64,000 nt of DNA, taken from NCBI GenBank assembly GCA_025041175.1, contig JAKCFJ010000002.1, positions 930,001 through 994,000 on the forward strand, in the 5' to 3' direction. Positions 1-64,000 of the stretch are shown here, one piece after another. The translations under genes and the position numbers were made by a program. The notes beneath the pieces are model-generated. The model saw nothing but the letters and a program-made list of their open reading frames with translations, was not told where the DNA came from and did not search any database. Source of the DNA: Halobacteriales archaeon YIM A00010. GTDB lineage: Archaea > Halobacteriota > Halobacteria > Halobacteriales > Haloarculaceae. Every line of letters starts with the position of its first letter. Positions within the stretch are counted from its first letter, which is position 1.

Positions 1-1
1 A

Positions 2-400
2 CTCATTCGGACCATGATCGAAACGGACGCCCGGCTGCTCAAAGCCGAAGGCACCGCCGAAGAGTGGGAGTTTCGTCTCCGCTTTGCAACTCACGAGGAC
101 CTCACTGCGTTCAATCAGGCCGTTACCGACCAGGGGATCCCGCTGTTGCTCCGGCAGTTGCACAATCCGGCCGAATCCACCGACCAGTCGCCGTTGTCGT
201 CGAAACAGCGCGAGACGATCGAGCAGGCGTACCACCGCGGCTATTTCAACGTGCCCCGAGACAGCACCGTCACTGATCTCGCTGACGCCATGGAAATCAG
301 CGATTCGGCCCTTTCTCAACGCCTGCGCCGTGGTCTCTCCGTGCTCGTGCGAGAATCCCTCATCTCGGAGGAAACTGGCGGAGGAAACGCAGGGAAATGA
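2..400 (+). CDS. HTH_10 (bat-type) regulator, 5' end outside the window
   Basis: The frame is open to the left edge of the window. The visible ATG at 14 follows in-frame codons with no stop, so the N-terminal part is probably missing. The visible 128-132 residues end in a typical HTH_10 domain of the haloarchaeal bat family (about residues 65-118, with the run LTDLADAMEISDSALSQRLR). The preceding part would be the C-terminal end of a bacterio-opsin activator-type sensor domain. These proteins are DNA-binding transcription regulators; the target cannot be told here. A second HTH_10 gene follows on the same strand after about 130 bases, so the two may be related or jointly expressed. Sure of the family, unsure of full length. 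Confidence 0.8.
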   Translation, partial: LIRTMIETDARLLKAEGTAEEWEFRLRFATHEDLTAFNQAVTDQGIPLLLRQLHNPAESTDQSPLSSKQRETIEQAYHRGYFNVPRDSTVTDLADAMEISDSALSQRLRRGLSVLVRESLISEETGGGNAGK

Positions 401-531
401 GCATCGCCTTCGCCACCGAAGGTCTGTCTCTCAGCCGGTTCTCTCCCCCATTATTACCTTAATCACACGGGTGAATTAATAACAATACATTCAAGGAAAT
501 ACTTACCGTATAGCTATCCAATGAAAGAGAC

Positions 532-1272
532 ATGGAGGTTCGAACGGCGCAGACCACCGACGAGGTCGATAGGAACGAGCAGCACGATGAAAGCACCCTC
601 GTGCGCGGGCGGATACCCACCGAGTCGTTCGCCTTGGAGGAGACGTTCGCCGCGGTTCCGGATCTTACGATCGAGTGTGCCCCGCTCGTCGCGTCGGGCG
701 AGGCGGCCAACATGTCACTGCTGTGGGCCAACACCGACGACACCGATCTGACAGCCACTCTTGCGAGAGATCCGACCGTTTCCGCCGTCACAGAGCTCCG
801 ACGAACCGACGATCGGCGCTTGTACCGGGTGGAGTGGGCCCACGATGTCGGCTGTTGCATCGATATGCTCCTCCAGTCAGAGGGGATTCTGCTCAGCAAC
901 CGAGGAACCGAGACCGAGTGGACCGTCGAAATCCTCTATCCCAACCGCGAGGACGTGCGAACCGCAAACGAGTGCTGTGAGCAGTACGGCCTTTCGTTCA
1001 CGATCGATACGATCCGTTCCCTTGATTCCGAACAGACGACCCAGTGTGGACTGACGTCGGCACAGTACGACGTCCTCACGCAAGCGTGCCAGAGCGGCTA
1101 CTTCACCGTTCCTCGGGAGATCGGTCTCGAGGATCTCGCAAACAAGATGGACGTTTCCCACCAGGCGCTCTCCGAACGGCTGCGGCGCGGCCACGATACC
1201 CTCATCAGATCGACGCTCATCGAAACGTCCTCCGGCTCGCCGACCGTTTCGTCGCCCACGTTGTCCCTGTAG
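532..1272 (+). CDS. HTH_10 (bat-type) transcription regulator
   Basis: The 246-residue protein has a ligand-sensing-type N-terminal half and a C-terminal HTH_10 domain (about residues 180-235; DVLTQACQSGYFTVPREIG is the family's usual entry). It holds several cysteines (a CC pair near residue 107, another in NECCEQYG near 148, and TQCGLT near 175). That could mean metal or redox sensing, but this is inference. The start at 532 gives the acidic N-terminus MEVRTAQTTDEVDRN and lies after an AT-rich stretch (470-520) that could hold the promoter. It follows another HTH_10 gene on the same strand. The 280 bases downstream hold the first copy of the 97-bp inverted-repeat element. Confidence 0.85.
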   Translation: MEVRTAQTTDEVDRNEQHDESTLVRGRIPTESFALEETFAAVPDLTIECAPLVASGEAANMSLLWANTDDTDLTATLARDPTVSAVTELRRTDDRRLYRVEWAHDVGCCIDMLLQSEGILLSNRGTETEWTVEILYPNREDVRTANECCEQYGLSFTIDTIRSLDSEQTTQCGLTSAQYDVLTQACQSGYFTVPREIGLEDLANKMDVSHQALSERLRRGHDTLIRSTLIETSSGSPTVSSPTLSL

Positions 1273-1381
1273 GCCAGTTACCCGAGACCGGCTGTCGCTG
1301 TTCGGAGACGCGTCCGGTGAGAAGCTCCGCTCCGTGGTCGCTGCGGACCAACACGCATTCCCGTCGCACACCGCACGGCTC

Positions 1382-1481
1382 ATACTGTCGGACAGAGGTG
1401 ATCGAATATCGGATCTCGTGAACCGCCGGACAGCAGCTGGCTATTCCGGCCCAATCCGTCCGTGGCTCTGTCCGACAGTAT
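1382..1481 (+). repeat. Copy 1 of the ~97-bp inverted-repeat element
   Basis: A 100-base intergenic element bounded by a perfect 12-base inverted repeat (ATACTGTCGGAC at the left, its complement at the right). Internally it carries GGTGATCG near the left end and ACAGCAGCTGG in the middle, in the same order as copies at 14321 and 50848 and in reverse at 18007 and 18480. No open frame is inside. It lies between an HTH_10 gene and the RLI-like gene, both on the plus strand. It could be a MITE-type non-autonomous element or a structured intergenic repeat. I see no clear target-site duplication. Confidence 0.8.
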
Positions 1482-1554
1482 CACTGTCGTGCGACGAGAC
1501 ACTGCGATACGGCCGGCAGAAATCCACTTGTAGCCGACGCCGCTAGTCGTTCGC

Positions 1555-3339
1555 ATGGGTGATCACACGAGCGCAGCACAGAAAGACGAGTACGCCGCAG
1601 TTATCGATCAGGAGAAGGTCACCGACGAGGTTCGAGACATCGCGCTGAAATACGACCCCTTGAATCAGGTGGGACGCGACGCGGGCTTTCACCTCACGGA
1701 CGACGGAGAGCTCCACATAGACGACGCAGCGGTGATCGAGGAGCACAAAATCGTCGCAAACAAGATCCCCAACGACGCGATCGAGATCGTTCGGCTTCCC
1801 GCCGAACGCGGCGAGCTGATCCACCAGTTCGGCGAAAACGGCTTTCGTCTCTACGAGCTGCCTGCGCCGTCCGAGGGGCGCGTTGTCGGCCTGCTCGGAC
1901 CAAACGGAGTGGGAAAATCGACCGCGCTCGGTATCCTCGGTGGATCGCTGAAACCGAACCTCGGGTATGGGACCGATCCGGAGTGGGACACCATCGTCCG
2001 GGAGTTTCGTGGAACCGCCGTGCAGACCCATCTAGAGAAACTCCGGGACGATGGCGTCACGACGGCGTACAAACCCCAACGGATCGATCGGATCCACGAC
2101 CAGTACGACGGGACCGTTTCGGAACTCCTGAGCGAACGCGACGAGCGGAACGTGTGCGACGTGGCCCTCGAACGACTCGATCTCGAAGACGTTGCCGATC
2201 GACGCGTCGCCGACCTTTCGGGCGGCGAGTTACAGCGCGTCGCGGTCGCGGCGACGCTCGGCGCTGACGTGGACGCGTATCTGATCGACGAACCCTCGTC
2301 GTACCTCGACGTGAGCCAGCGGTTGACCGTCGCCCGCACGATCGGGGAACTTGCGGGAGACAGGACAGTGCTCGTCGTCGACCACGACCTCATCACGCTC
2401 GACGTCGTGGCCGATTCCGTTCACGTGGTGTACGGCGAACCGGCGGGGTTCGGCGTCGTCTCGCGGTCGCTTTCGACCCGACGGGCCATCAACCAGTTCC
2501 TAGAAGGCCGTTTACGCGGCGAAAACGTCCGGATCAGAGAGACAGCCATCGATTTCCGTCGAGAGGACACCGGGGACACGAGCGGACGGGCCGTGTTCGA
2601 GTACCCGTCGTTGACGAAGGAGTTCGACTCGTTCTCGCTCCGCGTGGAGTCCGGAACCGTCCGCGAAGGGGAGATCCTCGGAATCCTGGGTCGGAACGGG
2701 CTGGGAAAGACGACGTTCGCCAAGCTGCTGGCAGGGACGCTCACGCCGGACGACGGCGAGGTGGACGCCGACATCAGGATTTCCTACAAGCCTCAGTATC
2801 TCGAACCCGCCTTCGACGGCACGGTTCGGGAACTGTTCGCCAGCCACGTCGATACGCACACGAGAGAGTTCGAGACCGGCGTTCGACGGTGGTTCGATCT
2901 CGATCCCTTGTTCGAACGGGCTGTCGAGGAGCTTTCGGGCGGCGAACTGCAGCGCGTCAGTACTGCGCTCGCGCTCGCCAGGGATGCCGAGCTGTATCTG
3001 TTGGACGAACCGTCAGCGCATCTCGACGCGGAGCAGCGGACATCGCTCGGGGCTACCATCCGCCAGTTCGTGAACCGAGGGGTTTCCTGTCTCGTTATCG
3101 AGCACGATCTACTGCTCTTCGATTACGTTTCTGATAGGGCCATGACGTTCGAGGGCAATCCTGGGACGCAGGGCGTCGGTCGGTCACCCCAACCCGCCCG
3201 CCGCGGAATGAACAGATTCTTGGAGACCGTGGGTGTGACGTTCCGGAAAGATCCGAACACTGGCCGGCCGCGCGCGAACAAACCCGGAAGCCAGAAAGAT
3301 AGGGAACAAAAATCATCCGGCAACTATTATGTTGTGTGA
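1555..3339 (+). CDS. RLI/ABCE1-like twin-ATPase lacking the Fe-S cysteines
   Basis: A 594-residue twin-cassette soluble ABC ATPase with the ABCE1 (RLI, ribosome recycling) layout. Cassette 1 has Walker A GPNGVGKST near residue 115, signature LSGGELQR near 221 and Walker B YLIDEPSS near 242. Cassette 2 has GRNGLGKTT near 379, LSGGELQRV near 459 and LYLLDEPSAHLD near 480. The N-terminal 80 residues align with the ABCE1 ferredoxin-like domain (AVIDQEK, and NDAIEIVRLP just before cassette 1, as in the usual PFDAIEI). All eight cluster-binding cysteines are absent; no Cys occurs before cassette 1. This is therefore a divergent paralogue, not the essential RLI. It may act on ribosomes without an Fe-S switch, or have a new role. 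The cassettes look catalytically intact. Family assignment is secure; function is inference. Confidence 0.85.
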   Translation: MGDHTSAAQKDEYAAVIDQEKVTDEVRDIALKYDPLNQVGRDAGFHLTDDGELHIDDAAVIEEHKIVANKIPNDAIEIVRLPAERGELIHQFGENGFRLYELPAPSEGRVVGLLGPNGVGKSTALGILGGSLKPNLGYGTDPEWDTIVREFRGTAVQTHLEKLRDDGVTTAYKPQRIDRIHDQYDGTVSELLSERDERNVCDVALERLDLEDVADRRVADLSGGELQRVAVAATLGADVDAYLIDEPSSYLDVSQRLTVARTIGELAGDRTVLVVDHDLITLDVVADSVHVVYGEPAGFGVVSRSLSTRRAINQFLEGRLRGENVRIRETAIDFRREDTGDTSGRAVFEYPSLTKEFDSFSLRVESGTVREGEILGILGRNGLGKTTFAKLLAGTLTPDDGEVDADIRISYKPQYLEPAFDGTVRELFASHVDTHTREFETGVRRWFDLDPLFERAVEELSGGELQRVSTALALARDAELYLLDEPSAHLDAEQRTSLGATIRQFVNRGVSCLVIEHDLLLFDYVSDRAMTFEGNPGTQGVGRSPQPARRGMNRFLETVGVTFRKDPNTGRPRANKPGSQKDREQKSSGNYYVV

Positions 3340-3705
3340 TCAGTTCTATGTAAATGATTATACGAAAACGAAGTATTCAGATCTACTGTTACGACTGGTC
3401 GCGCGGTTACTACCATCGGGCGCACGGACTAGCGTCTGCAGTACGCGCAAATCGTGTGACGGCCAGAATGAGACGTAAACAGCGCTACTCTGACTATTCT
3501 GTGGATAGATGCGTGTACATGATACGATGCTGTGAAGTCACGATCACACTGTCTAAATCCTAGATAGACAGTATTGAATGTAAATATAGAGTTGTTAGTA
3601 TATAGTGGGCAGGTGGTGTATCCACCGATAGTGGAGAGTAAACGTCTATCGCGGGACGAGCCCACGCTTGATTACAGACGTACAGTTGTAATTCTACAGT
3701 CGATG
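3340..3705. other. AT-rich intergenic stretch, no gene seen
   Basis: 366 bases between the RLI-like gene (plus) and the IclR gene (minus), so both genes end here. The stretch is clearly richer in A and T than its neighbours. Open frames on both strands are short and lack haloarchaeal composition. I found no RNA gene, no copy of the 97-bp element and no convincing remnant. It could hold both terminators. Confidence 0.5.
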
Positions 3706-4473
3706 CTACTCGTACGCGTACCGAACTGTGATGATGTTTGCGGCGTCGTACAGCTCCTCGAGAAGGACACCGTCGATCCGTTCGTCGTTGAGGCGGTTTT
3801 TCGGTCCCGAGATCGAGATGGCGCCGATGGTACGATCGTCCACCCTGAGTGGAACCGCAACGGAGCGGATTCCGTTGCGCCGTTCCTCGTCTTCGAGCGC
3901 GTAGCCCCGGTCGCGGACGGCTTCGAGCTCCGCAGAGAGCTCCTCACGAGTGGCGATCGTTCGTTTCGTTGTGACGGTGAGTCCGTGAGTCTCGATGATC
4001 TCGTCCACCCTCGTGGGCGGGAGGTGGGCGAGCAACGACTTTCCGAGCGCGGTCCAGTGCATGTTCGTGTACTCACCGGTCGGAGCGTTGTCGTACACCG
4101 CTTCACTCCCCTCGGATTGGTAGAGGAGCACCCGCTGGCCGTTCTCCTCGACGCCCAGGTTGGCAACTTCCCCCGTTTTGGTGGCGAGCGCGTCGATCTC
4201 CTCCCTCCCGCTTCGATAGATGTGTCGACGCTGCCGGACGGTCCCCCCGTCACGAAGGAACCGGAAACTCAACCGGTATGCGCCGTCCTCTTTGACGACG
4301 TAGCCGAGCGAGCGCAGCGTCTTCAGGTGAACGTGCGCGGTGCTGGTCGGGATGTCTAGCGCCCTAGCGAGCTCCGAAACGGTCATCGCGCCCGTCTCGC
4401 GCAACGAAGCGATCACCGAAAACGCGCGTTCGACCGCACCGACCGTCTTTCCGGATTCGTTCGTCTCGTCCAT
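3706..4473 (-). CDS. IclR-family transcription regulator
   Basis: The 255-residue protein has an N-terminal winged helix (about residues 10-65; AVERAFSVIASLRETGAMTV then VSELARALDIPTSTAHVHL) and a C-terminal IclR effector-binding domain (NMHWTALGKSLLAHLPP near 140, ending GAISISGPKNRL). The ATG at 4473 was preferred over the upstream frame because it gives the standard IclR start MDETNESGKTVGAVERAF. It is divergent from the GH67 alpha-glucuronidase gene and so probably controls the glucuronate genes in response to a sugar acid. IclR proteins regulate pentose and sugar-acid use in haloarchaea. A 15-base palindrome at 4508-4522 is a likely operator. Ligand unknown. Confidence 0.9.
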   Translation of the reverse strand: MDETNESGKTVGAVERAFSVIASLRETGAMTVSELARALDIPTSTAHVHLKTLRSLGYVVKEDGAYRLSFRFLRDGGTVRQRRHIYRSGREEIDALATKTGEVANLGVEENGQRVLLYQSEGSEAVYDNAPTGEYTNMHWTALGKSLLAHLPPTRVDEIIETHGLTVTTKRTIATREELSAELEAVRDRGYALEDEERRNGIRSVAVPLRVDDRTIGAISISGPKNRLNDERIDGVLLEELYDAANIITVRYAYE

Positions 4474-4507
4474 TGCGTGCGATTGTGCATCCTGTGACGA
4501 AAGTCTT

Positions 4508-4522
4508 TCCACTATCAGTGGA
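4508..4522. promoter_or_regulatory. Palindromic candidate operator in the IclR/GH67 intergenic region
   Basis: TCCACT-ATC-AGTGGA is a perfect 6+3+6 inverted repeat, about 40 bases upstream of the IclR start and 90 upstream of the alpha-glucuronidase start. Position and symmetry fit a dimeric winged-helix regulator such as the adjacent IclR protein. I did not see a second copy upstream of uxuA or the SDR gene, so a wider role is unproven. Confidence 0.45.
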
Positions 4523-4609
4523 TTCAACCCCCGAAACGGTTCTCGTCGGTTCCCCACGACATTGAGCCAGCCGTCAACGCTTTACGACAGCGACCCAATG
4601 CGAGGGTAG

Positions 4610-6664
4610 ATGCCGCTCGAAGCGTACGACGACTGTTGGCTCCGGTACGACCGGGCCGACGAGAACCGCCAGGCGTCGTATCGGACCTGTGTGAACGTGT
4701 ACGCCTCCGTCGGAGCGCCCGAACTCGGCGCGGTTCGTGAGGAGCTCCGGCGCGGAATCAGCGGGCTGCTCGGCCGCGAACCCCACCTCTGGCAACACCC
4801 GCCACGGTCGGCAGACGGCTTTCTCGCGGTCGGCACCCCCGAGGAGATGGAGGTCGTCAGCGACGCCGTATCGGTCGATACGGTCCAGTCGCTCGGTGAC
4901 GGCGGCTTCCACATCCGCTCTGCCGAGTGGGAAGGCGCTGACGTGGTCGTGGTCACCGCACCCACCGATCGGGGATTGGTGTACGGAACCTTCCATCTCT
5001 TGAGACGCATGTCGCTCGGACGGTCGATCGACGATCTCGACATCGTCGAAGAGCCCGCGAACGCGGAGCGGATCGTCGACCACTGGGACAACCCGTACCG
5101 ACGGTCGGTCGAGCGGGGGTACGCGGGGCAGTCGCTGTTCGACTGGGAACGGCTCCCCGATCTCCGCGAGCGGTATTTCGATTACGCCCGGCTGCTCGCG
5201 TCGGTCGGCATCAACGGTGTCGTCGTCAACAACGTCAACACGAGAATTCCCGCTCGGGAGAGCGCGAACGAGTTCGTCTCACGGAACGCCGGCTGGCGGC
5301 TGTTAGAGCGGGACGGACTCGAAAAAACCGCCGCGCTGGCGTCGGTGTTCCGCCGGTACGGCATTCGAACCTACCTGTCGGTGAACTTCGCTGCGCCGAT
5401 GCTGATCGGTGATCTCGACACGGCCGATCCGCTGGACGACGCCGTCGAGGAATGGTGGGCGCGGAAAGCAGAAGGAGTGTACGACGCTGTTCCCGACTTC
5501 GGCGGGTTTCTCGTGAAAGCCGACTCGGAGGGCCAACCCGGACCCTACGACTACGACCGGAGCCACGCGGAGGGGGCGAACGTCCTCGCGCGAGCGCTAG
5601 AGCCACACGGCGGGCGCGTCTGGTGGCGGGCGTTCGTCTACTCCGACCACGACGATCGCGCGGTCCAGGCCTACGAGGCGTTCGAACCCATTGATGGAGC
5701 GTTCCACGAGAACGTCACGCTGCAAATAAAAAACGGTCCGATCGACTTCCAGCCCCGAGAGCCGGCGTCGACGCTGTTCGGCGCGATGCCCGCGACCAAT
5801 CTGAGCTGTGAGCTGCAGATAACGCAGGAGTACACCGGACAAGGAGTGCATTGTTGTTGTCTGGTCCCACAGTGGAAGGAGATACTCGAGTTCGACACCG
5901 GCGACGGAACTCCGCTCAAGGAGGTGATCGCCGACAGTGCGGGCGAGGGGATCGTCGGGGTCGTCGGGGTCGGCAAGGACCCGAACTGGACCGGCCACTA
6001 CCTCTCGCAGGCGAACCTCTACGGCTACGGTCGTCTGGCGTGGAATCCAGATCTCGACACCGAAACCATCACCGACGAATGGGCTCGACAGACGTTCGAC
6101 GACGACGCAACGGAAACGATCAGCGGCGTTCTGCTCGACTCGTGGGATGCTGTCGTCGACTACGAGACGGGCGGACTCGGGCTGATGCACATGATGTACA
6201 ACGGAAGCGCTCGGCTGGAGAACCACTACGACCCCTCGCCCCACGAGTGGCCCGGCTACCACGGTGCCACCGAGGAGGAGATCGGCGTCGACCGAACCAC
6301 GACAGGGAGCGGCTACGCCGCGCAGTACCCCGATCCAGTCGCCGAGACGTACGAGGATCCCGAAACCTGTCCGGAGGAGCTGTTGCTGTTTTTCCACTCG
6401 CTCCCGTGGGAGTACGAACTCGACGAGACAACGGTCGTCCAGCGGCTGTACGACAACTGCTTCGACGGCGTGGACGCGGTTCGGGATCTCCGCGCGCGCT
6501 GGCACTCGCTGGAGGGCGTTATCGACGAGCAGCGGTACCGACACGTCGCCGAACGGTTCGACGAGCAGGTCGTGCAATCGAGGCGGTGGCGCGATACGCT
6601 GGTCTCCTTTTTCTACGACCACTCTGGAATCCCCGACGAGCAGGGGCGAGTGCCGCGCCCGTGA
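4610..6664 (+). CDS. GH67 alpha-glucuronidase
   Basis: The 684-residue enzyme belongs to glycoside hydrolase family 67, which removes (4-O-methyl)glucuronic acid from the ends of xylo-oligosaccharides. The family's key motif is near residues 371-386 (VTLQIKNGPIDFQPREP), with the conserved acidic residues of the active site. Length matches the usual 680-720. There is no signal peptide (MPLEAYDDCWLRYDRADE), so it works in the cytoplasm on imported aldotetraouronic-type sugars. It is divergent from the IclR gene and 64 bases upstream of mannonate dehydratase. Together these suggest: release glucuronate, isomerise it (the isomerase is broken here), reduce and dehydrate it to 2-keto-3-deoxygluconate. 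Confidence 0.92.
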   Translation: MPLEAYDDCWLRYDRADENRQASYRTCVNVYASVGAPELGAVREELRRGISGLLGREPHLWQHPPRSADGFLAVGTPEEMEVVSDAVSVDTVQSLGDGGFHIRSAEWEGADVVVVTAPTDRGLVYGTFHLLRRMSLGRSIDDLDIVEEPANAERIVDHWDNPYRRSVERGYAGQSLFDWERLPDLRERYFDYARLLASVGINGVVVNNVNTRIPARESANEFVSRNAGWRLLERDGLEKTAALASVFRRYGIRTYLSVNFAAPMLIGDLDTADPLDDAVEEWWARKAEGVYDAVPDFGGFLVKADSEGQPGPYDYDRSHAEGANVLARALEPHGGRVWWRAFVYSDHDDRAVQAYEAFEPIDGAFHENVTLQIKNGPIDFQPREPASTLFGAMPATNLSCELQITQEYTGQGVHCCCLVPQWKEILEFDTGDGTPLKEVIADSAGEGIVGVVGVGKDPNWTGHYLSQANLYGYGRLAWNPDLDTETITDEWARQTFDDDATETISGVLLDSWDAVVDYETGGLGLMHMMYNGSARLENHYDPSPHEWPGYHGATEEEIGVDRTTTGSGYAAQYPDPVAETYEDPETCPEELLLFFHSLPWEYELDETTVVQRLYDNCFDGVDAVRDLRARWHSLEGVIDEQRYRHVAERFDEQVVQSRRWRDTLVSFFYDHSGIPDEQGRVPRP

Positions 6665-6728
6665 GGAAGTCGACCCACAGACGGAACGCAACGTGTTCTT
6701 TAAGTCGTAGAGACGCAATAAGAAAGCC

Positions 6729-7775
6729 ATGACGGCAGACGGTAGCGACACAGCCACGCAGCGACAGGAACAGCTCCCCATGCGGGTGGGTCTCGGGCAG
6801 TTCATGGAGCCGACCGAGGAGCGCCTGCGGTTCATCAAGCAGCTCGGCGTCGACGATATCCTCCTGAACATGTACCAGTACGACGATCCCGACTACGAAC
6901 ACATGCCCGACGACGAGCGGATGGTGCTCTCGGAGGATGGCGTTTGGTCGGCAGAGAACCTGACCGCGCTGCGCGAGCGCATCGAGGACGCTGGGCTGCG
7001 ACTGAACGCCATCGAGAACGTCCCCACGTCCTTTTACGACGAGGTGATGCTGAATACGTCCGGACGCGACGAGCAGATGGAGAAAATGAAAGAGACGATA
7101 CGGAACATGGGGGAGGCCGACATCCCCATCTTCGGCTATCACTGGGCACCGGCGGGGGTGTGGCGCACCGGAAACGCGACCGTCCGTGGTGGCGCGTCGG
7201 TGTCGGCCTTCGACGCCGCGGCTGTCGACGAAAGCCTCACCCACGGCCGGGAGTACACTGAAGCGGAGATGTGGGAGAACTACGAGTTTTTCCTGCGCGA
7301 GCTGCTCCCGGTCGCCGAGAAGGCTGGGGTGAAGCTGTGTCTCCATCCGAGCGATCCGCCGATGGAGACACTTGGAGGAGTGCCACAGATCGCTCGGAAC
7401 TTCGAGAATTTCAAGCGCGCGATGGAGATCGTTCCGAGCGACAACCACGGATTGGAGTTCTGTCTGGGCTGTTGGTCCGAGATGGGTGAGGATCTACCGG
7501 CGGTCATCCGCTACTTCGGCGAGCGGGACGAGCTGTTCTACGTCCACTTCCGCGATGTCGAGGGGACCGTTCCCACGTTCACGGAGACGTTCGTCGACGA
7601 GGGGAACTACGACGAGCACAGGGTGTTGGAGCTGCTGGACGATGTCGGATTCACCGGAATGATGATCCCCGACCACACCCCCCGTCTGGAGGGCGACACC
7701 GACTGGGAGCACCGAGGACGCGCCTACACGGTGGGGTATCTCCGGGGGATGCTCAAAGCGATGCGCGACTCGTAG
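6729..7775 (+). CDS. uxuA: Mannonate dehydratase
   Basis: The 348-residue protein matches UxuA, which dehydrates D-mannonate to 2-keto-3-deoxygluconate in hexuronate breakdown. Visible family marks are the TIM-barrel start MRVGLGQFMEPTEERLRFIK, the metal-site region IPIFGYHWAPAGVWRT near 136, CLHPSDPP near 205, and LEFCLGCWSEMG near 245. A TATA-like TTTAAG about 28 bases before the ATG suggests its own leaderless promoter although it follows the GH67 gene. Immediately downstream, on the other strand, lies a ruined glucuronate isomerase gene. The enzyme itself looks complete. Confidence 0.93.
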   Translation: MTADGSDTATQRQEQLPMRVGLGQFMEPTEERLRFIKQLGVDDILLNMYQYDDPDYEHMPDDERMVLSEDGVWSAENLTALRERIEDAGLRLNAIENVPTSFYDEVMLNTSGRDEQMEKMKETIRNMGEADIPIFGYHWAPAGVWRTGNATVRGGASVSAFDAAAVDESLTHGREYTEAEMWENYEFFLRELLPVAEKAGVKLCLHPSDPPMETLGGVPQIARNFENFKRAMEIVPSDNHGLEFCLGCWSEMGEDLPAVIRYFGERDELFYVHFRDVEGTVPTFTETFVDEGNYDEHRVLELLDDVGFTGMMIPDHTPRLEGDTDWEHRGRAYTVGYLRGMLKAMRDS

Positions 7776-7807
7776 GCCACGCGCGCGACAAACCGGTGCG
7801 GCCGCAG

Positions 7808-8185
7808 CTACCGGAAGCCAAAAAGCTCTCGCGGGCGGTCGTACGCGACGTGTTCGGCGAGGGAGCCGGCCACGTCCATCGGCATCCGGCTCCGGTCGAC
7901 GTAGCCACCGAGGACGTTCACCAGCGACCGACGGAACATCTCGAAGCGCGAGCCGAACGAGAGCAGTTTCCGCGAGTCGCTCACCATCCCGGCGTGGTTT
8001 GCGAGCAGGTCGACCGAACTGACGTACTCGAGCTGGTGTTCCATTCCGAAGGGGCTGTCGTTGAATCACCACGCGGGACCGACGCTCACGTTCGGGAACG
8101 CGCCAGCGCCGTCTACTTCTCGCGGTTGGACGCGTCGCCGGTGCTCCGGCGATCGGGAACACCGCCCCGAAACCGGAGACATTCA
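7808..8185 (-). pseudogene. uxaC: Remnant of glucuronate isomerase
   Basis: The minus strand encodes the C-terminal part of a UxaC-type glucuronate isomerase: FNDSPFGMEHQLEYVSSVD, LLANHAGMVSDSRKLLSFGS, RFEMFRRSLVNVLGG and the end DRPRELFGFR. The last 78 residues are an open frame from 8044. Upstream the homology continues through an in-frame TGA where the family has the second Trp of PAWWFND (near 8073). Past a frame change near 8117, GDASNREK appears in another frame. The family is about 470 residues, so roughly three quarters is gone. The gene is dead. It would have supplied the step from glucuronate to fructuronate between the GH67 enzyme and UxuA. The 5' limit is approximate. Confidence 0.8.
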
Positions 8186-8219
8186 GATAAATATAAGGCT
8201 CCACCGCGAAACACGATCG

Positions 8220-8996
8220 ATGTGTATGAGCAGTGAATCTACTCCGGCCGTGGGTGTCGAAGAGCAGGCTGCGGTCGTCATCGGTGGAACGACCGGAATC
8301 GGGCGAGTGATCGCCCTCGCGCTCGCGGAGGAGGGTGCGGACGTCATCGCAACGAGTCGGTCCGAGGACTCCGTTCGGAGCGTCACAGAGGAACTACGGG
8401 AACGCGGCGCGACGACCACAGAGACCACCTGCGACGTCCGCGAGCGAGCAACGATCGAAGATCTCCGAGAAGTCGCCGAGGAAACGCTCGGATCGATCGA
8501 CCTCCTCGTTAACTCCGCCGGGTCGGTCGCCCAGGCGTCGATCACCGAGATGACCGACGACGAATGGGAGCGCGACATCGACGTCTGTCTCACCGGCGTG
8601 TTTCGTGCGTGCCAGGTGTTCGGCCGGGCGATGACCGAGGGGAGCATCGTCAACATCTCCTCGATGTCCGCCGGACAGGCGCGCGAGAACAGGCCCGCGT
8701 ACTGCGCCGCGAAAAGCGGGGTCAACGGACTCACGCGGGCTGCCGCCGCCGATTTCGCTCCGGACGTCCGCGTCAACGCCATCGCTCCGGGGTTTGTCAA
8801 GACGGAGCTGGCGGGAGCAAAGCTCGAAGACGGCTCTCAGTTCCGTGAGACTGTCGATGAGCGAACGCCGATGGAACGCGTCGCAACCCCCGAGGAGATC
8901 GCCGGGACGGCCATCTACCTGGCGAGCGACGCCGCCTCGTTCACGACGGGGCAGGTGCTGACCGTGGACGGTGGGTACGACGTAAGCGCACAGTAG
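8220..8996 (+). CDS. SDR-family oxidoreductase
   Basis: A classical short-chain dehydrogenase of about 258 residues: NAD(P)-binding GGTTGIGR near residue 20, NSAGS near 97, catalytic Ser in NISSMSAGQ and YCAAK near 160, and the end ASFTTGQVLTVDGGYDV. Two in-frame ATGs (8220 and 8226) are possible; 8220 lies about 28 bases after AAATATAAG, as expected for a leaderless message. From its place after uxuA and uxaC it may be the D-mannonate/fructuronate oxidoreductase of the hexuronate route, but SDR substrates cannot be read from motifs. The promoter sits in what used to be uxaC coding sequence. Confidence 0.88.
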   Translation: MCMSSESTPAVGVEEQAAVVIGGTTGIGRVIALALAEEGADVIATSRSEDSVRSVTEELRERGATTTETTCDVRERATIEDLREVAEETLGSIDLLVNSAGSVAQASITEMTDDEWERDIDVCLTGVFRACQVFGRAMTEGSIVNISSMSAGQARENRPAYCAAKSGVNGLTRAAAADFAPDVRVNAIAPGFVKTELAGAKLEDGSQFRETVDERTPMERVATPEEIAGTAIYLASDAASFTTGQVLTVDGGYDVSAQ

Positions 8997-9056
8997 GCAC
9001 TTCGTTCCGTGTATAGGGTAGAAATATAAAGTACCGACTTACCGTTAGTGTAGCGA

Positions 9057-10439
9057 TCAGGGCAGGATGACTTCGTCGAACCCGGCAAGATTGCCTGCTT
9101 CCGCGCGCGAGACGGCAGCGACGCTGTCGACGAATCCCGCTCCGATGCTGGTAGCGGTGTAGCCGCTCCGATCGGTGGCTGCCGTCGCTTCGAGGGTGTT
9201 GAGAACGTCGATGGGGGCGGGCGTGCCGTGGTCGTTCTGCTGGTAGGCGTCGATGAGGAGCGCGGCAATCCCGGCGACACAGGGACAGGACATCGATGTT
9301 CCGGAGGCGGCCGCGTAGTAGGGGTCCGTATCCGGATCGGTCTGATTCAGGGCGTCGGTTGGACTCACCGTACTGACGATGGCGTTCCCCGGCGCTCCGA
9401 CGCCGATGCGTTCGAGCGCGACAGGATCCGTGTCCTCCGTTTCCAGGGCGGAGAGAGCGCGTTGTCGGTCGAAGCTGCCGTTCGGATCGCCCCGGGAGGA
9501 AAAGTCGGTGACCTGTCGCTGGTCGTTGGTCGCGCCGACGCCGAGGACGTAGGGGGCCTTCGCGTAGGGGTTGAGCGTGGACGGCTCCGGTCCGGCGTTG
9601 CCCGCCGCGAACACGGGAAGCATTCCCGCGTCGTAGGCCCCTTTCGTGGCCACGTTCATCGGCGCGTCCGGATCGAAACTCCCCCCGCCCGACGCGCCGT
9701 AGGAGTTCGAGAGGATCTGTATCTCGGAATGGTTGGCGAGGAGGTGGTCGTACGCCGCGCTGGCCTTCAGAACGGTGATGGTGAGTCCCGAGGCGTAGGC
9801 CGTGAGCGTCACGCCAGGCGCGTGGCCGCGCTGTTGCCCCTCGCTTGCCGTCCCGTCGCCGCCGAGGGTTCCCGACACGTGGGTCCCGTGGCCAACAGTG
9901 TCCGTATCGAGCGATCCGGCCGGAAGCCACAGCGTCGGCTCTCCGAGCGGGTTTCCGACCCACTGGTAGCTGTTCTCGACGTTCGAAAAGTCCGGATGAG
10001 TACCGTCGATGCCGCTGTCGATGACCGCGGCGCGAACGCTACGCCCGTCGTACGCGCCGACGTCCTCACCGGCCTGCACGTCGTTCGTCCCCGTCACGCC
10101 CCGTGCATCAGCATTGAGATAGTCGAGTTCGCGGTTGGCCCGCACCGCGACAACGCCATCCAGGAGCGAGAGTTCCTCCAAGAGACCACCGCTCGCGTTG
10201 ACGTACGCCAGCGGAAGCACCTCGAAGGCGTAATACTCGACGATCCCACCGAGCACGTCGTCGATAACCGCGTTCGACTCGAACACGACGATCGCCTCCT
10301 GTGCCACGTTCGTCGCCGTATCGAGAACCCCGTCAATGAGGCCCCCATCACCCGCCGCACTCCCCGCGAAAAGCGTGGTCCCGATGCCAGCGGTTCCGAC
10401 CGCCTTCAAGAACCCGCGCCGGTCGATCTCATTCGTCAT
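9057..10439 (-). CDS. Subtilisin-like serine protease (S8 family), exported
   Basis: The 460-residue protease begins with a twin-arginine signal (MTNEIDRRGFLKAVGTAG), typical of folded export in haloarchaea. The catalytic triad is visible: Asp in AAVIDSGIDGTHPD (near 140), His in GHGTHVSGT (near 185) and Ser in GTSMSCPCVAG (near 381). The region between the signal and the Asp (residues 45-125) looks like an inhibitor-type propeptide. The ATG at 10439 is chosen over a TTG three codons earlier. There is no C-terminal PKD or halolysin extension beyond residue 460. It stands alone between the SDR gene and the amidase. A role in extracellular protein scavenging is inferred. Confidence 0.9.
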   Translation of the reverse strand: MTNEIDRRGFLKAVGTAGIGTTLFAGSAAGDGGLIDGVLDTATNVAQEAIVVFESNAVIDDVLGGIVEYYAFEVLPLAYVNASGGLLEELSLLDGVVAVRANRELDYLNADARGVTGTNDVQAGEDVGAYDGRSVRAAVIDSGIDGTHPDFSNVENSYQWVGNPLGEPTLWLPAGSLDTDTVGHGTHVSGTLGGDGTASEGQQRGHAPGVTLTAYASGLTITVLKASAAYDHLLANHSEIQILSNSYGASGGGSFDPDAPMNVATKGAYDAGMLPVFAAGNAGPEPSTLNPYAKAPYVLGVGATNDQRQVTDFSSRGDPNGSFDRQRALSALETEDTDPVALERIGVGAPGNAIVSTVSPTDALNQTDPDTDPYYAAASGTSMSCPCVAGIAALLIDAYQQNDHGTPAPIDVLNTLEATAATDRSGYTATSIGAGFVDSVAAVSRAEAGNLAGFDEVILP

Positions 10440-10585
10440 ACCCGACAATGTTCATGATAATTGAATACAATATCGCCAGTTATACCCGGCGATTTAACTC
10501 GGGAAGGAAAGGGCAATATTTACATTTTTCGGTGGGACCGGTCGCATCCGTTTGGCATCCCGTATCGACGATCGTCGATGTGGAT

Positions 10586-11494
10586 TCACTCCACGAGCGG
10601 GTTGTTCAGCCGTTCTTTGGGAACAGCGTTCCGGACAGTGAGGAGAGGATCGACGACTTGGCTCACTTCGAGGTCCCCAACGAGGCTGGAGAACATGTAG
10701 GCGTCGGTGAAGTCGAAGCCCTCTGCACGTTCGAGGAGTCGACAGAGGTCGCGGTTCGCTGCTTCGCACGCCTCCTCGATCGTCTCTGCGGACGCGATCG
10801 TCTTCCACGCGGTTTCGGTTTCGACCACTGGTCGATCGAGAGAAACGGCTGGATCGGGGACGTGATCCACGGTCACGTCGATCTCCGTCCCGATTTCGAC
10901 GCCGGTGCCACACACCTCGCCGTCGGCCATTGCGGCCTTCGAATCGCCCATCGCGAGAAGTCCACCGGGTTGGAACACCGGGAAGTACACCGTTGCTCCG
11001 GCGGAGACATCGCTGGTATCGAGGTTGCCGCCGTGGTCGTGGGGAACGAGCGTGCTGTAGGATGTCTCCGCGGGCGCAACGCCAATGGTACCGATCAGGG
11101 GGTCGACTTCGATCTCTCGATCGTTGAATCTGAGAGAGCCGTCCTCGATTTCCGTGATTCGCGTGCGGGGCGCGTCCGTCCGTTCGTCTCCCTGCTGGAG
11201 ACCGAAGCCCGGCATAACGAGCACCCGACCGCGGTCCTCCCGGAGGCGGATATCCTCGATCGTCACCGCGAGAACGTCGCCTGGCGTGGCACCCGCCACT
11301 GCGATGGGTCCCGTCGCTGCGTTCACTTCCTCGGGAACCTCGCTCACGAGATCTGCCTCCGTTTGCACGTCGCCGTCGAGGCTGTCTCTCGTGTGAACTT
11401 CGAGGGAATCACCGGGCTGTACCGTCCGGACGGCGTCCATATCCGGGGCAAACTCGTAGATAACGTGATCGTCAGTGACTGTGGTCCGAGTCAT
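10586..11494 (-). CDS. Acetamidase/formamidase family protein
   Basis: The 302-residue protein belongs to the FmdA/AmdA acetamidase-formamidase family, which hydrolyses short amides to ammonia and the acid. Evidence is the sequence AVAGATPGDVLAVTIEDIRL, VLVMPGFG, LVPHDHGGNLDTSDVSAG with the conserved HDHGGN, and DSKAAMADGEVCGTGVE. The start at 11494 (MTRTTVTDDH) is preferred because the upstream extension is AT-rich and not protein-like. No signal peptide. It is divergent from the membrane protein gene at 11613. A nitrogen-scavenging role is inferred from the family. Confidence 0.88.
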   Translation of the reverse strand: MTRTTVTDDHVIYEFAPDMDAVRTVQPGDSLEVHTRDSLDGDVQTEADLVSEVPEEVNAATGPIAVAGATPGDVLAVTIEDIRLREDRGRVLVMPGFGLQQGDERTDAPRTRITEIEDGSLRFNDREIEVDPLIGTIGVAPAETSYSTLVPHDHGGNLDTSDVSAGATVYFPVFQPGGLLAMGDSKAAMADGEVCGTGVEIGTEIDVTVDHVPDPAVSLDRPVVETETAWKTIASAETIEEACEAANRDLCRLLERAEGFDFTDAYMFSSLVGDLEVSQVVDPLLTVRNAVPKERLNNPLVE

Positions 11495-11612
11495 AGTGAC
11501 GCTGTTTCGGCCGATCGAATAAATCCTTTCGTATATGTATTCCATCATAATAAGAGAGCAAACATGAAACAGACCACCGACACGTAAGTGGGTAGCGCCC
11601 GTACCGGCAGCA

Positions 11613-12920
11613 ATGGCGACGTTTCACGGGGACGCTCCTCGGTGGCTCACGGTGCTCCTGCCGTTCGTTGTGATCCTGTTCGCTCTGTCGTTCGTCAACT
11701 ACCTCGTCTCCATGTGGCCGGAGACGACGACCGATCCGGCCTTTTTCCAACACACCGGGTGGTACATACTCAACGGCGGAGTGCCCTACGTCGACGTTTG
11801 GGACGTCAATCCGCCGATCGTCTTCGGACTCACAGCCGTTCTTGCCGGCCTCTCCGGGGGCAACATGGTCGTCCTCCAGACGCTCAGCGGGATCCTCATG
11901 GCCGCCGTGAACGCCGCGAGCGTCCTGCTGGTTGGCTGGCTGGCGTACCGCCTCACCGACGACGCGGCGGCCGTCGCCGCGGGCTTTGTGGTACTCCTCG
12001 TTCCGGAGGTGTACCTCATGCCGCCGGTCGGAACCCGGGCGCAGTTCTACGCGCTGTTTTTCGGTCTCGTGGGCCTCGCGTTCGCGCTCCGTGACCGGCC
12101 GGCCGCGGCCGGCGCGACCGCAGCGCTCAGCGCCGGCTGTTGGCAGCCCGGGGCTGGCTTCGTGCTCCTCGTCGGCGGGATGACGGTCCAGCGCAGCGGG
12201 TGGCAGGGGGTGCTGGCGGTCGTCGCTGGCACCAGCGCCGTCGCTGGGCTCATTGCCGTCGTTTTCGCCGCGGCGGGGGCGCTCGTCCCGATGGGGGTGG
12301 AGACGATCCTCGCGCCGCTCGTCGGTGGCTCACCTTACACCCTATCCGGACGGATCTACTCGATCCTGCTCGTCCTCGGCTACGGAATGGTCGTTCTCCC
12401 CGCGGCGTTCTACGGGTGGAGCCACGCTGTTTACGACCGCCGCCACTGGTGGGTTCCCGCAGGCGGGCTCCTGTTCGGTCTGCAGGTGCTCTTTGTCGAC
12501 ATGGACGGATCGACGGATCTGGTGCTCTGGCTGGCGTTCGTCGCGCTCGGAGTGGCAATCGCCGTGGCGTCGGTCAGTCAGTCCGGTCTCCGAATCCCCA
12601 CCATTCGAAACCGTCGGTGGGCCGTTGTCGTCGTTCTCGGACTGCTCGTGGTGAGTGGACCGGTCTGGCACGTCACTTCGTCCCCGCTCCAATCGACCCT
12701 CCAAGACCGAGAGGAGCGAGCAACGCCCGACGAGGAGCTACCACCGATAAAAGACGAGGCGTCCGTGCCCGACATGCAAACGATTTACTGGCAGAAGCTC
12801 ACGCCCGAACAGTGTCACTACCGTCTGAGCTGGAACGAAGTGCGGTGGATCGCGGGGACCGACGACAGGGTGGATTCGACGCAGTGTGGTCAGTGGCCGA
12901 GCGAACGCACGACAGATTGA
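11613..12920 (+). CDS. Polytopic membrane protein, GT-C / DolP-mannose mannosyltransferase-like
   Basis: The 435-residue protein has about ten hydrophobic segments through residue 350 and a short hydrophilic tail (350-435). After the first segment comes an extracytoplasmic loop with PYVDVWDVNPP (near 59-69). Asp-rich loops at this place are typical of GT-C lipid-linked glycosyltransferases, and haloarchaeal relatives are usually labelled DolP-mannose mannosyltransferases. Such enzymes use dolichol-phosphate sugars on the outer face of the membrane in N-glycosylation. There are no other glycosylation genes nearby, so the role is inference. Confidence 0.65.
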   Translation: MATFHGDAPRWLTVLLPFVVILFALSFVNYLVSMWPETTTDPAFFQHTGWYILNGGVPYVDVWDVNPPIVFGLTAVLAGLSGGNMVVLQTLSGILMAAVNAASVLLVGWLAYRLTDDAAAVAAGFVVLLVPEVYLMPPVGTRAQFYALFFGLVGLAFALRDRPAAAGATAALSAGCWQPGAGFVLLVGGMTVQRSGWQGVLAVVAGTSAVAGLIAVVFAAAGALVPMGVETILAPLVGGSPYTLSGRIYSILLVLGYGMVVLPAAFYGWSHAVYDRRHWWVPAGGLLFGLQVLFVDMDGSTDLVLWLAFVALGVAIAVASVSQSGLRIPTIRNRRWAVVVVLGLLVVSGPVWHVTSSPLQSTLQDREERATPDEELPPIKDEASVPDMQTIYWQKLTPEQCHYRLSWNEVRWIAGTDDRVDSTQCGQWPSERTTD

Positions 12921-13023
12921 AATATAAAATAACAGTCCATACAGCAAAAATGACTACTTACACATTTGTAATATAGTATATAATACGATAAATTATAGTT
13001 AGTTGGGTGTGTGGTGATCAGCC

Positions 13024-14319
13024 ATGTGCCAGGGACGGCTTCGTTCGATGTACACTCGACAAAACGCTGCGTCGAAGGATCTGTTCGACCGGGCGACCGG
13101 CTCGTTGCCCGGTGGTGACACGCGCTCGGTCACGCACAACAAACCGTTTCCAACGTTCATCAGCCACGCGGAGGGGGCGACGGTAACGACGGTCGACGAC
13201 GAGGAGCTGGTCGATTTTCTGAACAACTACACCCAGGCGATTCACGGACACGCGCCCGATGCCGTCGTCCAGGCGGTCTGTGACCGTTTACGGGCGGGCA
13301 ATGGTCTCGGTGGGCCGACCGAGGAGACCATCGAGCTGGCCGAACGGATCACCGATCGATTTCCCTCGATCGACCGCGTTCGATTCGCCAACTCCGGAAC
13401 CGAAGCGACGATGAACGCGATTCGGGCTGCGATCGCTTTTACTGGAAACGAGACGATCCTAAAGGTCCAGGGGGGCTACCACGGTACGCACGACGTGGCC
13501 GAAATCGGCGTCTCGAAACGCGGACGCGAGAACGCCGGGATTCCACAGGACGTTGCCGAGCGGGTGATCACGGTGCCGTACAACGATCGGGAAACGCTGA
13601 AGGAGCTGTTCTCGCGCCGTGGTGATGAGCTGGCTGGCTTCGTTCTCGAACCGGTACTGGGAGCCGGCGGCATGATCCCTGCGCGCAGGGAGTATCTCGA
13701 AGCGGCCCGCGATCTGACCGAATCCACGGAGACGCTGTTGCTCTTCGACGAAGTGATAACCTCCCGCCTCTCGACGGGCGGAGAACAACAAATAACTGAT
13801 GTGTATCCAGACCTGACAGCGCTGGGTAAGTACATCGGCGGGGGGCTACCGGTCGGCGCGTTCGGCGGCCGAGCGGACGTGATGAACGTCTTTGATCCCG
13901 AAGCGGGCGAGGTGACCCACTCCGGGACGTTCAACGGCAATCCTGCAACAATGGTCGGTGGCGTCGTGACGCTCGACGAACTCGATGCGGGAGCGATCGA
14001 ACGGATAAACGGCTACGGTGAGGAGATTCGCAACCGCGTCAACGCGATCGGTGAACAGTTCGAGATCCCCGTGCGGGCCACGGGAGCGGGATCGCTCTTC
14101 CAGATCCACTTCACGGACGAGGAAGTGACCGACGCCGCGTCCACAGAATCGAACGACGAGAGAGGGATCGGCCACCGGTTCTACCTTGCCATGCGGAACA
14201 ACGGCGTTTTCATGGCACCCCGTGGGATGGGAAACGTCTCAACAGCGATGTCCGAGGAGGAGACCGAGGCCTTCGTCACGGCCTTCGAGAAATCACTCCA
14301 CGAACTCAACCACGAATAA
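13024..14319 (+). CDS. Class III aminotransferase, glutamate-1-semialdehyde aminomutase-like
   Basis: The 431-residue PLP enzyme resembles HemL: SLPGGDTRSVTHNKPFP near the N-terminus, RFANSGTEATMNAIR near 125, the GGYHGTHD motif near 157, LLLFDEVITSR near 239, and the PLP-binding Lys in LGKYIGGGLPVGAFGG near 268. The true HemL sits in haem biosynthesis. Here there are no haem genes, so a HemL-like aminomutase or amine aminotransferase is equally possible. An AT-rich block with TATA-like sequence ends about 26 bases before the ATG at 13024. A second ATG at 13048 is an alternative start. A copy of the 97-bp element begins 2 bases after the stop. Confidence 0.85.
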   Translation: MCQGRLRSMYTRQNAASKDLFDRATGSLPGGDTRSVTHNKPFPTFISHAEGATVTTVDDEELVDFLNNYTQAIHGHAPDAVVQAVCDRLRAGNGLGGPTEETIELAERITDRFPSIDRVRFANSGTEATMNAIRAAIAFTGNETILKVQGGYHGTHDVAEIGVSKRGRENAGIPQDVAERVITVPYNDRETLKELFSRRGDELAGFVLEPVLGAGGMIPARREYLEAARDLTESTETLLLFDEVITSRLSTGGEQQITDVYPDLTALGKYIGGGLPVGAFGGRADVMNVFDPEAGEVTHSGTFNGNPATMVGGVVTLDELDAGAIERINGYGEEIRNRVNAIGEQFEIPVRATGAGSLFQIHFTDEEVTDAASTESNDERGIGHRFYLAMRNNGVFMAPRGMGNVSTAMSEEETEAFVTAFEKSLHELNHE

Positions 14320-14320
14320 T

Positions 14321-14417
14321 ATACTGTCGGCCAGTGGTGATCGCATATCGGCTGCTGACGACCCGCCAGACAGCAGCTGGATAGTCCATCGCACGCCGTC
14401 CGCAGGTCCGACAGTAT
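14321..14417 (+). repeat. Copy 2 of the ~97-bp inverted-repeat element
   Basis: A 97-base element with terminal inverted repeats (ATACTGTCGG at the left, CCGACAGTAT at the right). It holds nested internal complementary segments: GGCTGCTG at 14350 pairs with CAGCAGC at 14371. Same orientation as the copies at 1382 and 50848. It sits between convergent genes, 2 bases after the aminotransferase stop and before the chitinase 3' end. Confidence 0.85.
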
Positions 14418-14544
14418 AAAACACTATTTTGTAAAATACAGATGATGAAAGAGGATCTGTTATGACCACAGAGAGAGACGACCAGAGGGATTTCAAATCA
14501 CCGAGGCGTTCTTCGAGGAGATCCGACGGGGTGGTTCTATCGTC

Positions 14545-16242
14545 TCACACGGTTTTGTTGATCGTGTCCAACAGGGTTTCGTTCCAGTCCTGGGCCAGAT
14601 CCCAGAACATCACGCCCTGCATGTTCCGTTCCGTGGCGAAGTTGACTTTCTCCTCGATGGACTGTTCGTCGTCGTAGCTGATGATGGTGTTCTCCGATTC
14701 GTTGATGAGGTAGGGCACGTTGCCGGGCTGGTGGTAGTGGCGCTCCCAGCCGTCCGCCCCGACGTAGTTCTCCTCGAGATCACCGAAGTCGAAGGCCCCG
14801 GTCGGATCCGCGCCGTCTTCGAGCAGGTGGTGCCACGTGCCCTCCGGGAGACCAGTGTAGCTTCCGTACAGCTCGGTGCCGTTGAAGCCCCGGCCGTAGA
14901 ACGGCACACCGAGCACCAACTCGCCGTACTCGGCGGGTGGAGCCGGCGGATACTCCCACTGGCCGGGCCAGTATCCGGTCTCGCCGTGGTCGCCGGCCCA
15001 CAGCTCGTCGACAGCGTACTCGGCGAAGTACTGGTTGTGGTACGCCTCCCCGTACTGTGTGTTCTCCGTCGGGTGAGCATCCCCGTAAATCGGGGCGTTG
15101 AGACCGGCAACGTCCATCCACGACCCAGTGAAGTCGTACGCCATGACCATCGCGTAGTCGCAGATTTCGCCGATCTCGCCGTGGCGGAGTCCGCCAGCGT
15201 TCCAGTCCGACCCGCCGTTGGCGACGGTCAGCCAGTATCTCTGTCCGTCCTCCGCGCCGGCTGCGTCCAGCGCCTCACGGAGAGCACCCAGGAGATCGAC
15301 GTGGGTCTCGTAATCCTCGTTGCTGCCACACTGGCACTGTCCCTGTTGGCTGCCCGGATGCTCCCAGTCGACATCAACGCCGTCGAGATCGTACTCGCGC
15401 ACGATCTCTACCGAGCGCTGTGCGAAGCTCCGGCGCTTTTCCTCGCTCGCCGCGATCTCGCTGAAGCCCTCCGAATCGGCCCAGCCCCCGATAGAGACGT
15501 GGATCCGCGTATCGGAAGCCGGTCCCGACTTCAGCTCCTCGAACGCCTCGAGATTCTCCCGATCCTGATCGCTCATGATCGTCGGGACCCCGTTTTGGGC
15601 GTCGACGCCGAGAAAGGCGTACTTCACGTCGGTGAGCTTGCTCCACGGAACGTCCTCTGGGTAGTAGTCGTAGTCGGGCGTGGACTTCCAGCCGGGGTAG
15701 TAGCCGATGACCTTGAACTCGCTGGTGTCACCGACCGACACGCTCCGCGTAGTCGTATTGGTCGCGCCCGCGTCGTCGGTGACGGTGAGCGTCACCGCGT
15801 ACGATCCGTCCCCGTCGTAGGTGTGGGTGACCGACTCGCCGGTCGCCGTGGTGCCGTCGCCGAACGCCCACTCGTAGCTGCTGATCGTTCCGTCGGAATC
15901 GGAAGAATCCGAGGCGTCGAACGACACCGTTTGGTCCGGATCGGGAGCGGCGGGTGACACCGTGAACGAGGCCGTCGGAGCCTCGTTGTCACCGCTACCG
16001 TCACAGTCCCCGATCTCGGTCCAGACAGCGTCGCTTTCGTCCGGTTCGTTGCCCCGCGTCCACCACTGGGCTTCCCAGAGCGCCTCGTCGTAGACGGCAC
16101 GCTCGCCGCCGGAGTAGGCGGTCTCAGCGTCCCACTGCTCGACGCCGCTGCAGTCCGCTGCCGCGGCAACGGAGCTGAATCCGTACAGCACCGCAGGCAG
16201 GGCCGATACTTTCCGAAGAAGGTCGCGTCGTGATTCGTTCAT
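14545..16242 (-). CDS. GH18 chitinase with CBM5/12-type and PKD modules
   Basis: A 565-residue exported chitinase. Residues 1-30 are a Tat-like signal (MNESRRDLLRKVSALPAVL). Residues 35-80 form a chitin-binding CBM5/12-like module (WDAETAYSGGERAVYDEALW). Residues 88-172 are a PKD domain (YEWAFGDGTTATGES). From 178 there is a GH18 barrel with the catalytic motif DGVDVDWEHP near residue 290, HVSIGGWADSEGF, YAMVMAYDFTGSW and the final Trp region GVMFWDLAQDW. It hydrolyses chitin outside the cell. A second chitinase gene ends 35 bases upstream on the same strand, so the two probably form one unit. Their N-terminal modules are almost the same. Complete and convincing. Confidence 0.95.
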   Translation of the reverse strand: MNESRRDLLRKVSALPAVLYGFSSVAAAADCSGVEQWDAETAYSGGERAVYDEALWEAQWWTRGNEPDESDAVWTEIGDCDGSGDNEAPTASFTVSPAAPDPDQTVSFDASDSSDSDGTISSYEWAFGDGTTATGESVTHTYDGDGSYAVTLTVTDDAGATNTTTRSVSVGDTSEFKVIGYYPGWKSTPDYDYYPEDVPWSKLTDVKYAFLGVDAQNGVPTIMSDQDRENLEAFEELKSGPASDTRIHVSIGGWADSEGFSEIAASEEKRRSFAQRSVEIVREYDLDGVDVDWEHPGSQQGQCQCGSNEDYETHVDLLGALREALDAAGAEDGQRYWLTVANGGSDWNAGGLRHGEIGEICDYAMVMAYDFTGSWMDVAGLNAPIYGDAHPTENTQYGEAYHNQYFAEYAVDELWAGDHGETGYWPGQWEYPPAPPAEYGELVLGVPFYGRGFNGTELYGSYTGLPEGTWHHLLEDGADPTGAFDFGDLEENYVGADGWERHYHQPGNVPYLINESENTIISYDDEQSIEEKVNFATERNMQGVMFWDLAQDWNETLLDTINKTV

Positions 16243-16277
16243 TGTCGTCGTATGTGTGGTTTACTCGGTGAGCGATG

Positions 16278-17699
16278 CTACTGTGAGTGGACATCGTTGA
16301 AGATCTCCGAAAACTCGTATGAGTCCTGTGCGATCCCGCTACAGGTGGCCGACACGGAGCCGTCCGGACAGCCGCCGTTGTCTCGGTCGAGCGACCAGAA
16401 CGACACCAGGCCGATGCCCGTGTCCTGGACGAACGACGCGACGTCCCGTGCGTCCGCCAGTTCGTGGGTCCCACCGACGTTGTTGACGCCGATCATCGGG
16501 GTGAGACCGATCATCCCCCAAATCTCGGCTGGGGACTTCTCCGGGAAGATCGACGCCAGATCCGAGTGGGTGCCGTTGGCCGAGTCCTCGATCGTGCTTG
16601 CACTGGGGGGGACCCAGCCGTAGTTCATCGTCATGACGTTGATGAACCCGAGATCGACGCCGTGACTCTTCGCGTTCTCGACGACGTACTGTCCGTGGCT
16701 TGTGAGTCCTGTCGTTCGACAGCGCAAGGTGTACGATACGTTTACGCCATCGTGTTCAGACTGGAGCTCGGCCAGCGCCTGGTTTCGCCGGTCGACTGCC
16801 GCCCGATCGGCTGACTCGATGTCGAAGTCGAGATGGGTCACGCCGTAGGTGTCGATGACGCTCCGGTACTCACGTTTGATCTCGGTGGTGTCGGTACTAT
16901 CCTGGGCGATCATCGTCCCGACAGCACCGCCGAAGGAGACGACGACGGTCCCCCCGCGGTCTTGGTACGCCTGTATCTCCGACGCCAGCCCGGCCTCCCC
17001 GACGCGCATGTCGGCCGCGCCGTCCCAAGCTGCGTTGCCGTTGCCATCGGAGAGGACGAACGCCGCCGTGACGGCGTCGTTGCCGGCCTGCTGGTAGTGG
17101 TTGACCAGACTGGTTTCCGAATTCGTTGTCATGTGGACGTACGGCGCAAAGACTGACTCGCTGGGCCCTGTGCCGCCATCATCAGTTCCAACGTTGACTG
17201 TCGTAGAACTCGAATCAGTCGCGCCCGCGTCGTCAGTGACGGTGAGCACCACCGTGTACTCGCCGCTCGATGTGTAGGTGTGGGTGATGGACTGACCCGC
17301 TGCGGTGGTGCCGTCGCCAAACACCCACTCGTACGCCTGAATCGAGCCGTCCGCATCCGCCGAACCGCTGGCGTCGAACGCGACCGATTCGTCGGGAGCC
17401 GGCGACGTCGGGGACGCGGTGAACGAGGCCGTCGGAGCCTCGTTGTCACCGCCACCGTCACAGTCGCCCACTTTGATCCAGACAGCGTCGCTTTCGTCCG
17501 GTTCGTTGCCCCGCGTCCACCACTTGGCCTCCCAGAGCGCCCTCTCGAACACCACCCGGTCGCCGCCGGAGTAGGCAGTCTCGGCGTTCCACGAGCGATG
17601 ATCGGAACAATCGGTGTCAGCGGCTGCTGAGCCGCTCCCTCCGAGCACCAGGAGGGATAGCGATGCGTGTTTCAGTATCCGTCTGCGTGTGAATCTCAT
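16278..17699 (-). CDS. GH18 chitinase of a second subfamily, with CBM5/12-type and PKD modules
   Basis: A 473-residue protein. Signal peptide (MRFTRRRILKHASLSLLVLG), CBM5/12-like module (WNAETAYSGGDRVVFERALW), PKD domain (YEWVFGDGTTAAGQS), then a GH18 domain of the type that starts FAPYVHMTT and carries the catalytic run LDFDIESADR near residue 291, VVSFGGAVG near 240 and MTMNYGW near 385. It differs from its neighbour, where the motif is DGVDVDWEHP; this enzyme fits the bacterial ChiC-like group. The ATG at 17699 gives the signal peptide; the longer frame upstream does not. Two chitinases of different subfamilies suggest cooperation of exo- and endo-type action. Confidence 0.93.
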   Translation of the reverse strand: MRFTRRRILKHASLSLLVLGGSGSAAADTDCSDHRSWNAETAYSGGDRVVFERALWEAKWWTRGNEPDESDAVWIKVGDCDGGGDNEAPTASFTASPTSPAPDESVAFDASGSADADGSIQAYEWVFGDGTTAAGQSITHTYTSSGEYTVVLTVTDDAGATDSSSTTVNVGTDDGGTGPSESVFAPYVHMTTNSETSLVNHYQQAGNDAVTAAFVLSDGNGNAAWDGAADMRVGEAGLASEIQAYQDRGGTVVVSFGGAVGTMIAQDSTDTTEIKREYRSVIDTYGVTHLDFDIESADRAAVDRRNQALAELQSEHDGVNVSYTLRCRTTGLTSHGQYVVENAKSHGVDLGFINVMTMNYGWVPPSASTIEDSANGTHSDLASIFPEKSPAEIWGMIGLTPMIGVNNVGGTHELADARDVASFVQDTGIGLVSFWSLDRDNGGCPDGSVSATCSGIAQDSYEFSEIFNDVHSQ

Positions 17700-18006
17700 G
17701 AGTTTGGGATCATCACAACTGGAGACCGTGGTACACGACGGTCCGTTGCGCGTGACCGCTCGTACCACCGGATCCCGCCATCGATCCGCGATCACAGCGT
17801 GTCGCTGAGCAACGTCGACAGCGCGTGGCCAACGGTATCGTGCTCGGCGTGCGATAGTGGCTGCGTTACGCGATCTCCCCTGTTGACCAATATCCCGTTT
17901 AAACTGATATCACCTTACTATAAAATGATTATGAATCAGGTTATAATCATAATATAACAGGATCTATACTGATGGTAGCGGGCAGGTGTGATCGGTAGCG
18001 CTGTTC

Positions 18007-18102
18007 ATACTGTCGGACCTGCGGACGGATCGAGACGGACTATCCAGTTGCTGTCTGGCGGGTCATCAGCACCGATATGCAATCATCTCTGTCCGACAGT
18101 AT
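18007..18102 (-). repeat. Copy 3 of the ~97-bp inverted-repeat element (reverse)
   Basis: A 96-base element with the same ends (ATACTGTCGGAC and its complement). The internal order is reversed relative to copies 1, 2 and 5: GACTATCCAGTTGCTGTCTG lies at 18038, where the others read its complement. It lies 377 bases from copy 4, in the same reverse orientation. Confidence 0.85.
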
Positions 18103-18479
18103 CACGTGTGGAAGACGAGGCCTCCCCCAATCATCCTGAATCAGTGGACAGCCACGTTTGTAGCGACGCCGCGGGGGAGAGCGTTCACACCCCATGAACG
18201 CACCTGAAATGGTGGCTGTCTCAACGACCCGATACGAGAGACGACCGAACAATCACCGGAATAACCCTCCGATCCGTTCGAGTCGAGGAAACGACGCTGC
18301 TCGAAGCCGTTCGCGGACCATAGCGCAACCGATACTGCGGCTGTTTCGCTGTCGTGAAAATCGTTTCCGTATCATTACACGCATACGTCTGTAACGCCCG
18401 GCTCGTCGTCCGGGTGTTGCTGTCCGCCCGTCAGCAGCCGATCGTGTTCTCACCGGGCGTGAACGCCTCGCCGTCACTG

Positions 18480-18576
18480 ATACTGTCGGACCTACGGACG
18501 GCGTGCGATGGACTATCCAGTTGCTGTCTGGCAGATCACCAGCAGCCGATATGCAATCACTACTGGCCGACAGTAT
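18480..18576 (-). repeat. Copy 4 of the ~97-bp inverted-repeat element (reverse)
   Basis: A 97-base element. Its inside is nearly identical to copy 3 over the middle 60 bases (GACTATCCAGTTGCTGTCTG is shared exactly) and it is the closest reverse complement of copy 2. The left end reads ATACTGTCGGAC, the right end GGCCGACAGTAT, so the terminal repeat has one mismatch. Confidence 0.85.
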
Positions 18577-19147
18577 GACGCCTCCCAGCCGCGTCGGCGC
18601 ACCGCGCGCGCCGTTCGTATCTCCGTCGCCACGAACGGAGATCTCTACTCGCCCCGCACGCCGGGTCCGCATTATACGTCCCCCACCGAGTAGTGACCCC
18701 GCCGAACGTTCGACGCGCTGTACATAAAATAACGAGAGCTGGTTACATCTAAACAGGCTTTTTCGTTTTATTCGATACCTAAAAAACAGCTATCTCATCA
18801 GTATAACAGTAAAATAATCCACTCGTATTGGCTCCATCAACGACGGGGAGGTAGAGGTAGCATTGTCTCCGGTCGTCTATTCGATACGGACGAAGGAAGG
18901 GAGTTTGGAGCGGCTCGGGCTGGAGCGATCAGTCGGCCGATTCCCTACCGCACGGAGGAACTGCGCGACAGCACCGTCAATCGGGCGGAGGGACAATCAC
19001 CAGCGTTCGCAATACATATTGAGTTATTACTTCTAACTAAATTAGGATTGAATCGTCAAACGATATGTGCTAACGAATTCACGGACAGCACGATAAAACG
19101 ATCCGGCATTCACAAAACATATAGTACGTTGTGCTGGAAGCTATCCT

Positions 19148-20458
19148 ATGGGAAAAGAATCTACTCGACGCGTGTTTCTCACGACGCTCGGTGCCGCTGG
19201 AGCGGTGTCGCTCGCTGGTTGTTCCTCGATTCCGGGTACCGGGGGTGGCGACGAACCCGCCGATCCCGACGGCACGGACACTCCAAGCAACAGTACCAGT
19301 ACCAGTACCGACAATGGTGGTGGAGGAAACGGCGGTAACGGAGGAGGCGGCGCACCAGGGAAGTCGGTGGATAACTTCAGTAATATCGAGGAGTTGCAGA
19401 TCAACGCGGGGAAAGTGTCGACCACCACTGACGACGTGTTCCAAGGGGATCAATCCGTGGTGCTCGAACCCAAGGGCAACGGAGAATCCGTCGTCAAGTT
19501 CACCAAAACGTTCTACCCGGACAACCTAGATCTGACCAAACACGACCTCTCGCTGGCAGCAAAAATAAAGAAGCCGGATCTCGGCGCGCAAGACGGCCGG
19601 ATGAAACTCGCAGCGAACATCATCGCGCCGGCCCAGAGTTCCATGACTACTGCAATTCGCCAGTTCCCGCGCGAGCTGGGCGATTGGGTCCGGTTCGATC
19701 TCGGCTACACCGACAAGAACGGCAACCCCGAGCTGGGCAACGTATCGGACATAGAGATCCAGATCGGCCCGAGGCAGGACGGCAAGAAGTTCAAGGTGTT
19801 GATCGACGACCTGCGGAAGGTCCCCAAGGGGAACAAGGGCAAGGTGATGCTCCAGTTCGACGACGGGTTCATCACCACCTACGAGAACGCCTTCCCGATG
19901 ATGAAAGAGCGAGGGTGGACCGGCTCGGCGGCGATCATCCCGAATGCGGTCGGTGCCGACAACTACGTAACGGAACAGATGATGCGCGAGATGTCTGACG
20001 AGGGCTGGGACATGATCGCTCATTACGGCAGTCCGCTGACGGGTATGTCGCCAGAAGAGCAGAAACGGAACCTTCAACAGGCCAAGCAGTATCTCGACGT
20101 GAAAGGGTTCGGAGGGGGGAACCACTTCGCGGTCCCGAACCATCGGCTGAACAAAGCAGCGCTCGATAACATCAGTGAGCTGTTCGAGACGGCGTATCTC
20201 CAGGGCGGCGGTCCCAGCAACGCCAAGCTCCCGAGTAATCCTCATTTCATCTCTCGTGTGAACGGGGCATCCATCCGGGGATCTCGCCGGATCATCAACA
20301 TGGCTGCCGAGTTCAACCAGCTCGCGGTTCTTTACTTCCACGAAATCGGCGACGGTGACGGGTGGCTCCCGAAACAGGACTTCAAGAAGCTCCTCGATCA
20401 CATCGAGAAGAAAGAGGTCGACGTCATCACGCCCACACAGCTCACCAACAACAAGTGA
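19148..20458 (+). CDS. Polysaccharide deacetylase-like lipoprotein, copy 1
   Basis: The 436-residue protein starts with a twin-arginine signal ending in a lipobox (RRVFLTTLGAAGAVSLAGC), then a Gly/Ser/Thr/Asn linker (residues 33-70). Next comes a beta-rich domain (80-220, carbohydrate-binding-like) and a NodB-type deacetylase fold from about 230. The metal-site start is LQFDDGFITTYENAFPM. The usual second motif H-T-x-x-H is poorly kept; MIAHYG near 288 stands in its place. It probably acts on chitin or another amino-sugar polymer at the cell surface, in keeping with the adjacent chitinases, but loss of a His leaves activity uncertain. A close tandem copy lies at 20871. Confidence 0.8.
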   Translation: MGKESTRRVFLTTLGAAGAVSLAGCSSIPGTGGGDEPADPDGTDTPSNSTSTSTDNGGGGNGGNGGGGAPGKSVDNFSNIEELQINAGKVSTTTDDVFQGDQSVVLEPKGNGESVVKFTKTFYPDNLDLTKHDLSLAAKIKKPDLGAQDGRMKLAANIIAPAQSSMTTAIRQFPRELGDWVRFDLGYTDKNGNPELGNVSDIEIQIGPRQDGKKFKVLIDDLRKVPKGNKGKVMLQFDDGFITTYENAFPMMKERGWTGSAAIIPNAVGADNYVTEQMMREMSDEGWDMIAHYGSPLTGMSPEEQKRNLQQAKQYLDVKGFGGGNHFAVPNHRLNKAALDNISELFETAYLQGGGPSNAKLPSNPHFISRVNGASIRGSRRIINMAAEFNQLAVLYFHEIGDGDGWLPKQDFKKLLDHIEKKEVDVITPTQLTNNK

Positions 20459-20491
20459 CGTGGGGGATCAGGAGGCAACGCGGACGCCGTC

Positions 20492-20569
20492 TCAGTCGTC
20501 AGCCTCAGGCTGTCGTTCCACGAGCTCATCGGGGGTGGTGTCGGCGTCGTGGTCCTCGGTCGGAAACAC
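20492..20569 (-). pseudogene. 3' fragment of the xanthine/uracil permease gene
   Basis: 78 bases on the minus strand encode the end VFPTEDHDADTTPDELVERQ plus PEADD and stop, differing by a few bases from the tail of the intact permease at 22203. It is not a gene in itself. It was copied along with the deacetylase gene. The remaining part of the 412-base gap 20459-20870 holds the promoter of the second deacetylase and no other gene that I can see. Confidence 0.85.
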
Positions 20570-20870
20570 CGAATCTCTCCGGTTGTCCAGCCGATACAGG
20601 CGAGGGTGTGGGGCTTCGGAACGATTCACTCGATCACGGGACCCACGGTGATCAGTCATCCGATCCGTACCGCATCGCTCGGAACGCACGTCGTCACCTA
20701 TCAATCGGGTAAGGTAACGATTACCGAGTACACAACATATATCGAGTTGCTACTACTAATCGGGTTGGATTCGAATCGGCCAGTGATGCTCGCTAACGAA
20801 CTTGGAGACAGTATGGTAAACCGATCGGGCATTCACAAAACATATAGCATGTTGTGGCGGGAACTATCGC

Positions 20871-22175
20871 ATGGGAAAAGAATCTACTCGACGCGTGTTT
20901 CTCACGACGCTCGGTGCCGCTGGAGCGGTGTCGCTCGCTGGTTGTTCCTCGATTCCGGGTACCGGGGGTGGCGACGAACCCGCCGATCCCGACGGCACGG
21001 ACACTCCAAGCAACAGTACCAGTACCAGTACCGACAATGGTGGTGGAGGAAACGGCGGAAACAACGCACCTGGAAAGTCGGTGGACGACTTCAGCAACGT
21101 AGATAGCACAGACGAGGGCTGGCAGATCAACGAAGGAAAGCTATCGACCACTACTGATGACGTGTTCCAAGGGGATCAATCCGTAGTGCTCGAACCCCAG
21201 CAAAACGCAAATGAGCCGGTCGTCAAGATCACCAAAAACTTCTATCCGGACAATCAGGACCTGACCAAACACGACCTCTCGCTGGCGGCAAAAGTGAAGA
21301 AGCCGAAAAATCAACGGCTGCGGATACGAGCGGAGATCATCACTCTTGCTGAGAGTGCCATGCTCACCTCGATCCGCCAGATTCCCCGCGACCTGGACGG
21401 CTGGGTCCGGTTCGATCTCGGCTACACCGACAAGAACGGCAACCCCGAGATGGGCAACGTGACGGAGATGAACATCCAGATCAAGCCGGCGAACCAAAAG
21501 CCGTTCGAGGTGTTGATCGACGACCTGCGGAAGGTCCCCAAGGGGAACAAGGGCAAGGTGATGCTCCAGTTCGACGACGGGCACATCAGTGCCTACGAAA
21601 ACGCTTTCCCGATCCTGAAACAGAAGGGATGGTCCGGTTCGGCGGCGATCATCCCAGATGCGGTCGGTGCCGACAACTATGTGAAGCAACAGATGATGCG
21701 CGAGATGGCGGACGCGGGCTGGGACATGATCGCTCATTACGGCCAAAATCTGACCGAGATGAAGCCCGAAGAGCAGAAACAGGCTCTCCAGGAAGTCAAA
21801 CAGTATCTCGACGTGAAGGGGTTCAAAGACGGAGTTAACCACTTCGCCGTTCCGTATCACCAAGTGAACAAAGCAGCGCTCGATAACATCAGTGAGCTGT
21901 TCGAGACGGCGTATCTCCAGGGTGGATGCCCCAACAATGCCAAGCTCCCGAGTAACCCTGCTTTCATCTCCAGGGTAAACGGGGAATCCATCCGGGGAAC
22001 TCGCCGGATCGTCAACATGGCTGCGGAGTTCAACCAGCTGGCCGTCGTCTACTTCCACAAGATCGGCGACGGTGACGGGTGGCTCCCGAAACAGGACTTC
22101 CAGAAGGTCCTCGACCACATCGAGAAGAAAGAGATCGACGTTATCACGCCCACACAGCTCACCAACGACGGGTGA
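20871..22175 (+). CDS. Polysaccharide deacetylase-like lipoprotein, copy 2
   Basis: The 434-residue tandem paralogue of the protein at 19148, with the same Tat/lipobox signal and linker. The linker is shorter (the GGGG run before APGKS is lost). The deacetylase motif reads LQFDDGHISAYENAFP, and the second motif again MIAHYG. The middle domain (residues 80-215) has diverged most, the rest stays very similar. The promoter is duplicated too. It is convergent with the permease gene, whose stop lies 28 bases beyond. Divergence of the binding domain suggests different substrates, which is inference. Confidence 0.8.
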   Translation: MGKESTRRVFLTTLGAAGAVSLAGCSSIPGTGGGDEPADPDGTDTPSNSTSTSTDNGGGGNGGNNAPGKSVDDFSNVDSTDEGWQINEGKLSTTTDDVFQGDQSVVLEPQQNANEPVVKITKNFYPDNQDLTKHDLSLAAKVKKPKNQRLRIRAEIITLAESAMLTSIRQIPRDLDGWVRFDLGYTDKNGNPEMGNVTEMNIQIKPANQKPFEVLIDDLRKVPKGNKGKVMLQFDDGHISAYENAFPILKQKGWSGSAAIIPDAVGADNYVKQQMMREMADAGWDMIAHYGQNLTEMKPEEQKQALQEVKQYLDVKGFKDGVNHFAVPYHQVNKAALDNISELFETAYLQGGCPNNAKLPSNPAFISRVNGESIRGTRRIVNMAAEFNQLAVVYFHKIGDGDGWLPKQDFQKVLDHIEKKEIDVITPTQLTNDG

Positions 22176-22202
22176 CGGGCGGTGGGCAACGCGGACGCCG
22201 TC

Positions 22203-23564
22203 TCAGTCGTCAGCCTCGGGCTGTCGTTCCACGAGCTCATCGTGGGTGGTGTCGGCATCGTGGTCCTCGGTCGGAAACACGGCATCGAGAACCAACGAGG
22301 TGACGGCGGTCACGACGACTGCCTCGCCGAGAACCGTCTCGACGGCGGTCGGGAACTGTTCGAGCACCGCCGGCCGGGTTGCGACCCCGAGACCGAGGCT
22401 GATCGACGCAGCGATGATTACCATGTTGCGCTGGTTCAAGGGAACGTTCTCCCGAAGAATCGCCAGCCCGTTCGAGAGGACCATGCCGAACATGACGAGC
22501 GACGCGCCACCCAACACCGGATCCGGCATCGTCGCAAACAGCACCGAGATTTTCGGCACGAGACCGAGAACGACGAGCAACACGCCGCTGATAACGACGA
22601 CAAACCGGCTCATGATGCCGGTGAAGGTGACCACCCCAACGTTCTGGGCGAACGACGTGTTAGGGAACCCACCGAACGCGCCCGCAACGCTGCTCATCAC
22701 GCCGTCCGCCACGAGACCACCCTTCAGTTCCGATCGCTCGGGCGTGCGCCCTTCGACGGCCGTGATCGCCGAGATGTGACCGATGGTCTCCATCGCGGTC
22801 GTCACATAGAGAATCCCAATGATGAGAATCGGCACCGGTTCGAACGAGATCCCGAACGCCAACGGCGTGGGATACGCGATCCAGTCGGCCTGGGCGACCG
22901 GAGTGAAATCGACCATGCCCAGCGCCCACGCAGCGACGTATCCGATGACGATACTGACTAGTAGACTGAGCGTCCGGCTGTAGCCCGACCGGAGCCGGTT
23001 GAGTCCGATAGCGACGCCGAATACGAGCACGCCGACAGCGAGGTTTGCCGGCCGACCGTAATCGGCGGCTCCGGCACCGCCAGCGAGGTAGTCCATCCCG
23101 ACCGGAACGAGGTACAGACCGATGATAACGACGATCAACCCGTTCACCAACGGCGTGAAATAGGATCTGAACCACTCGTATTTCCAACCGATGAACACCT
23201 CCACGAGACCGGCGACGATACAGGCACCGAACACCCCAGAGAGACCGTACTGTGTTCCCACCGCAACGATACCACCGATGAAGGCGAAGCTCGTTCCCAT
23301 GACGATCGGCAGCCGCGCACCGATCGGGCCGATCGGCGACGCCTGAACGATCGTCGCACACCCCGCAAACACCAGCGCCATCTGGACGAGATACGTCTCT
23401 TGGCCGGTCGTAACGCCGACCGCACCGGCGATGATGAGTGGTGGCGCAAGGTTCGGGAGTATCATCGCAAGCACGTGCTGCAGTCCCAGCGGGATCGATT
23501 CGCGCAACGGTGGTTTCGCGTCGATACCGTACGCGACATCGATGTCCGTGTCGTCGTCAGACAT
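22203..23564 (-). CDS. Uracil/xanthine permease (NCS2 family)
   Basis: The 453-residue membrane protein has 12-14 hydrophobic segments and NCS2 marks: LQHVLAMILPNLAPPLIIAG near 27, GTSFAFIGGI near 90, the family signature region ISAITAVEGRTP followed by GGFPNTSFAQNVGVV near 300 (the substrate-site NTSFAQN motif), and GLATRPAVLEQFP-like sequence near 405. It imports a purine or pyrimidine base with protons. The tail (DHDADTTHDELVERQPEADD) is hydrophilic and its coding end is repeated after the first deacetylase. Substrate cannot be fixed from sequence. Confidence 0.92.
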   Translation of the reverse strand: MSDDDTDIDVAYGIDAKPPLRESIPLGLQHVLAMILPNLAPPLIIAGAVGVTTGQETYLVQMALVFAGCATIVQASPIGPIGARLPIVMGTSFAFIGGIVAVGTQYGLSGVFGACIVAGLVEVFIGWKYEWFRSYFTPLVNGLIVVIIGLYLVPVGMDYLAGGAGAADYGRPANLAVGVLVFGVAIGLNRLRSGYSRTLSLLVSIVIGYVAAWALGMVDFTPVAQADWIAYPTPLAFGISFEPVPILIIGILYVTTAMETIGHISAITAVEGRTPERSELKGGLVADGVMSSVAGAFGGFPNTSFAQNVGVVTFTGIMSRFVVVISGVLLVVLGLVPKISVLFATMPDPVLGGASLVMFGMVLSNGLAILRENVPLNQRNMVIIAASISLGLGVATRPAVLEQFPTAVETVLGEAVVVTAVTSLVLDAVFPTEDHDADTTHDELVERQPEADD

Positions 23565-23961
23565 GCTGTCGGATGATGTGAATCATCCCCTTATGGTTTC
23601 GGTAGTGGTGTATATTCGGACAGAATACACTTGATACTGTATTAATTGTCGTTTCTAACACGAATCGCACAACATACATTGTCCCAAATGTCACACCAAC
23701 ACACGTGGCACACAGTGTGTCGGTTTCACACGAAGGACAATTGCCGGTGGACAGGTAGCGTTCCTGCCATGGGCAGACGCGTTCGAGCGCAGCACTGGCT
23801 GTGAGCACCGTCTCACCGGCGTGTCGGTTGCCGAGGGCTTACAGCCCGACCGGTACGTCGTCGATATCGCCCGCAGGAACGCCAGGCTACCCGGTGAGAT
23901 TGAACGGCCACGTGAGACGCCAGTCCGTGAAGCGGATCACAAGAAGTCCCGTTGTCCAGTG
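23565..23961. other. Intergenic stretch, one doubtful Cys-rich small frame
   Basis: 397 bases upstream of the permease start. The permease promoter lies at its left end (A/T-rich 23570-23660). A minus-strand frame of 83 codons (23557-23808) contains CPSCETDTLCATC, two CxxC pairs resembling a zinc ribbon, but its C-terminal part overlaps the permease start and does not look like protein. I left it uncalled. Nothing else is recognisable. Confidence 0.4.
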
Positions 23962-24393
23962 CTACAGCCGAGCCGCGATACGATCCTGCAGCAGCGTTCG
24001 ATGACACCGTTTCTGATCGGTGTTCTCTCGACAGACCAGGACGAGTCGCTCACCGGCACGAAGACGGTCCGTGAGCGCAGAGACCGCTCGTCGAGCGTCA
24101 GAGGATTCGGTCAGGTGTGAGCGGTATCGCTGTTCGAAGCCGAGCTCCTCCCAGGCAGCGTTGTGCGCGCCTTCATCACACAGTCCCTGTATTTTGAGAT
24201 CCTCGTACCGTCGTTCGAACTCGTCCAACAGCGAAGGAGGCGGACCGAGTGAGGGACGGTTTTCGTCGACCGCCGAGTCGAACCCCGCCGGTGGGCGCCG
24301 GACGACGCCTACGAGCGTCGTTTCGTCTGACAGGTCGACAAGCCCGTGCCGAAGCGCGGTCACGTACGTATCCCCGAGACGATCACTGGTCAT
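23962..24393 (-). CDS. DUF488 family protein
   Basis: The 143-residue protein has the DUF488 layout: an N-terminal strand with LVGVVRRPPAGFDS, a middle with LLDEFERRYEDLK, and the C-terminal conserved part RLVLVCRENTDQKRCHRTLL, close to the usual LLC-E-CHR motif. The function of the family is not established; the Cys and His of the C-terminal motif could bind metal or be catalytic. The ATG at 24393 was preferred because the upstream extension lacks family similarity. It ends a small gap downstream of phoU and is transcribed the same way as the pst operon, 62 bases after phoU. Confidence 0.8.
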   Translation of the reverse strand: MTSDRLGDTYVTALRHGLVDLSDETTLVGVVRRPPAGFDSAVDENRPSLGPPPSLLDEFERRYEDLKIQGLCDEGAHNAAWEELGFEQRYRSHLTESSDARRAVSALTDRLRAGERLVLVCRENTDQKRCHRTLLQDRIAARL

Positions 24394-24455
24394 GCTCACT
24401 ATCCATTCGGGACACACGAATGTCAATCCTCTCTCGATCGGGAAACGAGAACCGA

Positions 24456-25496
24456 TCACCGCTCGGTCGGGGCGTTCATTCGTGAATCCTCGTCCGATAG
24501 GGTGGCGAGATTGCCCCGACGGATAGCTTTCCGCAGTCCCAGCTCAGCGATGTTACCGCCGTGTTCTGCTGTTCGGCGGAGTCTGTCGAGGGCGGGTCTG
24601 AGTGTACAGTTCTCGGCGGATTCGATCAGCCGGCGATCGAGCGCCATGATCGCTTCGCGCACCTCATCGCGGGTCGTGAGCACGGTTCGAGCGGTTTCCC
24701 CGTTCGCGTCGCCCACGATGACGCCCACCGCGTTGGCCACGAGATCGCGGACTAGCCCCGCGATGGCGGTGATATCGTCGATGATGGAGGTTTCCACGGG
24801 CGTCTCGATCCTCGTTGCGACCGAGACGATGCCTTCGGCGTGGTCTGCGACGCGTTCGAGCTCCCGCGTCGTCGTCCACAGCTCGAACAGCTCGGTGCTC
24901 GTCAGCCCGAGCGTGTTCATCTCCTCGATTCGGGACAGTCCCCGGGCAAAGGAGCGGTCGATCAGGGCATACAGACGGTCGGCCTGGTCGTCGCGGTCGG
25001 ACAGCCCCGCCGGATTCGGCTCCCCCAGCGCGGCCGTCGCATCCCGGTGCATCGAGAGCGCGACGAACTTGAGCTGGCGCACCGACTGGCGCACCGACAC
25101 TTCGGCGGTGTCGAGCAGCGTTCGGATCGTGATGGCCGTCCCCGAGCTTTCGACGACTGAGGCACCGGTCAGATTTCTGGCGACCCGTTCGACGACGCGC
25201 CGTTGTTCGTCGGTGAACGATCCCGCAGCCACGAGCGTTACGTCCGTGGCACCCAGCGCGTAGGCAGCCCGGAGCACGCGTTCGAGAAACGCGCTGTCGT
25301 CGGTGTCGATCCGAACCGTGACGGCGTCGTCCGATCCGTTCGCCCGCTCGTGAACTTGGAGGACGAGCAGCCCATCGATGTGGGTGTGAAGCGCAACGGT
25401 GTCGCCCGCCGTGATCTCCTGGGACTCGGCCCATTCTTTCGGAAGCGAGACGGTGTAGGTTCCGCCGCCGACAGTCTGGATTTTGCGCGTGTCCAT
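24456..25496 (-). CDS. phoU: PhoU-type phosphate uptake regulator with AbrB-like N-terminus
   Basis: The 346-residue protein starts with a SpoVT/AbrB swapped-hairpin domain (residues 1-45; TRKIQTVGGGTYTVSLPKEW), typical of archaeal PhoU-like regulators. A middle domain follows, then two PhoU helical repeats (about 205-330; ELFELWTTTRELERVADHAE and EVREAIMALDRRL). PhoU proteins sense phosphate status via the Pst transporter and damp uptake. It is the last gene of the operon pstS-pstC-pstA-pstB-phoU, 50 bases after pstB. The AbrB domain suggests that it also binds DNA. Confidence 0.9.
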   Translation of the reverse strand: MDTRKIQTVGGGTYTVSLPKEWAESQEITAGDTVALHTHIDGLLVLQVHERANGSDDAVTVRIDTDDSAFLERVLRAAYALGATDVTLVAAGSFTDEQRRVVERVARNLTGASVVESSGTAITIRTLLDTAEVSVRQSVRQLKFVALSMHRDATAALGEPNPAGLSDRDDQADRLYALIDRSFARGLSRIEEMNTLGLTSTELFELWTTTRELERVADHAEGIVSVATRIETPVETSIIDDITAIAGLVRDLVANAVGVIVGDANGETARTVLTTRDEVREAIMALDRRLIESAENCTLRPALDRLRRTAEHGGNIAELGLRKAIRRGNLATLSDEDSRMNAPTER

Positions 25497-25546
25497 CGTT
25501 CAGTGGAGGCGGGGATCAGTCTCGAAATGCTCTCGCGTCACGTCGA

Positions 25547-26383
25547 TCACCCGAACTTGCCGGTGATGTAGTCCTCGACGCGCTGGCTGTCTGGATCCTC
25601 GAAGATCGTGTCCGTGTCGTCGTACTCAGCGAGCTCGCCGCCGGTGAGAAAGACCGCCGTCTGGTCTGAGATCCGCGCGGCCTGTTGCATGTTGTGCGTG
25701 ACGATGATAACCGTGTACTCCTCTGCAAGCGATTCGATGAGATCCTCGATCTTCGAGGTAGCAACGGGATCGAGCGCGCTTGCCGGTTCGTCCATCAGGA
25801 TGATTTCGGGATCGACCGCGAGACACCGGGCGATGCAGAGGCGCTGTTGTTGGCCGCCAGAGAGAGCAAGCGCGCTCTTTTCGAGTTGATCGCTCACTTC
25901 TTCAAAGAGCGCCGCTCGCTGGAGCGCCCGTTCGACACGTTCGTCAAGCTCGTCAGTGCGTCCGTGAATCCGAAGACCGTAGGCGACGTTGTCGTAGATG
26001 CTCTTCGGAAACGGATTGGGGTGTTGGAACACCATCCCGACCCGGCGGCGCAGCGCGACCGGATCCACCTCGGGTCCGTAGACGTCCGTTCCATCGAAGC
26101 GCAAGCGCCCATCGACGCGTGCGGCGTCGACGAGGTCGTTCATCCGGTTGATACACCGGAGAAACGTCGATTTCCCACAACCGGACGGTCCAATGATTGC
26201 CGTTACCTGTCGCCGTGGGATCTCCAAATCGACATCCTGGAGCGCTTGCTCTTGGCCGTAGTAGACGCTCACGTCGCGAGCTTCGATGACCGTTCTCGCT
26301 CCGGTGGACTGCTCATCTTCGCCAACCGTAGATTCAGCGTCGACGGTTGACGGTTGTGTTTGGGTGCGTTCGTGTTCACTCAT
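25547..26383 (-). CDS. pstB: Phosphate ABC transporter ATP-binding protein
   Basis: The 278-residue ATPase has Walker [20 protein letters not shown] (the PstB-specific continuation RCINRMND), a Q-loop in [10 protein letters not shown], signature [16 protein letters not shown], and Walker [13 protein letters not shown]. The N-terminal 35 residues are an acidic Gln/Thr-rich extension, common in haloarchaeal PstB. It energises phosphate import by PstA and PstC. The start overlaps the end of pstA by 8 bases, as expected for translational coupling. Complete. Confidence 0.96.
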
Positions 26384-28004
26384 GTGTATCCCTATCGTAT
26401 CGATTTCGGAGGAGGATCGCAGTGGTGTTCATCATCAACATCAAGATCAACAACACGACCGCGGTGGCCGGAACGATGCCGTGTCTGAACGCCGGGTCGG
26501 GGTGGCTCCGAGCGGCAAAAATCTGGAGTGGAAGGGCAGCCGCGGTCGAAAACAATCCATCCGGTGACGTGTACGTCGTGGTGGCGACAGCGATGATGAC
26601 CAACGGTGCCGTTTCTCCGATCGCCCGGGCGAGCGCCAGGATCGTGCCGGTCAGAATGCCGGGAAACGCCTCCGGGATGACGACGGTCCGGAGCGTCTGC
26701 CACCGACTGGCCCCCATCCCGTAGGCGGCTTGGCGCAATGAGTCCGGGACCGATCGCAACGCCTCCTGGGCGGAGACGATCACGATCGGGAGGATGAGAA
26801 ACCCGAGCGTTCCGGCGGCAGCGATAACGACGCCCGTTCCGAACCCCAATGTGTTCCGGAACAGCGCGAGGCCCAACAGCCCGTAGACGACCGACGGAAC
26901 CCCAGCGAGGTTCGAGATGTTGACTTCCAGAAGCGTCGCCAGCCGGCCGCGCCACCCGGAGTCCGAGACGTACTCTTCGAGATACACCGCAGCCCCGATG
27001 GCCACCGGAAACGCTAGAAGCGACATGAAGCCGACGATCACGATCGAACCGACGAGCTGGGGATAGATGCCCGCCTCGAACGCGTTCCGTCCGTGCCACG
27101 AATTCAACAGGAGACTCGGCGTAAGATACGATTCAGGACCCTGTACACCGACGCTGCGTTCGATAAATGCACCGAGCGCTACACTGCCGATCAACACGAA
27201 CGGTCCCAATACGCCGATCCGACCCTCCGGCTCGTTTGCGACGGTGTCACCGACGACGTAGCCGATCGGAACGACGGCTCCGGAAAACAGCACGACGGGC
27301 AACGATGGTTCGATCCCGGCCACGAGCGCACCGACGGCGACAGCAAGGGTTCCGACGAGGACGAGAGCGACAGCGAGGGCTGCCCGACGAAGCGACCACC
27401 GACGCGACACGGACTGGGCCACGATCGCTCCGACGGGAAGCGTGACGATCCCGACGTATGCGACCCACTGGGCGATGATCCCGACGATAGGACGAAGGAC
27501 GCCATACAGGCCGGCAGCAAGGGCGATACCGACGAGGGTCGAGACCACCACCGCTGGACCGGTGTACGTCCGGTCCGGGGACCGTCGGGCGTACGCGCCG
27601 ATGACAGCCGGAGGAATGGCCCCGAACAGCACGTAGAGGAGAACGTCGTAGGGATCGAGTGCGTCGGCAACGATGTAGGTGACGAGACTCACGAGGAGCG
27701 CGCCCCCGATGACCGCGAACGCTTTCGCGTTCGCTTCCCTGATAGGGGGATGACGACGAGCATACAGGGTGAACGCCGCAGTCGGTGTCACGAGGGTGCC
27801 GATGTAGATGAGATACCACTGGATCGACGCCGTCAGCGGCTGGAACGTGTCGAACGCGATGTATCCGAACAGCACCACCAGCGAAACGATACCGACGAGC
27901 GTCGCGGCCACGAGCGCGATCTCAAAGAGACGGCCTTTCAGCCGTTCGAGTCGAACATCGGTCGATCCGTGGAGACGGTCAACGGATGCGCCACCGCTCG
28001 CCAT
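26376..28004 (-). CDS. pstA: Phosphate ABC transporter permease PstA, long form
   Basis: The 542-residue permease is about twice the usual PstA length. The C-terminal part (from about 245) is the PstA permease: [38 protein letters not shown], and the EAA loop [20 protein letters not shown]. The N-terminal 230 residues add six or more hydrophobic segments of unknown role. Long PstA forms occur in haloarchaea. The ATG at 28004 overlaps the pstC stop. A GTG one codon earlier is also possible. It is part of the phosphate operon. Confidence 0.92.
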
Positions 28005-29047
28005 CACTCATACACCTCCCTGAAGTGTCGTCTGATAAGTTCAGCCATCATGTTCATCGAGAGCGTGATACAAAACAGCGTCAACCCGAGTGCGAACATC
28101 GCCTCGTACGTCGGGCCGTGGCCGAGCGAATCGGCCCCGGCGATCTGTACCATCGCGGCGGTGATCGTCTGACTCGAGACCGCGAGATTATCGAGGACGT
28201 TCGGGAAATGGGGCATCTGAGGGCTCATTCCCATCGCCATCGTCACGGCCATCGTCTCTCCGATCGCTCGTGAGATCGCCAGCACGTAGGAGGCGACGAT
28301 ACCGGAAGTGGCCGCCGGGACGACGATCTTCGTGGAAACGTCGAACTTCGTCGAGCCCAGCCCGTATCCGGCTTGCCGAAGGCTGTCGGGAACCGCGCGA
28401 AGCGCGTCTTCGCTGATCGAAGACACCATCGGGATGATCATGATGCCGACGACGATGCTCGCCGACAGCACGTTGAACGTCTGGAGCGCGGGGACGGTCA
28501 GCGTGAACTCCGGAACGAGCGGAATCGATGGGGGGACGAGCTGAACCGACAGCGGGAGCACCCCCTGAAACAGGGGTGTGATGTACACCAGCGCCATGTA
28601 GCCGTAGATGACCGTTGGAACGCCAGCGAGGATTTCGAGCGCCGGCTTGAGAACGGAGCGCGCACGCTCGCTCGCGTACTCGCTGAGATAGATGGCGGCG
28701 GCCAGACCGATCGGGAGCGCGATGAGTGCCGAACAGAGGGTAACGATGAGCGTCCCACTCACCAACGGAAGCACTCCGTAGGCGTTGTTGATGATCGGGC
28801 TCCACTCCGTGCCGGTGAAAAACGTGACCGGGGAAATTTCCGTCCAGAACACTATCGCCTTCCCGGAAAGCGCGGCGATGATACCCACGGTCACGAGAAT
28901 CGTTAGGACCGCACACGACGCGATGAGCCAGCCGTACAGCCGCTCCTTTCGAACGACGAACTCGCTTCGCTGCAACTCTGTCGCCGGACTCTGCCCAGCT
29001 GCTGGAGGAACACCGTTCCCCTCTGTTGGGGTCGATCGTTTACTCAT
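28004..29047 (-). CDS. pstC: Phosphate ABC transporter permease PstC
   Basis: The 347-residue permease has six hydrophobic segments and PstC marks: PITFFTGTEW-like VTFFTGTEWSPI near 98, GVLPLVSGTLIVTLCSALIA, LAGVPTVIYGYMALVYITP, and the EAA loop DSLRQAGYGLGSTKFDVSTK. The N-terminus (1-35) is hydrophilic. It pairs with PstA to form the phosphate channel. It follows pstS by 28 bases and overlaps pstA, consistent with a single transcript from the pstS promoter. Confidence 0.94.
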   Translation of the reverse strand: MSKRSTPTEGNGVPPAAGQSPATELQRSEFVVRKERLYGWLIASCAVLTILVTVGIIAALSGKAIVFWTEISPVTFFTGTEWSPIINNAYGVLPLVSGTLIVTLCSALIALPIGLAAAIYLSEYASERARSVLKPALEILAGVPTVIYGYMALVYITPLFQGVLPLSVQLVPPSIPLVPEFTLTVPALQTFNVLSASIVVGIMIIPMVSSISEDALRAVPDSLRQAGYGLGSTKFDVSTKIVVPAATSGIVASYVLAISRAIGETMAVTMAMGMSPQMPHFPNVLDNLAVSSQTITAAMVQIAGADSLGHGPTYEAMFALGLTLFCITLSMNMMAELIRRHFREVYE

Positions 29048-29075
29048 CGTTGATGAAATGGGTGGTGTAGTCCGC

Positions 29076-30080
29076 CTAGCTGTGCTTGTACTCGCCGTTG
29101 ATCCCGGCTTCGAGATTGGCCACGTTGTCCTCGACCATCTTTTCGCTGCTCGGGACGTAGCCGATATCGTTGGCGATGAAGTCCTTGTCGGCCTCGTTGA
29201 CGTAAAACCGGATGAACTCCTGGAGATGCTCTTTTTCCTGGAGCTTGTTCATGTTGGCGTAGAAATACAACGGCCGGGCCAGCGGGTAATCACCGCTCTG
29301 GGCAGCCTCGATGCTGGGTTCGACAGGATCGCTGTCGCCCTCGCTCAGGGTGAGCGCTTTGACCGTGTCGGGGTTGTTGGTGTAGTAGGCGAAAGGGAGA
29401 TAGCCCATCGCGTGTTGGCTGCCTTTGACCCCTTGGGCGATCTGGTCGTCCTCTTCGGTCCCCTCGAAATCATCGCGGATCTTGCCCTCCTCACCCACGA
29501 CCGTTTCCGTGAAGTAGTCGAAGGTGCCCGATGTCGTCGCGGGACCGTACAGATCGAACGGCTCGTCGGGCCACTCGGAGTTGACGTCGGCCCACGTTTC
29601 CGGGGCGGAGTCGGGGGACCAGATCTTCTTGAGATCCTCGATGGAGATCGAATCCACCCAGTCGTTCTCGTTGTTCACCACCACAGTGAGCGCGTCCTGC
29701 GCGATGAAAAACTCCACCGGCTCGAAGTCGTTGTCCCGACACTGTTGGACTTCCTCGTCGGCGATCGATCGACTCGCGTTGTTGATGTCGCTGTCTCCGG
29801 GGATGAAGACGTTCTCGAACCCGCCGGAACTCCCATCCCGCGTGAGATTGAAGTTGACATCGGAGTGGTCTTCCTGGAACTGCCGGCTGATGTCCTGGGC
29901 AACAGGATACACGGTACTACTCCCGGAGATCCGGATATCACCCGAGAGCGAATCGCCATCGGTGTTCGCTCCGGTGCTATCGGACAAACAGCCGGCCAGT
30001 GCGGTCGCTCCGATAGCCACCGTCGACGCGAGGAGCGTTCGACGCGACACCGATTCGGACACGTTTGAATCGTACGCCAT
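29076..30080 (-). CDS. pstS: Phosphate-binding lipoprotein PstS
   Basis: The 334-residue protein has a twin-arginine/lipobox signal (SRRTLLASTVAIGATALAGC) and the PstS phosphate-binding motifs: ISGSSTVYPVAQ near 55, DGSSGGFENVF near 82, and FYVNEADKDFI near the end. It captures phosphate outside the cell for PstCAB. The ATG at 30080 is chosen; a TTG directly before is less likely. It is the first gene of the operon. The AT-rich region upstream (30084-30180) must hold the phosphate-controlled promoter, but I could not pick out a defined box. Confidence 0.94.
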   Translation of the reverse strand: MAYDSNVSESVSRRTLLASTVAIGATALAGCLSDSTGANTDGDSLSGDIRISGSSTVYPVAQDISRQFQEDHSDVNFNLTRDGSSGGFENVFIPGDSDINNASRSIADEEVQQCRDNDFEPVEFFIAQDALTVVVNNENDWVDSISIEDLKKIWSPDSAPETWADVNSEWPDEPFDLYGPATTSGTFDYFTETVVGEEGKIRDDFEGTEEDDQIAQGVKGSQHAMGYLPFAYYTNNPDTVKALTLSEGDSDPVEPSIEAAQSGDYPLARPLYFYANMNKLQEKEHLQEFIRFYVNEADKDFIANDIGYVPSSEKMVEDNVANLEAGINGEYKHS

Positions 30081-30375
30081 CAACCGAGTACAGGCAGATT
30101 TGTACTAAAGAGGTTTATAATAGGGATACAACGAAGTAAGATAGGTATGTATTACTCTGATATGAATTGTTGGTATGGACTGCTCTGATGGGAATGAGTG
30201 GTATAGAGCAGTATATTCGCCTCTATACCACGCCACCAGCGAACTGCTGCAAGATCAGATATCCATCCACGGGATGTCATCACGGTCAGGGAGGGGGTGA
30301 GTTCGACTCATGTCACATCCCGAAGGTCACAACCGAACACCATCTCACGGCGGTCCGTGAAGACGGCATAGACTA

Positions 30376-30960
30376 TCACCGGACGCGAACGTCGATGAGT
30401 TCTCCGAGTTCGTGGATCGGGGCGGAGTACTGGACGTGGTAGCCCGATTCGACCGACCGTCGGTGACAGTCGGATGTCCGTTCGACGCGCGTCGTTGCGG
30501 TCGGGAGCCCGTCCCACGGCGGGAGCACCTCCTCCTCCCGGCCCGCGGCCACCGCCGCCTCGGCTTCCTCCATCGTCAGATCGTACGCCTCGGGATCGGC
30601 GGTGAACAGCTCCCGCGACGCGTTGACGTCGATCATCCAGTGCTCGGGCACGTCGTCGACCGGCTCGGTGTACACGAGCTCGGGATCGACGCCGAGGCGC
30701 TCGATCTCGTCGGCCTCGACCGCCACGAAGCAGAGCAGCGTCTCCCCAGCGTCCTCGACCGAGGCGTGCTGAACCGTCGCGTTGATCGTCGCGTAGGGAA
30801 TCGTGTCCGTCGTCCGCGTTCGACCGTTGTATCTGTTCGTCGGAACGGAGATCGGGCCGTCGAACCGGAGCACGATCCGGTCGTTCTCCGCGCCACAGAG
30901 CGCGGAAACGATCGACGCGGTTCGGTCTGTGTGATCATCGAACGAGGTGGTTTCTGTCAT
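30376..30960 (-). CDS. Conserved haloarchaeal protein, function unknown
   Basis: The 194-residue acidic soluble protein has no signal peptide and no motif I recognise. Its composition and codon use are typical of a real haloarchaeal gene: high Asp/Glu, GC-rich third positions. The ATG at 30960 gives MTETTSFDDHTDRTAS; the longer frame upstream has a non-haloarchaeal composition. Features are a long mixed alpha/beta region (45-140) with ETLLCFVAVEADEIERLG and a C-terminal YHVQYSAPIHELGELIDVRV. It is divergent from an ABC exporter pair with about 100 bases between. Confidence 0.7.
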   Translation of the reverse strand: MTETTSFDDHTDRTASIVSALCGAENDRIVLRFDGPISVPTNRYNGRTRTTDTIPYATINATVQHASVEDAGETLLCFVAVEADEIERLGVDPELVYTEPVDDVPEHWMIDVNASRELFTADPEAYDLTMEEAEAAVAAGREEEVLPPWDGLPTATTRVERTSDCHRRSVESGYHVQYSAPIHELGELIDVRVR

Positions 30961-31063
30961 GCGTCTGGATTCGTCCGGCTTGTGATAAAGACGTATGGGT
31001 GATTGATCGACACACCCACGCCAACACAACACGCTTAATCGTCTGCCCGCCCAAGATTCTTTC

Positions 31064-32032
31064 GTGTCGCTCGCCATTTCTACGACTGATCTGGAAAAAA
31101 GCTACGGCAGCGTTCGCGCGCTGGATGGGATCTCTCTCGCCGTCGAGCAGGGCGAGTTCTTCGGTCTGCTCGGTCCGAACGGAGCGGGAAAGACGACGTT
31201 CATCAACATCCTCGTCGGACTGGTTCGCAAATCCGACGGGGAGGCCAGCGTGTTCGGCCACGACGTGGAATCGGAGTACCGGGCCGCCCGCGACCGGATC
31301 GGGCTTGCGCCCCAGGAGTTCAACGTCGACCGGTTCTTTCCGATCCGCGAGGTGCTAACCCACAAAGCCGGCTACCACGGCATCACTGGCGAGGAGGCAA
31401 AAGCACGGGCTGACAGGGCGCTCCGGACGGTTGGAATCTACGACAAGCGTAACACGCGATTCGACTGGCTGTCGGGCGGGATGAAACGACGGTTCATGCT
31501 CGCCCGAGCGCTCGTCTCGGACCCTGATCTGCTCATCCTCGATGAACCGACCGCCGGCGTGGACGTGGAGCTTCGTCACGACCTCTGGGAGATCATCACC
31601 GAACTCAACGACGACGGCACCACGATCCTACTGACGACCCACTACATCGAGGAGGCCGAACGGCTGTGTGATACGGTCGCCATCATGGATCAGGGCGAAA
31701 AGCTCACCGTCGCTAGCCCGGAATCGTTGATGGCCCGCGGAAACGACACGATCCGTCTCCGTCTCGAATCGCCGCCGACCCGCCCCCCCAAGATCGACGA
31801 CGAGCGCATCCAGGAGATGACGATCGAAGGCGAGTCGTTGGTAGTGACGGCACCCACGGGCGGTGAAGTCGCGCCCGCGCTCGTTCGCAGCCTCGACCGG
31901 CAGGGACACACGGTGGTCGATATGGACATCTCGCGCACGTCGCTCGAAGAGGTGTTCGTCTCGCTGACGGGCACCGACGAAGCCGAGACGGCTCCCGAGA
32001 CGGAGCCAGCCGCGCCGGAGGGGATGTTATGA
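31064..32032 (+). CDS. ABC-2 type transporter ATP-binding protein
   Basis: The 322-residue ATPase: Walker A GPNGAGKTTFINILVG near 42, Q-loop APQEFNVDR, signature WLSGGMKRRFMLARALVSDP, Walker B LLILDEPTAGVDVELR. It resembles the YadG/DrrA branch that drives ABC-2 exporters, with a C-terminal regulatory part (225-322) of the drug-export type. The start is GTG at 31064. Its last bases overlap the permease start (ATGA), so the two are co-translated. Substrate unknown. The close pair suggests export of a lipid, drug or polysaccharide component. Confidence 0.92.
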   Translation: MSLAISTTDLEKSYGSVRALDGISLAVEQGEFFGLLGPNGAGKTTFINILVGLVRKSDGEASVFGHDVESEYRAARDRIGLAPQEFNVDRFFPIREVLTHKAGYHGITGEEAKARADRALRTVGIYDKRNTRFDWLSGGMKRRFMLARALVSDPDLLILDEPTAGVDVELRHDLWEIITELNDDGTTILLTTHYIEEAERLCDTVAIMDQGEKLTVASPESLMARGNDTIRLRLESPPTRPPKIDDERIQEMTIEGESLVVTAPTGGEVAPALVRSLDRQGHTVVDMDISRTSLEEVFVSLTGTDEAETAPETEPAAPEGML

Positions 32033-32817
32033 GCGTCGTCTCGGCCGGATGGCGGACGCTCGTCCATCGTGAGATACTACGGTTCGTCCGCCGCCCCCGG
32101 AACACGTTCCTTCCGCCGGCGATCACGAACGCGCTGTATCTGATCGTGTTCGGCGTGATCCTCGGGGGGCGCATCGACGTGGGCGGTGACGTCACGTACA
32201 TCCACTTCATCCTGCCGGGATTGGTGGTGCTCGGTGCGGTCAGCGACGCGTTCCAGAACGCCTCGTTTTCCATCTTCCACGGCCGTTGGAACGAGTACAT
32301 CCACGAGGTCCAGACGGCACCGCTGTCCTACACCGAGATGGTGATCGCGTACGTGGTGGCGAGCGCGCTCCGAGGCACCCTCATCGCGGTGTTGATCACC
32401 GGGGTCGGCGTGCTGTTTACGAACCTCATCCCCTCGATGACGCCGGTCGAGTTCGCTCATCCCGTGTACGTCGTCGCGTTCGTGTTCGTGATCACGCTGC
32501 TGTTCGCTGGGTTCGGCGTGATCGGCGGGCTGTGGGCGCGGGACTTCGACCACCTGACCGTGATGAACCAGTTCATCATCCGGCCGTTGGTGTTCTTCGG
32601 CGCGGTCTTCTATCCGCTGAGTACGCTGTCCCAGTTCTGGCAATCGGTGTCGCTGCTCAACCCGATGGTGTACATGGTCGAGGGCGTCCGGTTCGCATTC
32701 CTCGACATCAGCGACATCAGCCCCGTCGTCTCGCTCGCCGTGCTCGCCGGGGCGACTGTCGTCGTTGTGGCCATCGACGTGTGGCTGTTCAAACGGGGAT
32801 TCGGACTGACGGACTGA
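32029..32817 (+). CDS. ABC-2 type transporter permease
   Basis: The 262-residue membrane protein has six hydrophobic segments and the ABC-2 layout (FILPGLVVLGAVSDAFQNAS, then NQFIIRPLVFFGAVFYPLS and NPMVYMVEGVRFAFLD). It matches the YadH-type permease and works with the ATPase directly upstream, whose stop it overlaps by 4 bases. Topology and length are normal. Substrate unknown. Confidence 0.92.
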   Translation: MSVVSAGWRTLVHREILRFVRRPRNTFLPPAITNALYLIVFGVILGGRIDVGGDVTYIHFILPGLVVLGAVSDAFQNASFSIFHGRWNEYIHEVQTAPLSYTEMVIAYVVASALRGTLIAVLITGVGVLFTNLIPSMTPVEFAHPVYVVAFVFVITLLFAGFGVIGGLWARDFDHLTVMNQFIIRPLVFFGAVFYPLSTLSQFWQSVSLLNPMVYMVEGVRFAFLDISDISPVVSLAVLAGATVVVVAIDVWLFKRGFGLTD

Positions 32818-32869
32818 CGGACGAAACGGTGGCCAGCAACCTTTTTGGAAGCGGCGTAGACCGGTTGCT

Positions 32870-33271
32870 ATGGTGGAAACCACCGTCAGTTTCGTTCTCG
32901 GAGCCCTCATCGGGGCGATCGCCACCGTTGCAGGCTCGTATTTCCTGTTCTGGCGGCGCCAACGCGCTGCGCTCGTCCACCTCCGACGGGCGTTCGAGAC
33001 CGAGCTGTCAGCACTCGCCTACATCGACGAGCTAGCCGAAGCCGGGGAGTACGAGACGCTCACCGCGTCCGTCGAGAAACCAGTGGTGTACCAGAGCAAC
33101 GCTGACGACATTGGCCATCTCTCCGGCGAGGAGGTCGAGACGCTCGTGGCGTTTTACACTGATCTCTACTGGCTGCGCGATCAGCAGGACATCGAGGACA
33201 AGAAAGACCGCGTCCACGAAATCGTCGAAAAACGCCAACGAGCCATCGAGGCGATCCGCGAGACGGACTGA
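32870..33271 (+). CDS. Small membrane-anchored protein, function unknown
   Basis: The 133-residue protein has one N-terminal membrane segment (residues 4-28, VSFVLGALIGAIATVAGSYF) and then a charged, mostly helical cytoplasmic part. The end (DQQDIEDKKDRVHEIVEKRQ) could form a coiled coil. It lies 52 bases after the ABC permease on the same strand with its own TATA-like TTTTTGGA region. It is recognisable as a real gene from composition, but I do not know the family. Confidence 0.65.
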   Translation: MVETTVSFVLGALIGAIATVAGSYFLFWRRQRAALVHLRRAFETELSALAYIDELAEAGEYETLTASVEKPVVYQSNADDIGHLSGEEVETLVAFYTDLYWLRDQQDIEDKKDRVHEIVEKRQRAIEAIRETD

Positions 33272-33397
33272 TGCATCCACTTATTCACTAGTTATCGCTA
33301 CAAAACCATTCAAATCTGGAAGTTACTGAAGACAGCTAGGTCAGAGATAATCGCTTGGATCAGCATTGACTGCTGGTTAGGTCACCGTGGCCGGGAA

Positions 33398-33766
33398 TCA
33401 GACCGTTCGCATGAGCCACGTGCTGATGGCCACGACCGCTGCGTCAACAAGGACGAGAAGCGTCGCGGTGAGACGGAACGGTCCCTGCCACGGTCTCGCA
33501 GGCACGGCAGTGACGTGCTTCGGTGTCGACAGTACGTAGTGGAACGCGATACCGAACACGAGCGCCACGGCCATCGAGACGGCAAGCACCGCACCGCCAG
33601 CACGCCGATATCTGGCAGCGATAACCACAAGTTCCACGACCGGTGCCACAAACATCACTCCCGGGATGAAGATGGTCTGGGGGCCAGTCACCACGACGGG
33701 AATCTCCGCATGGGCGACACCATGGGCAATGTTTCCCCCGAGGTGCGCGAGAATGATCCCTCGCAA
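33398..33766 (-). CDS. Small integral membrane protein, start uncertain
   Basis: The 122-residue frame has four hydrophobic segments (ILAHLGGNIAHGVAHAEIPV, FIPGVMFVAPVVELVVIAA, AGGAVLAVSMAVALVFGIAF, LTATLLVLVDAAVVAISTWL). The only start codon near the N-terminus is TTG at 33766. Protein-like sequence (YLKNAEHHSSLRGIIL) continues upstream of it in the same frame without ATG or GTG before a stop. Either a rare start is used or the original start has been lost. The function is unknown. Confidence 0.55.
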   Translation of the reverse strand: MRGIILAHLGGNIAHGVAHAEIPVVVTGPQTIFIPGVMFVAPVVELVVIAARYRRAGGAVLAVSMAVALVFGIAFHYVLSTPKHVTAVPARPWQGPFRLTATLLVLVDAAVVAISTWLMRTV

Positions 33767-33871
33767 CGAGGAGTGGTGCTCTGCGTTCTTCAGATAAGGC
33801 GCGTATTGACAGCTAATCGCCTAATTTTGCTTTCGTTTGGTGGTTGGATGCTATACTGAGGCCACGTTCAC

Positions 33872-34825
33872 TCATGCGAGTCGGTACAGCACTGGCATGG
33901 CCCCAGCACGATTTGCTTTGAGATTTGTCTGCACGTAGCTCCGCAAGCCTGGATTCGTCAGTTCCTGCCAGAGGAACCGCAGTCGGCTAATGTCCCACCG
34001 CGCGTTGTTGATAGCGACGTAGTCCGCGTCCTCGTCATTGAAGGGAACGAGCAGCGTCGAATTGTCGAGGTCCGTTTCGGCTACGTACCCTCCTGCCAAG
34101 TAATCGAACAACTCCAGCATCACGGTCGCGTCATCGGCGACGAAGTGATTGAAGATGAACAGACCATCTTGTGACTTGTCGACATCACCAGAAATCTCCG
34201 ATTTCTGGTTAGCAGCCGAGCTCCGCTCGGCGACATCGGCGATGCGCTTTTCGTTGCGCGCAGCCGTGATATGCATCTGCGTGGCCTCGCTCCGTATAGT
34301 CCCCACGAGCGTCCCATATGCTTCCGTGTCCTGCACGTCGGGCACAGCCGCAGTCGACCTCGTCTCGATGAGTACGGCGATATCGAATCGTGCGAGACGA
34401 AGCGAATCCGTATGCTCCTTGATGTACGGGAATCGATGGAATGGAGGCAGGATAACTGCTTTGAAGACAGTGGCCGTCTCGACGGCATCGAGTTGCTCGA
34501 GTTGCCGGGCGCACTGTTTCAGTCTCCTCAAAAGAGTGGCCTTCTCGCCCCCGGCAGGCAATAGCGTAATCGGCAGCGAGGGAGGCTGCACTTCTGCGCC
34601 GATATGAATGTAGCCGAGCGATGTCGGCTCGATGAACTCTGCTTTCGAGTACGTGGAATCAGCGATGTTGTCAGGCTTCGCCTGGCTGCTAACCAGAAAT
34701 CTTCGATTTCTGGTGATGACGGTGTGCTGGTCCGTGGATGACTCTCCTGAATCGGGTTCTGGCTCGGACTCAGTCCTCTGCGAATGGCGATCAGGTTGGC
34801 GTGCGTCGGGAGTGGACGGATCCAT
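33872..34825 (-). CDS. Conserved protein of unknown function, carrying two inverted hairpin repeats
   Basis: The 317-residue soluble protein has no family I recognise. From about residue 65 it looks regular and protein-like: SLGYIHIGAEVQPPSLPITL, ILPPFHRFPYIKEHTD, LIFNHF-like DGLFIFNHFVADDATVML, and a C-terminal half rich in aromatic residues. Two stretches, ITRNRRFLVSS near 38 and AANQKSEISGD near 204, are encoded by the two arms of a 34-base inverted repeat and may be insertions. The ATG at 34825 (MDPSTPD) is supported by the operator palindrome centred 44.5 bases upstream, the same distance as in neighbouring genes. Upstream codons give a non-coding-like extension. Confidence 0.65.
   Translation of the reverse strand: MDPSTPDARQPDRHSQRTESEPEPDSGESSTDQHTVITRNRRFLVSSQAKPDNIADSTYSKAEFIEPTSLGYIHIGAEVQPPSLPITLLPAGGEKATLLRRLKQCARQLEQLDAVETATVFKAVILPPFHRFPYIKEHTDSLRLARFDIAVLIETRSTAAVPDVQDTEAYGTLVGTIRSEATQMHITAARNEKRIADVAERSSAANQKSEISGDVDKSQDGLFIFNHFVADDATVMLELFDYLAGGYVAETDLDNSTLLVPFNDEDADYVAINNARWDISRLRFLWQELTNPGLRSYVQTNLKANRAGAMPVLYRLA
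34184..34217 (+). repeat. Hairpin repeat, right-facing arm of an inverted pair
   Basis: ATCACCAGAAATC-TCC-GATTTCTGG then TTAGCAGCC. The inner part is a perfect 9+3+9 palindrome. The whole 34 bases match the reverse complement of 34684-34717 except in the three loop bases. It lies inside the coding frame of the gene at 33872. Such palindromes near ends are known for IS200/IS605-derived elements (PATEs) in haloarchaea; whether this is one is unproven. Confidence 0.7.
34684..34717 (-). repeat. Hairpin repeat, left-facing arm of an inverted pair
   Basis: The inverse partner of 34184-34217, 466 bases away: GGCTGCTAACCAGAAATC-TTC-GATTTCTGGTGAT, of which the inner part is again a 9+3+9 palindrome. 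The two arms bracket a segment that still reads as one continuous frame with the rest of the protein. Confidence 0.7.
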
Positions 34826-34863
34826 AGTGAATGGAACGTGACCAGGAGTTGTAGCTATTCGCT

Positions 34864-34875
34864 CGAACATGTTCT
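34864..34875 (-). promoter_or_regulatory. Operator palindrome A, for the gene at 34825
   Basis: Read toward the gene: AGAACATGTTCG followed by AGCGAATAGC. Centre 44.5 bases from the ATG. One half-site mismatch to CGAA-N4-TTCG. See the regulon finding. Confidence 0.65.
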
Positions 34876-35005
34876 CCTGTCCGTACTGATCAAAGAAGGA
34901 AGTTCGTCGCACTCTTCGTGAGCGATCCAGAGACCACGCAGGCTGTCGAATCTTCCGTAGTACTGCCTGATTTGGTCGGAACGAGCGTACTGGACGCTCT
35001 ACTAC

Positions 35006-35443
35006 TCATGTCGATTCGGTTCCGCGGGCTCGCCATGCTACTCCAAGGCCCACCACCAGTATGACCACGATGACCACGTGATAGACGATGTCCGGGACAG
35101 TGCGGGGACCGACACCAACGACGATCGTCCAGCCCCCGACGAGCGTCCCCAATAGCGCGAACGCCTGCACGCCCGCGGCAATGGAAAACATCGAGCGCGG
35201 ACGAACCCAGGTTATCGCCAAGCCAATGAGTAGAACCATACCGATTACACCTTCGGCGATCATCGCCTCTCGATGTGCATATCCCTGGATGAGTATCCCT
35301 GCGTGAATCATGGCGGCGAGGAGGAACGATATGCCCTCCATGCCCAGCACCGCGCGCATCGTCCGCTTCAGAGGGATTCCCTCTTTCCATCCGGCTTGAT
35401 CATTCGGTCGATTCTCCGACGGTTCGATAGTCGATGGTTCCAT
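35006..35443 (-). CDS. Small integral membrane protein, function unknown
   Basis: The 145-residue protein has a charged N-terminus (1-25) and four hydrophobic segments (GISFLLAAMIHAGILIQGY, IAEGVIGMVLLIGLAITWV, SIAAGVQAFALLGTLVGGWT, IVYHVVIVVILVVGLGVAW). The His in the first segment and the small size recall membrane proteins of redox clusters, but I know no function. The start at 35443 is well supported: the operator palindrome B has its centre exactly 44.5 bases upstream. The overlapping 166-codon frame at 34890 is a shadow. Confidence 0.75.
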   Translation of the reverse strand: MEPSTIEPSENRPNDQAGWKEGIPLKRTMRAVLGMEGISFLLAAMIHAGILIQGYAHREAMIAEGVIGMVLLIGLAITWVRPRSMFSIAAGVQAFALLGTLVGGWTIVVGVGPRTVPDIVYHVVIVVILVVGLGVAWRARGTEST

Positions 35444-35481
35444 AGAACATCAAACGAGGGTAGTCATAGTGACCGTTGTGT

Positions 35482-35493
35482 CGAACATGTTCG
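35482..35493 (-). promoter_or_regulatory. Operator palindrome B, for the gene at 35443
   Basis: CGAACATGTTCG, a perfect 12-base palindrome. Centre 44.5 bases from the ATG of the membrane protein. The neighbouring ABC permease on the other side ends here (minus strand), so only the gene at 35443 is served. Confidence 0.75.
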
Positions 35494-35573
35494 ACGACTG
35501 CCGACGATCGACGAAACGGATCCGAACCGACCTCCACGAACTATGGAATGAACGAGTCACCGCAGCCAACCGT

Positions 35574-36410
35574 CTACTGGACGGCCGCACTCGATGCGCG
35601 ATTGAGGACGTACACGGCCATCCCACCGAGTACAATATCGAGCGCGCCGAGGACGACGAGCGACGGGACAATGACGCCCCAGTCCCAGCCGGACAGCATG
35701 ATCGCCCGGGCGGCGTTCACTCCATACGTGGTCGGGTTGACCGAACTTACCACTTGGAGCCAACCTGGGAGTGCGTCCATTGGAACGAACGCTGTGCTTG
35801 CAAACAGTAAAGGTAGCTGCACGAGGTTCGTCACGATGCCCGTCACACGGGTGCTACCAGTCACGACACCGAGGATGTTCGAGAACGCCATGAACCACAC
35901 CGAGAACACGAGCGCCACGCCGAGAATGCCAACGACACCAAGCAGACCAGTCGTCACCGGTGCGCCAGCCACATACCCGAGACCCAACATAATCAGGGTT
36001 GGCACCACGATCAACAGGATATCAGAGAGCACTTTCCCACTGAACACGGCCGTGCGACTCATCGGCGAGACGAGTGTCTTCTCGAACATCCCGGTCTCGA
36101 TATCCTGGACGAATCCGGTCCCCGAGCCAGCCGCCGTGATCAGCGCGACGAGGATGACGATCGCCGGGACGAGATACGCCACGTAGTCACCACCCGGGAC
36201 GGCTTGCCCCGCAAGCTGGCCAAACACTTGGCTGAACAGCACGAGGAAGATGAGTGGCTCCACCAGTGCGAAGACGAGAACGAACGGCTCGCGCAGCTTC
36301 TTCAGGTTCCAGCGCAGGAGGTTCGTCCAGATATCACCGAGAATACCGTTGCCTGTGGTTTTCTCAGGGGACTGATCGAGTTCATTTTCAGGTTGTGTGG
36401 TTGTCGTCAT
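35574..36410 (-). CDS. ABC-2 type (drug) exporter permease
   Basis: The 278-residue permease of the DrrB/ABC-2 family has six hydrophobic segments (from LVFALVEPLIFLVLFSQVFG), the conserved VSPMSRTAVFSGKVLSD near 150 and VNPTTYGVNAARAIML near 238. The N-terminal 40 residues are hydrophilic. Its start overlaps the stop of the ATPase gene upstream (ATGA type), so the pair forms one exporter and one transcript. Exporters of this type remove hydrophobic compounds. The substrate is unknown; control by the shared palindrome suggests a stress or redox trigger. Confidence 0.9.
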   Translation of the reverse strand: MTTTTQPENELDQSPEKTTGNGILGDIWTNLLRWNLKKLREPFVLVFALVEPLIFLVLFSQVFGQLAGQAVPGGDYVAYLVPAIVILVALITAAGSGTGFVQDIETGMFEKTLVSPMSRTAVFSGKVLSDILLIVVPTLIMLGLGYVAGAPVTTGLLGVVGILGVALVFSVWFMAFSNILGVVTGSTRVTGIVTNLVQLPLLFASTAFVPMDALPGWLQVVSSVNPTTYGVNAARAIMLSGWDWGVIVPSLVVLGALDIVLGGMAVYVLNRASSAAVQ

Positions 36411-37474
36411 TGTCGTGTCTCTATGTGGTGGTCAGTCGAGCGAACCGCTTCGTCCCCAGCGTCGTCGACCGACTCGCCCGTCAGTGAGAGGAACACATCG
36501 TCGAGTGTCGGTGAGCGAATGTTGAACCCGGTGATCGTGACGCCTGCCTCCGAGAGCCCCACGAGGAGGTCGGTTCCAATCTGGCGGGCACGGGTAGACG
36601 TCACGCTCAGTCCGTCCTCTGTCGGTTGGACAGTCTCGATCTCATCTGGAGCTATCACCTCGGAAGCCTCGATAGCTGCTTGAGCGTGTTCGACAGCCGT
36701 GTCGCTCGGATCGGCGAGCGTAATTTCGAGAACATCGCCGCCGACCTGTGATTTGAGGTCGGTGGGCGAGCCGCTGGCGACGATCTCCCCGTCGAGAATG
36801 ACCGCGAGATCCGAACAGAGCGCGTCGGCTTCCTCCAGATACTGGGTGGTGAGGAAGATGGTCGTTCCCTGTCGGTTGATCGCGCGGAAGTACTCCCAGA
36901 GACGGGTGCGGGCCGCTGGATCGAGCCCGGTCGTCGGTTCATCGAGAAAGACGATCGGGGGCTGATGGACCAGCGTCATTGCCGCGTCAAGACGCTTTTT
37001 CTGTCCGCCGGAAAGCGTCCCCGCACGGTCGTCTGCCTTGGCACTGAGTCCGACGAGGTCGAGAAGATCATCGATCCGGGTCCCACGCTCGGCGGGCGGG
37101 ACGCCGTAGGCACGGCAGGCGAAGCGGAGGTCCTCGCGGACTGTGAGTGCCGGGTCGATACTCGTCTCCTGGGCCATATAGCCGATCGACTCACGAACAG
37201 CGTTGGACTCCGTAAGAGCGTCATATCCGTTGACGGTGATCTGCCCGGTCGTCGGCTGGAGCAGCGTCGTGAGCATCTTGATTGTCGTGGTCTTACCTGC
37301 ACCGTTCGCCCCGAGAAAGCCGAAGACTTCACCAGTTGGGATCTCGAGGCTGATGTCCGTCACTGCCTCGGTCCCGTTCGAATATGTCAACCCGAGGTTG
37401 GTCGCTTCGATGGCCAACGCTCGGGTGTGGTCGTTCTCTGTCGTGCGGTCGTGGCTCTGCATCGGTGTACCCAT
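36407..37474 (-). CDS. ABC-2 type (drug) exporter ATP-binding protein, DrrA-like
   Basis: The 355-residue ATPase: Walker A GANGAGKTTTIKMLTTLLQ, YMAQETSIDPALTVRE, signature TLSGGQKKRLDAAMTLVHQ, Walker B IVFLDEPTTGLDPAAR, and a DrrA-type C-terminal regulatory part ending in SLTGESVDD. The ATG at 37474 (MGTPMQSH) is supported by palindrome C at 44.5 bases; the upstream extension of the frame contains that palindrome and is not coding. A second ATG at 37462 is possible. The permease gene overlaps its end. Confidence 0.92.
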   Translation of the reverse strand: MGTPMQSHDRTTENDHTRALAIEATNLGLTYSNGTEAVTDISLEIPTGEVFGFLGANGAGKTTTIKMLTTLLQPTTGQITVNGYDALTESNAVRESIGYMAQETSIDPALTVREDLRFACRAYGVPPAERGTRIDDLLDLVGLSAKADDRAGTLSGGQKKRLDAAMTLVHQPPIVFLDEPTTGLDPAARTRLWEYFRAINRQGTTIFLTTQYLEEADALCSDLAVILDGEIVASGSPTDLKSQVGGDVLEITLADPSDTAVEHAQAAIEASEVIAPDEIETVQPTEDGLSVTSTRARQIGTDLLVGLSEAGVTITGFNIRSPTLDDVFLSLTGESVDDAGDEAVRSTDHHIETRQ

Positions 37475-37512
37475 GTCGCTCAGTACGAGGGAACGTACAG
37501 TGGGTGTTCTCT

Positions 37513-37524
37513 CGAATATGTTCG
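37513..37524 (-). promoter_or_regulatory. Operator palindrome C, for the ABC exporter
   Basis: Read toward the gene: CGAACATATTCG followed by AGAGAACACC. Centre 44.5 bases from the ATG at 37474. It lies about 100 bases from palindrome D, which serves the divergent SDR gene. Confidence 0.7.
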
Positions 37525-37615
37525 CGGGAGAGCGGATCCCTGTCAACGACTTCCCAGTCCTCAGAAGCAGAACAAGGAGACAACTGGATGTCCCATCCCT
37601 TTGAGGATGTCAAGA

Positions 37616-37627
37616 AGAACATGTTCG
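37616..37627 (+). promoter_or_regulatory. Operator palindrome D, for the SDR gene
   Basis: AGAACATGTTCG followed by AGTGAATATTGGTG. Centre 45.5 bases from the ATG at 37667. The downstream part GAATATTGGTG is shared exactly with copy J at 43135. Confidence 0.7.
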
Positions 37628-37666
37628 AGTGAATATTGGTGTAGCCATCGAGCCAACTCGGGGGTG

Positions 37667-38440
37667 ATGACGCAGAACGCATCGCATCTACAGGATCGCG
37701 TCGTACTGGTGACGGGGAGTACCTCTGGAATCGGGCGAGTGACAGCTATTGCTTTCGGACGGGAACAGGCTCGGGTGGCGATCACCTATCACTCCAATCG
37801 TGATGGCGCAGAGGAAACCGCCGACCGCGTGCGTGAGGCAGGCGGAGAGGCGTTCGTCGTGCAGTACGATATGACCGATTCCGAGTCGATCGACACAGCG
37901 GTGCAGGCGGTAGTTGATCACTGGGGAACGATCACCGTACTCGTGAATAACGCTGTCCCGTCGGGCTTGACTCCTACTCCAGTCGAGGAACTATCGCTAG
38001 AGACGTACCAGCGGATCGTTCATGGCATTCAGGATGGCGTTTTCCACACCGTCCAAACAGTACTCCCGGCCATGCGGGACGCCGACTGGGGACGGATCAT
38101 CAACATCTCCTCGAGCTCAGCCGAAATCGGGTCGAGAAACATGGCTCCCTACGCGACAGCCAAGGCTGGCGTCCACGGCTTGACTCGTGTGCTGGCCACT
38201 GAACTCGGCGAGGAAGGGATTCTCTCGAACGTGGTGATGCCAGGCATGGTGCTCACAGAGAAGAACCTCGAACAGGTACCCCAGTCTGACCGTGAGGCTA
38301 TCGCAGAGCAGACGCCATCGAAACGTATAACGACACCCGAGGATGTCGCCAACCTCGTGGTGTTTCTCGGTTCTACGGCTAACGGAAACATCAACGGAGC
38401 CGTCATTCCCGTGACTGGAGGGCTAAACTTACAGCGCTAA
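37667..38440 (+). CDS. SDR-family oxidoreductase, FabG-like
   Basis: A classical SDR of 257 residues: VVLVTGSTSGIGRVTAI near 13, NNAVP near 97, INISSSSAEIGSRNMAPYAT and the catalytic YATAK near 162, and the end NGNINGAVIPVTGGLNL. The ATG at 37667 is fixed by palindrome D at 45.5 bases; the long upstream frame is a shadow of the exporter gene on the other strand. It resembles 3-oxoacyl-reductase-like or quinone/aldehyde reductases. The substrate is unknown. Its membership of the palindrome group suggests a role in redox or carbonyl stress. Confidence 0.88.
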   Translation: MTQNASHLQDRVVLVTGSTSGIGRVTAIAFGREQARVAITYHSNRDGAEETADRVREAGGEAFVVQYDMTDSESIDTAVQAVVDHWGTITVLVNNAVPSGLTPTPVEELSLETYQRIVHGIQDGVFHTVQTVLPAMRDADWGRIINISSSSAEIGSRNMAPYATAKAGVHGLTRVLATELGEEGILSNVVMPGMVLTEKNLEQVPQSDREAIAEQTPSKRITTPEDVANLVVFLGSTANGNINGAVIPVTGGLNLQR

Positions 38441-38653
38441 GTAAGCCGGACTCTGAGGACGGTGTGTTTTGTGGGGTGAAGCAAACTTGAACAAGATGGA
38501 ATGCCTCTGTACCGAGCAATCTCAGTGTGATGTAGTATCATACTATTCTGGCCATCAAATAAGCATTGATACCAATAATATGAGACAAATTAGTCTATCC
38601 AGGCAGCTACTGGCTTCTTCGGATAAGCGACAAGATATCGGAATAGGACCGCT

Positions 38654-38665
38654 CGAATATATTCG
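38654..38665 (+). promoter_or_regulatory. Operator palindrome E, for the universal stress protein gene
   Basis: CGAATATATTCG, a perfect 12-base palindrome, followed by CGGAAACAGTGG. Centre 44.5 bases from the ATG at 38704. Confidence 0.75.
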
Positions 38666-38703
38666 CGGAAACAGTGGAGGGAGCAGAAATCCATGAATCA
38701 TTA

Positions 38704-39252
38704 ATGCCGTCGAGTAGAGACCAGCAGCACAACCTACTGTACGAGACTGTCCTCGTTCTCACAGATGGAAGCAGCCGGGCAAGACGGCTCGCCGAATGGG
38801 CGCTCGTCTTCGATGGAGCACCCGGAAACACAGTTCATCGGGTCGATGTCCTCGACTGCCTCGACTCAGGCGTGGTCATTCAGATCCATAGTGAGAATGT
38901 CCAGAACGAGGATGAATACCAAGAACGAACACATACGCGGGCAGCACCCGATAGCGTGGTGAGTCAGAGTCAGGGACACACCACCACAATCGACGTTCTT
39001 CACGGTGTCCCTTCTGAGGCACTTCTCGATTATCTTGAGGGGTACGCAATCGACTTCACTATCATGTGCATATGTGACAGTTCGTGTCTCAACCGAACAC
39101 TCCTCGGGAGGACGTTCGCCCGCGTCAATCAGGCCGCCACCGTTCCGATGATGACGATTACCGGGGCACGACCCGCACAACCCTCGGAACAAAATCGGTC
39201 ACGTTGTGATCAAGAGGAGACATCCACCCGAAACGAGATAGGGTTCATCTAA
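38704..39252 (+). CDS. Universal stress protein (UspA family)
   Basis: The 182-residue protein begins with the UspA first strand (YETVLVLTDGSSRARRLAEWA). It has the usual second strand (HRVDVLDC), a middle VLHGVPSEALLDYLEGYAID and the third part FTIMCICDS, ending LGRTFARVNQAATVPMMTIT. The ATP-type G-x2-G-x9-G(S/T) motif is weak (CLNRTLLGRTFARV lacks the usual GS). UspA proteins are made in stress and low oxygen. The C-terminal 30 residues are extra and hydrophilic. The start is supported by palindrome E. Confidence 0.85.
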   Translation: MPSSRDQQHNLLYETVLVLTDGSSRARRLAEWALVFDGAPGNTVHRVDVLDCLDSGVVIQIHSENVQNEDEYQERTHTRAAPDSVVSQSQGHTTTIDVLHGVPSEALLDYLEGYAIDFTIMCICDSSCLNRTLLGRTFARVNQAATVPMMTITGARPAQPSEQNRSRCDQEETSTRNEIGFI

Positions 39253-39429
39253 CTGGTCTGCAGTCCAGTCTTGTTGTCCTCGTTGCTCTGGGCTTCGGCT
39301 CAGTCAACGTAAGTTGAGGGCAGTCCTCTGTGCCAGATGTAAGATTCCACCACCAACGGCGAATTGTGCAAACGAACGCCGAGTGACAGATCGAGACGGG
39401 ATTCGAGACAGATCGAGGCATTGGGCTGG

Positions 39430-39747
39430 TTACACTGATCGGCCCTCAGATGTACCGAGGACGAGCGTCCCCAGCGCCAGCAGTACCGCCGCGATGTTGC
39501 CGATCGGACTCGGAAAGAACTCTCCTGGCAGACTCGGGGCAAGCAAGATCACCGTTCTCGTAGCGAGGAGCGCGGAGCCAATTCCAATCCGAACTCGGCG
39601 CGATTGAAACTGTGCCCAAGGTCTCTGACTCGTCCCCGAGAGCAGTCCATGGCTACCTTCTTTACTACGGACATCTGCGGATGAGCCTCGATTCCGTGCC
39701 GCATTCGCTTGATCCGACTTTTCGGTCTGAACTGCTCGTGATGTCAT
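39430..39747 (-). CDS. Small membrane protein, possible gene
   Basis: The 105-residue frame has a charged N-terminal half and two hydrophobic segments (IGIGSALLATRTVILLAPSL and IGNIAAVLLALGTLVLG). The C-terminal half resembles short two-helix haloarchaeal membrane proteins; the first 50 residues are less convincing, so the real start could be later. No operator palindrome is upstream. The flanks 39253-39429 and 39748-39961 show nothing else. Confidence 0.4.
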   Translation of the reverse strand: MTSRAVQTEKSDQANAARNRGSSADVRSKEGSHGLLSGTSQRPWAQFQSRRVRIGIGSALLATRTVILLAPSLPGEFFPSPIGNIAAVLLALGTLVLGTSEGRSV

Positions 39748-39961
39748 GGCTCACGCTCCTCTTGCATGTTTCTGTTCCCTCTCTGCTCGCTCCCCGATGA
39801 CCGCGCCGGTTCGTGCGAGGAGTTCGTACAGGTGTCGGTCATTGAGACCCATACAGGTCGAGTGAACGCACACTGGCCGCTACTCATCTGGGTTGCATCG
39901 CCGCTCTCAATTCGGCTGCTCGGTGCGACAAGAGCGCGAATGTCATTCACTCTCGTCCAGT

Positions 39962-40358
39962 TTATCCTTCGGCGTACACGCTACACCAATCGTCGGGTTC
40001 GATGTCTCCCTCAACGCGGCTACACGTACCCGCGTTAGTGCCGTCTTCAGGTGGCGTGAAAAATTGGCAGTTCACACACTGTTGGTTGCCCTTGGGATGG
40101 TCCTGATAGTTCATTTCATTTTTCGCTGTCTTGCCGGTGACGCTGCTGAGACAGCCAGCAACGGAGAGAACGCTTGTGCTCCCCAGCAGTTGAAGGAATC
40201 GTCGATGGACAGGTCCTGTGTGAGCCGATTGGGGGTCTCGGGTAGTCTGTGATCCGTCGTTGCGGAGTTGCCTCTGTGTGCGTAGCCTTCTCGGCGCGGC
40301 TGGACTGTGCTGGTGGGTCGGGCGCGTTCTGTCGCGTATTGGTCTTAGATGACTTCAC
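39962..40358 (-). pseudogene. High-potential iron-sulfur protein (HiPIP)-like gene with a frameshift
   Basis: On the minus strand one frame, ending at 39962, reads RRFLQLLGSTSVLSVAGC (Tat/lipobox-like signal), then MNYQDHPKGNQQCVNCQFFT and GTCSRVEGDIEPDDWCSVYA. The Cys pattern C-x2-C...C...WC and the closing residues are those of HiPIP-type electron carriers. This frame has no ATG, GTG or TTG start before an upstream stop. A GTG at 40358 in another frame (MKSSKTNTRQNAPD) lies 44.5 bases from palindrome F, so it is probably the original start. A one-base indel, somewhere about 40200-40290, separates the two frames. The gene is probably broken, unless the sequence has an error. HiPIPs carry electrons outside the membrane. 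Confidence 0.7.
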
Positions 40359-40396
40359 ACCACAGAGGCGGAGGGAAAGAGACGTGTATATTCCCG

Positions 40397-40408
40397 CTAA
40401 CGTGTTCG
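40397..40408 (-). promoter_or_regulatory. Operator palindrome F, for the HiPIP-like gene
   Basis: Read toward the gene: CGAACACGTTAG followed by CGGGAATATAC. Two mismatches in the second half. Centre 44.5 bases from the GTG at 40358. Confidence 0.6.
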
Positions 40409-40511
40409 ATGGTGTATTCTTATTGATGTATCTCTCGATTAGAAACGGAATACCGGCCTACGAAGACGAGGTCGCCCACTGTTGTCAGCACTCACCGGCG
40501 GGCTGCGCTCA

Positions 40512-40952
40512 TCAGAGCCATCCACCGACGAACAACAGCGCAAGGGCGACGACACCCGCCACGGAGAACATCATCACGGCGTCGCTCGTAGCCTGTTCGA
40601 CACCACCCACTTCAACGCCATTAGTGAGTCGACGACTCGCCACGTTTGTCACGGCCGAAAGGACGATCCAGAGCCCGACCATCGCCACCACGAGATTTCC
40701 ACGCGTACTGTTCATGAGTGCGTCGTTCGAATATCCTTGTCCGAGCATGTACATGCCGGTCAGGAACATAACGACGGGAGCCACCTTCGAAAACAGGGAA
40801 AACCGCCCGGTCATCCAACTGAGTCCGTCCGCTCCGAGACGGCCCTCGCGCGCCGCCGGAATGACGAGCGCAGCCATGAACACGGTCCAGCCGGCCCAGA
40901 CACCGGCAGTCATCAGGTGCAGTGTGCGTATGAGGGTATCGACGGTTGCCAT
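40512..40952 (-). CDS. CopD-like membrane protein
   Basis: The 146-residue protein has four hydrophobic segments and begins MATVDTLIRTLHLMTAGVWA, with the His and Trp of the first segment as in CopD/DUF2269-like proteins (LHLxxxxxWxG). The rest: AGWTVFMAALVIPAAREGRL, SKVAPVVMFLTGMYMLGQGY, LVVAMVGLWIVLSAVTNVAS, MMFSVAGVVALALLFVGGWL. These proteins bind haem or copper in membranes; genes of the family are common near haloarchaeal nitric oxide and copper enzymes. It is divergent from the HTH_10 regulator and shares palindrome G (centre 47.5 bases from the ATG). Confidence 0.78.
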   Translation of the reverse strand: MATVDTLIRTLHLMTAGVWAGWTVFMAALVIPAAREGRLGADGLSWMTGRFSLFSKVAPVVMFLTGMYMLGQGYSNDALMNSTRGNLVVAMVGLWIVLSAVTNVASRRLTNGVEVGGVEQATSDAVMMFSVAGVVALALLFVGGWL

Positions 40953-40993
40953 TGCGTGACAGACAAGGGGAGTATCTACCATGGACATTCGCT

Positions 40994-41005
40994 CGAATAT
41001 GTTCG
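40994..41005. promoter_or_regulatory. Operator palindrome G, shared by CopD-like and HTH_10 genes
   Basis: CGAATATGTTCG lies between divergent genes: 45.5 bases from the ATG of the HTH_10 regulator (41045) and 47.5 from the CopD-like gene (40952). Flanks on both sides match the extended consensus (CGCTCGAATATGTTCGCAGG). The position suggests that the regulator controls itself and its neighbour. Confidence 0.75.
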
Positions 41006-41044
41006 CAGGCAAATGGATACCCCCGGCCGTCGAATAATCAGTAT

Positions 41045-41674
41045 ATGCCCAGAGCACAACTCAAGGCGAAAATTCCCGGTGGGCCAGCTGCCCTCTCGAC
41101 CGAGTATCCGAACGACGAGTTCCGCATTCTGGCCAGCCATCCCACGGAGGACGGTTTGTTGGCGATTCTCGAAATCCAGACATCGGACACCACGGCACTC
41201 CTTCGAGATCTCGACGAGGCATCCTGGTTGCCCACCTACGAGGTGCTGCATACGGATGAACAGACAGTACTGATTCAGTACTCGGTCCCGTTCGTCCCAC
41301 CACCAGTTCGTGCCCTCCGCGCCTCGGAGAACCTGCCACGGTTTCCCCTCACCATTCGAAATGGATGGGTGATTTCGGACATAACCACCTCACACGAACG
41401 ACTGGCACAGCTCAGAGACGAATTAGATGCCACTGGTCTCACGTACGAAGTCGTGTCAGTCACCCAGTCAACGGAGCCAACCGACCTCCTGACCGACCGC
41501 CAGCGGCGATTCATGACTGAAGCTCTCAAGCATGGGTACTACGATACCCCGCGCGAGTGTTCACTCACCGACCTCGCGGACGTGCTGGAGGTCAGTAAAT
41601 CGACCGTGAGTGTCGTACTCCACAACGCCGAAGAGACGATTGTCAAAGAGTTCTTCGCAGAATCGGTCGAATAG
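41045..41674 (+). CDS. HTH_10 (bat-type) regulator, candidate regulator of the palindrome group
   Basis: The 209-residue protein has an N-terminal sensing domain of the bat family (residues 1-145; FRILASHPTEDGLLAILEIQ and VLIQYSVPFVPPPVRAL) and a C-terminal HTH_10 (about 150-205; RQRRFMTEALKHGYYDTPRE and LADVLEVSKSTVSVVLHNAE). It has only one cysteine, so it is unlike the Cys-rich redox-sensing relatives. The ATG at 41045 is fixed by palindrome G. NarO, the denitrification activator of Haloferax, belongs to the same HTH_10 family and is reported to use CGAA-N4-TTCG sites. By analogy this is the candidate that binds the nearby palindromes, which remains to be shown. Confidence 0.88.
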   Translation: MPRAQLKAKIPGGPAALSTEYPNDEFRILASHPTEDGLLAILEIQTSDTTALLRDLDEASWLPTYEVLHTDEQTVLIQYSVPFVPPPVRALRASENLPRFPLTIRNGWVISDITTSHERLAQLRDELDATGLTYEVVSVTQSTEPTDLLTDRQRRFMTEALKHGYYDTPRECSLTDLADVLEVSKSTVSVVLHNAEETIVKEFFAESVE

Positions 41675-41794
41675 ACTGAAACCCACATCCACGATGTATC
41701 TCACCCGATAGTACCGCAACTGCTTCGATACTCGCGTCATAGTACTGTCTCACGGGTCTGGTTCTCGTTCAGTGCCTCGTCTTGCTCGATTGTG

Positions 41795-41806
41795 TGAAGA
41801 TGTTCG
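41795..41806 (+). promoter_or_regulatory. Operator palindrome H, for the DUF5519 gene
   Basis: TGAAGATGTTCG followed by CATGAATAGCTACG. The centre is 56.5 bases from the ATG at 41857, about one helical turn farther than in the other genes. The downstream GAATAGCTAC matches copy A. Confidence 0.6.
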
Positions 41807-41856
41807 CATGAATAGCTACGATACGTGCGCTCCTCTCTTCGACTCGTGGTACAATA

Positions 41857-42351
41857 ATGACGGGCGACGAATACGCTCCAACAACACCGACAGCGAAAGA
41901 GTACCAAGAGATCGAATCGTCTGTTGAACAGGTCATCGAAACAGTGTCGTCGTGGCCGCAGATCACGACTGGCGAGGGACGATTCAACGCGACGATCTTC
42001 CAACTCGGACAGAGAAAGATTGGACATATCCACGCCCATCCATGGGGGCTGGTGGATATCAGCTATCCACCACCGCTCCGGGAGCAGTTGCTTGCGGAAA
42101 GCCACACGGAAGAACACCACGTGGTTCCGAATCGCGCAACGACCTTTGCTATCGAAGCCAAGGACGACATCAAGCAGGCAGTCTTCCTGCTTCGAGTCTC
42201 CTATTTGTATCACGTAAGTATGCTCGATCAGGCGCCCGATATCGAAGAACTGGTGGACAATTCTGATATCGATGTGAAGACCGAGATCCAGAAATTGGAA
42301 CTCAGTGATGAGCTGCGCGCAGTCTTCATTCGGATCGTCAGTTCTGAGTGA
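41857..42351 (+). CDS. DUF5519 (luciferase-domain) family protein
   Basis: The 164-residue protein matches the DUF5519 family, named for a domain seen with luciferases: IGHIHAHPWGLVDISYPPPL near 58, EEHHVVPNRATTFAIEAKDD near 88, and AVFLLRVSYLYHV near 108. The biochemical function is unknown. The usual C-terminal position of the conserved helix is kept, followed by an extra 40 residues (DIEELVDNSDIDVKTEIQK). No signal or membrane segment. It belongs to the palindrome group through copy H. Confidence 0.82.
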   Translation: MTGDEYAPTTPTAKEYQEIESSVEQVIETVSSWPQITTGEGRFNATIFQLGQRKIGHIHAHPWGLVDISYPPPLREQLLAESHTEEHHVVPNRATTFAIEAKDDIKQAVFLLRVSYLYHVSMLDQAPDIEELVDNSDIDVKTEIQKLELSDELRAVFIRIVSSE

Positions 42352-42603
42352 ACCATCCTCCTCCGAACAAGGAGTTGTCCCGTCGGCTTGTCCTGTAAGA
42401 GACTCGGGTGCAATGAGTGATCCGAGCGTTTTTGACCGACAAGGATGTAGATATCCCTCCATTGGTTATTAAATCCAATTAATGATGCTATCGAAAATAT
42501 CTGGTTTGATGAAATGTGATTGAGATAGTAGCGGTTTTACTATCATCAGACTATTGTGGTATAGAAAGACAGTAGTTCGGTTCTGCACTAACCCTAGTCG
42601 ATT

Positions 42604-42936
42604 TCAGGGAGGATTTCGGAGCCGCGATGCACGCTCTTCGAACTCTTCTTCTTCGATCTCGCCACGCGCGTAGCGCCGACGCAGCACCACGAGTGCCTGA
42701 TCAGCGTTCGTGCTGTCGTCGTTTTGTCGAGTGAGGAGGTACACGACGACTCCGATAGAAGCGGCCAGGACGAGTAGCCAGAATAGAGGCCAAAGAAATC
42801 CGAATCCCCACCCCCATGCTCCACCATTCCAAGAACCACTTCCCGGGCTCATCTGAAGTTGCAGTGCGATCGTATTCGTGCCGCTCGCAATTTGATGGAC
42901 CGATTCCGCGAGCAGGTTCTGGAGTATTCTATTCAC
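42604..42936 (-). CDS. SHOCT-domain small membrane protein
   Basis: The 110-residue protein has an N-terminal extracytoplasmic part with a Gly/Trp-rich stretch (NGGAWGWGFGFLWP), one membrane segment (LFWLLVLAASIGVVVYLLT) and a C-terminal SHOCT motif (ALVVLRRRYARGEIEEEEFE). SHOCT domains are short oligomerisation modules. The start is GTG at 42936, supported by palindrome I at 44.5 bases. Proteins of this layout are common in haloarchaeal stress and metal islands. Confidence 0.85.
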   Translation of the reverse strand: MNRILQNLLAESVHQIASGTNTIALQLQMSPGSGSWNGGAWGWGFGFLWPLFWLLVLAASIGVVVYLLTRQNDDSTNADQALVVLRRRYARGEIEEEEFEERASRLRNPP

Positions 42937-42974
42937 ATGATCTAGGAGAAGTGCCTATACCATGGCTCTTTACG

Positions 42975-42986
42975 CGAACATCTTCA
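42975..42986 (-). promoter_or_regulatory. Operator palindrome I, for the SHOCT gene
   Basis: Read toward the gene: TGAAGATGTTCG followed by CGTAAAGAGCC. Centre 44.5 bases from the GTG at 42936. The 12-mer is identical to copy H. Confidence 0.65.
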
Positions 42987-43134
42987 CAGAGGGATCATCC
43001 AGATATGCCGTAACACGACATGGGACTCTGGCGATGGTGTGCGAACTGCGAGTTTTATTTCGTAGCCGATACGGGCAGACTGGGCTTGGGCAGCTGTTTG
43101 CTATGATCATGATTCGTGAGAACACATGCCGAGA

Positions 43135-43146
43135 TTAATATGTTCG
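43135..43146 (+). promoter_or_regulatory. Operator palindrome J, for the DoxX-like fragment
   Basis: TTAATATGTTCG followed by CGCGAATATTGGTG. Centre 45.5 bases from the ATG at 43186. The first half-site is poor; the downstream half (TTCGCGCGAATATTGGTG) fits well. Confidence 0.6.
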
Positions 43147-43185
43147 CGCGAATATTGGTGGGATCACGGGGCCAATCAATGGTTG

Positions 43186-43464
43186 ATGGCTCCGAAGGGA
43201 GACCGAAACCGATCTGATAGATGGTTCGGGCACGAATCCCATTCCCGGATTGACCGTATAGAAGAGACTATCGTCCACTGGCTCGCCCGTCATAGCGTTC
43301 CGCTACTACACGGTGGCTTGGGGGTGATCTTTCCGTGGTTCGGCGCGCGCAAGTACGTCCCAGGCGCGAGCCCGGCGCAGGAGCTCGTGATCCGAACCGC
43401 TGACATCCTTACAATCAGGCGATTTCAGAATGTTGACTCGAGACTGATTAGTGACTGTTTATAA
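43186..43464 (+). pseudogene. Truncated DoxX/YkgB-like membrane protein gene
   Basis: The 92-residue frame has the N-terminal part of a DoxX/DUF417-like membrane protein: IVHWLARHSVPLLHGGLGVI, FPWFGARKYVPGASPAQELV and IRTADILT. The family normally continues with two or three further membrane segments. Here the frame turns into unrelated sequence (IRRFQNVDSRLISDCL) and stops. Within the kept part, His and Arg replace hydrophobic residues, also a sign of decay. It still carries operator J. The rest (43465-43584) shows no family sequence. Confidence 0.6.
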
Positions 43465-43584
43465 CATCAGGTAAGAATACAAAATAAACATCTGATCCGT
43501 GTATTGATCAGCTACCTAGCCGACATCAGATTCGAATCCATTCACACCACACGAGCGTAGGAATTATGTGTCTTTGTGCCCATA

Positions 43585-45138
43585 ATGGCACACCTAATGC
43601 GACGTTCCGTTGTCGTTGGGACCGTCATGCTTTTGCTCGCATGCGTTTTGGTCGGCGGTCCGTCGTTACTGTTCTCGCCGCCGACGAACGAGATTACTCA
43701 CGACAACGCGTCGAATCACGAGGCCGAGATTGTGCGTCCAACCGACGGTGAAAGCGGATTCTGGCCGTATCTCAATTCCCGGCGAGCTTTCGACAAACGA
43801 AGCCCGATCAACGTCGTCGTCACCGCCGACACGGAAGAGGTCATCCCGCTACTGACCGAATCGGACAACAGCAGCTGGGAGGAAACCGACGAGGAACAGG
43901 AGGAGGCCGCTCCGGGGGACGCCATCAACGGCGGCAACGACTCCAACGGGAATGTGAGCAACGAGGCACAACGATCCAATTCGACAAGGATTCAGTGGAA
44001 GCACATCATCAATGGTGAAAACAACTCCAACGCGAACAGCTCCAACGCGAACAGCTCCAACGAGAACGAAAGCGACGAGCTGCGAATCAACTCGACTGAA
44101 ATTCACCTGAAACAGACAACCACTGAGGAGAACGACAGCGATGAGGAAAACGACTCCACGGATAACGGGAGCGACGACGAGATACGTGTCGGCTCGACCA
44201 ACGTTCAGTGGCGACAGACAACCGGGGCGAACCGGTACGCCTACGTCGATTCCGGTGATGGAGACGGCAAGTGGGTCGAGGAGACCGCGCAGATCCACGA
44301 CGGGACCTACTACGGTCACCGCTACCACATCCGGATGTACGAGAGTCCAAACCCCAACGAGTCGTGGGTTGCCATGCAGACCCACAGCGAGCATTTCGAT
44401 TGGTTCACGCTCCGCCACCGCGTTGCGGGTTCGCAGAAGGCACAGATGCACCTCGAAAAGGATCTCAGAAATCTCCCGCAAGTCGACGAACGCGAGGACG
44501 TCAGGCGGGTGTATCTCGGGAACGGGAACTCCTCGGACGGGGACGGCTGGGCGACGTTCGTCGATCTCGTTGGGGTGGTTCTGGCTGGACTCGTGATCGG
44601 TCTCTCGATGCCAACGGGCGCGCTCAGGCGCGTCGACGAGCGGGTCGATGACCACCTAACGGAGGCGGACCGACGCCGGATCAACGCCGTCCGCGAGCGC
44701 GTTACCATCCGTCATCTGCTCCTCGCCGGAACGATCGTCGCTCTCGTTGTTGGCGTACGGATCGGCGGGATCACGCTCGAAAGCACGGACCGCCTCTCGA
44801 TGCACGCCATTGCCACCGTTCTGTACCCATTCATCGCTGTTGGGCTGCCGCTCGGGACGTATCTCATCGCCAGCGGTCTCGACCGACAGCTCGATACGGC
44901 AGTCGTTGCGGGCGGATCGCTCGCCATGGCCATCTGGCTCGATTATGGCTTGCTGGGCGTGAACTCGCTCCCTATCGACGTGATCGCCCACCGGATGCTG
45001 GTCGTCGTGGCCCTCGGTCTGATCGCAGGAGGGGCAACGCGAAACGCAACCCGCAACTCCCGATGGAACGACACCCTGCTCGTCGGAGTGGTACTGTGGG
45101 TGCTGGTGCTGGCCGGTACCCTACTCGGCTACGTGTGA
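43585..45138 (+). CDS. Membrane protein with internally repeated acidic linker
   Basis: The 517-residue protein has an N-terminal membrane segment (about 6-28), then an exported region of about 280 residues. In it, RSPINVVVTADTEEVIPLL is followed by an Asn/Ser/Asp/Glu-rich stretch (90-210) holding three imperfect repeats ending in STRIQWKHI, STEIHLKQT and STNVQWRQT. Next is a domain with RYAYVDSGDGDGKWVEETA, HDGTYYGHRYHIRMYESP and HFDWFTLRHRV. The C-terminal third has six or seven membrane segments. I know no function. Relatives in haloarchaea have one ST-x-WRQT unit, so the linker has probably expanded here. GTG at 43576 is an alternative start. Its stop overlaps the beginning of the PhaC remnant. 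Confidence 0.7.
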   Translation: MAHLMRRSVVVGTVMLLLACVLVGGPSLLFSPPTNEITHDNASNHEAEIVRPTDGESGFWPYLNSRRAFDKRSPINVVVTADTEEVIPLLTESDNSSWEETDEEQEEAAPGDAINGGNDSNGNVSNEAQRSNSTRIQWKHIINGENNSNANSSNANSSNENESDELRINSTEIHLKQTTTEENDSDEENDSTDNGSDDEIRVGSTNVQWRQTTGANRYAYVDSGDGDGKWVEETAQIHDGTYYGHRYHIRMYESPNPNESWVAMQTHSEHFDWFTLRHRVAGSQKAQMHLEKDLRNLPQVDEREDVRRVYLGNGNSSDGDGWATFVDLVGVVLAGLVIGLSMPTGALRRVDERVDDHLTEADRRRINAVRERVTIRHLLLAGTIVALVVGVRIGGITLESTDRLSMHAIATVLYPFIAVGLPLGTYLIASGLDRQLDTAVVAGGSLAMAIWLDYGLLGVNSLPIDVIAHRMLVVVALGLIAGGATRNATRNSRWNDTLLVGVVLWVLVLAGTLLGYV

Positions 45139-45561
45139 TCCGTCCGAATTCGAGCTACGCCTCGAAGTTCGCCCGACTGTACGACAACAGGGCAGACGAC
45201 GACTTCGTGGCAACTTTCACCCGGATGGAACGCTGGCTGTCCGAAGGCATCGACGTTGGGAGCGAAACGTTCGCCCAGTTCGTCGAAGATATATCAAGAT
45301 AACAAACTCTACACCAACGAACTAACACTCGGAGGGGTGCACGTCGACCTCTCACGCGTCGATATTCCGGTGCTCCAGCTCACTGCCAAGAACGATCACC
45401 TCTTTCCGCCGGAGACGAGCACGCCGTTCAACGACGTCATCACCAGCGAAGACACGACGGTCATCGAATGCCCGACGGGCCACGTCGGGCTGTCGGTTTC
45501 GGGACGCTCTCACGAGACCGTCCGGCTGCGGGTCTGTGCGTGGTTCGAGAAACGCTCATAA
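45136..45561 (+). pseudogene. phaC: C-terminal remnant of polyhydroxyalkanoate synthase subunit PhaC
   Basis: Two adjacent frames together give the last 140 residues of a class III haloarchaeal PhaC. The first reads YASKFARLYDNRADDDFVAT and WLSEGIDVGSETFAQFVEDI; the second reads IYQDNKLYTNELTLGGVHVD, then VPVLQLTA-like IPVLQLTAKNDHLFPPETST and ECPTGHVGLSVSGRS. The catalytic Asp (KNDHL) and His (GHVGLS) are still readable. The frames are separated by a change near 45290 in GATATATCAAG, where one more AT would restore DIYQDNK. The N-terminal two thirds, with the catalytic Cys, are missing. A dead fragment. Note that its start touches the stop of the preceding gene. Confidence 0.85.
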
Positions 45562-45576
45562 AACCGTGCTATCCGA

Positions 45577-46638
45577 TCACTCCGACACATCCATCGATCT
45601 CAGTTCGACTTCCGTCGCCTCGACATCCTCGACGAACGCTCCTCCTCCGCCGACGGCGTAGGTTTCGTCCTCGGCTTCGACGATCAACGTGTTTTCGACC
45701 GGAAACGAACTGGTTTGTGGCTCGACCAGTGACTGGCGAACGTCGCGGAGGACGCCGTCGAGTTCGGTCGGCGCGTTCTCGTCGTGAAGGTCACAGCCCG
45801 TGATCCGTGCGCGAACCGGGGTGTCGGCGCGAAGGTGGAGGGACGCCTGCAAGACCGCGTGCCGAAAACTCAGAAAGGTGGCTGGAAGTTCGACAGGGGA
45901 TGTGACGTACATCTCTGTCGCCATCGGGAAATAGTTCCCGAGAAACGAGCCAACAATGACGGGACCCAACTGTTCTTGTTCGAAGACGATGGCCCGATCG
46001 GAGCTGTTGGATCGTGAGATCATTTTGTCAGGTGCGACGAGTCCCGTGGCCTGGTCGATCGTCAACATCGTTGGCATCGGCTGTTCCCACGCACGGGCGA
46101 CCGAGGCCAATCCATTGAAGTCAGTGTCAGCGTCCGGACTGACGCCGGTAACGAGGAGGAGAACGAGAACGTCACGCTCGAGTGCGGCGGTGAGTTCGTT
46201 CTCGACCTCCTCTAGCAGCCGGTACGGAATCGAGAGCGTCACTTCCTTCTCTGCGTGACCGAGTAGCTTCGAAATTCGCTTGAGGACGGTCACCCGTGAC
46301 TTGACGACCTCGAACTGTTCCGCTTGCGGGGTCGACTGTGAGAAGCGCGACTCGAGTGCGGGCTGCATCTGTTCGAGATCGTCAGTCAGTACGTTGACAG
46401 CGTGTTCGGGCGGATGCGCCCTGATGGTTGTCGGGACGACGTGATCGTTTACTTCCACGAATCCCCTATCAGCCAGCCGCTCGGCGATGCTGTAGACGTA
46501 CCGCTTCGAGACGCCCGAATCGTCGGCAATGGTGCTCGCCTTCGCCTCACCGAGCCGCAGGATAGAGAGATACGTATCAACTTCTTTGGCAGAAAACCCC
46601 AGCCGTCGTAACGACTCTTCAACTGATACATCGTCCAT
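45577..46638 (-). CDS. TrmB-family sugar-sensing transcription regulator
   Basis: The 353-residue protein has a TrmB winged helix (residues 5-70; SLRRLGFSAKEVDTYLSILR and IADDSGVSKRYVYSIAERL), a central PLD-like part (115-235) and a C-terminal sugar-binding-type domain. TrmB regulators control maltodextrin and glucose genes. This one lies at the edge of a starch/cyclodextrin locus, 55 bases after the GH13 gene on the same strand, so it is probably co-transcribed with it and controls the locus. The ATG at 46638 (MDDVSVEESL) is preferred over the GC-rich extension. Ligand unknown; maltose, glucose or a maltodextrin is likely. Confidence 0.9.
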   Translation of the reverse strand: MDDVSVEESLRRLGFSAKEVDTYLSILRLGEAKASTIADDSGVSKRYVYSIAERLADRGFVEVNDHVVPTTIRAHPPEHAVNVLTDDLEQMQPALESRFSQSTPQAEQFEVVKSRVTVLKRISKLLGHAEKEVTLSIPYRLLEEVENELTAALERDVLVLLLVTGVSPDADTDFNGLASVARAWEQPMPTMLTIDQATGLVAPDKMISRSNSSDRAIVFEQEQLGPVIVGSFLGNYFPMATEMYVTSPVELPATFLSFRHAVLQASLHLRADTPVRARITGCDLHDENAPTELDGVLRDVRQSLVEPQTSSFPVENTLIVEAEDETYAVGGGGAFVEDVEATEVELRSMDVSE

Positions 46639-46693
46639 GCCCATACTGCATGCGGGCTGCACTTACATCACTCGGTGGCTTTCATCGGGTTGG

Positions 46694-48736
46694 TCACCGG
46701 GCACGCAGGACGACGCCATCCTCGATCCGCACGCCGGCATCCGTTCCAACCTCGGTGTCGGTGAGCAGATCGAACGGTTCGACGGGGCAAGCGAGGGCCA
46801 CCGTCACGGGAGCGTCCCCGAAATTCAGAACGATCACGAGCGTCTCCTCGCTGTTCGAGCGCTCGTACGCGACGACTCGATCCGGATCACCGGAGACGAC
46901 GTCGCAGCCGACCCGTTCGACGCCGGTCGCACGAAGCGCGGGATGGTTCTGGCGGAGTTCGACGAGACAGCGGTGGAACGTCGTCAACTCGGCGTCGCCG
47001 TCGTGCCATCGCATCGTCCCCCGTTGTTCGGTCACACCACGCTCCTGACCGTAGTAGATCATCGGCACACCGGGGAGCGTAAACGTCGCGGCCGCGGCGG
47101 CCCGCATGCTGCTGTCGGCGCACGCCGTCGAATACCGCTCCTCGTCGTGGTTCTCGAGGTAGCGCATGTGGACGGCCGCCTCGGGGTATCCGTGCCGTCG
47201 GGACGCCTCCAGCGCGTCGAACAGACGGGCGGCGGGCGCGTTGCCGGTGCCGATCTCCCGGAGCGTCGAATAGAGATCGGTGTCGTAGTGGACATCGAAC
47301 TCGTTTTCGCGGAACGCTGGATCGCGGGGGACGGTTTCGTCCAGCAACAAAAACTCCGGATCGTGTGCTTTCAAGCGGTCGCGGACTTCCTTCCAGAAGC
47401 CGTGGGGGACGCCCCACGCGACGTCACACCGGAACCCGTCAACGAGCGGTGCCCACTCTTCGATCACGGCGAGCATCCAGTCCCGAACGGCGAGCGAGTC
47501 GTAGTTCAGGTTCGGGATCTGCGTCCAGGTGAAGTAGTAGCCGGGGGCGTCATCGCCCGCCCAGCCGATGTCCGAGGTGTCGCGGCTGGCGGGAACGCGC
47601 TCGTAGTGATCGGCGTACTCGGGGACGCCCGCGCGGTGGAGCTGGAAAGCGGGGTGATCCCGAGAGGTGTGGTTGAGCACGAGATCGAAGATCACCTTTA
47701 TGTCGGCCTCGTGGAAGCGATCGACCAGCGAGCGAAACGCTGTGGGCGTGCCGAGATCCGACGCGGTGTCGAACAGATCGGTGATGTGGTAGCCGTGTCG
47801 GGTGGGACTCTCACAGACCGGCGTCAGCCAGACCACGTCGACGCCAAGCCACTCGAGGTACGGAACCCGTCGCTCTATCGCCTCGAAGGTGGTATCGACG
47901 GTTTCGCCGGCGAACTCGCGGACGAAGATCTCGTAGATGGTCGCGTCGCGGATCCACGGCGGCGCGTCGGCAGGCCGGTCGAACGACGCGTCGGCGTGGA
48001 TGGCGAGCGTGTCGGCGATGCTGTGGCGTTCCCCGACGGCGACCGCGTGGACGCGCGATAGCGCCGAAAGCTCGTCGACTGGAATCCGGAGTTCCCGCTC
48101 CCCGACACGCACGTCGTCCGCCGCGAGCGGGTCCCGATCGTCGAGGTGGAATTCGACGTCCGGATCAGCGCCATCGGGTGGGGCCTGAGCCGTCGCAGTG
48201 ACGATTACCTCCTCGCCCTCGCGCCGGCCATCGAGCCGAACGCGGGGCCGACCGGGACCGTCGATCACCGTCTCGGTGGTGATGAACGGATCGAACGCGT
48301 CCCCGAACGCAAAGATCGCCTCGTGCTCGCCTGGCGGGAGCGCGACATCGAGGGTCCACTCCTCGCTCTCGCGGTGTGCGCGGTGTCTCCCCATGGTGAA
48401 GTCGTTGAACCGACCGATAACGCTGGCCGACTCGATCCCGGCGAGATCGCCCTCCACGTCGTCCGTGTGCACGCTAAAGCGCGTCTCCTCTCGCGGATCT
48501 GGAAAGACTCGCACTGTCTGTGTGTGGGCGCCGTCCGGACCGTCCAGTTCGACGCGGTAGGTGCCTGGAACGTCCGGAGAGAGGTGGACGACCGGTCCCG
48601 CATCGATGGTCGCCGTGCTTGCCCCGGGTCGTTCGACCACTTCCCACGCGTACGTCGCGCTCGGATCGGGCGCGCGCGGCGCCAGTTCGACGGACTCTCC
48701 GACACGGATGAATCGAGGCGGACCTGGGTGGTGCAT
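46694..48736 (-). CDS. GH13 cyclomaltodextrinase/neopullulanase-like enzyme, cytoplasmic
   Basis: A 680-residue GH13 enzyme without signal peptide. The N-terminal 240 residues hold two beta-domains: a PKD/E-set part (SATYAWEVVERPGAS) and a CBM48-like part (VIGRFNDFTMGRHRA then EWTLDVALPPGEHEAIFAF). Then comes the barrel with IYEIFVREFAGET, nucleophile Asp in VDGFRCDVAWG (near 435), acid Glu in FLLLDETVPRD (near 465) and YLENHDEERY (near 530). This layout and the cytoplasmic site fit hydrolysis of imported cyclodextrins and maltodextrins. The start at 48736 (MHHPGPPRF) is preferred; the longer frame upstream runs across the divergent promoter. It is divergent from the GH15 gene. Confidence 0.88.
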   Translation of the reverse strand: MHHPGPPRFIRVGESVELAPRAPDPSATYAWEVVERPGASTATIDAGPVVHLSPDVPGTYRVELDGPDGAHTQTVRVFPDPREETRFSVHTDDVEGDLAGIESASVIGRFNDFTMGRHRAHRESEEWTLDVALPPGEHEAIFAFGDAFDPFITTETVIDGPGRPRVRLDGRREGEEVIVTATAQAPPDGADPDVEFHLDDRDPLAADDVRVGERELRIPVDELSALSRVHAVAVGERHSIADTLAIHADASFDRPADAPPWIRDATIYEIFVREFAGETVDTTFEAIERRVPYLEWLGVDVVWLTPVCESPTRHGYHITDLFDTASDLGTPTAFRSLVDRFHEADIKVIFDLVLNHTSRDHPAFQLHRAGVPEYADHYERVPASRDTSDIGWAGDDAPGYYFTWTQIPNLNYDSLAVRDWMLAVIEEWAPLVDGFRCDVAWGVPHGFWKEVRDRLKAHDPEFLLLDETVPRDPAFRENEFDVHYDTDLYSTLREIGTGNAPAARLFDALEASRRHGYPEAAVHMRYLENHDEERYSTACADSSMRAAAAATFTLPGVPMIYYGQERGVTEQRGTMRWHDGDAELTTFHRCLVELRQNHPALRATGVERVGCDVVSGDPDRVVAYERSNSEETLVIVLNFGDAPVTVALACPVEPFDLLTDTEVGTDAGVRIEDGVVLRAR

Positions 48737-48838
48737 ATCCGTCCGTCGTCGGTTACACGCTTGGCTATTCCGGTCCAGGATAAATTTGTGAAATAGAATT
48801 ACACCATAGTTATTATCGTCGGGGAGAAGCCCTAGACG

Positions 48839-50848
48839 ATGAGAATCAGCGACGCGTTGAACGACTACAAACGCTATCGGGGGGACGCGACCCGGTTTCC
48901 CGGCGAGCGCCGGACGACGACTGGGCGTTTCTCCGGGCGAGACGGGCGGCTCGTCCACGTTGAGCGGGATGGATCGATCCGAGATTTCAGCTATCCACTG
49001 GTCGGCCTGACCGGTGTCGCTCGGTCCCGGTTCGGCGTTCGCCCTATCGACGGTGACGGAGTGACGTGGTTCGACAGCGAGCGTGCGACCCAGCAGTACC
49101 ACGCTACCACCGCGCTCGTTGTGACCGGCCACGAGACTGTCCACGGACACATCACGCAGTACGATCTCACGCTCGGTGACGTTCACGTCACGCACTTCGA
49201 AAGAGAGACCGACGAGCCGATCGAGATCGTCGCCAGCGTGGGGTTTGCTCCAGACGGCCGGAACGCGCGTGTCGGGCAGCTCCACCACGGCGACGCTGTC
49301 GAGGTGTACCACGCCGAGGAGGTCAGCTACCTCGCAAGCACGCCTGGATTCGAGACGATTCGTGGCGTTCCGTTCGGCGGCTTCGAGGACCTGCTCGAGG
49401 GGACACCCGACACGTATCCCCGCGACGCTCCGGGGAGCTCATCCGGCGAGGATCTGTTGAGCGGCGATCTCGTGGGAATCGTTCCTCTCGGTGGGGGCGC
49501 GACCGTCGCCACGTTCCTGACCACGCGCGCCGACCGTTCTCGAGAGACAGCGCTCGAGACGGTTCGCGCGGCCGCCCGTGATCAGGATCCCGCGTCGCTA
49601 CAGCGCGCGGCCCAGCGCCAGGTCGATCCGGCGATCGGGACGGACCTACCCCACGCCGATGCGATCGCGTCCGATCTCCGGGTCCTCTCGTTGCTGTCCG
49701 GCCGGACGGGTCTGCGCGTCGCTGGCCCGGACTTCGATCCGTACTACGCCCACTCCGGGGGGTACGGCTACTCGTGGTTCCGCGACGACGCCGAAATCTC
49801 CCGGTTTCTGCTGGAAGTCGATCGTCGCTTCGACCTCGGTCTCGACGACCGGCACGCACGCAGCGCGGGAATCTACCGGGAGACACAGTTGGACGACGGA
49901 ACGTGGCCCCACCGCGTCTGGCCGTTCGACGCCACGCTGGCACCGGGATGGGCGAACGATCGGCTGGAAACCGGCAACAGCGTCGAGTACCAGGCCGACC
50001 AGACCGGAAGCGTCGCTGCGTTCCTCGCTGTCGCCGACGGAAACGATTCCCTCGAACGAACGCTCGACGGACTCGACGCCTCCCTCGCTGCCGACGGTCG
50101 GCCGGTCACCTGCCAGAACGTCTGGGAGAACATGACCGGTCGGTTCACACACACCGCTAGCACCGTCCTCGAAGCGTATTCGGCGCTCGCGGCGACGAAC
50201 GTCGATGGGATCACGACGCGGGCCACGAACCGTGCCGAGACCGTCTATACGGCGCTCGACGACCTATGGATCGAGGAACGGGGCATCTACGCCCTCCGGG
50301 AGTACGGCGAGGGACACGAGCGCGCCGGCGAGCTCGACCACCGTTGTGACTCCGCGACGTTCGCGCTTGCGAGCGCCCACCGCGCCTACGACCGGATCGG
50401 CGATCTCGAGGAGTGCCGGCTCGATCGGCTCGTCTCACACGTCGAGACGGTTATCGAAGCGCTCACCCGTGAGGCGACCGCGGTCTCCGGTCTCGTCCGA
50501 TACGAGGAGGACAGCTGGCGACAGCGCGAACAGGGCCACGAGAAGATCTGGACGGTTGCGACGGCGTGGGGGGCGTACGCCGGCGCGGTGCTGACTGAAC
50601 TCCTCGCTGACCGTGGCGACAAGCGCACCGACGAGCTGGCTGCGACCGCACGGGAACTGCTCGCGCTCGTCCTTCCCGGTGGGCCGCTCTGTCTCGACAA
50701 CGGCTACCTTCCAGAACAGGTGTTCGACGACGGAACGCCCGACAGCGCCACCCCGATCGGGTGGTCGCACGCGCTCAGGCTGGCGACGATAGCGCTGCTG
50801 GACGAGCACGCATGGGACGAGCGACACCCAGTCGCTGCCGAGGACTGA
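48839..50848 (+). CDS. GH15 glucoamylase/glucodextranase-like enzyme
   Basis: The 669-residue enzyme has an N-terminal beta-sandwich (1-260) and a C-terminal alpha/alpha barrel of family GH15: YSWFRDDAEISRFLLEVDRR near 307, GNSVEYQADQTGSVAAFLAV near 380, NVWENMTGRFTHTAST near 425 with the general-acid Glu, and GHEKIWTVATAWGAYAG near 566 with the second acidic residue. No signal peptide, so it acts in the cytoplasm, releasing glucose from maltodextrins made by the neighbouring GH13 enzyme. The stop codon's last base is the first base of a copy of the 97-bp element. It is divergent from the GH13 gene. Confidence 0.9.
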   Translation: MRISDALNDYKRYRGDATRFPGERRTTTGRFSGRDGRLVHVERDGSIRDFSYPLVGLTGVARSRFGVRPIDGDGVTWFDSERATQQYHATTALVVTGHETVHGHITQYDLTLGDVHVTHFERETDEPIEIVASVGFAPDGRNARVGQLHHGDAVEVYHAEEVSYLASTPGFETIRGVPFGGFEDLLEGTPDTYPRDAPGSSSGEDLLSGDLVGIVPLGGGATVATFLTTRADRSRETALETVRAAARDQDPASLQRAAQRQVDPAIGTDLPHADAIASDLRVLSLLSGRTGLRVAGPDFDPYYAHSGGYGYSWFRDDAEISRFLLEVDRRFDLGLDDRHARSAGIYRETQLDDGTWPHRVWPFDATLAPGWANDRLETGNSVEYQADQTGSVAAFLAVADGNDSLERTLDGLDASLAADGRPVTCQNVWENMTGRFTHTASTVLEAYSALAATNVDGITTRATNRAETVYTALDDLWIEERGIYALREYGEGHERAGELDHRCDSATFALASAHRAYDRIGDLEECRLDRLVSHVETVIEALTREATAVSGLVRYEEDSWRQREQGHEKIWTVATAWGAYAGAVLTELLADRGDKRTDELAATARELLALVLPGGPLCLDNGYLPEQVFDDGTPDSATPIGWSHALRLATIALLDEHAWDERHPVAAED

Positions 50849-50943
50849 TACTGTCGGCAGCGGTGATCGCGTCTCGGCTGCTGGTGACCCACCAGACAGC
50901 AGAGAGATAGTCCGTCGCACTCCCCCCGCAGGTCCGACAGTAT
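50848..50943 (+). repeat. Copy 5 of the ~97-bp inverted-repeat element
   Basis: A 96-base element between convergent genes. It begins on the last base of the glucoamylase stop codon and ends 3 bases before the MalK stop, so it fills the whole gap. The inside is the same as copy 2 apart from a few changes (GGCTGCTGGTGACCCACCAG, then ACAGCAGAGAGATAGTCC). The right end is GGTCCGACAGTAT. Confidence 0.85.
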
Positions 50944-50946
50944 GAG

Positions 50947-52065
50947 CTACGTCGCCACGACAGACGCGGGTGGCTCGGACAGCAGCGACGCGCCGCTTTC
51001 GGGATCGAACAGGTGGAGATCGGTCTCCTCGAAGGATACACGAACGACATCGCCCGTCGTCGGTTCGGTGTCGGAGTCGACCCGAGCGATGAACTCGCCC
51101 GGCAGATCCAGATAGAGGTAGTTGTCGCTCCCGACGGGTTCGATGACCTCGACAGCGGTCTCGATCCCCGTGCCGTCGACGACGGTGATGTCCTCCGGAC
51201 GCACCCCCAGCCGAACGGTGTCTCCAACGGCCGACGAAAGGCGCTGTGCCCGCTCGCCGGTCAGAGTGTATTCGAACCCGTCCGCGTTCGTGAGCGTGAC
51301 CGCGTTTTCGCGGTGCTCCACGTTCACATCGAGCACGTTCATCGACGGCGACCCGACGAAGCCGGCAACGAACTCGTTTTTCGGGTGCTCGTACACGTCC
51401 GTGGGTGCACCCGTCTGCTGGAGATTTCCGCCGTTCAGGATGGCGAGTCGGTCGCCCATCGTCATCGCCTCTTCCTGGTCGTGGGTCACGTAGATGGCCG
51501 TGATGTCTAACTCCTCTTGCAGTCGCTGGATTTCGGTGCGCATCGTCGTCCGGAGCTTCGCATCCAGGTTCGACAGCGGCTCGTCGAACAGAAACACGTC
51601 CGGCTCGCGGACGATCGCCCGCCCGAGCGCGACGCGCTGTTTCTGCCCGCCCGATAGCTCGCTCGGCCTGTCGTCGAGCAGCTCCTCGATCCCCATCATC
51701 GTCGCCGTCTCGTGGACCGTCGCCTCTCGTTGTTCCCGGGAGAGATCAGTGCTCATCCGCAGGCCGAACGCCATGTTCTGTTCGACCGTCTTGTGGGGGT
51801 AGAGGGCGTAGTTCTGGAACACCATCGCCACGTCGCGCCGCCGGGCGTGAACGTCGGTCACGTCCTCACCGCCGATCGTGATCCGACCCGCTGTCGGCTG
51901 CTCTAGACCCGCGATCATGCGGAGCGTCGTGGACTTCCCACACCCCGACGGTCCCACGACTGTGACGAACTCGCCGTCTTCGACGCGCAAGGAAACGTCG
52001 TCGACAGCGATGATACTGCCCTTGTCGTACTCCTTTCTCAGATTATCCAGCGTGACTGTCGCCAT
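50947..52065 (-). CDS. Maltodextrin/cyclodextrin ABC transporter ATP-binding protein (MalK/MsmX type)
   Basis: The 372-residue ATPase of the sugar-import group has Walker [19 protein letters not shown] (near 38), Q-loop MVFQNYALYPHKTV, signature ELSGGQKQRVALGRAIVREP (near 138), Walker B VFLFDEPLSNLDAKLR, and a C-terminal OB/TOBE regulatory part (235-372; DVYEHPKNEFVAGFVGSPSM). The ATG at 52065 gives the usual MATVTLDNLRKEYD; the upstream frame is not coding. It is divergent from the binding protein gene at 52259, with which it and the two permeases must form one importer. Confidence 0.93.
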   Translation of the reverse strand: MATVTLDNLRKEYDKGSIIAVDDVSLRVEDGEFVTVVGPSGCGKSTTLRMIAGLEQPTAGRITIGGEDVTDVHARRRDVAMVFQNYALYPHKTVEQNMAFGLRMSTDLSREQREATVHETATMMGIEELLDDRPSELSGGQKQRVALGRAIVREPDVFLFDEPLSNLDAKLRTTMRTEIQRLQEELDITAIYVTHDQEEAMTMGDRLAILNGGNLQQTGAPTDVYEHPKNEFVAGFVGSPSMNVLDVNVEHRENAVTLTNADGFEYTLTGERAQRLSSAVGDTVRLGVRPEDITVVDGTGIETAVEVIEPVGSDNYLYLDLPGEFIARVDSDTEPTTGDVVRVSFEETDLHLFDPESGASLLSEPPASVVAT

Positions 52066-52258
52066 CTGACAGAGTCTATCCACGAGTAACCATAGTTCTT
52101 GCCCAATGAGTGTAATTTGCGAAGTATTATTTCGTACCACTTTGAGGCGATCGGCAGACGAGCCATCGCTGCTCGACTCGGTTGTTTTCACAACCATCAG
52201 TGTCAGCATCGTTCGAAGGATTTAATATGTGAAGGAATAATTCCTCTTACGTTCATTC

Positions 52259-53524
52259 ATGATAATCGATCGCAGGGATCTGCTCAGGTGTTTCGGGGGA
52301 ATGGGAGCATCGCTCGCCCTCGCTGGCTGTTTGGACGTCCAACAGCAGGGGTCGACGAACGAAGGGCAGGGGGACAACGATGGATCGATCGATGATGGAA
52401 GCGGTCCGAGCGGTACGGCGACCGCGTGGTACTCGCTGTCGGAAACGGAGTTGCCGGCACGCGAGGGGGTCATCGAGACGTTCAACGATCAGTCGAAGCA
52501 CGCGCTCAAGGAGGCGGACATCTCCGATCTTCAGAAGAAGACGACGAGCGCGATACCGACCGGGCAAGGCCCACAGATCTTCGAGTGGGCACACGACTGG
52601 GTCGGCGACTACTACCAGCGCGGTTTCGTCGTCGATCAGGGCGAGGAGATCGGTGTGAGCCTCGACACGTTCACCGAGGCTGCCGCACAAGCCGTCCAGT
52701 TCGACGGGAGCGTCGTCGGTCTTCCCCACACGGCCGAGACGGTGACGCTGATTTACAACGCGGAGATCGTCGACGAGCCACCGGAGACGGTCGAGGAGAT
52801 GGTCGCTGTGATGGAAGCGCACCATGATCCAAAGAAAAACCAGTACGGGCTGAGCTACCCCTTCGACCCGTACTTCGTCAGCGCGTGGCTCCAGGCGTTC
52901 GGGGGCTACTACTTCGATGCGAGCAAAGACGACGTGCTCGGGATCGACAACGAGAAGACGGTTCGTGGACTCCAGTTCGCGCTCGATAACTTCCAACCGT
53001 ACATGCCAAACGATCCGACCTACGAACCCCAAGCGGCCGCCTTCGCGGAGGGGAACGCCGCGTTCGCCATCAACGGCCCGTGGTATCTCACCACGCTCAA
53101 CGAGAAAGGCGTGAACTACGAGGTCACGACGCTTCCGACGCCAACGGACGGCACGCCAAACCCCTACACCGGCATCACGATGTGGTATTTCACCACGGCC
53201 ATGGAGAACGACGACGCAGACACCACCGCTGCGCGAACGTTCGTCGAATGGTACGTCACGAACGAGGATCACATCCTGCAGCTTGCCGAGGAACAGGGAT
53301 CCATCCCCGTTCTCGACAGCCTCGTCGGGAGCGATGAGCTTCCGGAGGCGGTGCAGTCGTTTTCACAGACCGTCGAGCAGGGAACGCCGATGCCGACCCG
53401 CCCGAAGATGAACAAAGTGTGGCCGCAGATGGAAACCGCGCTCATCGAGGCGTTCAACGGCGATGCGAGCGCAAACGACGCATTGAACGGGGCAGCAACG
53501 TCGGTTCGGGAGAACTGGGAATAG
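52259..53524 (+). CDS. Sugar ABC transporter substrate-binding lipoprotein (MalE type)
   Basis: The 421-residue protein has a Tat/lipobox signal (MIIDRRDLLRCFGGMGASLA, then LAGC near 21-24), an Asp/Gly/Ser-rich linker, and a type 1 extracellular solute-binding fold: ETVTLIYNAEIVDEPPETVE near 160, KNQYGLSYPFDPYFVSAWLQ near 198, AAFAEGNAAFAINGPWYLTT near 258, and a C-terminal VWPQMETALIEAFNG. This is the maltose/cyclodextrin-binding group (family 1). It precedes two permease genes 4 bases away and is the first gene of a four-gene unit ending in the CGTase. Confidence 0.92.
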   Translation: MIIDRRDLLRCFGGMGASLALAGCLDVQQQGSTNEGQGDNDGSIDDGSGPSGTATAWYSLSETELPAREGVIETFNDQSKHALKEADISDLQKKTTSAIPTGQGPQIFEWAHDWVGDYYQRGFVVDQGEEIGVSLDTFTEAAAQAVQFDGSVVGLPHTAETVTLIYNAEIVDEPPETVEEMVAVMEAHHDPKKNQYGLSYPFDPYFVSAWLQAFGGYYFDASKDDVLGIDNEKTVRGLQFALDNFQPYMPNDPTYEPQAAAFAEGNAAFAINGPWYLTTLNEKGVNYEVTTLPTPTDGTPNPYTGITMWYFTTAMENDDADTTAARTFVEWYVTNEDHILQLAEEQGSIPVLDSLVGSDELPEAVQSFSQTVEQGTPMPTRPKMNKVWPQMETALIEAFNGDASANDALNGAATSVRENWE

Positions 53525-53528
53525 CAAG

Positions 53529-54491
53529 ATGAGCCCGTCACGCGTTACCCGCCACATCGAGACGATCCCGTTTCTCGATGAGCGGGACGTTCCGTTGTTG
53601 TTCGTCCTCCCGGGGCTGTTCGTCTTCGCTGCGTTCATGCTGTTCCCGGTGGTGTATCTCGTCGGCATCTCGTTCACGAACGCCAAACCAGCGACCTTGT
53701 TCGCCGGTGAGGGAGCGGTGTCGGTCCTGACGTTCGGGGAGGCGACGCTGGTTGGTCTCGAAAACTACGCCAGCGTCCTCACGGATCCGATGTTCTGGAA
53801 CTCCTTCGGCGTGACGTGGCTGTTCGTCGCCACGAGCGTCGTGCTGAAGATCGGTCTCAGCCTGGGGATCGCGCTGGTCGTCACCAGCGAGCGCGTTCGC
53901 GGTAAGCGCCTCCTGCGCTCGTTCATCATCCTTCCGATGGGTCTACCGGCGATATTCACCATCACAGTGTGGCGTGGCATCTTCAGCTCCGCCGAGTTCG
54001 GACTGGCGAATCAGCTGCTGACCCTCCTCAATCTCGGCTCCGTCGCGTGGCTCTCCGGACGGTGGTCGGCGTTTTTCGCGTACAACGTCACGGAGATGTG
54101 GCTCGCCTACCCCTTCATGGTCATCATCACCGTTAGCGCCCTCCAGGACGTTCCCGAGGAGCTTCACGAGGCGGCGATGGTCGACGGCGCGGGCTACCTC
54201 GCGCGCTTTCTCCACGTCACGCTGCCGTCAATCAAACGACCCGTGCTGTTCGCGTCGATCCTGACCGCTGCGGCGTCGTTCCAACAGTTTCTCATCCCGT
54301 ACGTGTTCAACCAGGGTGGACCAGCACGCGCGAACGAACTCATCGTAGTCTACGGCTACCGCGAGGCGTTGGCGTTCTCCGAATACGGTCGCGGTGCGGC
54401 CATCAGTCTCGTCGCGGTCGTCTTCATCGGCGCGTTCATGTGGCTCAACGTCAAGCGCGGGCGGCTGGCCGAGGGGGTGGCCGAACAATGA
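53529..54491 (+). CDS. Sugar ABC transporter permease (MalF type)
   Basis: The 320-residue permease has six hydrophobic segments and the EAA loop ELHEAAMVDGAGYLARFLHV near 215, preceded by MWLAYPFMVIITVSALQDVP. MalF-type with a long periplasmic-side loop after segment 1 (about 55-95). It starts 4 bases after the binding protein stop and overlaps the next permease by 4 bases. It forms the sugar channel with the protein at 54488. Confidence 0.92.
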   Translation: MSPSRVTRHIETIPFLDERDVPLLFVLPGLFVFAAFMLFPVVYLVGISFTNAKPATLFAGEGAVSVLTFGEATLVGLENYASVLTDPMFWNSFGVTWLFVATSVVLKIGLSLGIALVVTSERVRGKRLLRSFIILPMGLPAIFTITVWRGIFSSAEFGLANQLLTLLNLGSVAWLSGRWSAFFAYNVTEMWLAYPFMVIITVSALQDVPEELHEAAMVDGAGYLARFLHVTLPSIKRPVLFASILTAAASFQQFLIPYVFNQGGPARANELIVVYGYREALAFSEYGRGAAISLVAVVFIGAFMWLNVKRGRLAEGVAEQ

Positions 54492-55570
54492 GCGTTCTCA
54501 CCCGCCTTGTCCGGAAGCTACGCGGGGATGCCCGCACGCTCGCCCACGCACCGCTCGAAACCGCTCGGGACGTAGCGTACACGGCCAACGGCGTCTGGCG
54601 TGGGGAGATTTCACCCACCAAACCGGTGAAAACGCTCGGAGCGACCATCGGTGCCCTCATCATGGTACTCGCGCTGTTGTTTCCGATCTACTGGATCCTC
54701 CTCGCTGCGCTGTCACCCTCCGGCGGCTCGATCTACTCCTCGGCCGGGCTCCAACTGCTCCCGCGCGATCCCACATTCCAGTCGTTTCTCTGGGTGATCG
54801 GCGATCTCATCGTTCCGGGGTACACCCTCACGATAAACGTTCCGTTGACCAATCTCGCCGTCGTGTTCGACACCCCCGAGATCGTTCTTCTCGATGTCTC
54901 CCGCTACGGAATCGATAACCCTTCGGATTTCAAGCTGTTTCTCTGGAACAGCATCACGGTCGCCATCCCGACCGTCATTATCTCCATGTGCCTGATCGTG
55001 CCGGCGGCGTACGCGCTCTCACGAAAGGAGTTCATCTTCCGGCGAAAGGTCCTGTTCGTGTACGTGCTGATGACCCAAGTCGGCGGAGGACTCGGGATCG
55101 CCCTGCTCATCGGGCTGTACACCGTCTACGTCCAGTTCGGGATCAACGACAGCAAGCTCGCGTTGGCCGTCTACTACGCGGCGACCGCGGTTCCGTTCAA
55201 CACGTGGCTGTTGAAGACGTACATGGACGGCATTCCGGTCTCGTACGAGGAGGCTGCGGTCGTCGACGGCGCGCCGCCGTGGCGGGTCGTCACCGAGGTG
55301 ATCCTGCCACTCTCGGCGGCGGGGCTGGCGACGGTGTTCATTTTCACGTTTCTCACCGGCTGGACGGAGTTCGTCGTGGCCCAAACGCTGCTCGGAACCG
55401 AGAACTACACCCTCCCTGTCGGGCTGTTCTCCCTGGTCAGCGAGTACTCCATCCCGTGGGCGCGCTTTTCGGCGTTCGCGCTCACCTTCGCCACGCCCAT
55501 CATGCTGGTGTATCTGTTCGCACAACGGTACATCGAGGGCGGTCTCTCGTTCAGCGGAATGGAAGGCTAG
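54488..55570 (+). CDS. Sugar ABC transporter permease (MalG type)
   Basis: The 360-residue permease has six hydrophobic segments, with the EAA loop VSYEEAAVVDGAPPWRVVTE near 255 and LTGWTEFVVAQTLLGTENYT near 295. After the first membrane segment there is a large outside loop (75-140) as in MalG. The ATG overlaps the stop of the upstream permease (ATGA). The N-terminal 45 residues are hydrophilic. Translation coupling is expected. Confidence 0.92.
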   Translation: MSVLTRLVRKLRGDARTLAHAPLETARDVAYTANGVWRGEISPTKPVKTLGATIGALIMVLALLFPIYWILLAALSPSGGSIYSSAGLQLLPRDPTFQSFLWVIGDLIVPGYTLTINVPLTNLAVVFDTPEIVLLDVSRYGIDNPSDFKLFLWNSITVAIPTVIISMCLIVPAAYALSRKEFIFRRKVLFVYVLMTQVGGGLGIALLIGLYTVYVQFGINDSKLALAVYYAATAVPFNTWLLKTYMDGIPVSYEEAAVVDGAPPWRVVTEVILPLSAAGLATVFIFTFLTGWTEFVVAQTLLGTENYTLPVGLFSLVSEYSIPWARFSAFALTFATPIMLVYLFAQRYIEGGLSFSGMEG

Positions 55571-55752
55571 CCGTTCTCTCGCTTCTTCGGGTGTTCGTCT
55601 CCGGACGATTCTGCGCGCCACGCTCCGAGCCTCCCGACCGCAGCGCAATCACCGACGGATCATTCCGAAGAAATGGAACTAGGTACTGTTTGATGTGTTT
55701 CAGTAGCATACTTTTAAATATATACGGTGTAATAGTTCTTCATAGATTCAAT

Positions 55753-57891
55753 ATGGATCTCAAACGTCGGGATCTGCTCGAGGCGCTCGGACTCGCCTCG
55801 ATCGGGCTGGCCGGCCGTACCGTTTCCAAAGAACACGACCTTTCGTTCGTGACCCAGGCAGCAGCCACACCGGGTGTCGGGAGCGCGGTCAACTACACCG
55901 ACGACGTGATCTACCAGATCATCACGGACCGTTTTCGGAACGGGGATGCCTCGAACGATCCGAGCGGTGAGCTGTACAGCAGCGACTGTTCAGACTTGCG
56001 AAAGTACTGTGGTGGCGACTGGCAGGGAATCACCGACAGGATTCGGGACGGATACCTGACCGACCTGGGGATCACGGCGGTCTGGATCTCTCCACCGTTC
56101 GAGAACATCACCGCGGTGGATTCAGATACCGGGGCGTCCTACCACGGCTACTGGAGCCGGGATTTCAAGACTCCCAACCCGTTTTTCGGCGGTATGGCGG
56201 CGTTCGACGAGCTGGTCAGCGTGGCTCACGACAACGGGATCAAGATCATCATCGATTTCGTCCCGAACCACACCTCTCCCTCGACGGACGACGGCGAACT
56301 CGAGGATGGAGCTCTGTACGACAACGGCGACTACGTCGCGGCGTACAGCGACGATCCGAACGACTATTTCCACCACAACGGCGGCACGGATTACTCCACC
56401 TACGAGGACGGGATCTACCGCAACCTGTACGATCTGGCCGATCTGGACCACCAGGAGACGTTCATCGATCAATACCTCAAAGACGCGATCAAGCAGTGGT
56501 TGGACAGGGGGATCGACGGAATACGCGTCGACGCGGTCGCGCACATGCCGCCGTTGTGGCAGAAAACGTTGCTGGACACCATCTACGATCACAAGCCAGT
56601 GTTCACGTTCGGAGAGTGGTTTCTCGGCGCCGACGAGCACGATCAGCGCTACTACGACTTCTCGAACGACAGTGGAATGGGGCTGCTCGACTTCCGGTTC
56701 GGACACGAGATCAGGCAGGTACTGCGGGATTTCACCGACGACTGGTACGGCTTTTGGGACGTACTCGAGGAGACGGCGGCCGAGCACGACCAGGTCACCG
56801 ATCAGCTCCCGTTCATCGACAACCACGACATGGAGCGGTTCACCGTCTCGGACGGAGCGGTCAACACCGACATGGCGCTCGCGGTGCTTCTAACGTCCCG
56901 AGGGACGCCGACGATCTACTACGGCACCGAGCAGTATCTCCAGGGCACCAGCGACCCGGACAACCGGCGGCCGATGCCGTCGTTCGACACCACGACCACC
57001 GCCTACACGGTGATCTCGAAGCTCGCTTCCCTGCGCCGATCCAACCCCGCGCTCGCCTACGGAGACACCCAGCAGCGCTGGATCAACAGTGATGTGCTCT
57101 TCTACGAGCGCGGATTCGGTGACAACGTCGTGCTGGTCGGCATCAATCGGAGCCAGACGGAGTACCCCATCAGCGGGCTGTCCACGGACCTCCCAGAGGG
57201 AACGTACGCCGATCGACTCGACGGTGCCCTCGATGGGTTCTCCACCACTGTCAACAACGACGGCTCGATCGGTGCGTTCGACATCGGGCCACAAACGGTG
57301 GGCGTTTGGGAGCACACGGGGAATACGTCCACCCCGACGCTCGGGCACGTCGGCCCAACGATGGGACGGACCGATCACACAGTGACTATCGACGGTAGAG
57401 GGTTCGGCAGCACGACTGGTTCGGTACAGTTCGGCTCGACGAACGCCCCTGTGAACGCCTGGTCGGACGCGCAGATCCAAGCGACCGTCCCGTCGGTGGC
57501 TGCCGGATACCACGACGTCACCGTCACGGATGCGAATGGGGTCCAGAGCAACGCCTTCGACGGCTTCGAGGTCCTAACGGCCGAGCAGGTCTCCGTCCGG
57601 TTCGTTGTCGAGGACGCCACGACCGACACCGGGGAGAACGTCTATCTGGTTGGGAACGTCCACGAACTCGGTGAGTGGGACACGGCTCGTGCGGTCGGCC
57701 CATTTTTCAACCAGGTCGTCCACCAGTATCCCGACTGGTACTACGACAGCAACGTTCCTGCCGGAACGACGCTCGAGTTCAAGTTCATCAAAATCGACGA
57801 AACCGGCGCAGTGACGTGGGAATCGGGGTCGAACCGCCAGTATACGACGCCGACGAGCGGAACCGACGAATACGTCGGGACCTGGAAGTGA
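55753..57891 (+). CDS. Secreted cyclodextrin glucanotransferase-like GH13 enzyme
   Basis: The 712-residue enzyme has a Tat-type signal (MDLKRRDLLEALGLASIGLA), then a GH13 barrel starting VIYQIITDRFRNGDASNDPS, with Asp in GIDGIRVDAVAHM (near 257), Glu in FTFGEWFLG (near 285) and FIDNHDMERF (near 355). The short C domain is followed by an IPT/TIG domain (526-605; TLGHVGPTMGRTDHTVTIDG) and a CBM20 starch-binding domain (610-712; ENVYLVGNVHELGEWDTARA). This A-B-C-D-E order is that of CGTases, which turn starch into cyclodextrins. A maltogenic amylase is the alternative. It follows the permeases by 182 bases with its own AT-rich promoter. Confidence 0.92.
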   Translation: MDLKRRDLLEALGLASIGLAGRTVSKEHDLSFVTQAAATPGVGSAVNYTDDVIYQIITDRFRNGDASNDPSGELYSSDCSDLRKYCGGDWQGITDRIRDGYLTDLGITAVWISPPFENITAVDSDTGASYHGYWSRDFKTPNPFFGGMAAFDELVSVAHDNGIKIIIDFVPNHTSPSTDDGELEDGALYDNGDYVAAYSDDPNDYFHHNGGTDYSTYEDGIYRNLYDLADLDHQETFIDQYLKDAIKQWLDRGIDGIRVDAVAHMPPLWQKTLLDTIYDHKPVFTFGEWFLGADEHDQRYYDFSNDSGMGLLDFRFGHEIRQVLRDFTDDWYGFWDVLEETAAEHDQVTDQLPFIDNHDMERFTVSDGAVNTDMALAVLLTSRGTPTIYYGTEQYLQGTSDPDNRRPMPSFDTTTTAYTVISKLASLRRSNPALAYGDTQQRWINSDVLFYERGFGDNVVLVGINRSQTEYPISGLSTDLPEGTYADRLDGALDGFSTTVNNDGSIGAFDIGPQTVGVWEHTGNTSTPTLGHVGPTMGRTDHTVTIDGRGFGSTTGSVQFGSTNAPVNAWSDAQIQATVPSVAAGYHDVTVTDANGVQSNAFDGFEVLTAEQVSVRFVVEDATTDTGENVYLVGNVHELGEWDTARAVGPFFNQVVHQYPDWYYDSNVPAGTTLEFKFIKIDETGAVTWESGSNRQYTTPTSGTDEYVGTWK

Positions 57892-57907
57892 CATCCACCT
57901 CCGCGGA

Positions 57908-58276
57908 TCAGAGCAAACACCCGACGACATCGATACCCACAGCGCGCAAGAACACCGGAACCAACACCGGCACCAGTCCAGCCAGCAGCGAGTAGAGCGC
58001 GTCCCGCGTTTGGAGCTTTCCGAACCGGCTCTTTTTCATCGCGTTCACCGTCGGATCGCGGCTAGCGGGTACATCTCCTCGCTTGTCGAACCCGTACTGC
58101 GCTCGCAGCAGGAATTTCAAAAAGAAGTACATCGATGCGAGACCGAATCCGACCGTGACCAACTGTGCGACGAGAGCATTACCGGTACACAGTACTTGCT
58201 CGGCTTCCGAAATCCCGGCTTGTGCCGGTAGACCAACCGGAACGGAGAACGCTACCGTCGCGAGATGTCGTATCAT
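57908..58276 (-). CDS. Conserved haloarchaeal membrane protein, function unknown
   Basis: The 122-residue protein has an N-terminal part with a signal-like segment (MIRHLATVAFSVPVGLPAQ), a second membrane segment (ALVAQLVTVGFGLASMYFFL), a positive loop (RAQYGFDKRGDVPASRDP) and a C-terminal segment (LYSLLAGLVPVLVPVFLRA). The ATG at 58276 is chosen because the longer frame overlaps AT-rich promoter sequence. It lies convergent to the CGTase gene. I recognise the style but not the function. Confidence 0.65.
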   Translation of the reverse strand: MIRHLATVAFSVPVGLPAQAGISEAEQVLCTGNALVAQLVTVGFGLASMYFFLKFLLRAQYGFDKRGDVPASRDPTVNAMKKSRFGKLQTRDALYSLLAGLVPVLVPVFLRAVGIDVVGCLL

Positions 58277-58417
58277 GTTTTCAATAATACAAACAGTACA
58301 CAAAAAATCCGTGCCATCAGCGTGTGCGATCCATCACTCACAGCCCGTTGGATCGGAAACACGACAGCATTTGCAGACAGGACTCATATGGGTGTTTCTG
58401 CCGATCATTATCCTGCA

Positions 58418-58672
58418 ATGGCGAACATCACAGAATCCGACGAAGGAAAATCCGTCGTTCGAGACGATACGACGGTCGGTATCGTAGCGACTGTGGAGCA
58501 CGGAACGGCGTACGTCGAACCGGATCCCGGTCTCACGGATAAGCTGAAGGCCCAACTGGGCTGGGGAGATGTCGATGAGGAAACCTTTCCGCTACAGGAA
58601 CAGGACATCGCGGACGTGAGGGACGACGAGATCCGGCTCCAGACCACACAAAGGAGTTCACAAAATCCGTGA
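58418..58672 (+). CDS. PRC-barrel-like small protein
   Basis: The 84-residue protein begins MANITESDEGKSVVRDDTTV and continues GTAYVEPDPGLTDKLKAQLG and WGDVDEETFPLQEQDIADV. The two parts fit a PRC-barrel domain as seen in a group of small haloarchaeal proteins. PRC-barrels bind RNA processing or photosynthetic complexes in other organisms; the role here is unknown. The ATG at 58418 is the usual start of the group. Its promoter region holds a run of A residues (58290-58310). Confidence 0.78.
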   Translation: MANITESDEGKSVVRDDTTVGIVATVEHGTAYVEPDPGLTDKLKAQLGWGDVDEETFPLQEQDIADVRDDEIRLQTTQRSSQNP

Positions 58673-58725
58673 GATCAGAGAACGCGGAGCGCTCCCCCGG
58701 CCGGTAGGCGCTACGTTCTTCCAAG

Positions 58726-59370
58726 TCACTCTCCAACGCGGGCCTGCTCGAACGGCCGTGGGGGCAACTGGAGGTCGTCGAGTTCCGGGAGGTGCTTGAG
58801 GTTGTAGACGACCTGCATCGTCTCCGTCATGGGCATGCCATTGCAGGAGAGTCGAATCCCGCGGTCGCTCATCTCGGATGGGAGGATATGATTGACGGGC
58901 ATCCCCAAGCGCCCCGTAACGACCGCGACTGCGCAGTTCGCACACGCGCCACCGCGGCAGGCGAAGGGCCACGCGAACCCACGGTTCTCGGCGGCTTCTA
59001 GCAGCGATTCGTGGGGTCGAACCAGGAAACGCCCGTAATCGACCACGTCAAGCTTTGCAGCCCCGGCCTTCTCGAACAGATCGTCGTCACCGAGCGACCA
59101 GCCGTAATCGTCGAGTACCTCGTAGTTGAGGTATTCGACGCGGGATTTGGGGTGCCGGTGGTTCGGATCGTCGTTCTCCTCGGCGTCGTACAGCGGCGTC
59201 TCGCAGCCGCCCGCTTTGAGCCGTTGGTAGGCCGTTCGAACCCGCTGGAACTCCTTGGCTGACCCGCCGTGGTCCGGATGAACCTCTTTCACTCGCCGTC
59301 GATACGCGCGATCGATCTCGGCGTCGTCCGCATCCGGGGCGATCCCAAGAACGTCGAACGAGGAAACCAC
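58726..59370 (-). CDS. DnaJ-domain / [2Fe-2S] ferredoxin fusion
   Basis: The 214-residue protein joins an N-terminal J-domain (1-55; with the HPD motif at residues 31-33 in EVHPDHGG) to a plant-type [2Fe-2S] ferredoxin domain (about 105-200). The cluster Cys are in FACRGGACANCAVAVV (three), and a fourth in IRLSCNG. The start is GTG at 59370. Fusions of this type are known in haloarchaea. The ferredoxin carries electrons; the J-domain may recruit a Hsp70 (DnaK) or a client. There are no neighbouring partner genes. Confidence 0.92.
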   Translation of the reverse strand: MVSSFDVLGIAPDADDAEIDRAYRRRVKEVHPDHGGSAKEFQRVRTAYQRLKAGGCETPLYDAEENDDPNHRHPKSRVEYLNYEVLDDYGWSLGDDDLFEKAGAAKLDVVDYGRFLVRPHESLLEAAENRGFAWPFACRGGACANCAVAVVTGRLGMPVNHILPSEMSDRGIRLSCNGMPMTETMQVVYNLKHLPELDDLQLPPRPFEQARVGE

Positions 59371-59522
59371 ATGTTGAGAATGGACGGCGGAAACATAAGT
59401 CCTCTCCTCTCATCCCACCGCAGGCGGCGATTCCAACACTCTGGGAGGAGCCGGAGGGTCTTTATCCGCGCATCCAAAAAATACGATGATTGAAGGCAGG
59501 ATCCGCGGATGGCCCTCACAAA

Positions 59523-59972
59523 ATGACCGAGAAAAACGTCGAATGGGATCGATTCCCAGTGATCCCCACACCGAGGAACTCATCAGAGACAGCGTCCGTT
59601 CGAGCGACAGCGAGTGACACCGATCAGTCCGCAGATCTTCCGGCAGTGTTGGGATCGCTCGAAGACGAGAAATGCCGAACGATCCTCTCGGTGTTGGACG
59701 GTCCCACGTCTGCCACAGAGCTGTGTGAGGCGTGTGGGATGGCCAGTTCGACGGTGTACAGGAAACTCGAACGGCTCGGGGAGGCGAAGCTCGTCCGGGA
59801 GTACACCGAAGTCCGCCGAAACGGCCCGAACGCAACGCTGTACGAACGGGATTTCACACGGATCGCTCTCGACGTCGAGGATGGGGAGTTTTCGGTTTCG
59901 ATCGAGCGGCCGGAAACGGACGCAACCGACCGCATGGCCACGTTCTGGTCGGAGATGAAAGAGGAGTCATGA
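59523..59972 (+). CDS. Winged-helix transcription regulator (ArsR-like)
   Basis: The 149-residue protein has an acidic N-terminus (1-40) and a winged helix (45-115): ILSVLDGPTSATELCEACGM, ASSTVYRKLERLGEAKLVRE, then ERDFTRIALDVEDGEFSVSI. Haloarchaeal proteins of this type regulate membrane or transport genes next to them. It overlaps the next gene (ATGA), which encodes a small membrane protein, so sensing may involve that protein. The likely targets are the operon itself, including the MMPL protein. Confidence 0.85.
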   Translation: MTEKNVEWDRFPVIPTPRNSSETASVRATASDTDQSADLPAVLGSLEDEKCRTILSVLDGPTSATELCEACGMASSTVYRKLERLGEAKLVREYTEVRRNGPNATLYERDFTRIALDVEDGEFSVSIERPETDATDRMATFWSEMKEES

Positions 59973-60247
59973 TCGATACGGTCGTTACCCTGCTCGTCGC
60001 CGCGAAAATTCTGGCGCTCGTTCTCGGGAGTGTCGTCGCGCTGCTCGCGTATCGGGCGTACCTGCGAACGAAAATAGACGGGCTGCAACATTTCGCTGTC
60101 GGGCTGTCGATCATCACGGCTGGAACGGTGTTGGTCGGCATTTTCCACCACATCATCGGGCTCCAAGCCACCGTCGGGATGCTCATCGAAAGCCTGATTA
60201 TCTCGATCGGATTCGTCGTTATGATCATCGGTCTGTACGGTCGGTAG
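59969..60247 (+). CDS. Small three-segment membrane protein (DUF7521-like)
   Basis: The 92-residue protein has three hydrophobic segments (VTLLVAAKILALVLGSVVAL, FAVGLSIITAGTVLVGIF, LIESLIISIGFVVMIIGLY) and a positive loop after the first (YRAYLRTKIDG). It starts within the stop of the HTH gene. In haloarchaea such small proteins regularly follow an HTH gene of this type, which suggests a membrane sensor-regulator pair. Function unknown. Confidence 0.78.
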   Translation: MIDTVVTLLVAAKILALVLGSVVALLAYRAYLRTKIDGLQHFAVGLSIITAGTVLVGIFHHIIGLQATVGMLIESLIISIGFVVMIIGLYGR

Positions 60248-60362
60248 CCGTTCACGCCGGTAGTCCCAGCCGGTGGGAACGCTCAGGAGGTCCTTATGAT
60301 CCGCGCTCCGAGCGTGTTGTAATGGCGATAGGACGATTCAGTTTCGATCGGAGTGGTGACCG

Positions 60363-62861
60363 ATGGGCGTAGCGTCGCGGTTTGTCGGCGTGATCGTCGA
60401 CCACAGCAGGCTAGCGATCGCGTTGGTGCTCGTGCTCACGGGGATCGTCGCCGCTGGTGCGATGGTCGGAGAGACGGGGAATTCGGACATCGGCCAGGAC
60501 GAAACGGACGCCCCCGAGCAGGCGGCGCTCGAGGAGATCGAATCGAGCTACGAGACGGACAACGCAGAGGTCGCCCAGATCGTCGTTCGGGGCGACGACG
60601 TACTCACGCGCGACTCATTGTTGGAGAGCCTCCGGCTCCAACAGCAGTTGCGGGAAAACGAGTCGATCAACGCGACGCTCGACGACCGCGGGATCGTCGG
60701 GATCGAGAACGTCGTCGGAACCGCTGCTGTCGCGGAGGACGCACAAAATCCGGCGGTAAACGCGACGCTAGACCAACAGATCGCGGAGCTCGAATCGCGC
60801 TCCCCAGAGGAAGTCGAGGCTCTGGTCGGGAGGGTACTGGACGGAAACGCGAGCACCGGGAGGACGGACGCGACCGCGTTCCTGCCGACGGAGACCGATC
60901 CGACCACGACTAGCGCCGATGCGCGGATGACGCTCGTCTTCCAGAACGCAGACGCGGAGCAGGCGTACGACGCACAGGTCGGAATCGACTCGGTGGTCGA
61001 GGAGCGCTTTGAAACCGCGTTCGTCTTCGGCGAGGGGATCGTCGACGACGCGAGTTCCCGAGCGATCGGGGACAGTTTCCTGATCATCATGCCGGTCGCG
61101 CTGCTCCTGTTACTCGCGGCCCTCACAATCGCCTACCGGGACGTGATCGACGTGGTGGTCAGTCTCACTGGCGTCGGTGTGGTGATGGCGTGGCTCGCTG
61201 GCGTGCAGGGGTGGCTTTCGATCCCGTCCAGTTCGCTGCTCATCGCGGTGCCGTTCCTCCTCATCGGGCTGAGCCTCGATTACTCGTTGCACGTTGTCAT
61301 GCGGTATCGGGAGGCACGAACGGGTTCGCTCGACACCGCTGATGCGGACGGCTCACCCACGGCAGCGATGCGGCGAGCGATATCCGGCGTGGGGCTTGCG
61401 CTCGTTGTCGCCGCGGCCACGACCGCGATCGGCTTCTTTTCGAACTACGCCAGTCCGTGGGGGTCGATCCAGGACTTCGCGGTGTTGAGCAGCACCGGCA
61501 TCCTCGCCATGCTCCTCGTGTTTGCGGTGTTCGTTCCGGCGCTCAAGCTCGAAGCCGAGCGGCTGCTCGACCGGTTCGGCCGGGAGCGACGGCGGCCCGC
61601 GTTCGGGGACGCCGGCAGTCCGGTGGGCCGGGGACTCTCGGCCATCGCAACCCTCACCCACCGAGCACCGATCGTGGTGCTCATCACCGCGGTGTTGCTC
61701 GCCTCGGGTGGTGGGTACGGCGCGACCGGGATTGACACGGAGTTCAACCAGGCCGATTTCCTCCCGGAAGACGCCCCAGAATGGATGGACTCGCTTCCCG
61801 AGCCGTTCGCGCCCGACGACTACGACGTGGGCGAGCAGTTCGCGTATCTCAGCGACAACTTCCGCCAACGCGGGGAGGGAACGGAGGCACAGATACTCGT
61901 TCGTGGGAACGTCACCGATCCGGCGGTGCTCACCGCGATCGATCGCGCGTCCAGCGCGAACGGGACGGGGAACGAACGCGACACGATCGTCGTCGGGAGG
62001 GATGGCGCTAGCGTGGAGAGTCCTGTAACGCTCCTTCGGGACGTTTCGGCCACCAACGAGTCAGTTGCGAACGCCATCGAGACCCGAGACACCGACGGCG
62101 ACGGCCTGCCGGACCGCGACGTTGCGGGGGTGTATGACCGCCTGTACACGGCCGCCCCCGAACGGGCCGAGACGGTGCTCCACCGATCCGAGAGCGGGAC
62201 GTACGAATCGGCTCGGCTGATCGTCGGGGTTCAGCCCGGGGGCAGCGCTGCATCGATCTCAGAGGACGTCCGTGACCTCTCAGGGGAGATCGAACACCGA
62301 GCGCCGGTGACGGCGCTAGCGACGGGCGGACCGGTCATCACTGCCGTCGTACAGGGTGCCCTGTTCGAGACGCTGGTCGAGGGGTTCGCCATCACGCTCG
62401 GGGTCATCCTCGCGTTCCTCATCGGGCTGTACTGGTGGCGCTACCGCGCACCCGATCTCGGCGTGTTGGTGGTCGTTCCGGTGCTCATCGCGCTCGCGTG
62501 GTTGCTCGGTACCATGGCGGCGCTCGACGTTCCGTTCAACAGCGAGACCGTCGTGATCACCAGCCTGGCGATCGGTCTCGGCGTGGATTACAGCGTTCAC
62601 CTCGGGGAGCGCTTCATCGATGAGCGCGACCGACACGACAGCGTCGAGACCGCGCTGTCGGCGGCGCTCACCGGAACGGGCGGCGCGCTGCTCGGAAGCG
62701 CGCTGACCACGGCCTCCGGGTTCGGAGTGCTCGCGCTCGCGCTCTCGCCACCGCTACAGCGGTTCGGGCTGGTGACTGGTCTCAGCATCGTCTACGCGTT
62801 CATCGCGTGCGTGACGGTGCTCCCGAGTCTCTTCGTCGTTCGAGCGCGGCTGAGGGCGTAA
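60363..62861 (+). CDS. MMPL/RND-superfamily membrane transporter
   Basis: The 832-residue protein has two halves, each with a large outside loop (35-230 and 455-660) and a bundle of membrane segments. The conserved sequences GLSLDYSLHVVMRYREA (first half) and GLGVDYSVHLGERFIDE (second) are the RND/MMPL marks with the proton-relay Asp. Haloarchaeal members probably move lipids or hydrophobic compounds; the substrate is unknown. It follows the small membrane protein by 115 bases and may be controlled by the ArsR-like regulator two genes before. Confidence 0.88.
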   Translation: MGVASRFVGVIVDHSRLAIALVLVLTGIVAAGAMVGETGNSDIGQDETDAPEQAALEEIESSYETDNAEVAQIVVRGDDVLTRDSLLESLRLQQQLRENESINATLDDRGIVGIENVVGTAAVAEDAQNPAVNATLDQQIAELESRSPEEVEALVGRVLDGNASTGRTDATAFLPTETDPTTTSADARMTLVFQNADAEQAYDAQVGIDSVVEERFETAFVFGEGIVDDASSRAIGDSFLIIMPVALLLLLAALTIAYRDVIDVVVSLTGVGVVMAWLAGVQGWLSIPSSSLLIAVPFLLIGLSLDYSLHVVMRYREARTGSLDTADADGSPTAAMRRAISGVGLALVVAAATTAIGFFSNYASPWGSIQDFAVLSSTGILAMLLVFAVFVPALKLEAERLLDRFGRERRRPAFGDAGSPVGRGLSAIATLTHRAPIVVLITAVLLASGGGYGATGIDTEFNQADFLPEDAPEWMDSLPEPFAPDDYDVGEQFAYLSDNFRQRGEGTEAQILVRGNVTDPAVLTAIDRASSANGTGNERDTIVVGRDGASVESPVTLLRDVSATNESVANAIETRDTDGDGLPDRDVAGVYDRLYTAAPERAETVLHRSESGTYESARLIVGVQPGGSAASISEDVRDLSGEIEHRAPVTALATGGPVITAVVQGALFETLVEGFAITLGVILAFLIGLYWWRYRAPDLGVLVVVPVLIALAWLLGTMAALDVPFNSETVVITSLAIGLGVDYSVHLGERFIDERDRHDSVETALSAALTGTGGALLGSALTTASGFGVLALALSPPLQRFGLVTGLSIVYAFIACVTVLPSLFVVRARLRA

Positions 62862-62894
62862 AGCGAACTGGTCGAGCGGTGGAGACCGTCGGGG

Positions 62895-63974
62895 TTACCG
62901 ATATCGTTGGAGCGTCGGTTCGAGGTAGCGGCGCAGGAGGTATGCCCCGACGAGCGACGACGGGAGATACACCAGCCAAGCTGTTATCGATCCTATGGTG
63001 ACCTGAAGCGTGTGAGTGCCGATCGGGATCGGAACGCCGCTCACGCCCGTGTAGAGCATCCAGACGAAGCTGACAACAGGAACAGCGGCGAGGAGGTTCC
63101 AGCCAGTCGGATGGGTGCTGTAGCCGTGATCGAACCGATCCCGCCACGGGACACTGGTGAGCGCCCAGAGCATCCCGACAACGCCGACGATCACGCTCCC
63201 GAAAGCGATGGCTCCGATCACGAAATTCAACACACTCCCCAGATGCACCGGTCCAGCCGTCACTGCTGGAACCCATGGTCCGACCGGTTCCGTTTCAGCG
63301 ACCGTTATGGCGCGGAGCGACAGATCGCCACCGAGGGAAGTGAACAAAACCACAGCGGCGACCACCGGTCCCAAGCGAGAACCGAGCAGAAACCCCGTTA
63401 TTCGCTGTCGACGCCGGTTGGTCCACCACGGACGGGTGAAAAGCCACTCCATCACCCGTGGATGGCGGTGTAGTATCGATCCGACAATGCCGGCTGCAAA
63501 CAGGCCGAAAAAAATGCTACACCCGATGGTTACGACGAGCACGTACACGACAGCGACGCCCGCGTAGACGGCTCCCGGGTCTGTGCCGAGGAAGGCGGTC
63601 AGAGCGAAAATACTGATGCCAAAGAGATGGACGCAGACCAGCGGCCAGAGCGTCGCCCGACCGGCGGGTCTGAAGCGCTCGCGGATTCGTGGAGTCTCGA
63701 AGGGAAGCGGAGTAGCGACCGCGTAGCACAGATAGCTCACACCGAGACACGCGATTAGGATGCCGTATTCGACGGCGGGCGAGCCGTCCGAAACACCGAG
63801 CATCGCTACGGCTTCGCTCACAAAGAAGATCAAGGCGACCGTTGCGGTGAGACGAATGACTGTCGGTCCGGTCACGAGGCTACCGAGCAGATCCCGGGTC
63901 GCCTGTGATGAATGGAAGTGTTTTTGATGCCATCGCTTGGGGAAGCGTCGAGCCGCTCGTATCCATGCGACCAC
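62895..63974 (-). CDS. Membrane protein, function unknown, perhaps cut by the window edge
   Basis: The 359-residue frame has about nine hydrophobic segments (VIRLTATVALIFFVSEAVAM, LVCVHLFGISIFALTAFLG and so on) and a charged N-terminus (AARRFPKRWHQKHFHSSQAT). The marked start is GTG at 63974, but the frame stays open to the right edge (upstream codons read SGWDRLRG), so the protein could begin outside. I do not recognise the family. It is convergent with the MMPL gene, 33 bases from its stop. Confidence 0.65.
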   Translation of the reverse strand: MVAWIRAARRFPKRWHQKHFHSSQATRDLLGSLVTGPTVIRLTATVALIFFVSEAVAMLGVSDGSPAVEYGILIACLGVSYLCYAVATPLPFETPRIRERFRPAGRATLWPLVCVHLFGISIFALTAFLGTDPGAVYAGVAVVYVLVVTIGCSIFFGLFAAGIVGSILHRHPRVMEWLFTRPWWTNRRRQRITGFLLGSRLGPVVAAVVLFTSLGGDLSLRAITVAETEPVGPWVPAVTAGPVHLGSVLNFVIGAIAFGSVIVGVVGMLWALTSVPWRDRFDHGYSTHPTGWNLLAAVPVVSFVWMLYTGVSGVPIPIGTHTLQVTIGSITAWLVYLPSSLVGAYLLRRYLEPTLQRYR

Positions 63975-64000
63975 GCCACGAAGCCGATCCCACCCCGATC

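Follow-up and report, generated by a model that had tools for sequence, protein, structure and literature searches.

Gene content and palindromic sites of the cluster

The DNA analyzed in this study, referred to as the window, is a 64-kb stretch (C2:930001-994000) of a 5.97-Mb genome. It harbors a 9-kb cluster of genes which share an upstream 12-letter palindrome, with the consensus CGAACATGTTCG across the sites located between positions 34864 and 43146 (Table 1). The distance from palindrome center to start codon is 44.5 to 47.5 nucleotides (nt) for all eleven starts with one exception, at 56.5 nt. The shared palindrome at a fixed distance is real: the eleven 12-mers and distances listed in the original prediction were reproduced exactly, and eleven starts are indeed served. 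The physical sites nevertheless number only ten, since that at 40994-41005 lies between the divergent CopD-like (40952, - strand) and HTH_10 (41045, + strand) genes and is common to both.

Table 1. Palindromes and genes of the cluster (positions in the window; distances in nt from palindrome center to start codon)
Feature	Position	Strand	Remarks
p34, 317-aa protein of unknown family	33872..34825	-	conserved in syntenic clusters; no Pfam match
Palindrome AGAACATGTTCG	34864..34875	-	start 34825, 44.5; ortholog sites at 43.5-44.5 in L177, L178, L159, L179
mem145, 145-aa protein, probably membrane	35006..35443	-	no Pfam match
Palindrome CGAACATGTTCG	35482..35493	-	start 35443, 44.5
ABC-2 permease	35574..36410	-	second gene of operon, without own site
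ABC transporter ATPase, DrrA-type C-terminal domain	36407..37474	-	Pfam
Palindrome CGAACATATTCG	37513..37524	-	ABC operon start 37474, 44.5
Palindrome AGAACATGTTCG	37616..37627	+	SDR start 37667, 45.5
Short-chain dehydrogenase/reductase (SDR), FabG-like	37667..38440	+	
Palindrome CGAATATATTCG	38654..38665	+	USP start 38704, 44.5
Universal stress protein (USP)	38704..39252	+	
High-potential iron-sulfur protein (HiPIP) gene	39965..40358	-	frameshifted
Palindrome CGAACACGTTAG	40397..40408	-	HiPIP start 40358, 44.5; CGAACATGTTAG at 44.5 before Halocatena marina ortholog
CopD-like membrane protein	40512..40952	-	below Pfam cut-off
Palindrome CGAATATGTTCG	40994..41005	.	shared: 47.5 to CopD-like, 45.5 to HTH_10
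HTH_10 transcription factor, candidate palindrome reader	41045..41674	+	C-terminal HTH, helix SKSTVSVVLHNAEE
Palindrome TGAAGATGTTCG	41795..41806	+	start 41857, 56.5
Luciferase-domain protein (PF17648)	41857..42351	+	
SHOCT-domain protein	42604..42936	-	
Palindrome TGAAGATGTTCG	42975..42986	-	start 42936, 44.5
Half-degenerate palindrome TTAATATGTTCG, then GAATATTGG	43135..43146	+	upstream of ORF 43186, 45.5
92-aa ORF, probably gene remnant	43186..43464	+	no counterpart seen in L177

Two of the eleven cluster genes appear to be damaged. The HiPIP gene, formerly counted among the targets, does possess a palindrome at the usual distance, but comparison with the Halocatena marina ortholog reveals a frameshift located after the GTG start and ahead of the HiPIP domain, indicative of either a pseudogene or a sequencing error. 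The ORF at 43186 had been described as DoxX-like, an assignment which is unsupported because the ORF encodes a fragment of 92 aa which matches no Pfam family.

The p34 gene holds two in-frame insertions, missing from its orthologs, which contain copies of a hairpin, AACCAGAAATC-N3-GATTTCTGGT (34187-34210 and 34691-34714). Approximately 30 copies of this hairpin occur in the genome, against none for the reversed control, and next to several of those located outside this gene lies a second hairpin, the sequence of which varies.

Distribution of the palindrome in the window and genome

Under a first-order Markov model, 0.017 perfect CGAAYATRTTCG sites and 0.52 sites with at most one mismatch to CGAAYATRTTCG would be expected in the 64-kb window. 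The observed numbers are four and six, respectively, all of which lie within the cluster. Enrichment of the loose CGAA-N4-TTCG pattern, when one mismatch is allowed, is weak (72 versus 53 +/- 8 expected). The signal is the A/T-rich palindrome core together with its spacing, rather than this loose pattern.

Genome-wide tests were based on pattern searches and sampled stretches. The perfect CGAAYATRTTCG 12-mer is present six times in the genome, with four of these copies located in the cluster, within 6 kb, while the core GAAYATRTTC occurs 33 times (6 in the cluster), compared with 2 occurrences of a reversed-pattern control. When scored by distance to start codons, all six core sites in the cluster lie 44.5 to 47.5 nt from a start, versus 3 of the 27 elsewhere (Fisher p 8e-5), about half of the latter being intragenic. 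The three outside sites at the right spacing include those of an HTH_10 paralog (C4) and of a copy of the 145-aa protein gene (C1). Among the 210 genes of eleven random 20-kb stretches of the genome, none has a site at the cluster spacing.

Conservation of the cluster in related haloarchaea

The cluster, with sites equally distant before the orthologous genes, was found in Haladaptatus pallidirubidus, H. halobius, and a Halocatena marina plasmid. Even the exceptional spacing of the luciferase-domain gene is retained, at 56.5 nt in two loci (L178 and L032) and at 54.5 nt in that of Halocatena marina (L177). More distant loci (Natronococcus, Natrialba, Halosolutus, Natrinema, and others) contain a smaller recurring set of genes, comprising those for HTH_10, the 145-aa protein, the CopD-like protein, the SDR, p34, and the ABC pair, with mem145 being the most frequent partner gene of the regulator. 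A site precedes the ortholog in every locus for the CopD-like protein (8/8), USP (6/6), p34 (4/4), and the SHOCT-domain protein (3/3), and in most loci for the SDR (7/8), mem145 (9/11), and HTH_10 (17/23).

Across the loci of these relatives, 56 of 381 genes have a site at 44.5 to 47.5 nt, versus 2 to 8 at shifted positions. When the 56 promoters are aligned on the palindrome, CGAACATGTTCG-AGT-GAACA emerges as their common sequence, together with an A at position +17.5 and a C at position +31.5; the alignment contains no clear TATA box. The second GAATA which had been reported to follow many of the palindromes is therefore correct and conserved.

In the genome under study, the HTH_10 gene has a further copy (L175 9843-11976; G000:C1, approximately 2.12 Mb), approximately 80% identical, which is broken and split over two frames. 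This broken copy adjoins a copy of the 145-aa protein gene, and a palindrome is located approximately 45 nt before each.

The HTH_10 protein encoded at 41045

The protein encoded at 41045 belongs to the HTH_10 family (PF04967; 62.5 bits versus a Pfam cut-off of 23.1). Its N-terminal half has no Pfam domain, the DmsR_N domain (PF24277) is not matched even at an E value of 10, and the first 140 residues contain no cysteine. Structure prediction, for which an alignment without three plasmid-record rows was employed, models this half with good confidence (mean pLDDT of 88.6) as two beta-alpha-beta modules. Sequence searches retrieved no homologous solved structure; the best Foldseek match of the model, Thermoplasma Ta1207 (5m86, TMq 0.49), suggests that the two folds are related in the N-terminal beta-alpha-beta part only. 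The predicted fold and the lack of cysteines favor a small ligand as the putative signal sensed by this half, over a thiol or iron-sulfur sensor.

This protein is likely the reader of the palindrome, as proposed in the original prediction, where it was the natural candidate: its gene is located in the cluster and carries a site itself, and its orthologs travel with other regulon genes in several genera. The genome encodes about 100 HTH_10 proteins, apparently a large expansion for one haloarchaeal genome.

Relationship to the denitrification motif and NarO

The motif CGAA-N4-TTCG is reportedly described as that of NarO in the study by Hattori from 2016, and members of the NarO/DmsR subfamily possess an N-terminal cysteine cluster for redox sensing. 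Both these proteins (DmsR_N plus HTH_10) and that encoded at 41045 are of the HTH_10 family, and the corresponding positions of NarO-like helices are occupied by Ser-Thr as well, whereas the 41045 protein lacks both the DmsR_N domain and the N-terminal cysteines. Searches of the genome found neither a DmsR_N/NarO-type protein nor members of the NirK, NarG, and DUF2249 families, and no nir, nor, nos, or nar gene is present among the cluster targets, as the original prediction had itself remarked, or near the cluster. As these families were not found in the genome, we conclude that the cluster is no denitrification regulon and that its reader is a protein other than NarO; a nitrogen-oxide role is likewise unsupported.

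The operator itself is akin to the haloarchaeal denitrification motif, a relationship which had been correctly recognized. The Haloferax mediterranei motif, CGAAYATDKTYG (PMC10062603, PMC11218638), is the same 12-mer, present as CGAACATGTTCG in nosZ and nor and as CGAATATGTTCG in nirK of that species, and is matched strictly at 5 of the 11 starts in the cluster, the others being one to three letters off. In H. mediterranei the motif lies 66 to 79 nt upstream of the nirK, nor, and nosZ ATGs, while the sites of the window lie at approximately 45 nt and before unrelated genes. The nor and nosZ promoters require it for full activity, and most of the tested mutations of the site reduce promoter activity (PMC10062603). 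The motif recurs in clusters which include a bacterioopsin-activator-type HTH gene, and it functions in H. mediterranei although NarO is reported to be absent (PMC10062603, PMC11218638); the regulator which binds it is referred to as undisclosed and is unnamed (PMC11218638).

The clusters in which distant relatives of the 41045 protein are found comprise DUF2249, NirK-like, heme-copper-oxidase/Nor-like, and radical-SAM genes. Often they additionally encode a NarO-like protein, so that the two regulators may share operators there. One such relative, KU306_RS18205 of Haloferax larsenii plasmid pHl5678-2 (35% identical to the 41045 protein), is encoded divergently from a nor gene and adjoins genes for a multicopper oxidase and a halocyanin. 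Like the 41045 gene, it has a palindrome in its own promoter, in this case CGAACATGTTCG, and perfect sites occur at the nor, NirK-like, halocyanin, and radical-SAM genes; unlike that of the window, this set of targets consists of denitrification genes, with a spacing of 48.5 to 73.5 nt. The H. larsenii nor/nirK cluster resembles that described around E6P09_00735 in H. mediterranei.

Covariation of the recognition helix and the outer operator base

From the searched genomes and named plasmids, 108 HTH_10 relatives were sampled, among which 64 have a palindrome of the same type in their own promoter. The own-promoter scan scored only core and symmetry, the identity of the outer base being no part of the score. 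A Thr at residue 4 of the recognition-helix segment coincides with an outer C in 37 of 37 relatives, and any other residue with an outer T in 23 of 24, the exception being a Ser with C. Ala, Gly, or Val at this position go with an outer T or G, the latter being the outer base of the K-S-A helix group. The correlation persists after thinning to below 60% identity (Thr/Ser with C, 15/15; others with T or G, 11/11). The independent evolutionary switches behind it are few: a tree-based test yielded three supported independent pairs, of which two agree and one is neutral, and the sign test is not significant.

Proteins with a K-A-T helix have the operator CAAACATGTTTG, which suggests that the Ser preceding residue 4 reads the second base of the operator. 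Several orthologs with an Arg after the helix (SKSTASR, GKSTASR) are associated with degenerate sites, and no good site was found for the Halobacterium hubeiense relative; both observations count against the proposed mechanism.

Proposed regulatory mechanism and alternatives

The explanation which best accommodates these results, and which we hold to be probable, is that the 41045 protein is an autoregulated activator of a local accessory regulon, the ten palindromes being the operators of this one small regulon. Sites, spacing, and conservation agree with the earlier prediction of a compact regulon whose genes have a common operator directly before the core promoter. The protein would bind CGAACATGTTCG as a dimer approximately 45 nt upstream of presumably leaderless starts, at a place which borders the BRE/TATA position on its upstream side. 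It would thereby activate nine or ten transcription units, among them its own gene and that of the divergent CopD-like protein, and would read the outer C:G pair through the Ser-Thr of its recognition helix (S-K-S-T). The predicted products (an ABC-2 exporter, an SDR oxidoreductase, HiPIP, USP, the CopD-like and other membrane proteins, and a luciferase-domain protein) suggest that the most likely role of the module is in redox or toxic-compound stress, combined with export, and low oxygen is a possible signal.

A NarO-like regulon responding to low oxygen or nitrogen oxides, as originally proposed, would account for the identity of the motif with that of the H. mediterranei denitrification promoters, for the perfect sites in the nor/nirK/DUF2249 clusters which contain distant relatives of the regulator, and for the HiPIP in the module. 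It is nonetheless rather doubtful, as the NirK, NarG, DUF2249, and DmsR_N/NarO families were not found in the genome and the majority of the genes in the module are not known to be connected with anaerobic respiration. We regard as unlikely that the HTH_10 protein is instead a repressor which a toxic compound would release. Repressor systems often feature autoregulation and an operator shared by divergent genes, and an exporter and an oxidoreductase are among the targets; however, the sites lie upstream of the BRE/TATA position and the promoter alignment contains no good TATA box, which indicates activator dependence, and the mutations of the H. mediterranei site mostly lower promoter activity (PMC10062603).

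It is similarly improbable that the regulon is real but is read mainly by another HTH_10 paralog, or that several paralogs share its operators. The approximately 100 HTH_10 genes of the genome could supply such a reader, and several close paralogs with Ser-Thr helices could also bind the palindrome, among which that at C1:858042, like the broken copy near C1:2.12 Mb, has near-identical operators and helices. Against this, the 41045 gene lies inside the cluster and bears a site, and its orthologs accompany the regulon genes. The notion of a dispersed repeat, or of palindromes which match by chance in intergenic DNA rich in A and T, draws on the weak enrichment of CGAA-N4-TTCG with one mismatch, and its probability is negligible: it is already contradicted by conservation across genera, and the fixed spacing and the lack of such sites among the genes of the random stretches led us to reject both chance matches and a loose palindrome.

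Returning to the 41045 protein as an activator, the cluster is of wider interest because the literature describes the protein which reads the denitrification motif of haloarchaea as unknown (PMC10062603, PMC11218638), and a genome free of NarO/DmsR isolates one candidate regulator lineage together with its operators. One operator appears wired to two unrelated gene sets, for denitrification elsewhere and for export/redox functions here. The sequence comparisons would be consistent with a broader proposal, which could equally turn out right or wrong: a lineage of small HTH_10 activators lacking an N-terminal cysteine cluster may be the unnamed reader which recognizes the CGAACATGTTCG operator in haloarchaea. 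It would do so not only at denitrification genes but also, where a genome lacks NarO, in a separate accessory regulon for export and redox functions, and one helix residue (Thr/Ser or Ala/Gly/Val) would set the outer base pair (C or T). The cluster thus yields a testable recognition code for a family with approximately 100 members in this genome alone; if the code is true, a Thr-to-Ala helix mutant of the 41045 protein would shift its preference to TGAACATGTTCA.

Two further groups of HTH_10 relatives were observed. A related clade with the helix NQSA (L146, L148, L149, L150, L154, L192, and L195) has TGAATATATTCA approximately 62 nt before its own starts, a position shifted by 16 to 17 nt from the usual 45. 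Relatives with a K-S-S helix (L155, L204, L209, and L211) have GAAACCGGTTTC in their own promoters at 41 to 43 nt, a different core which could extend the recognition code.
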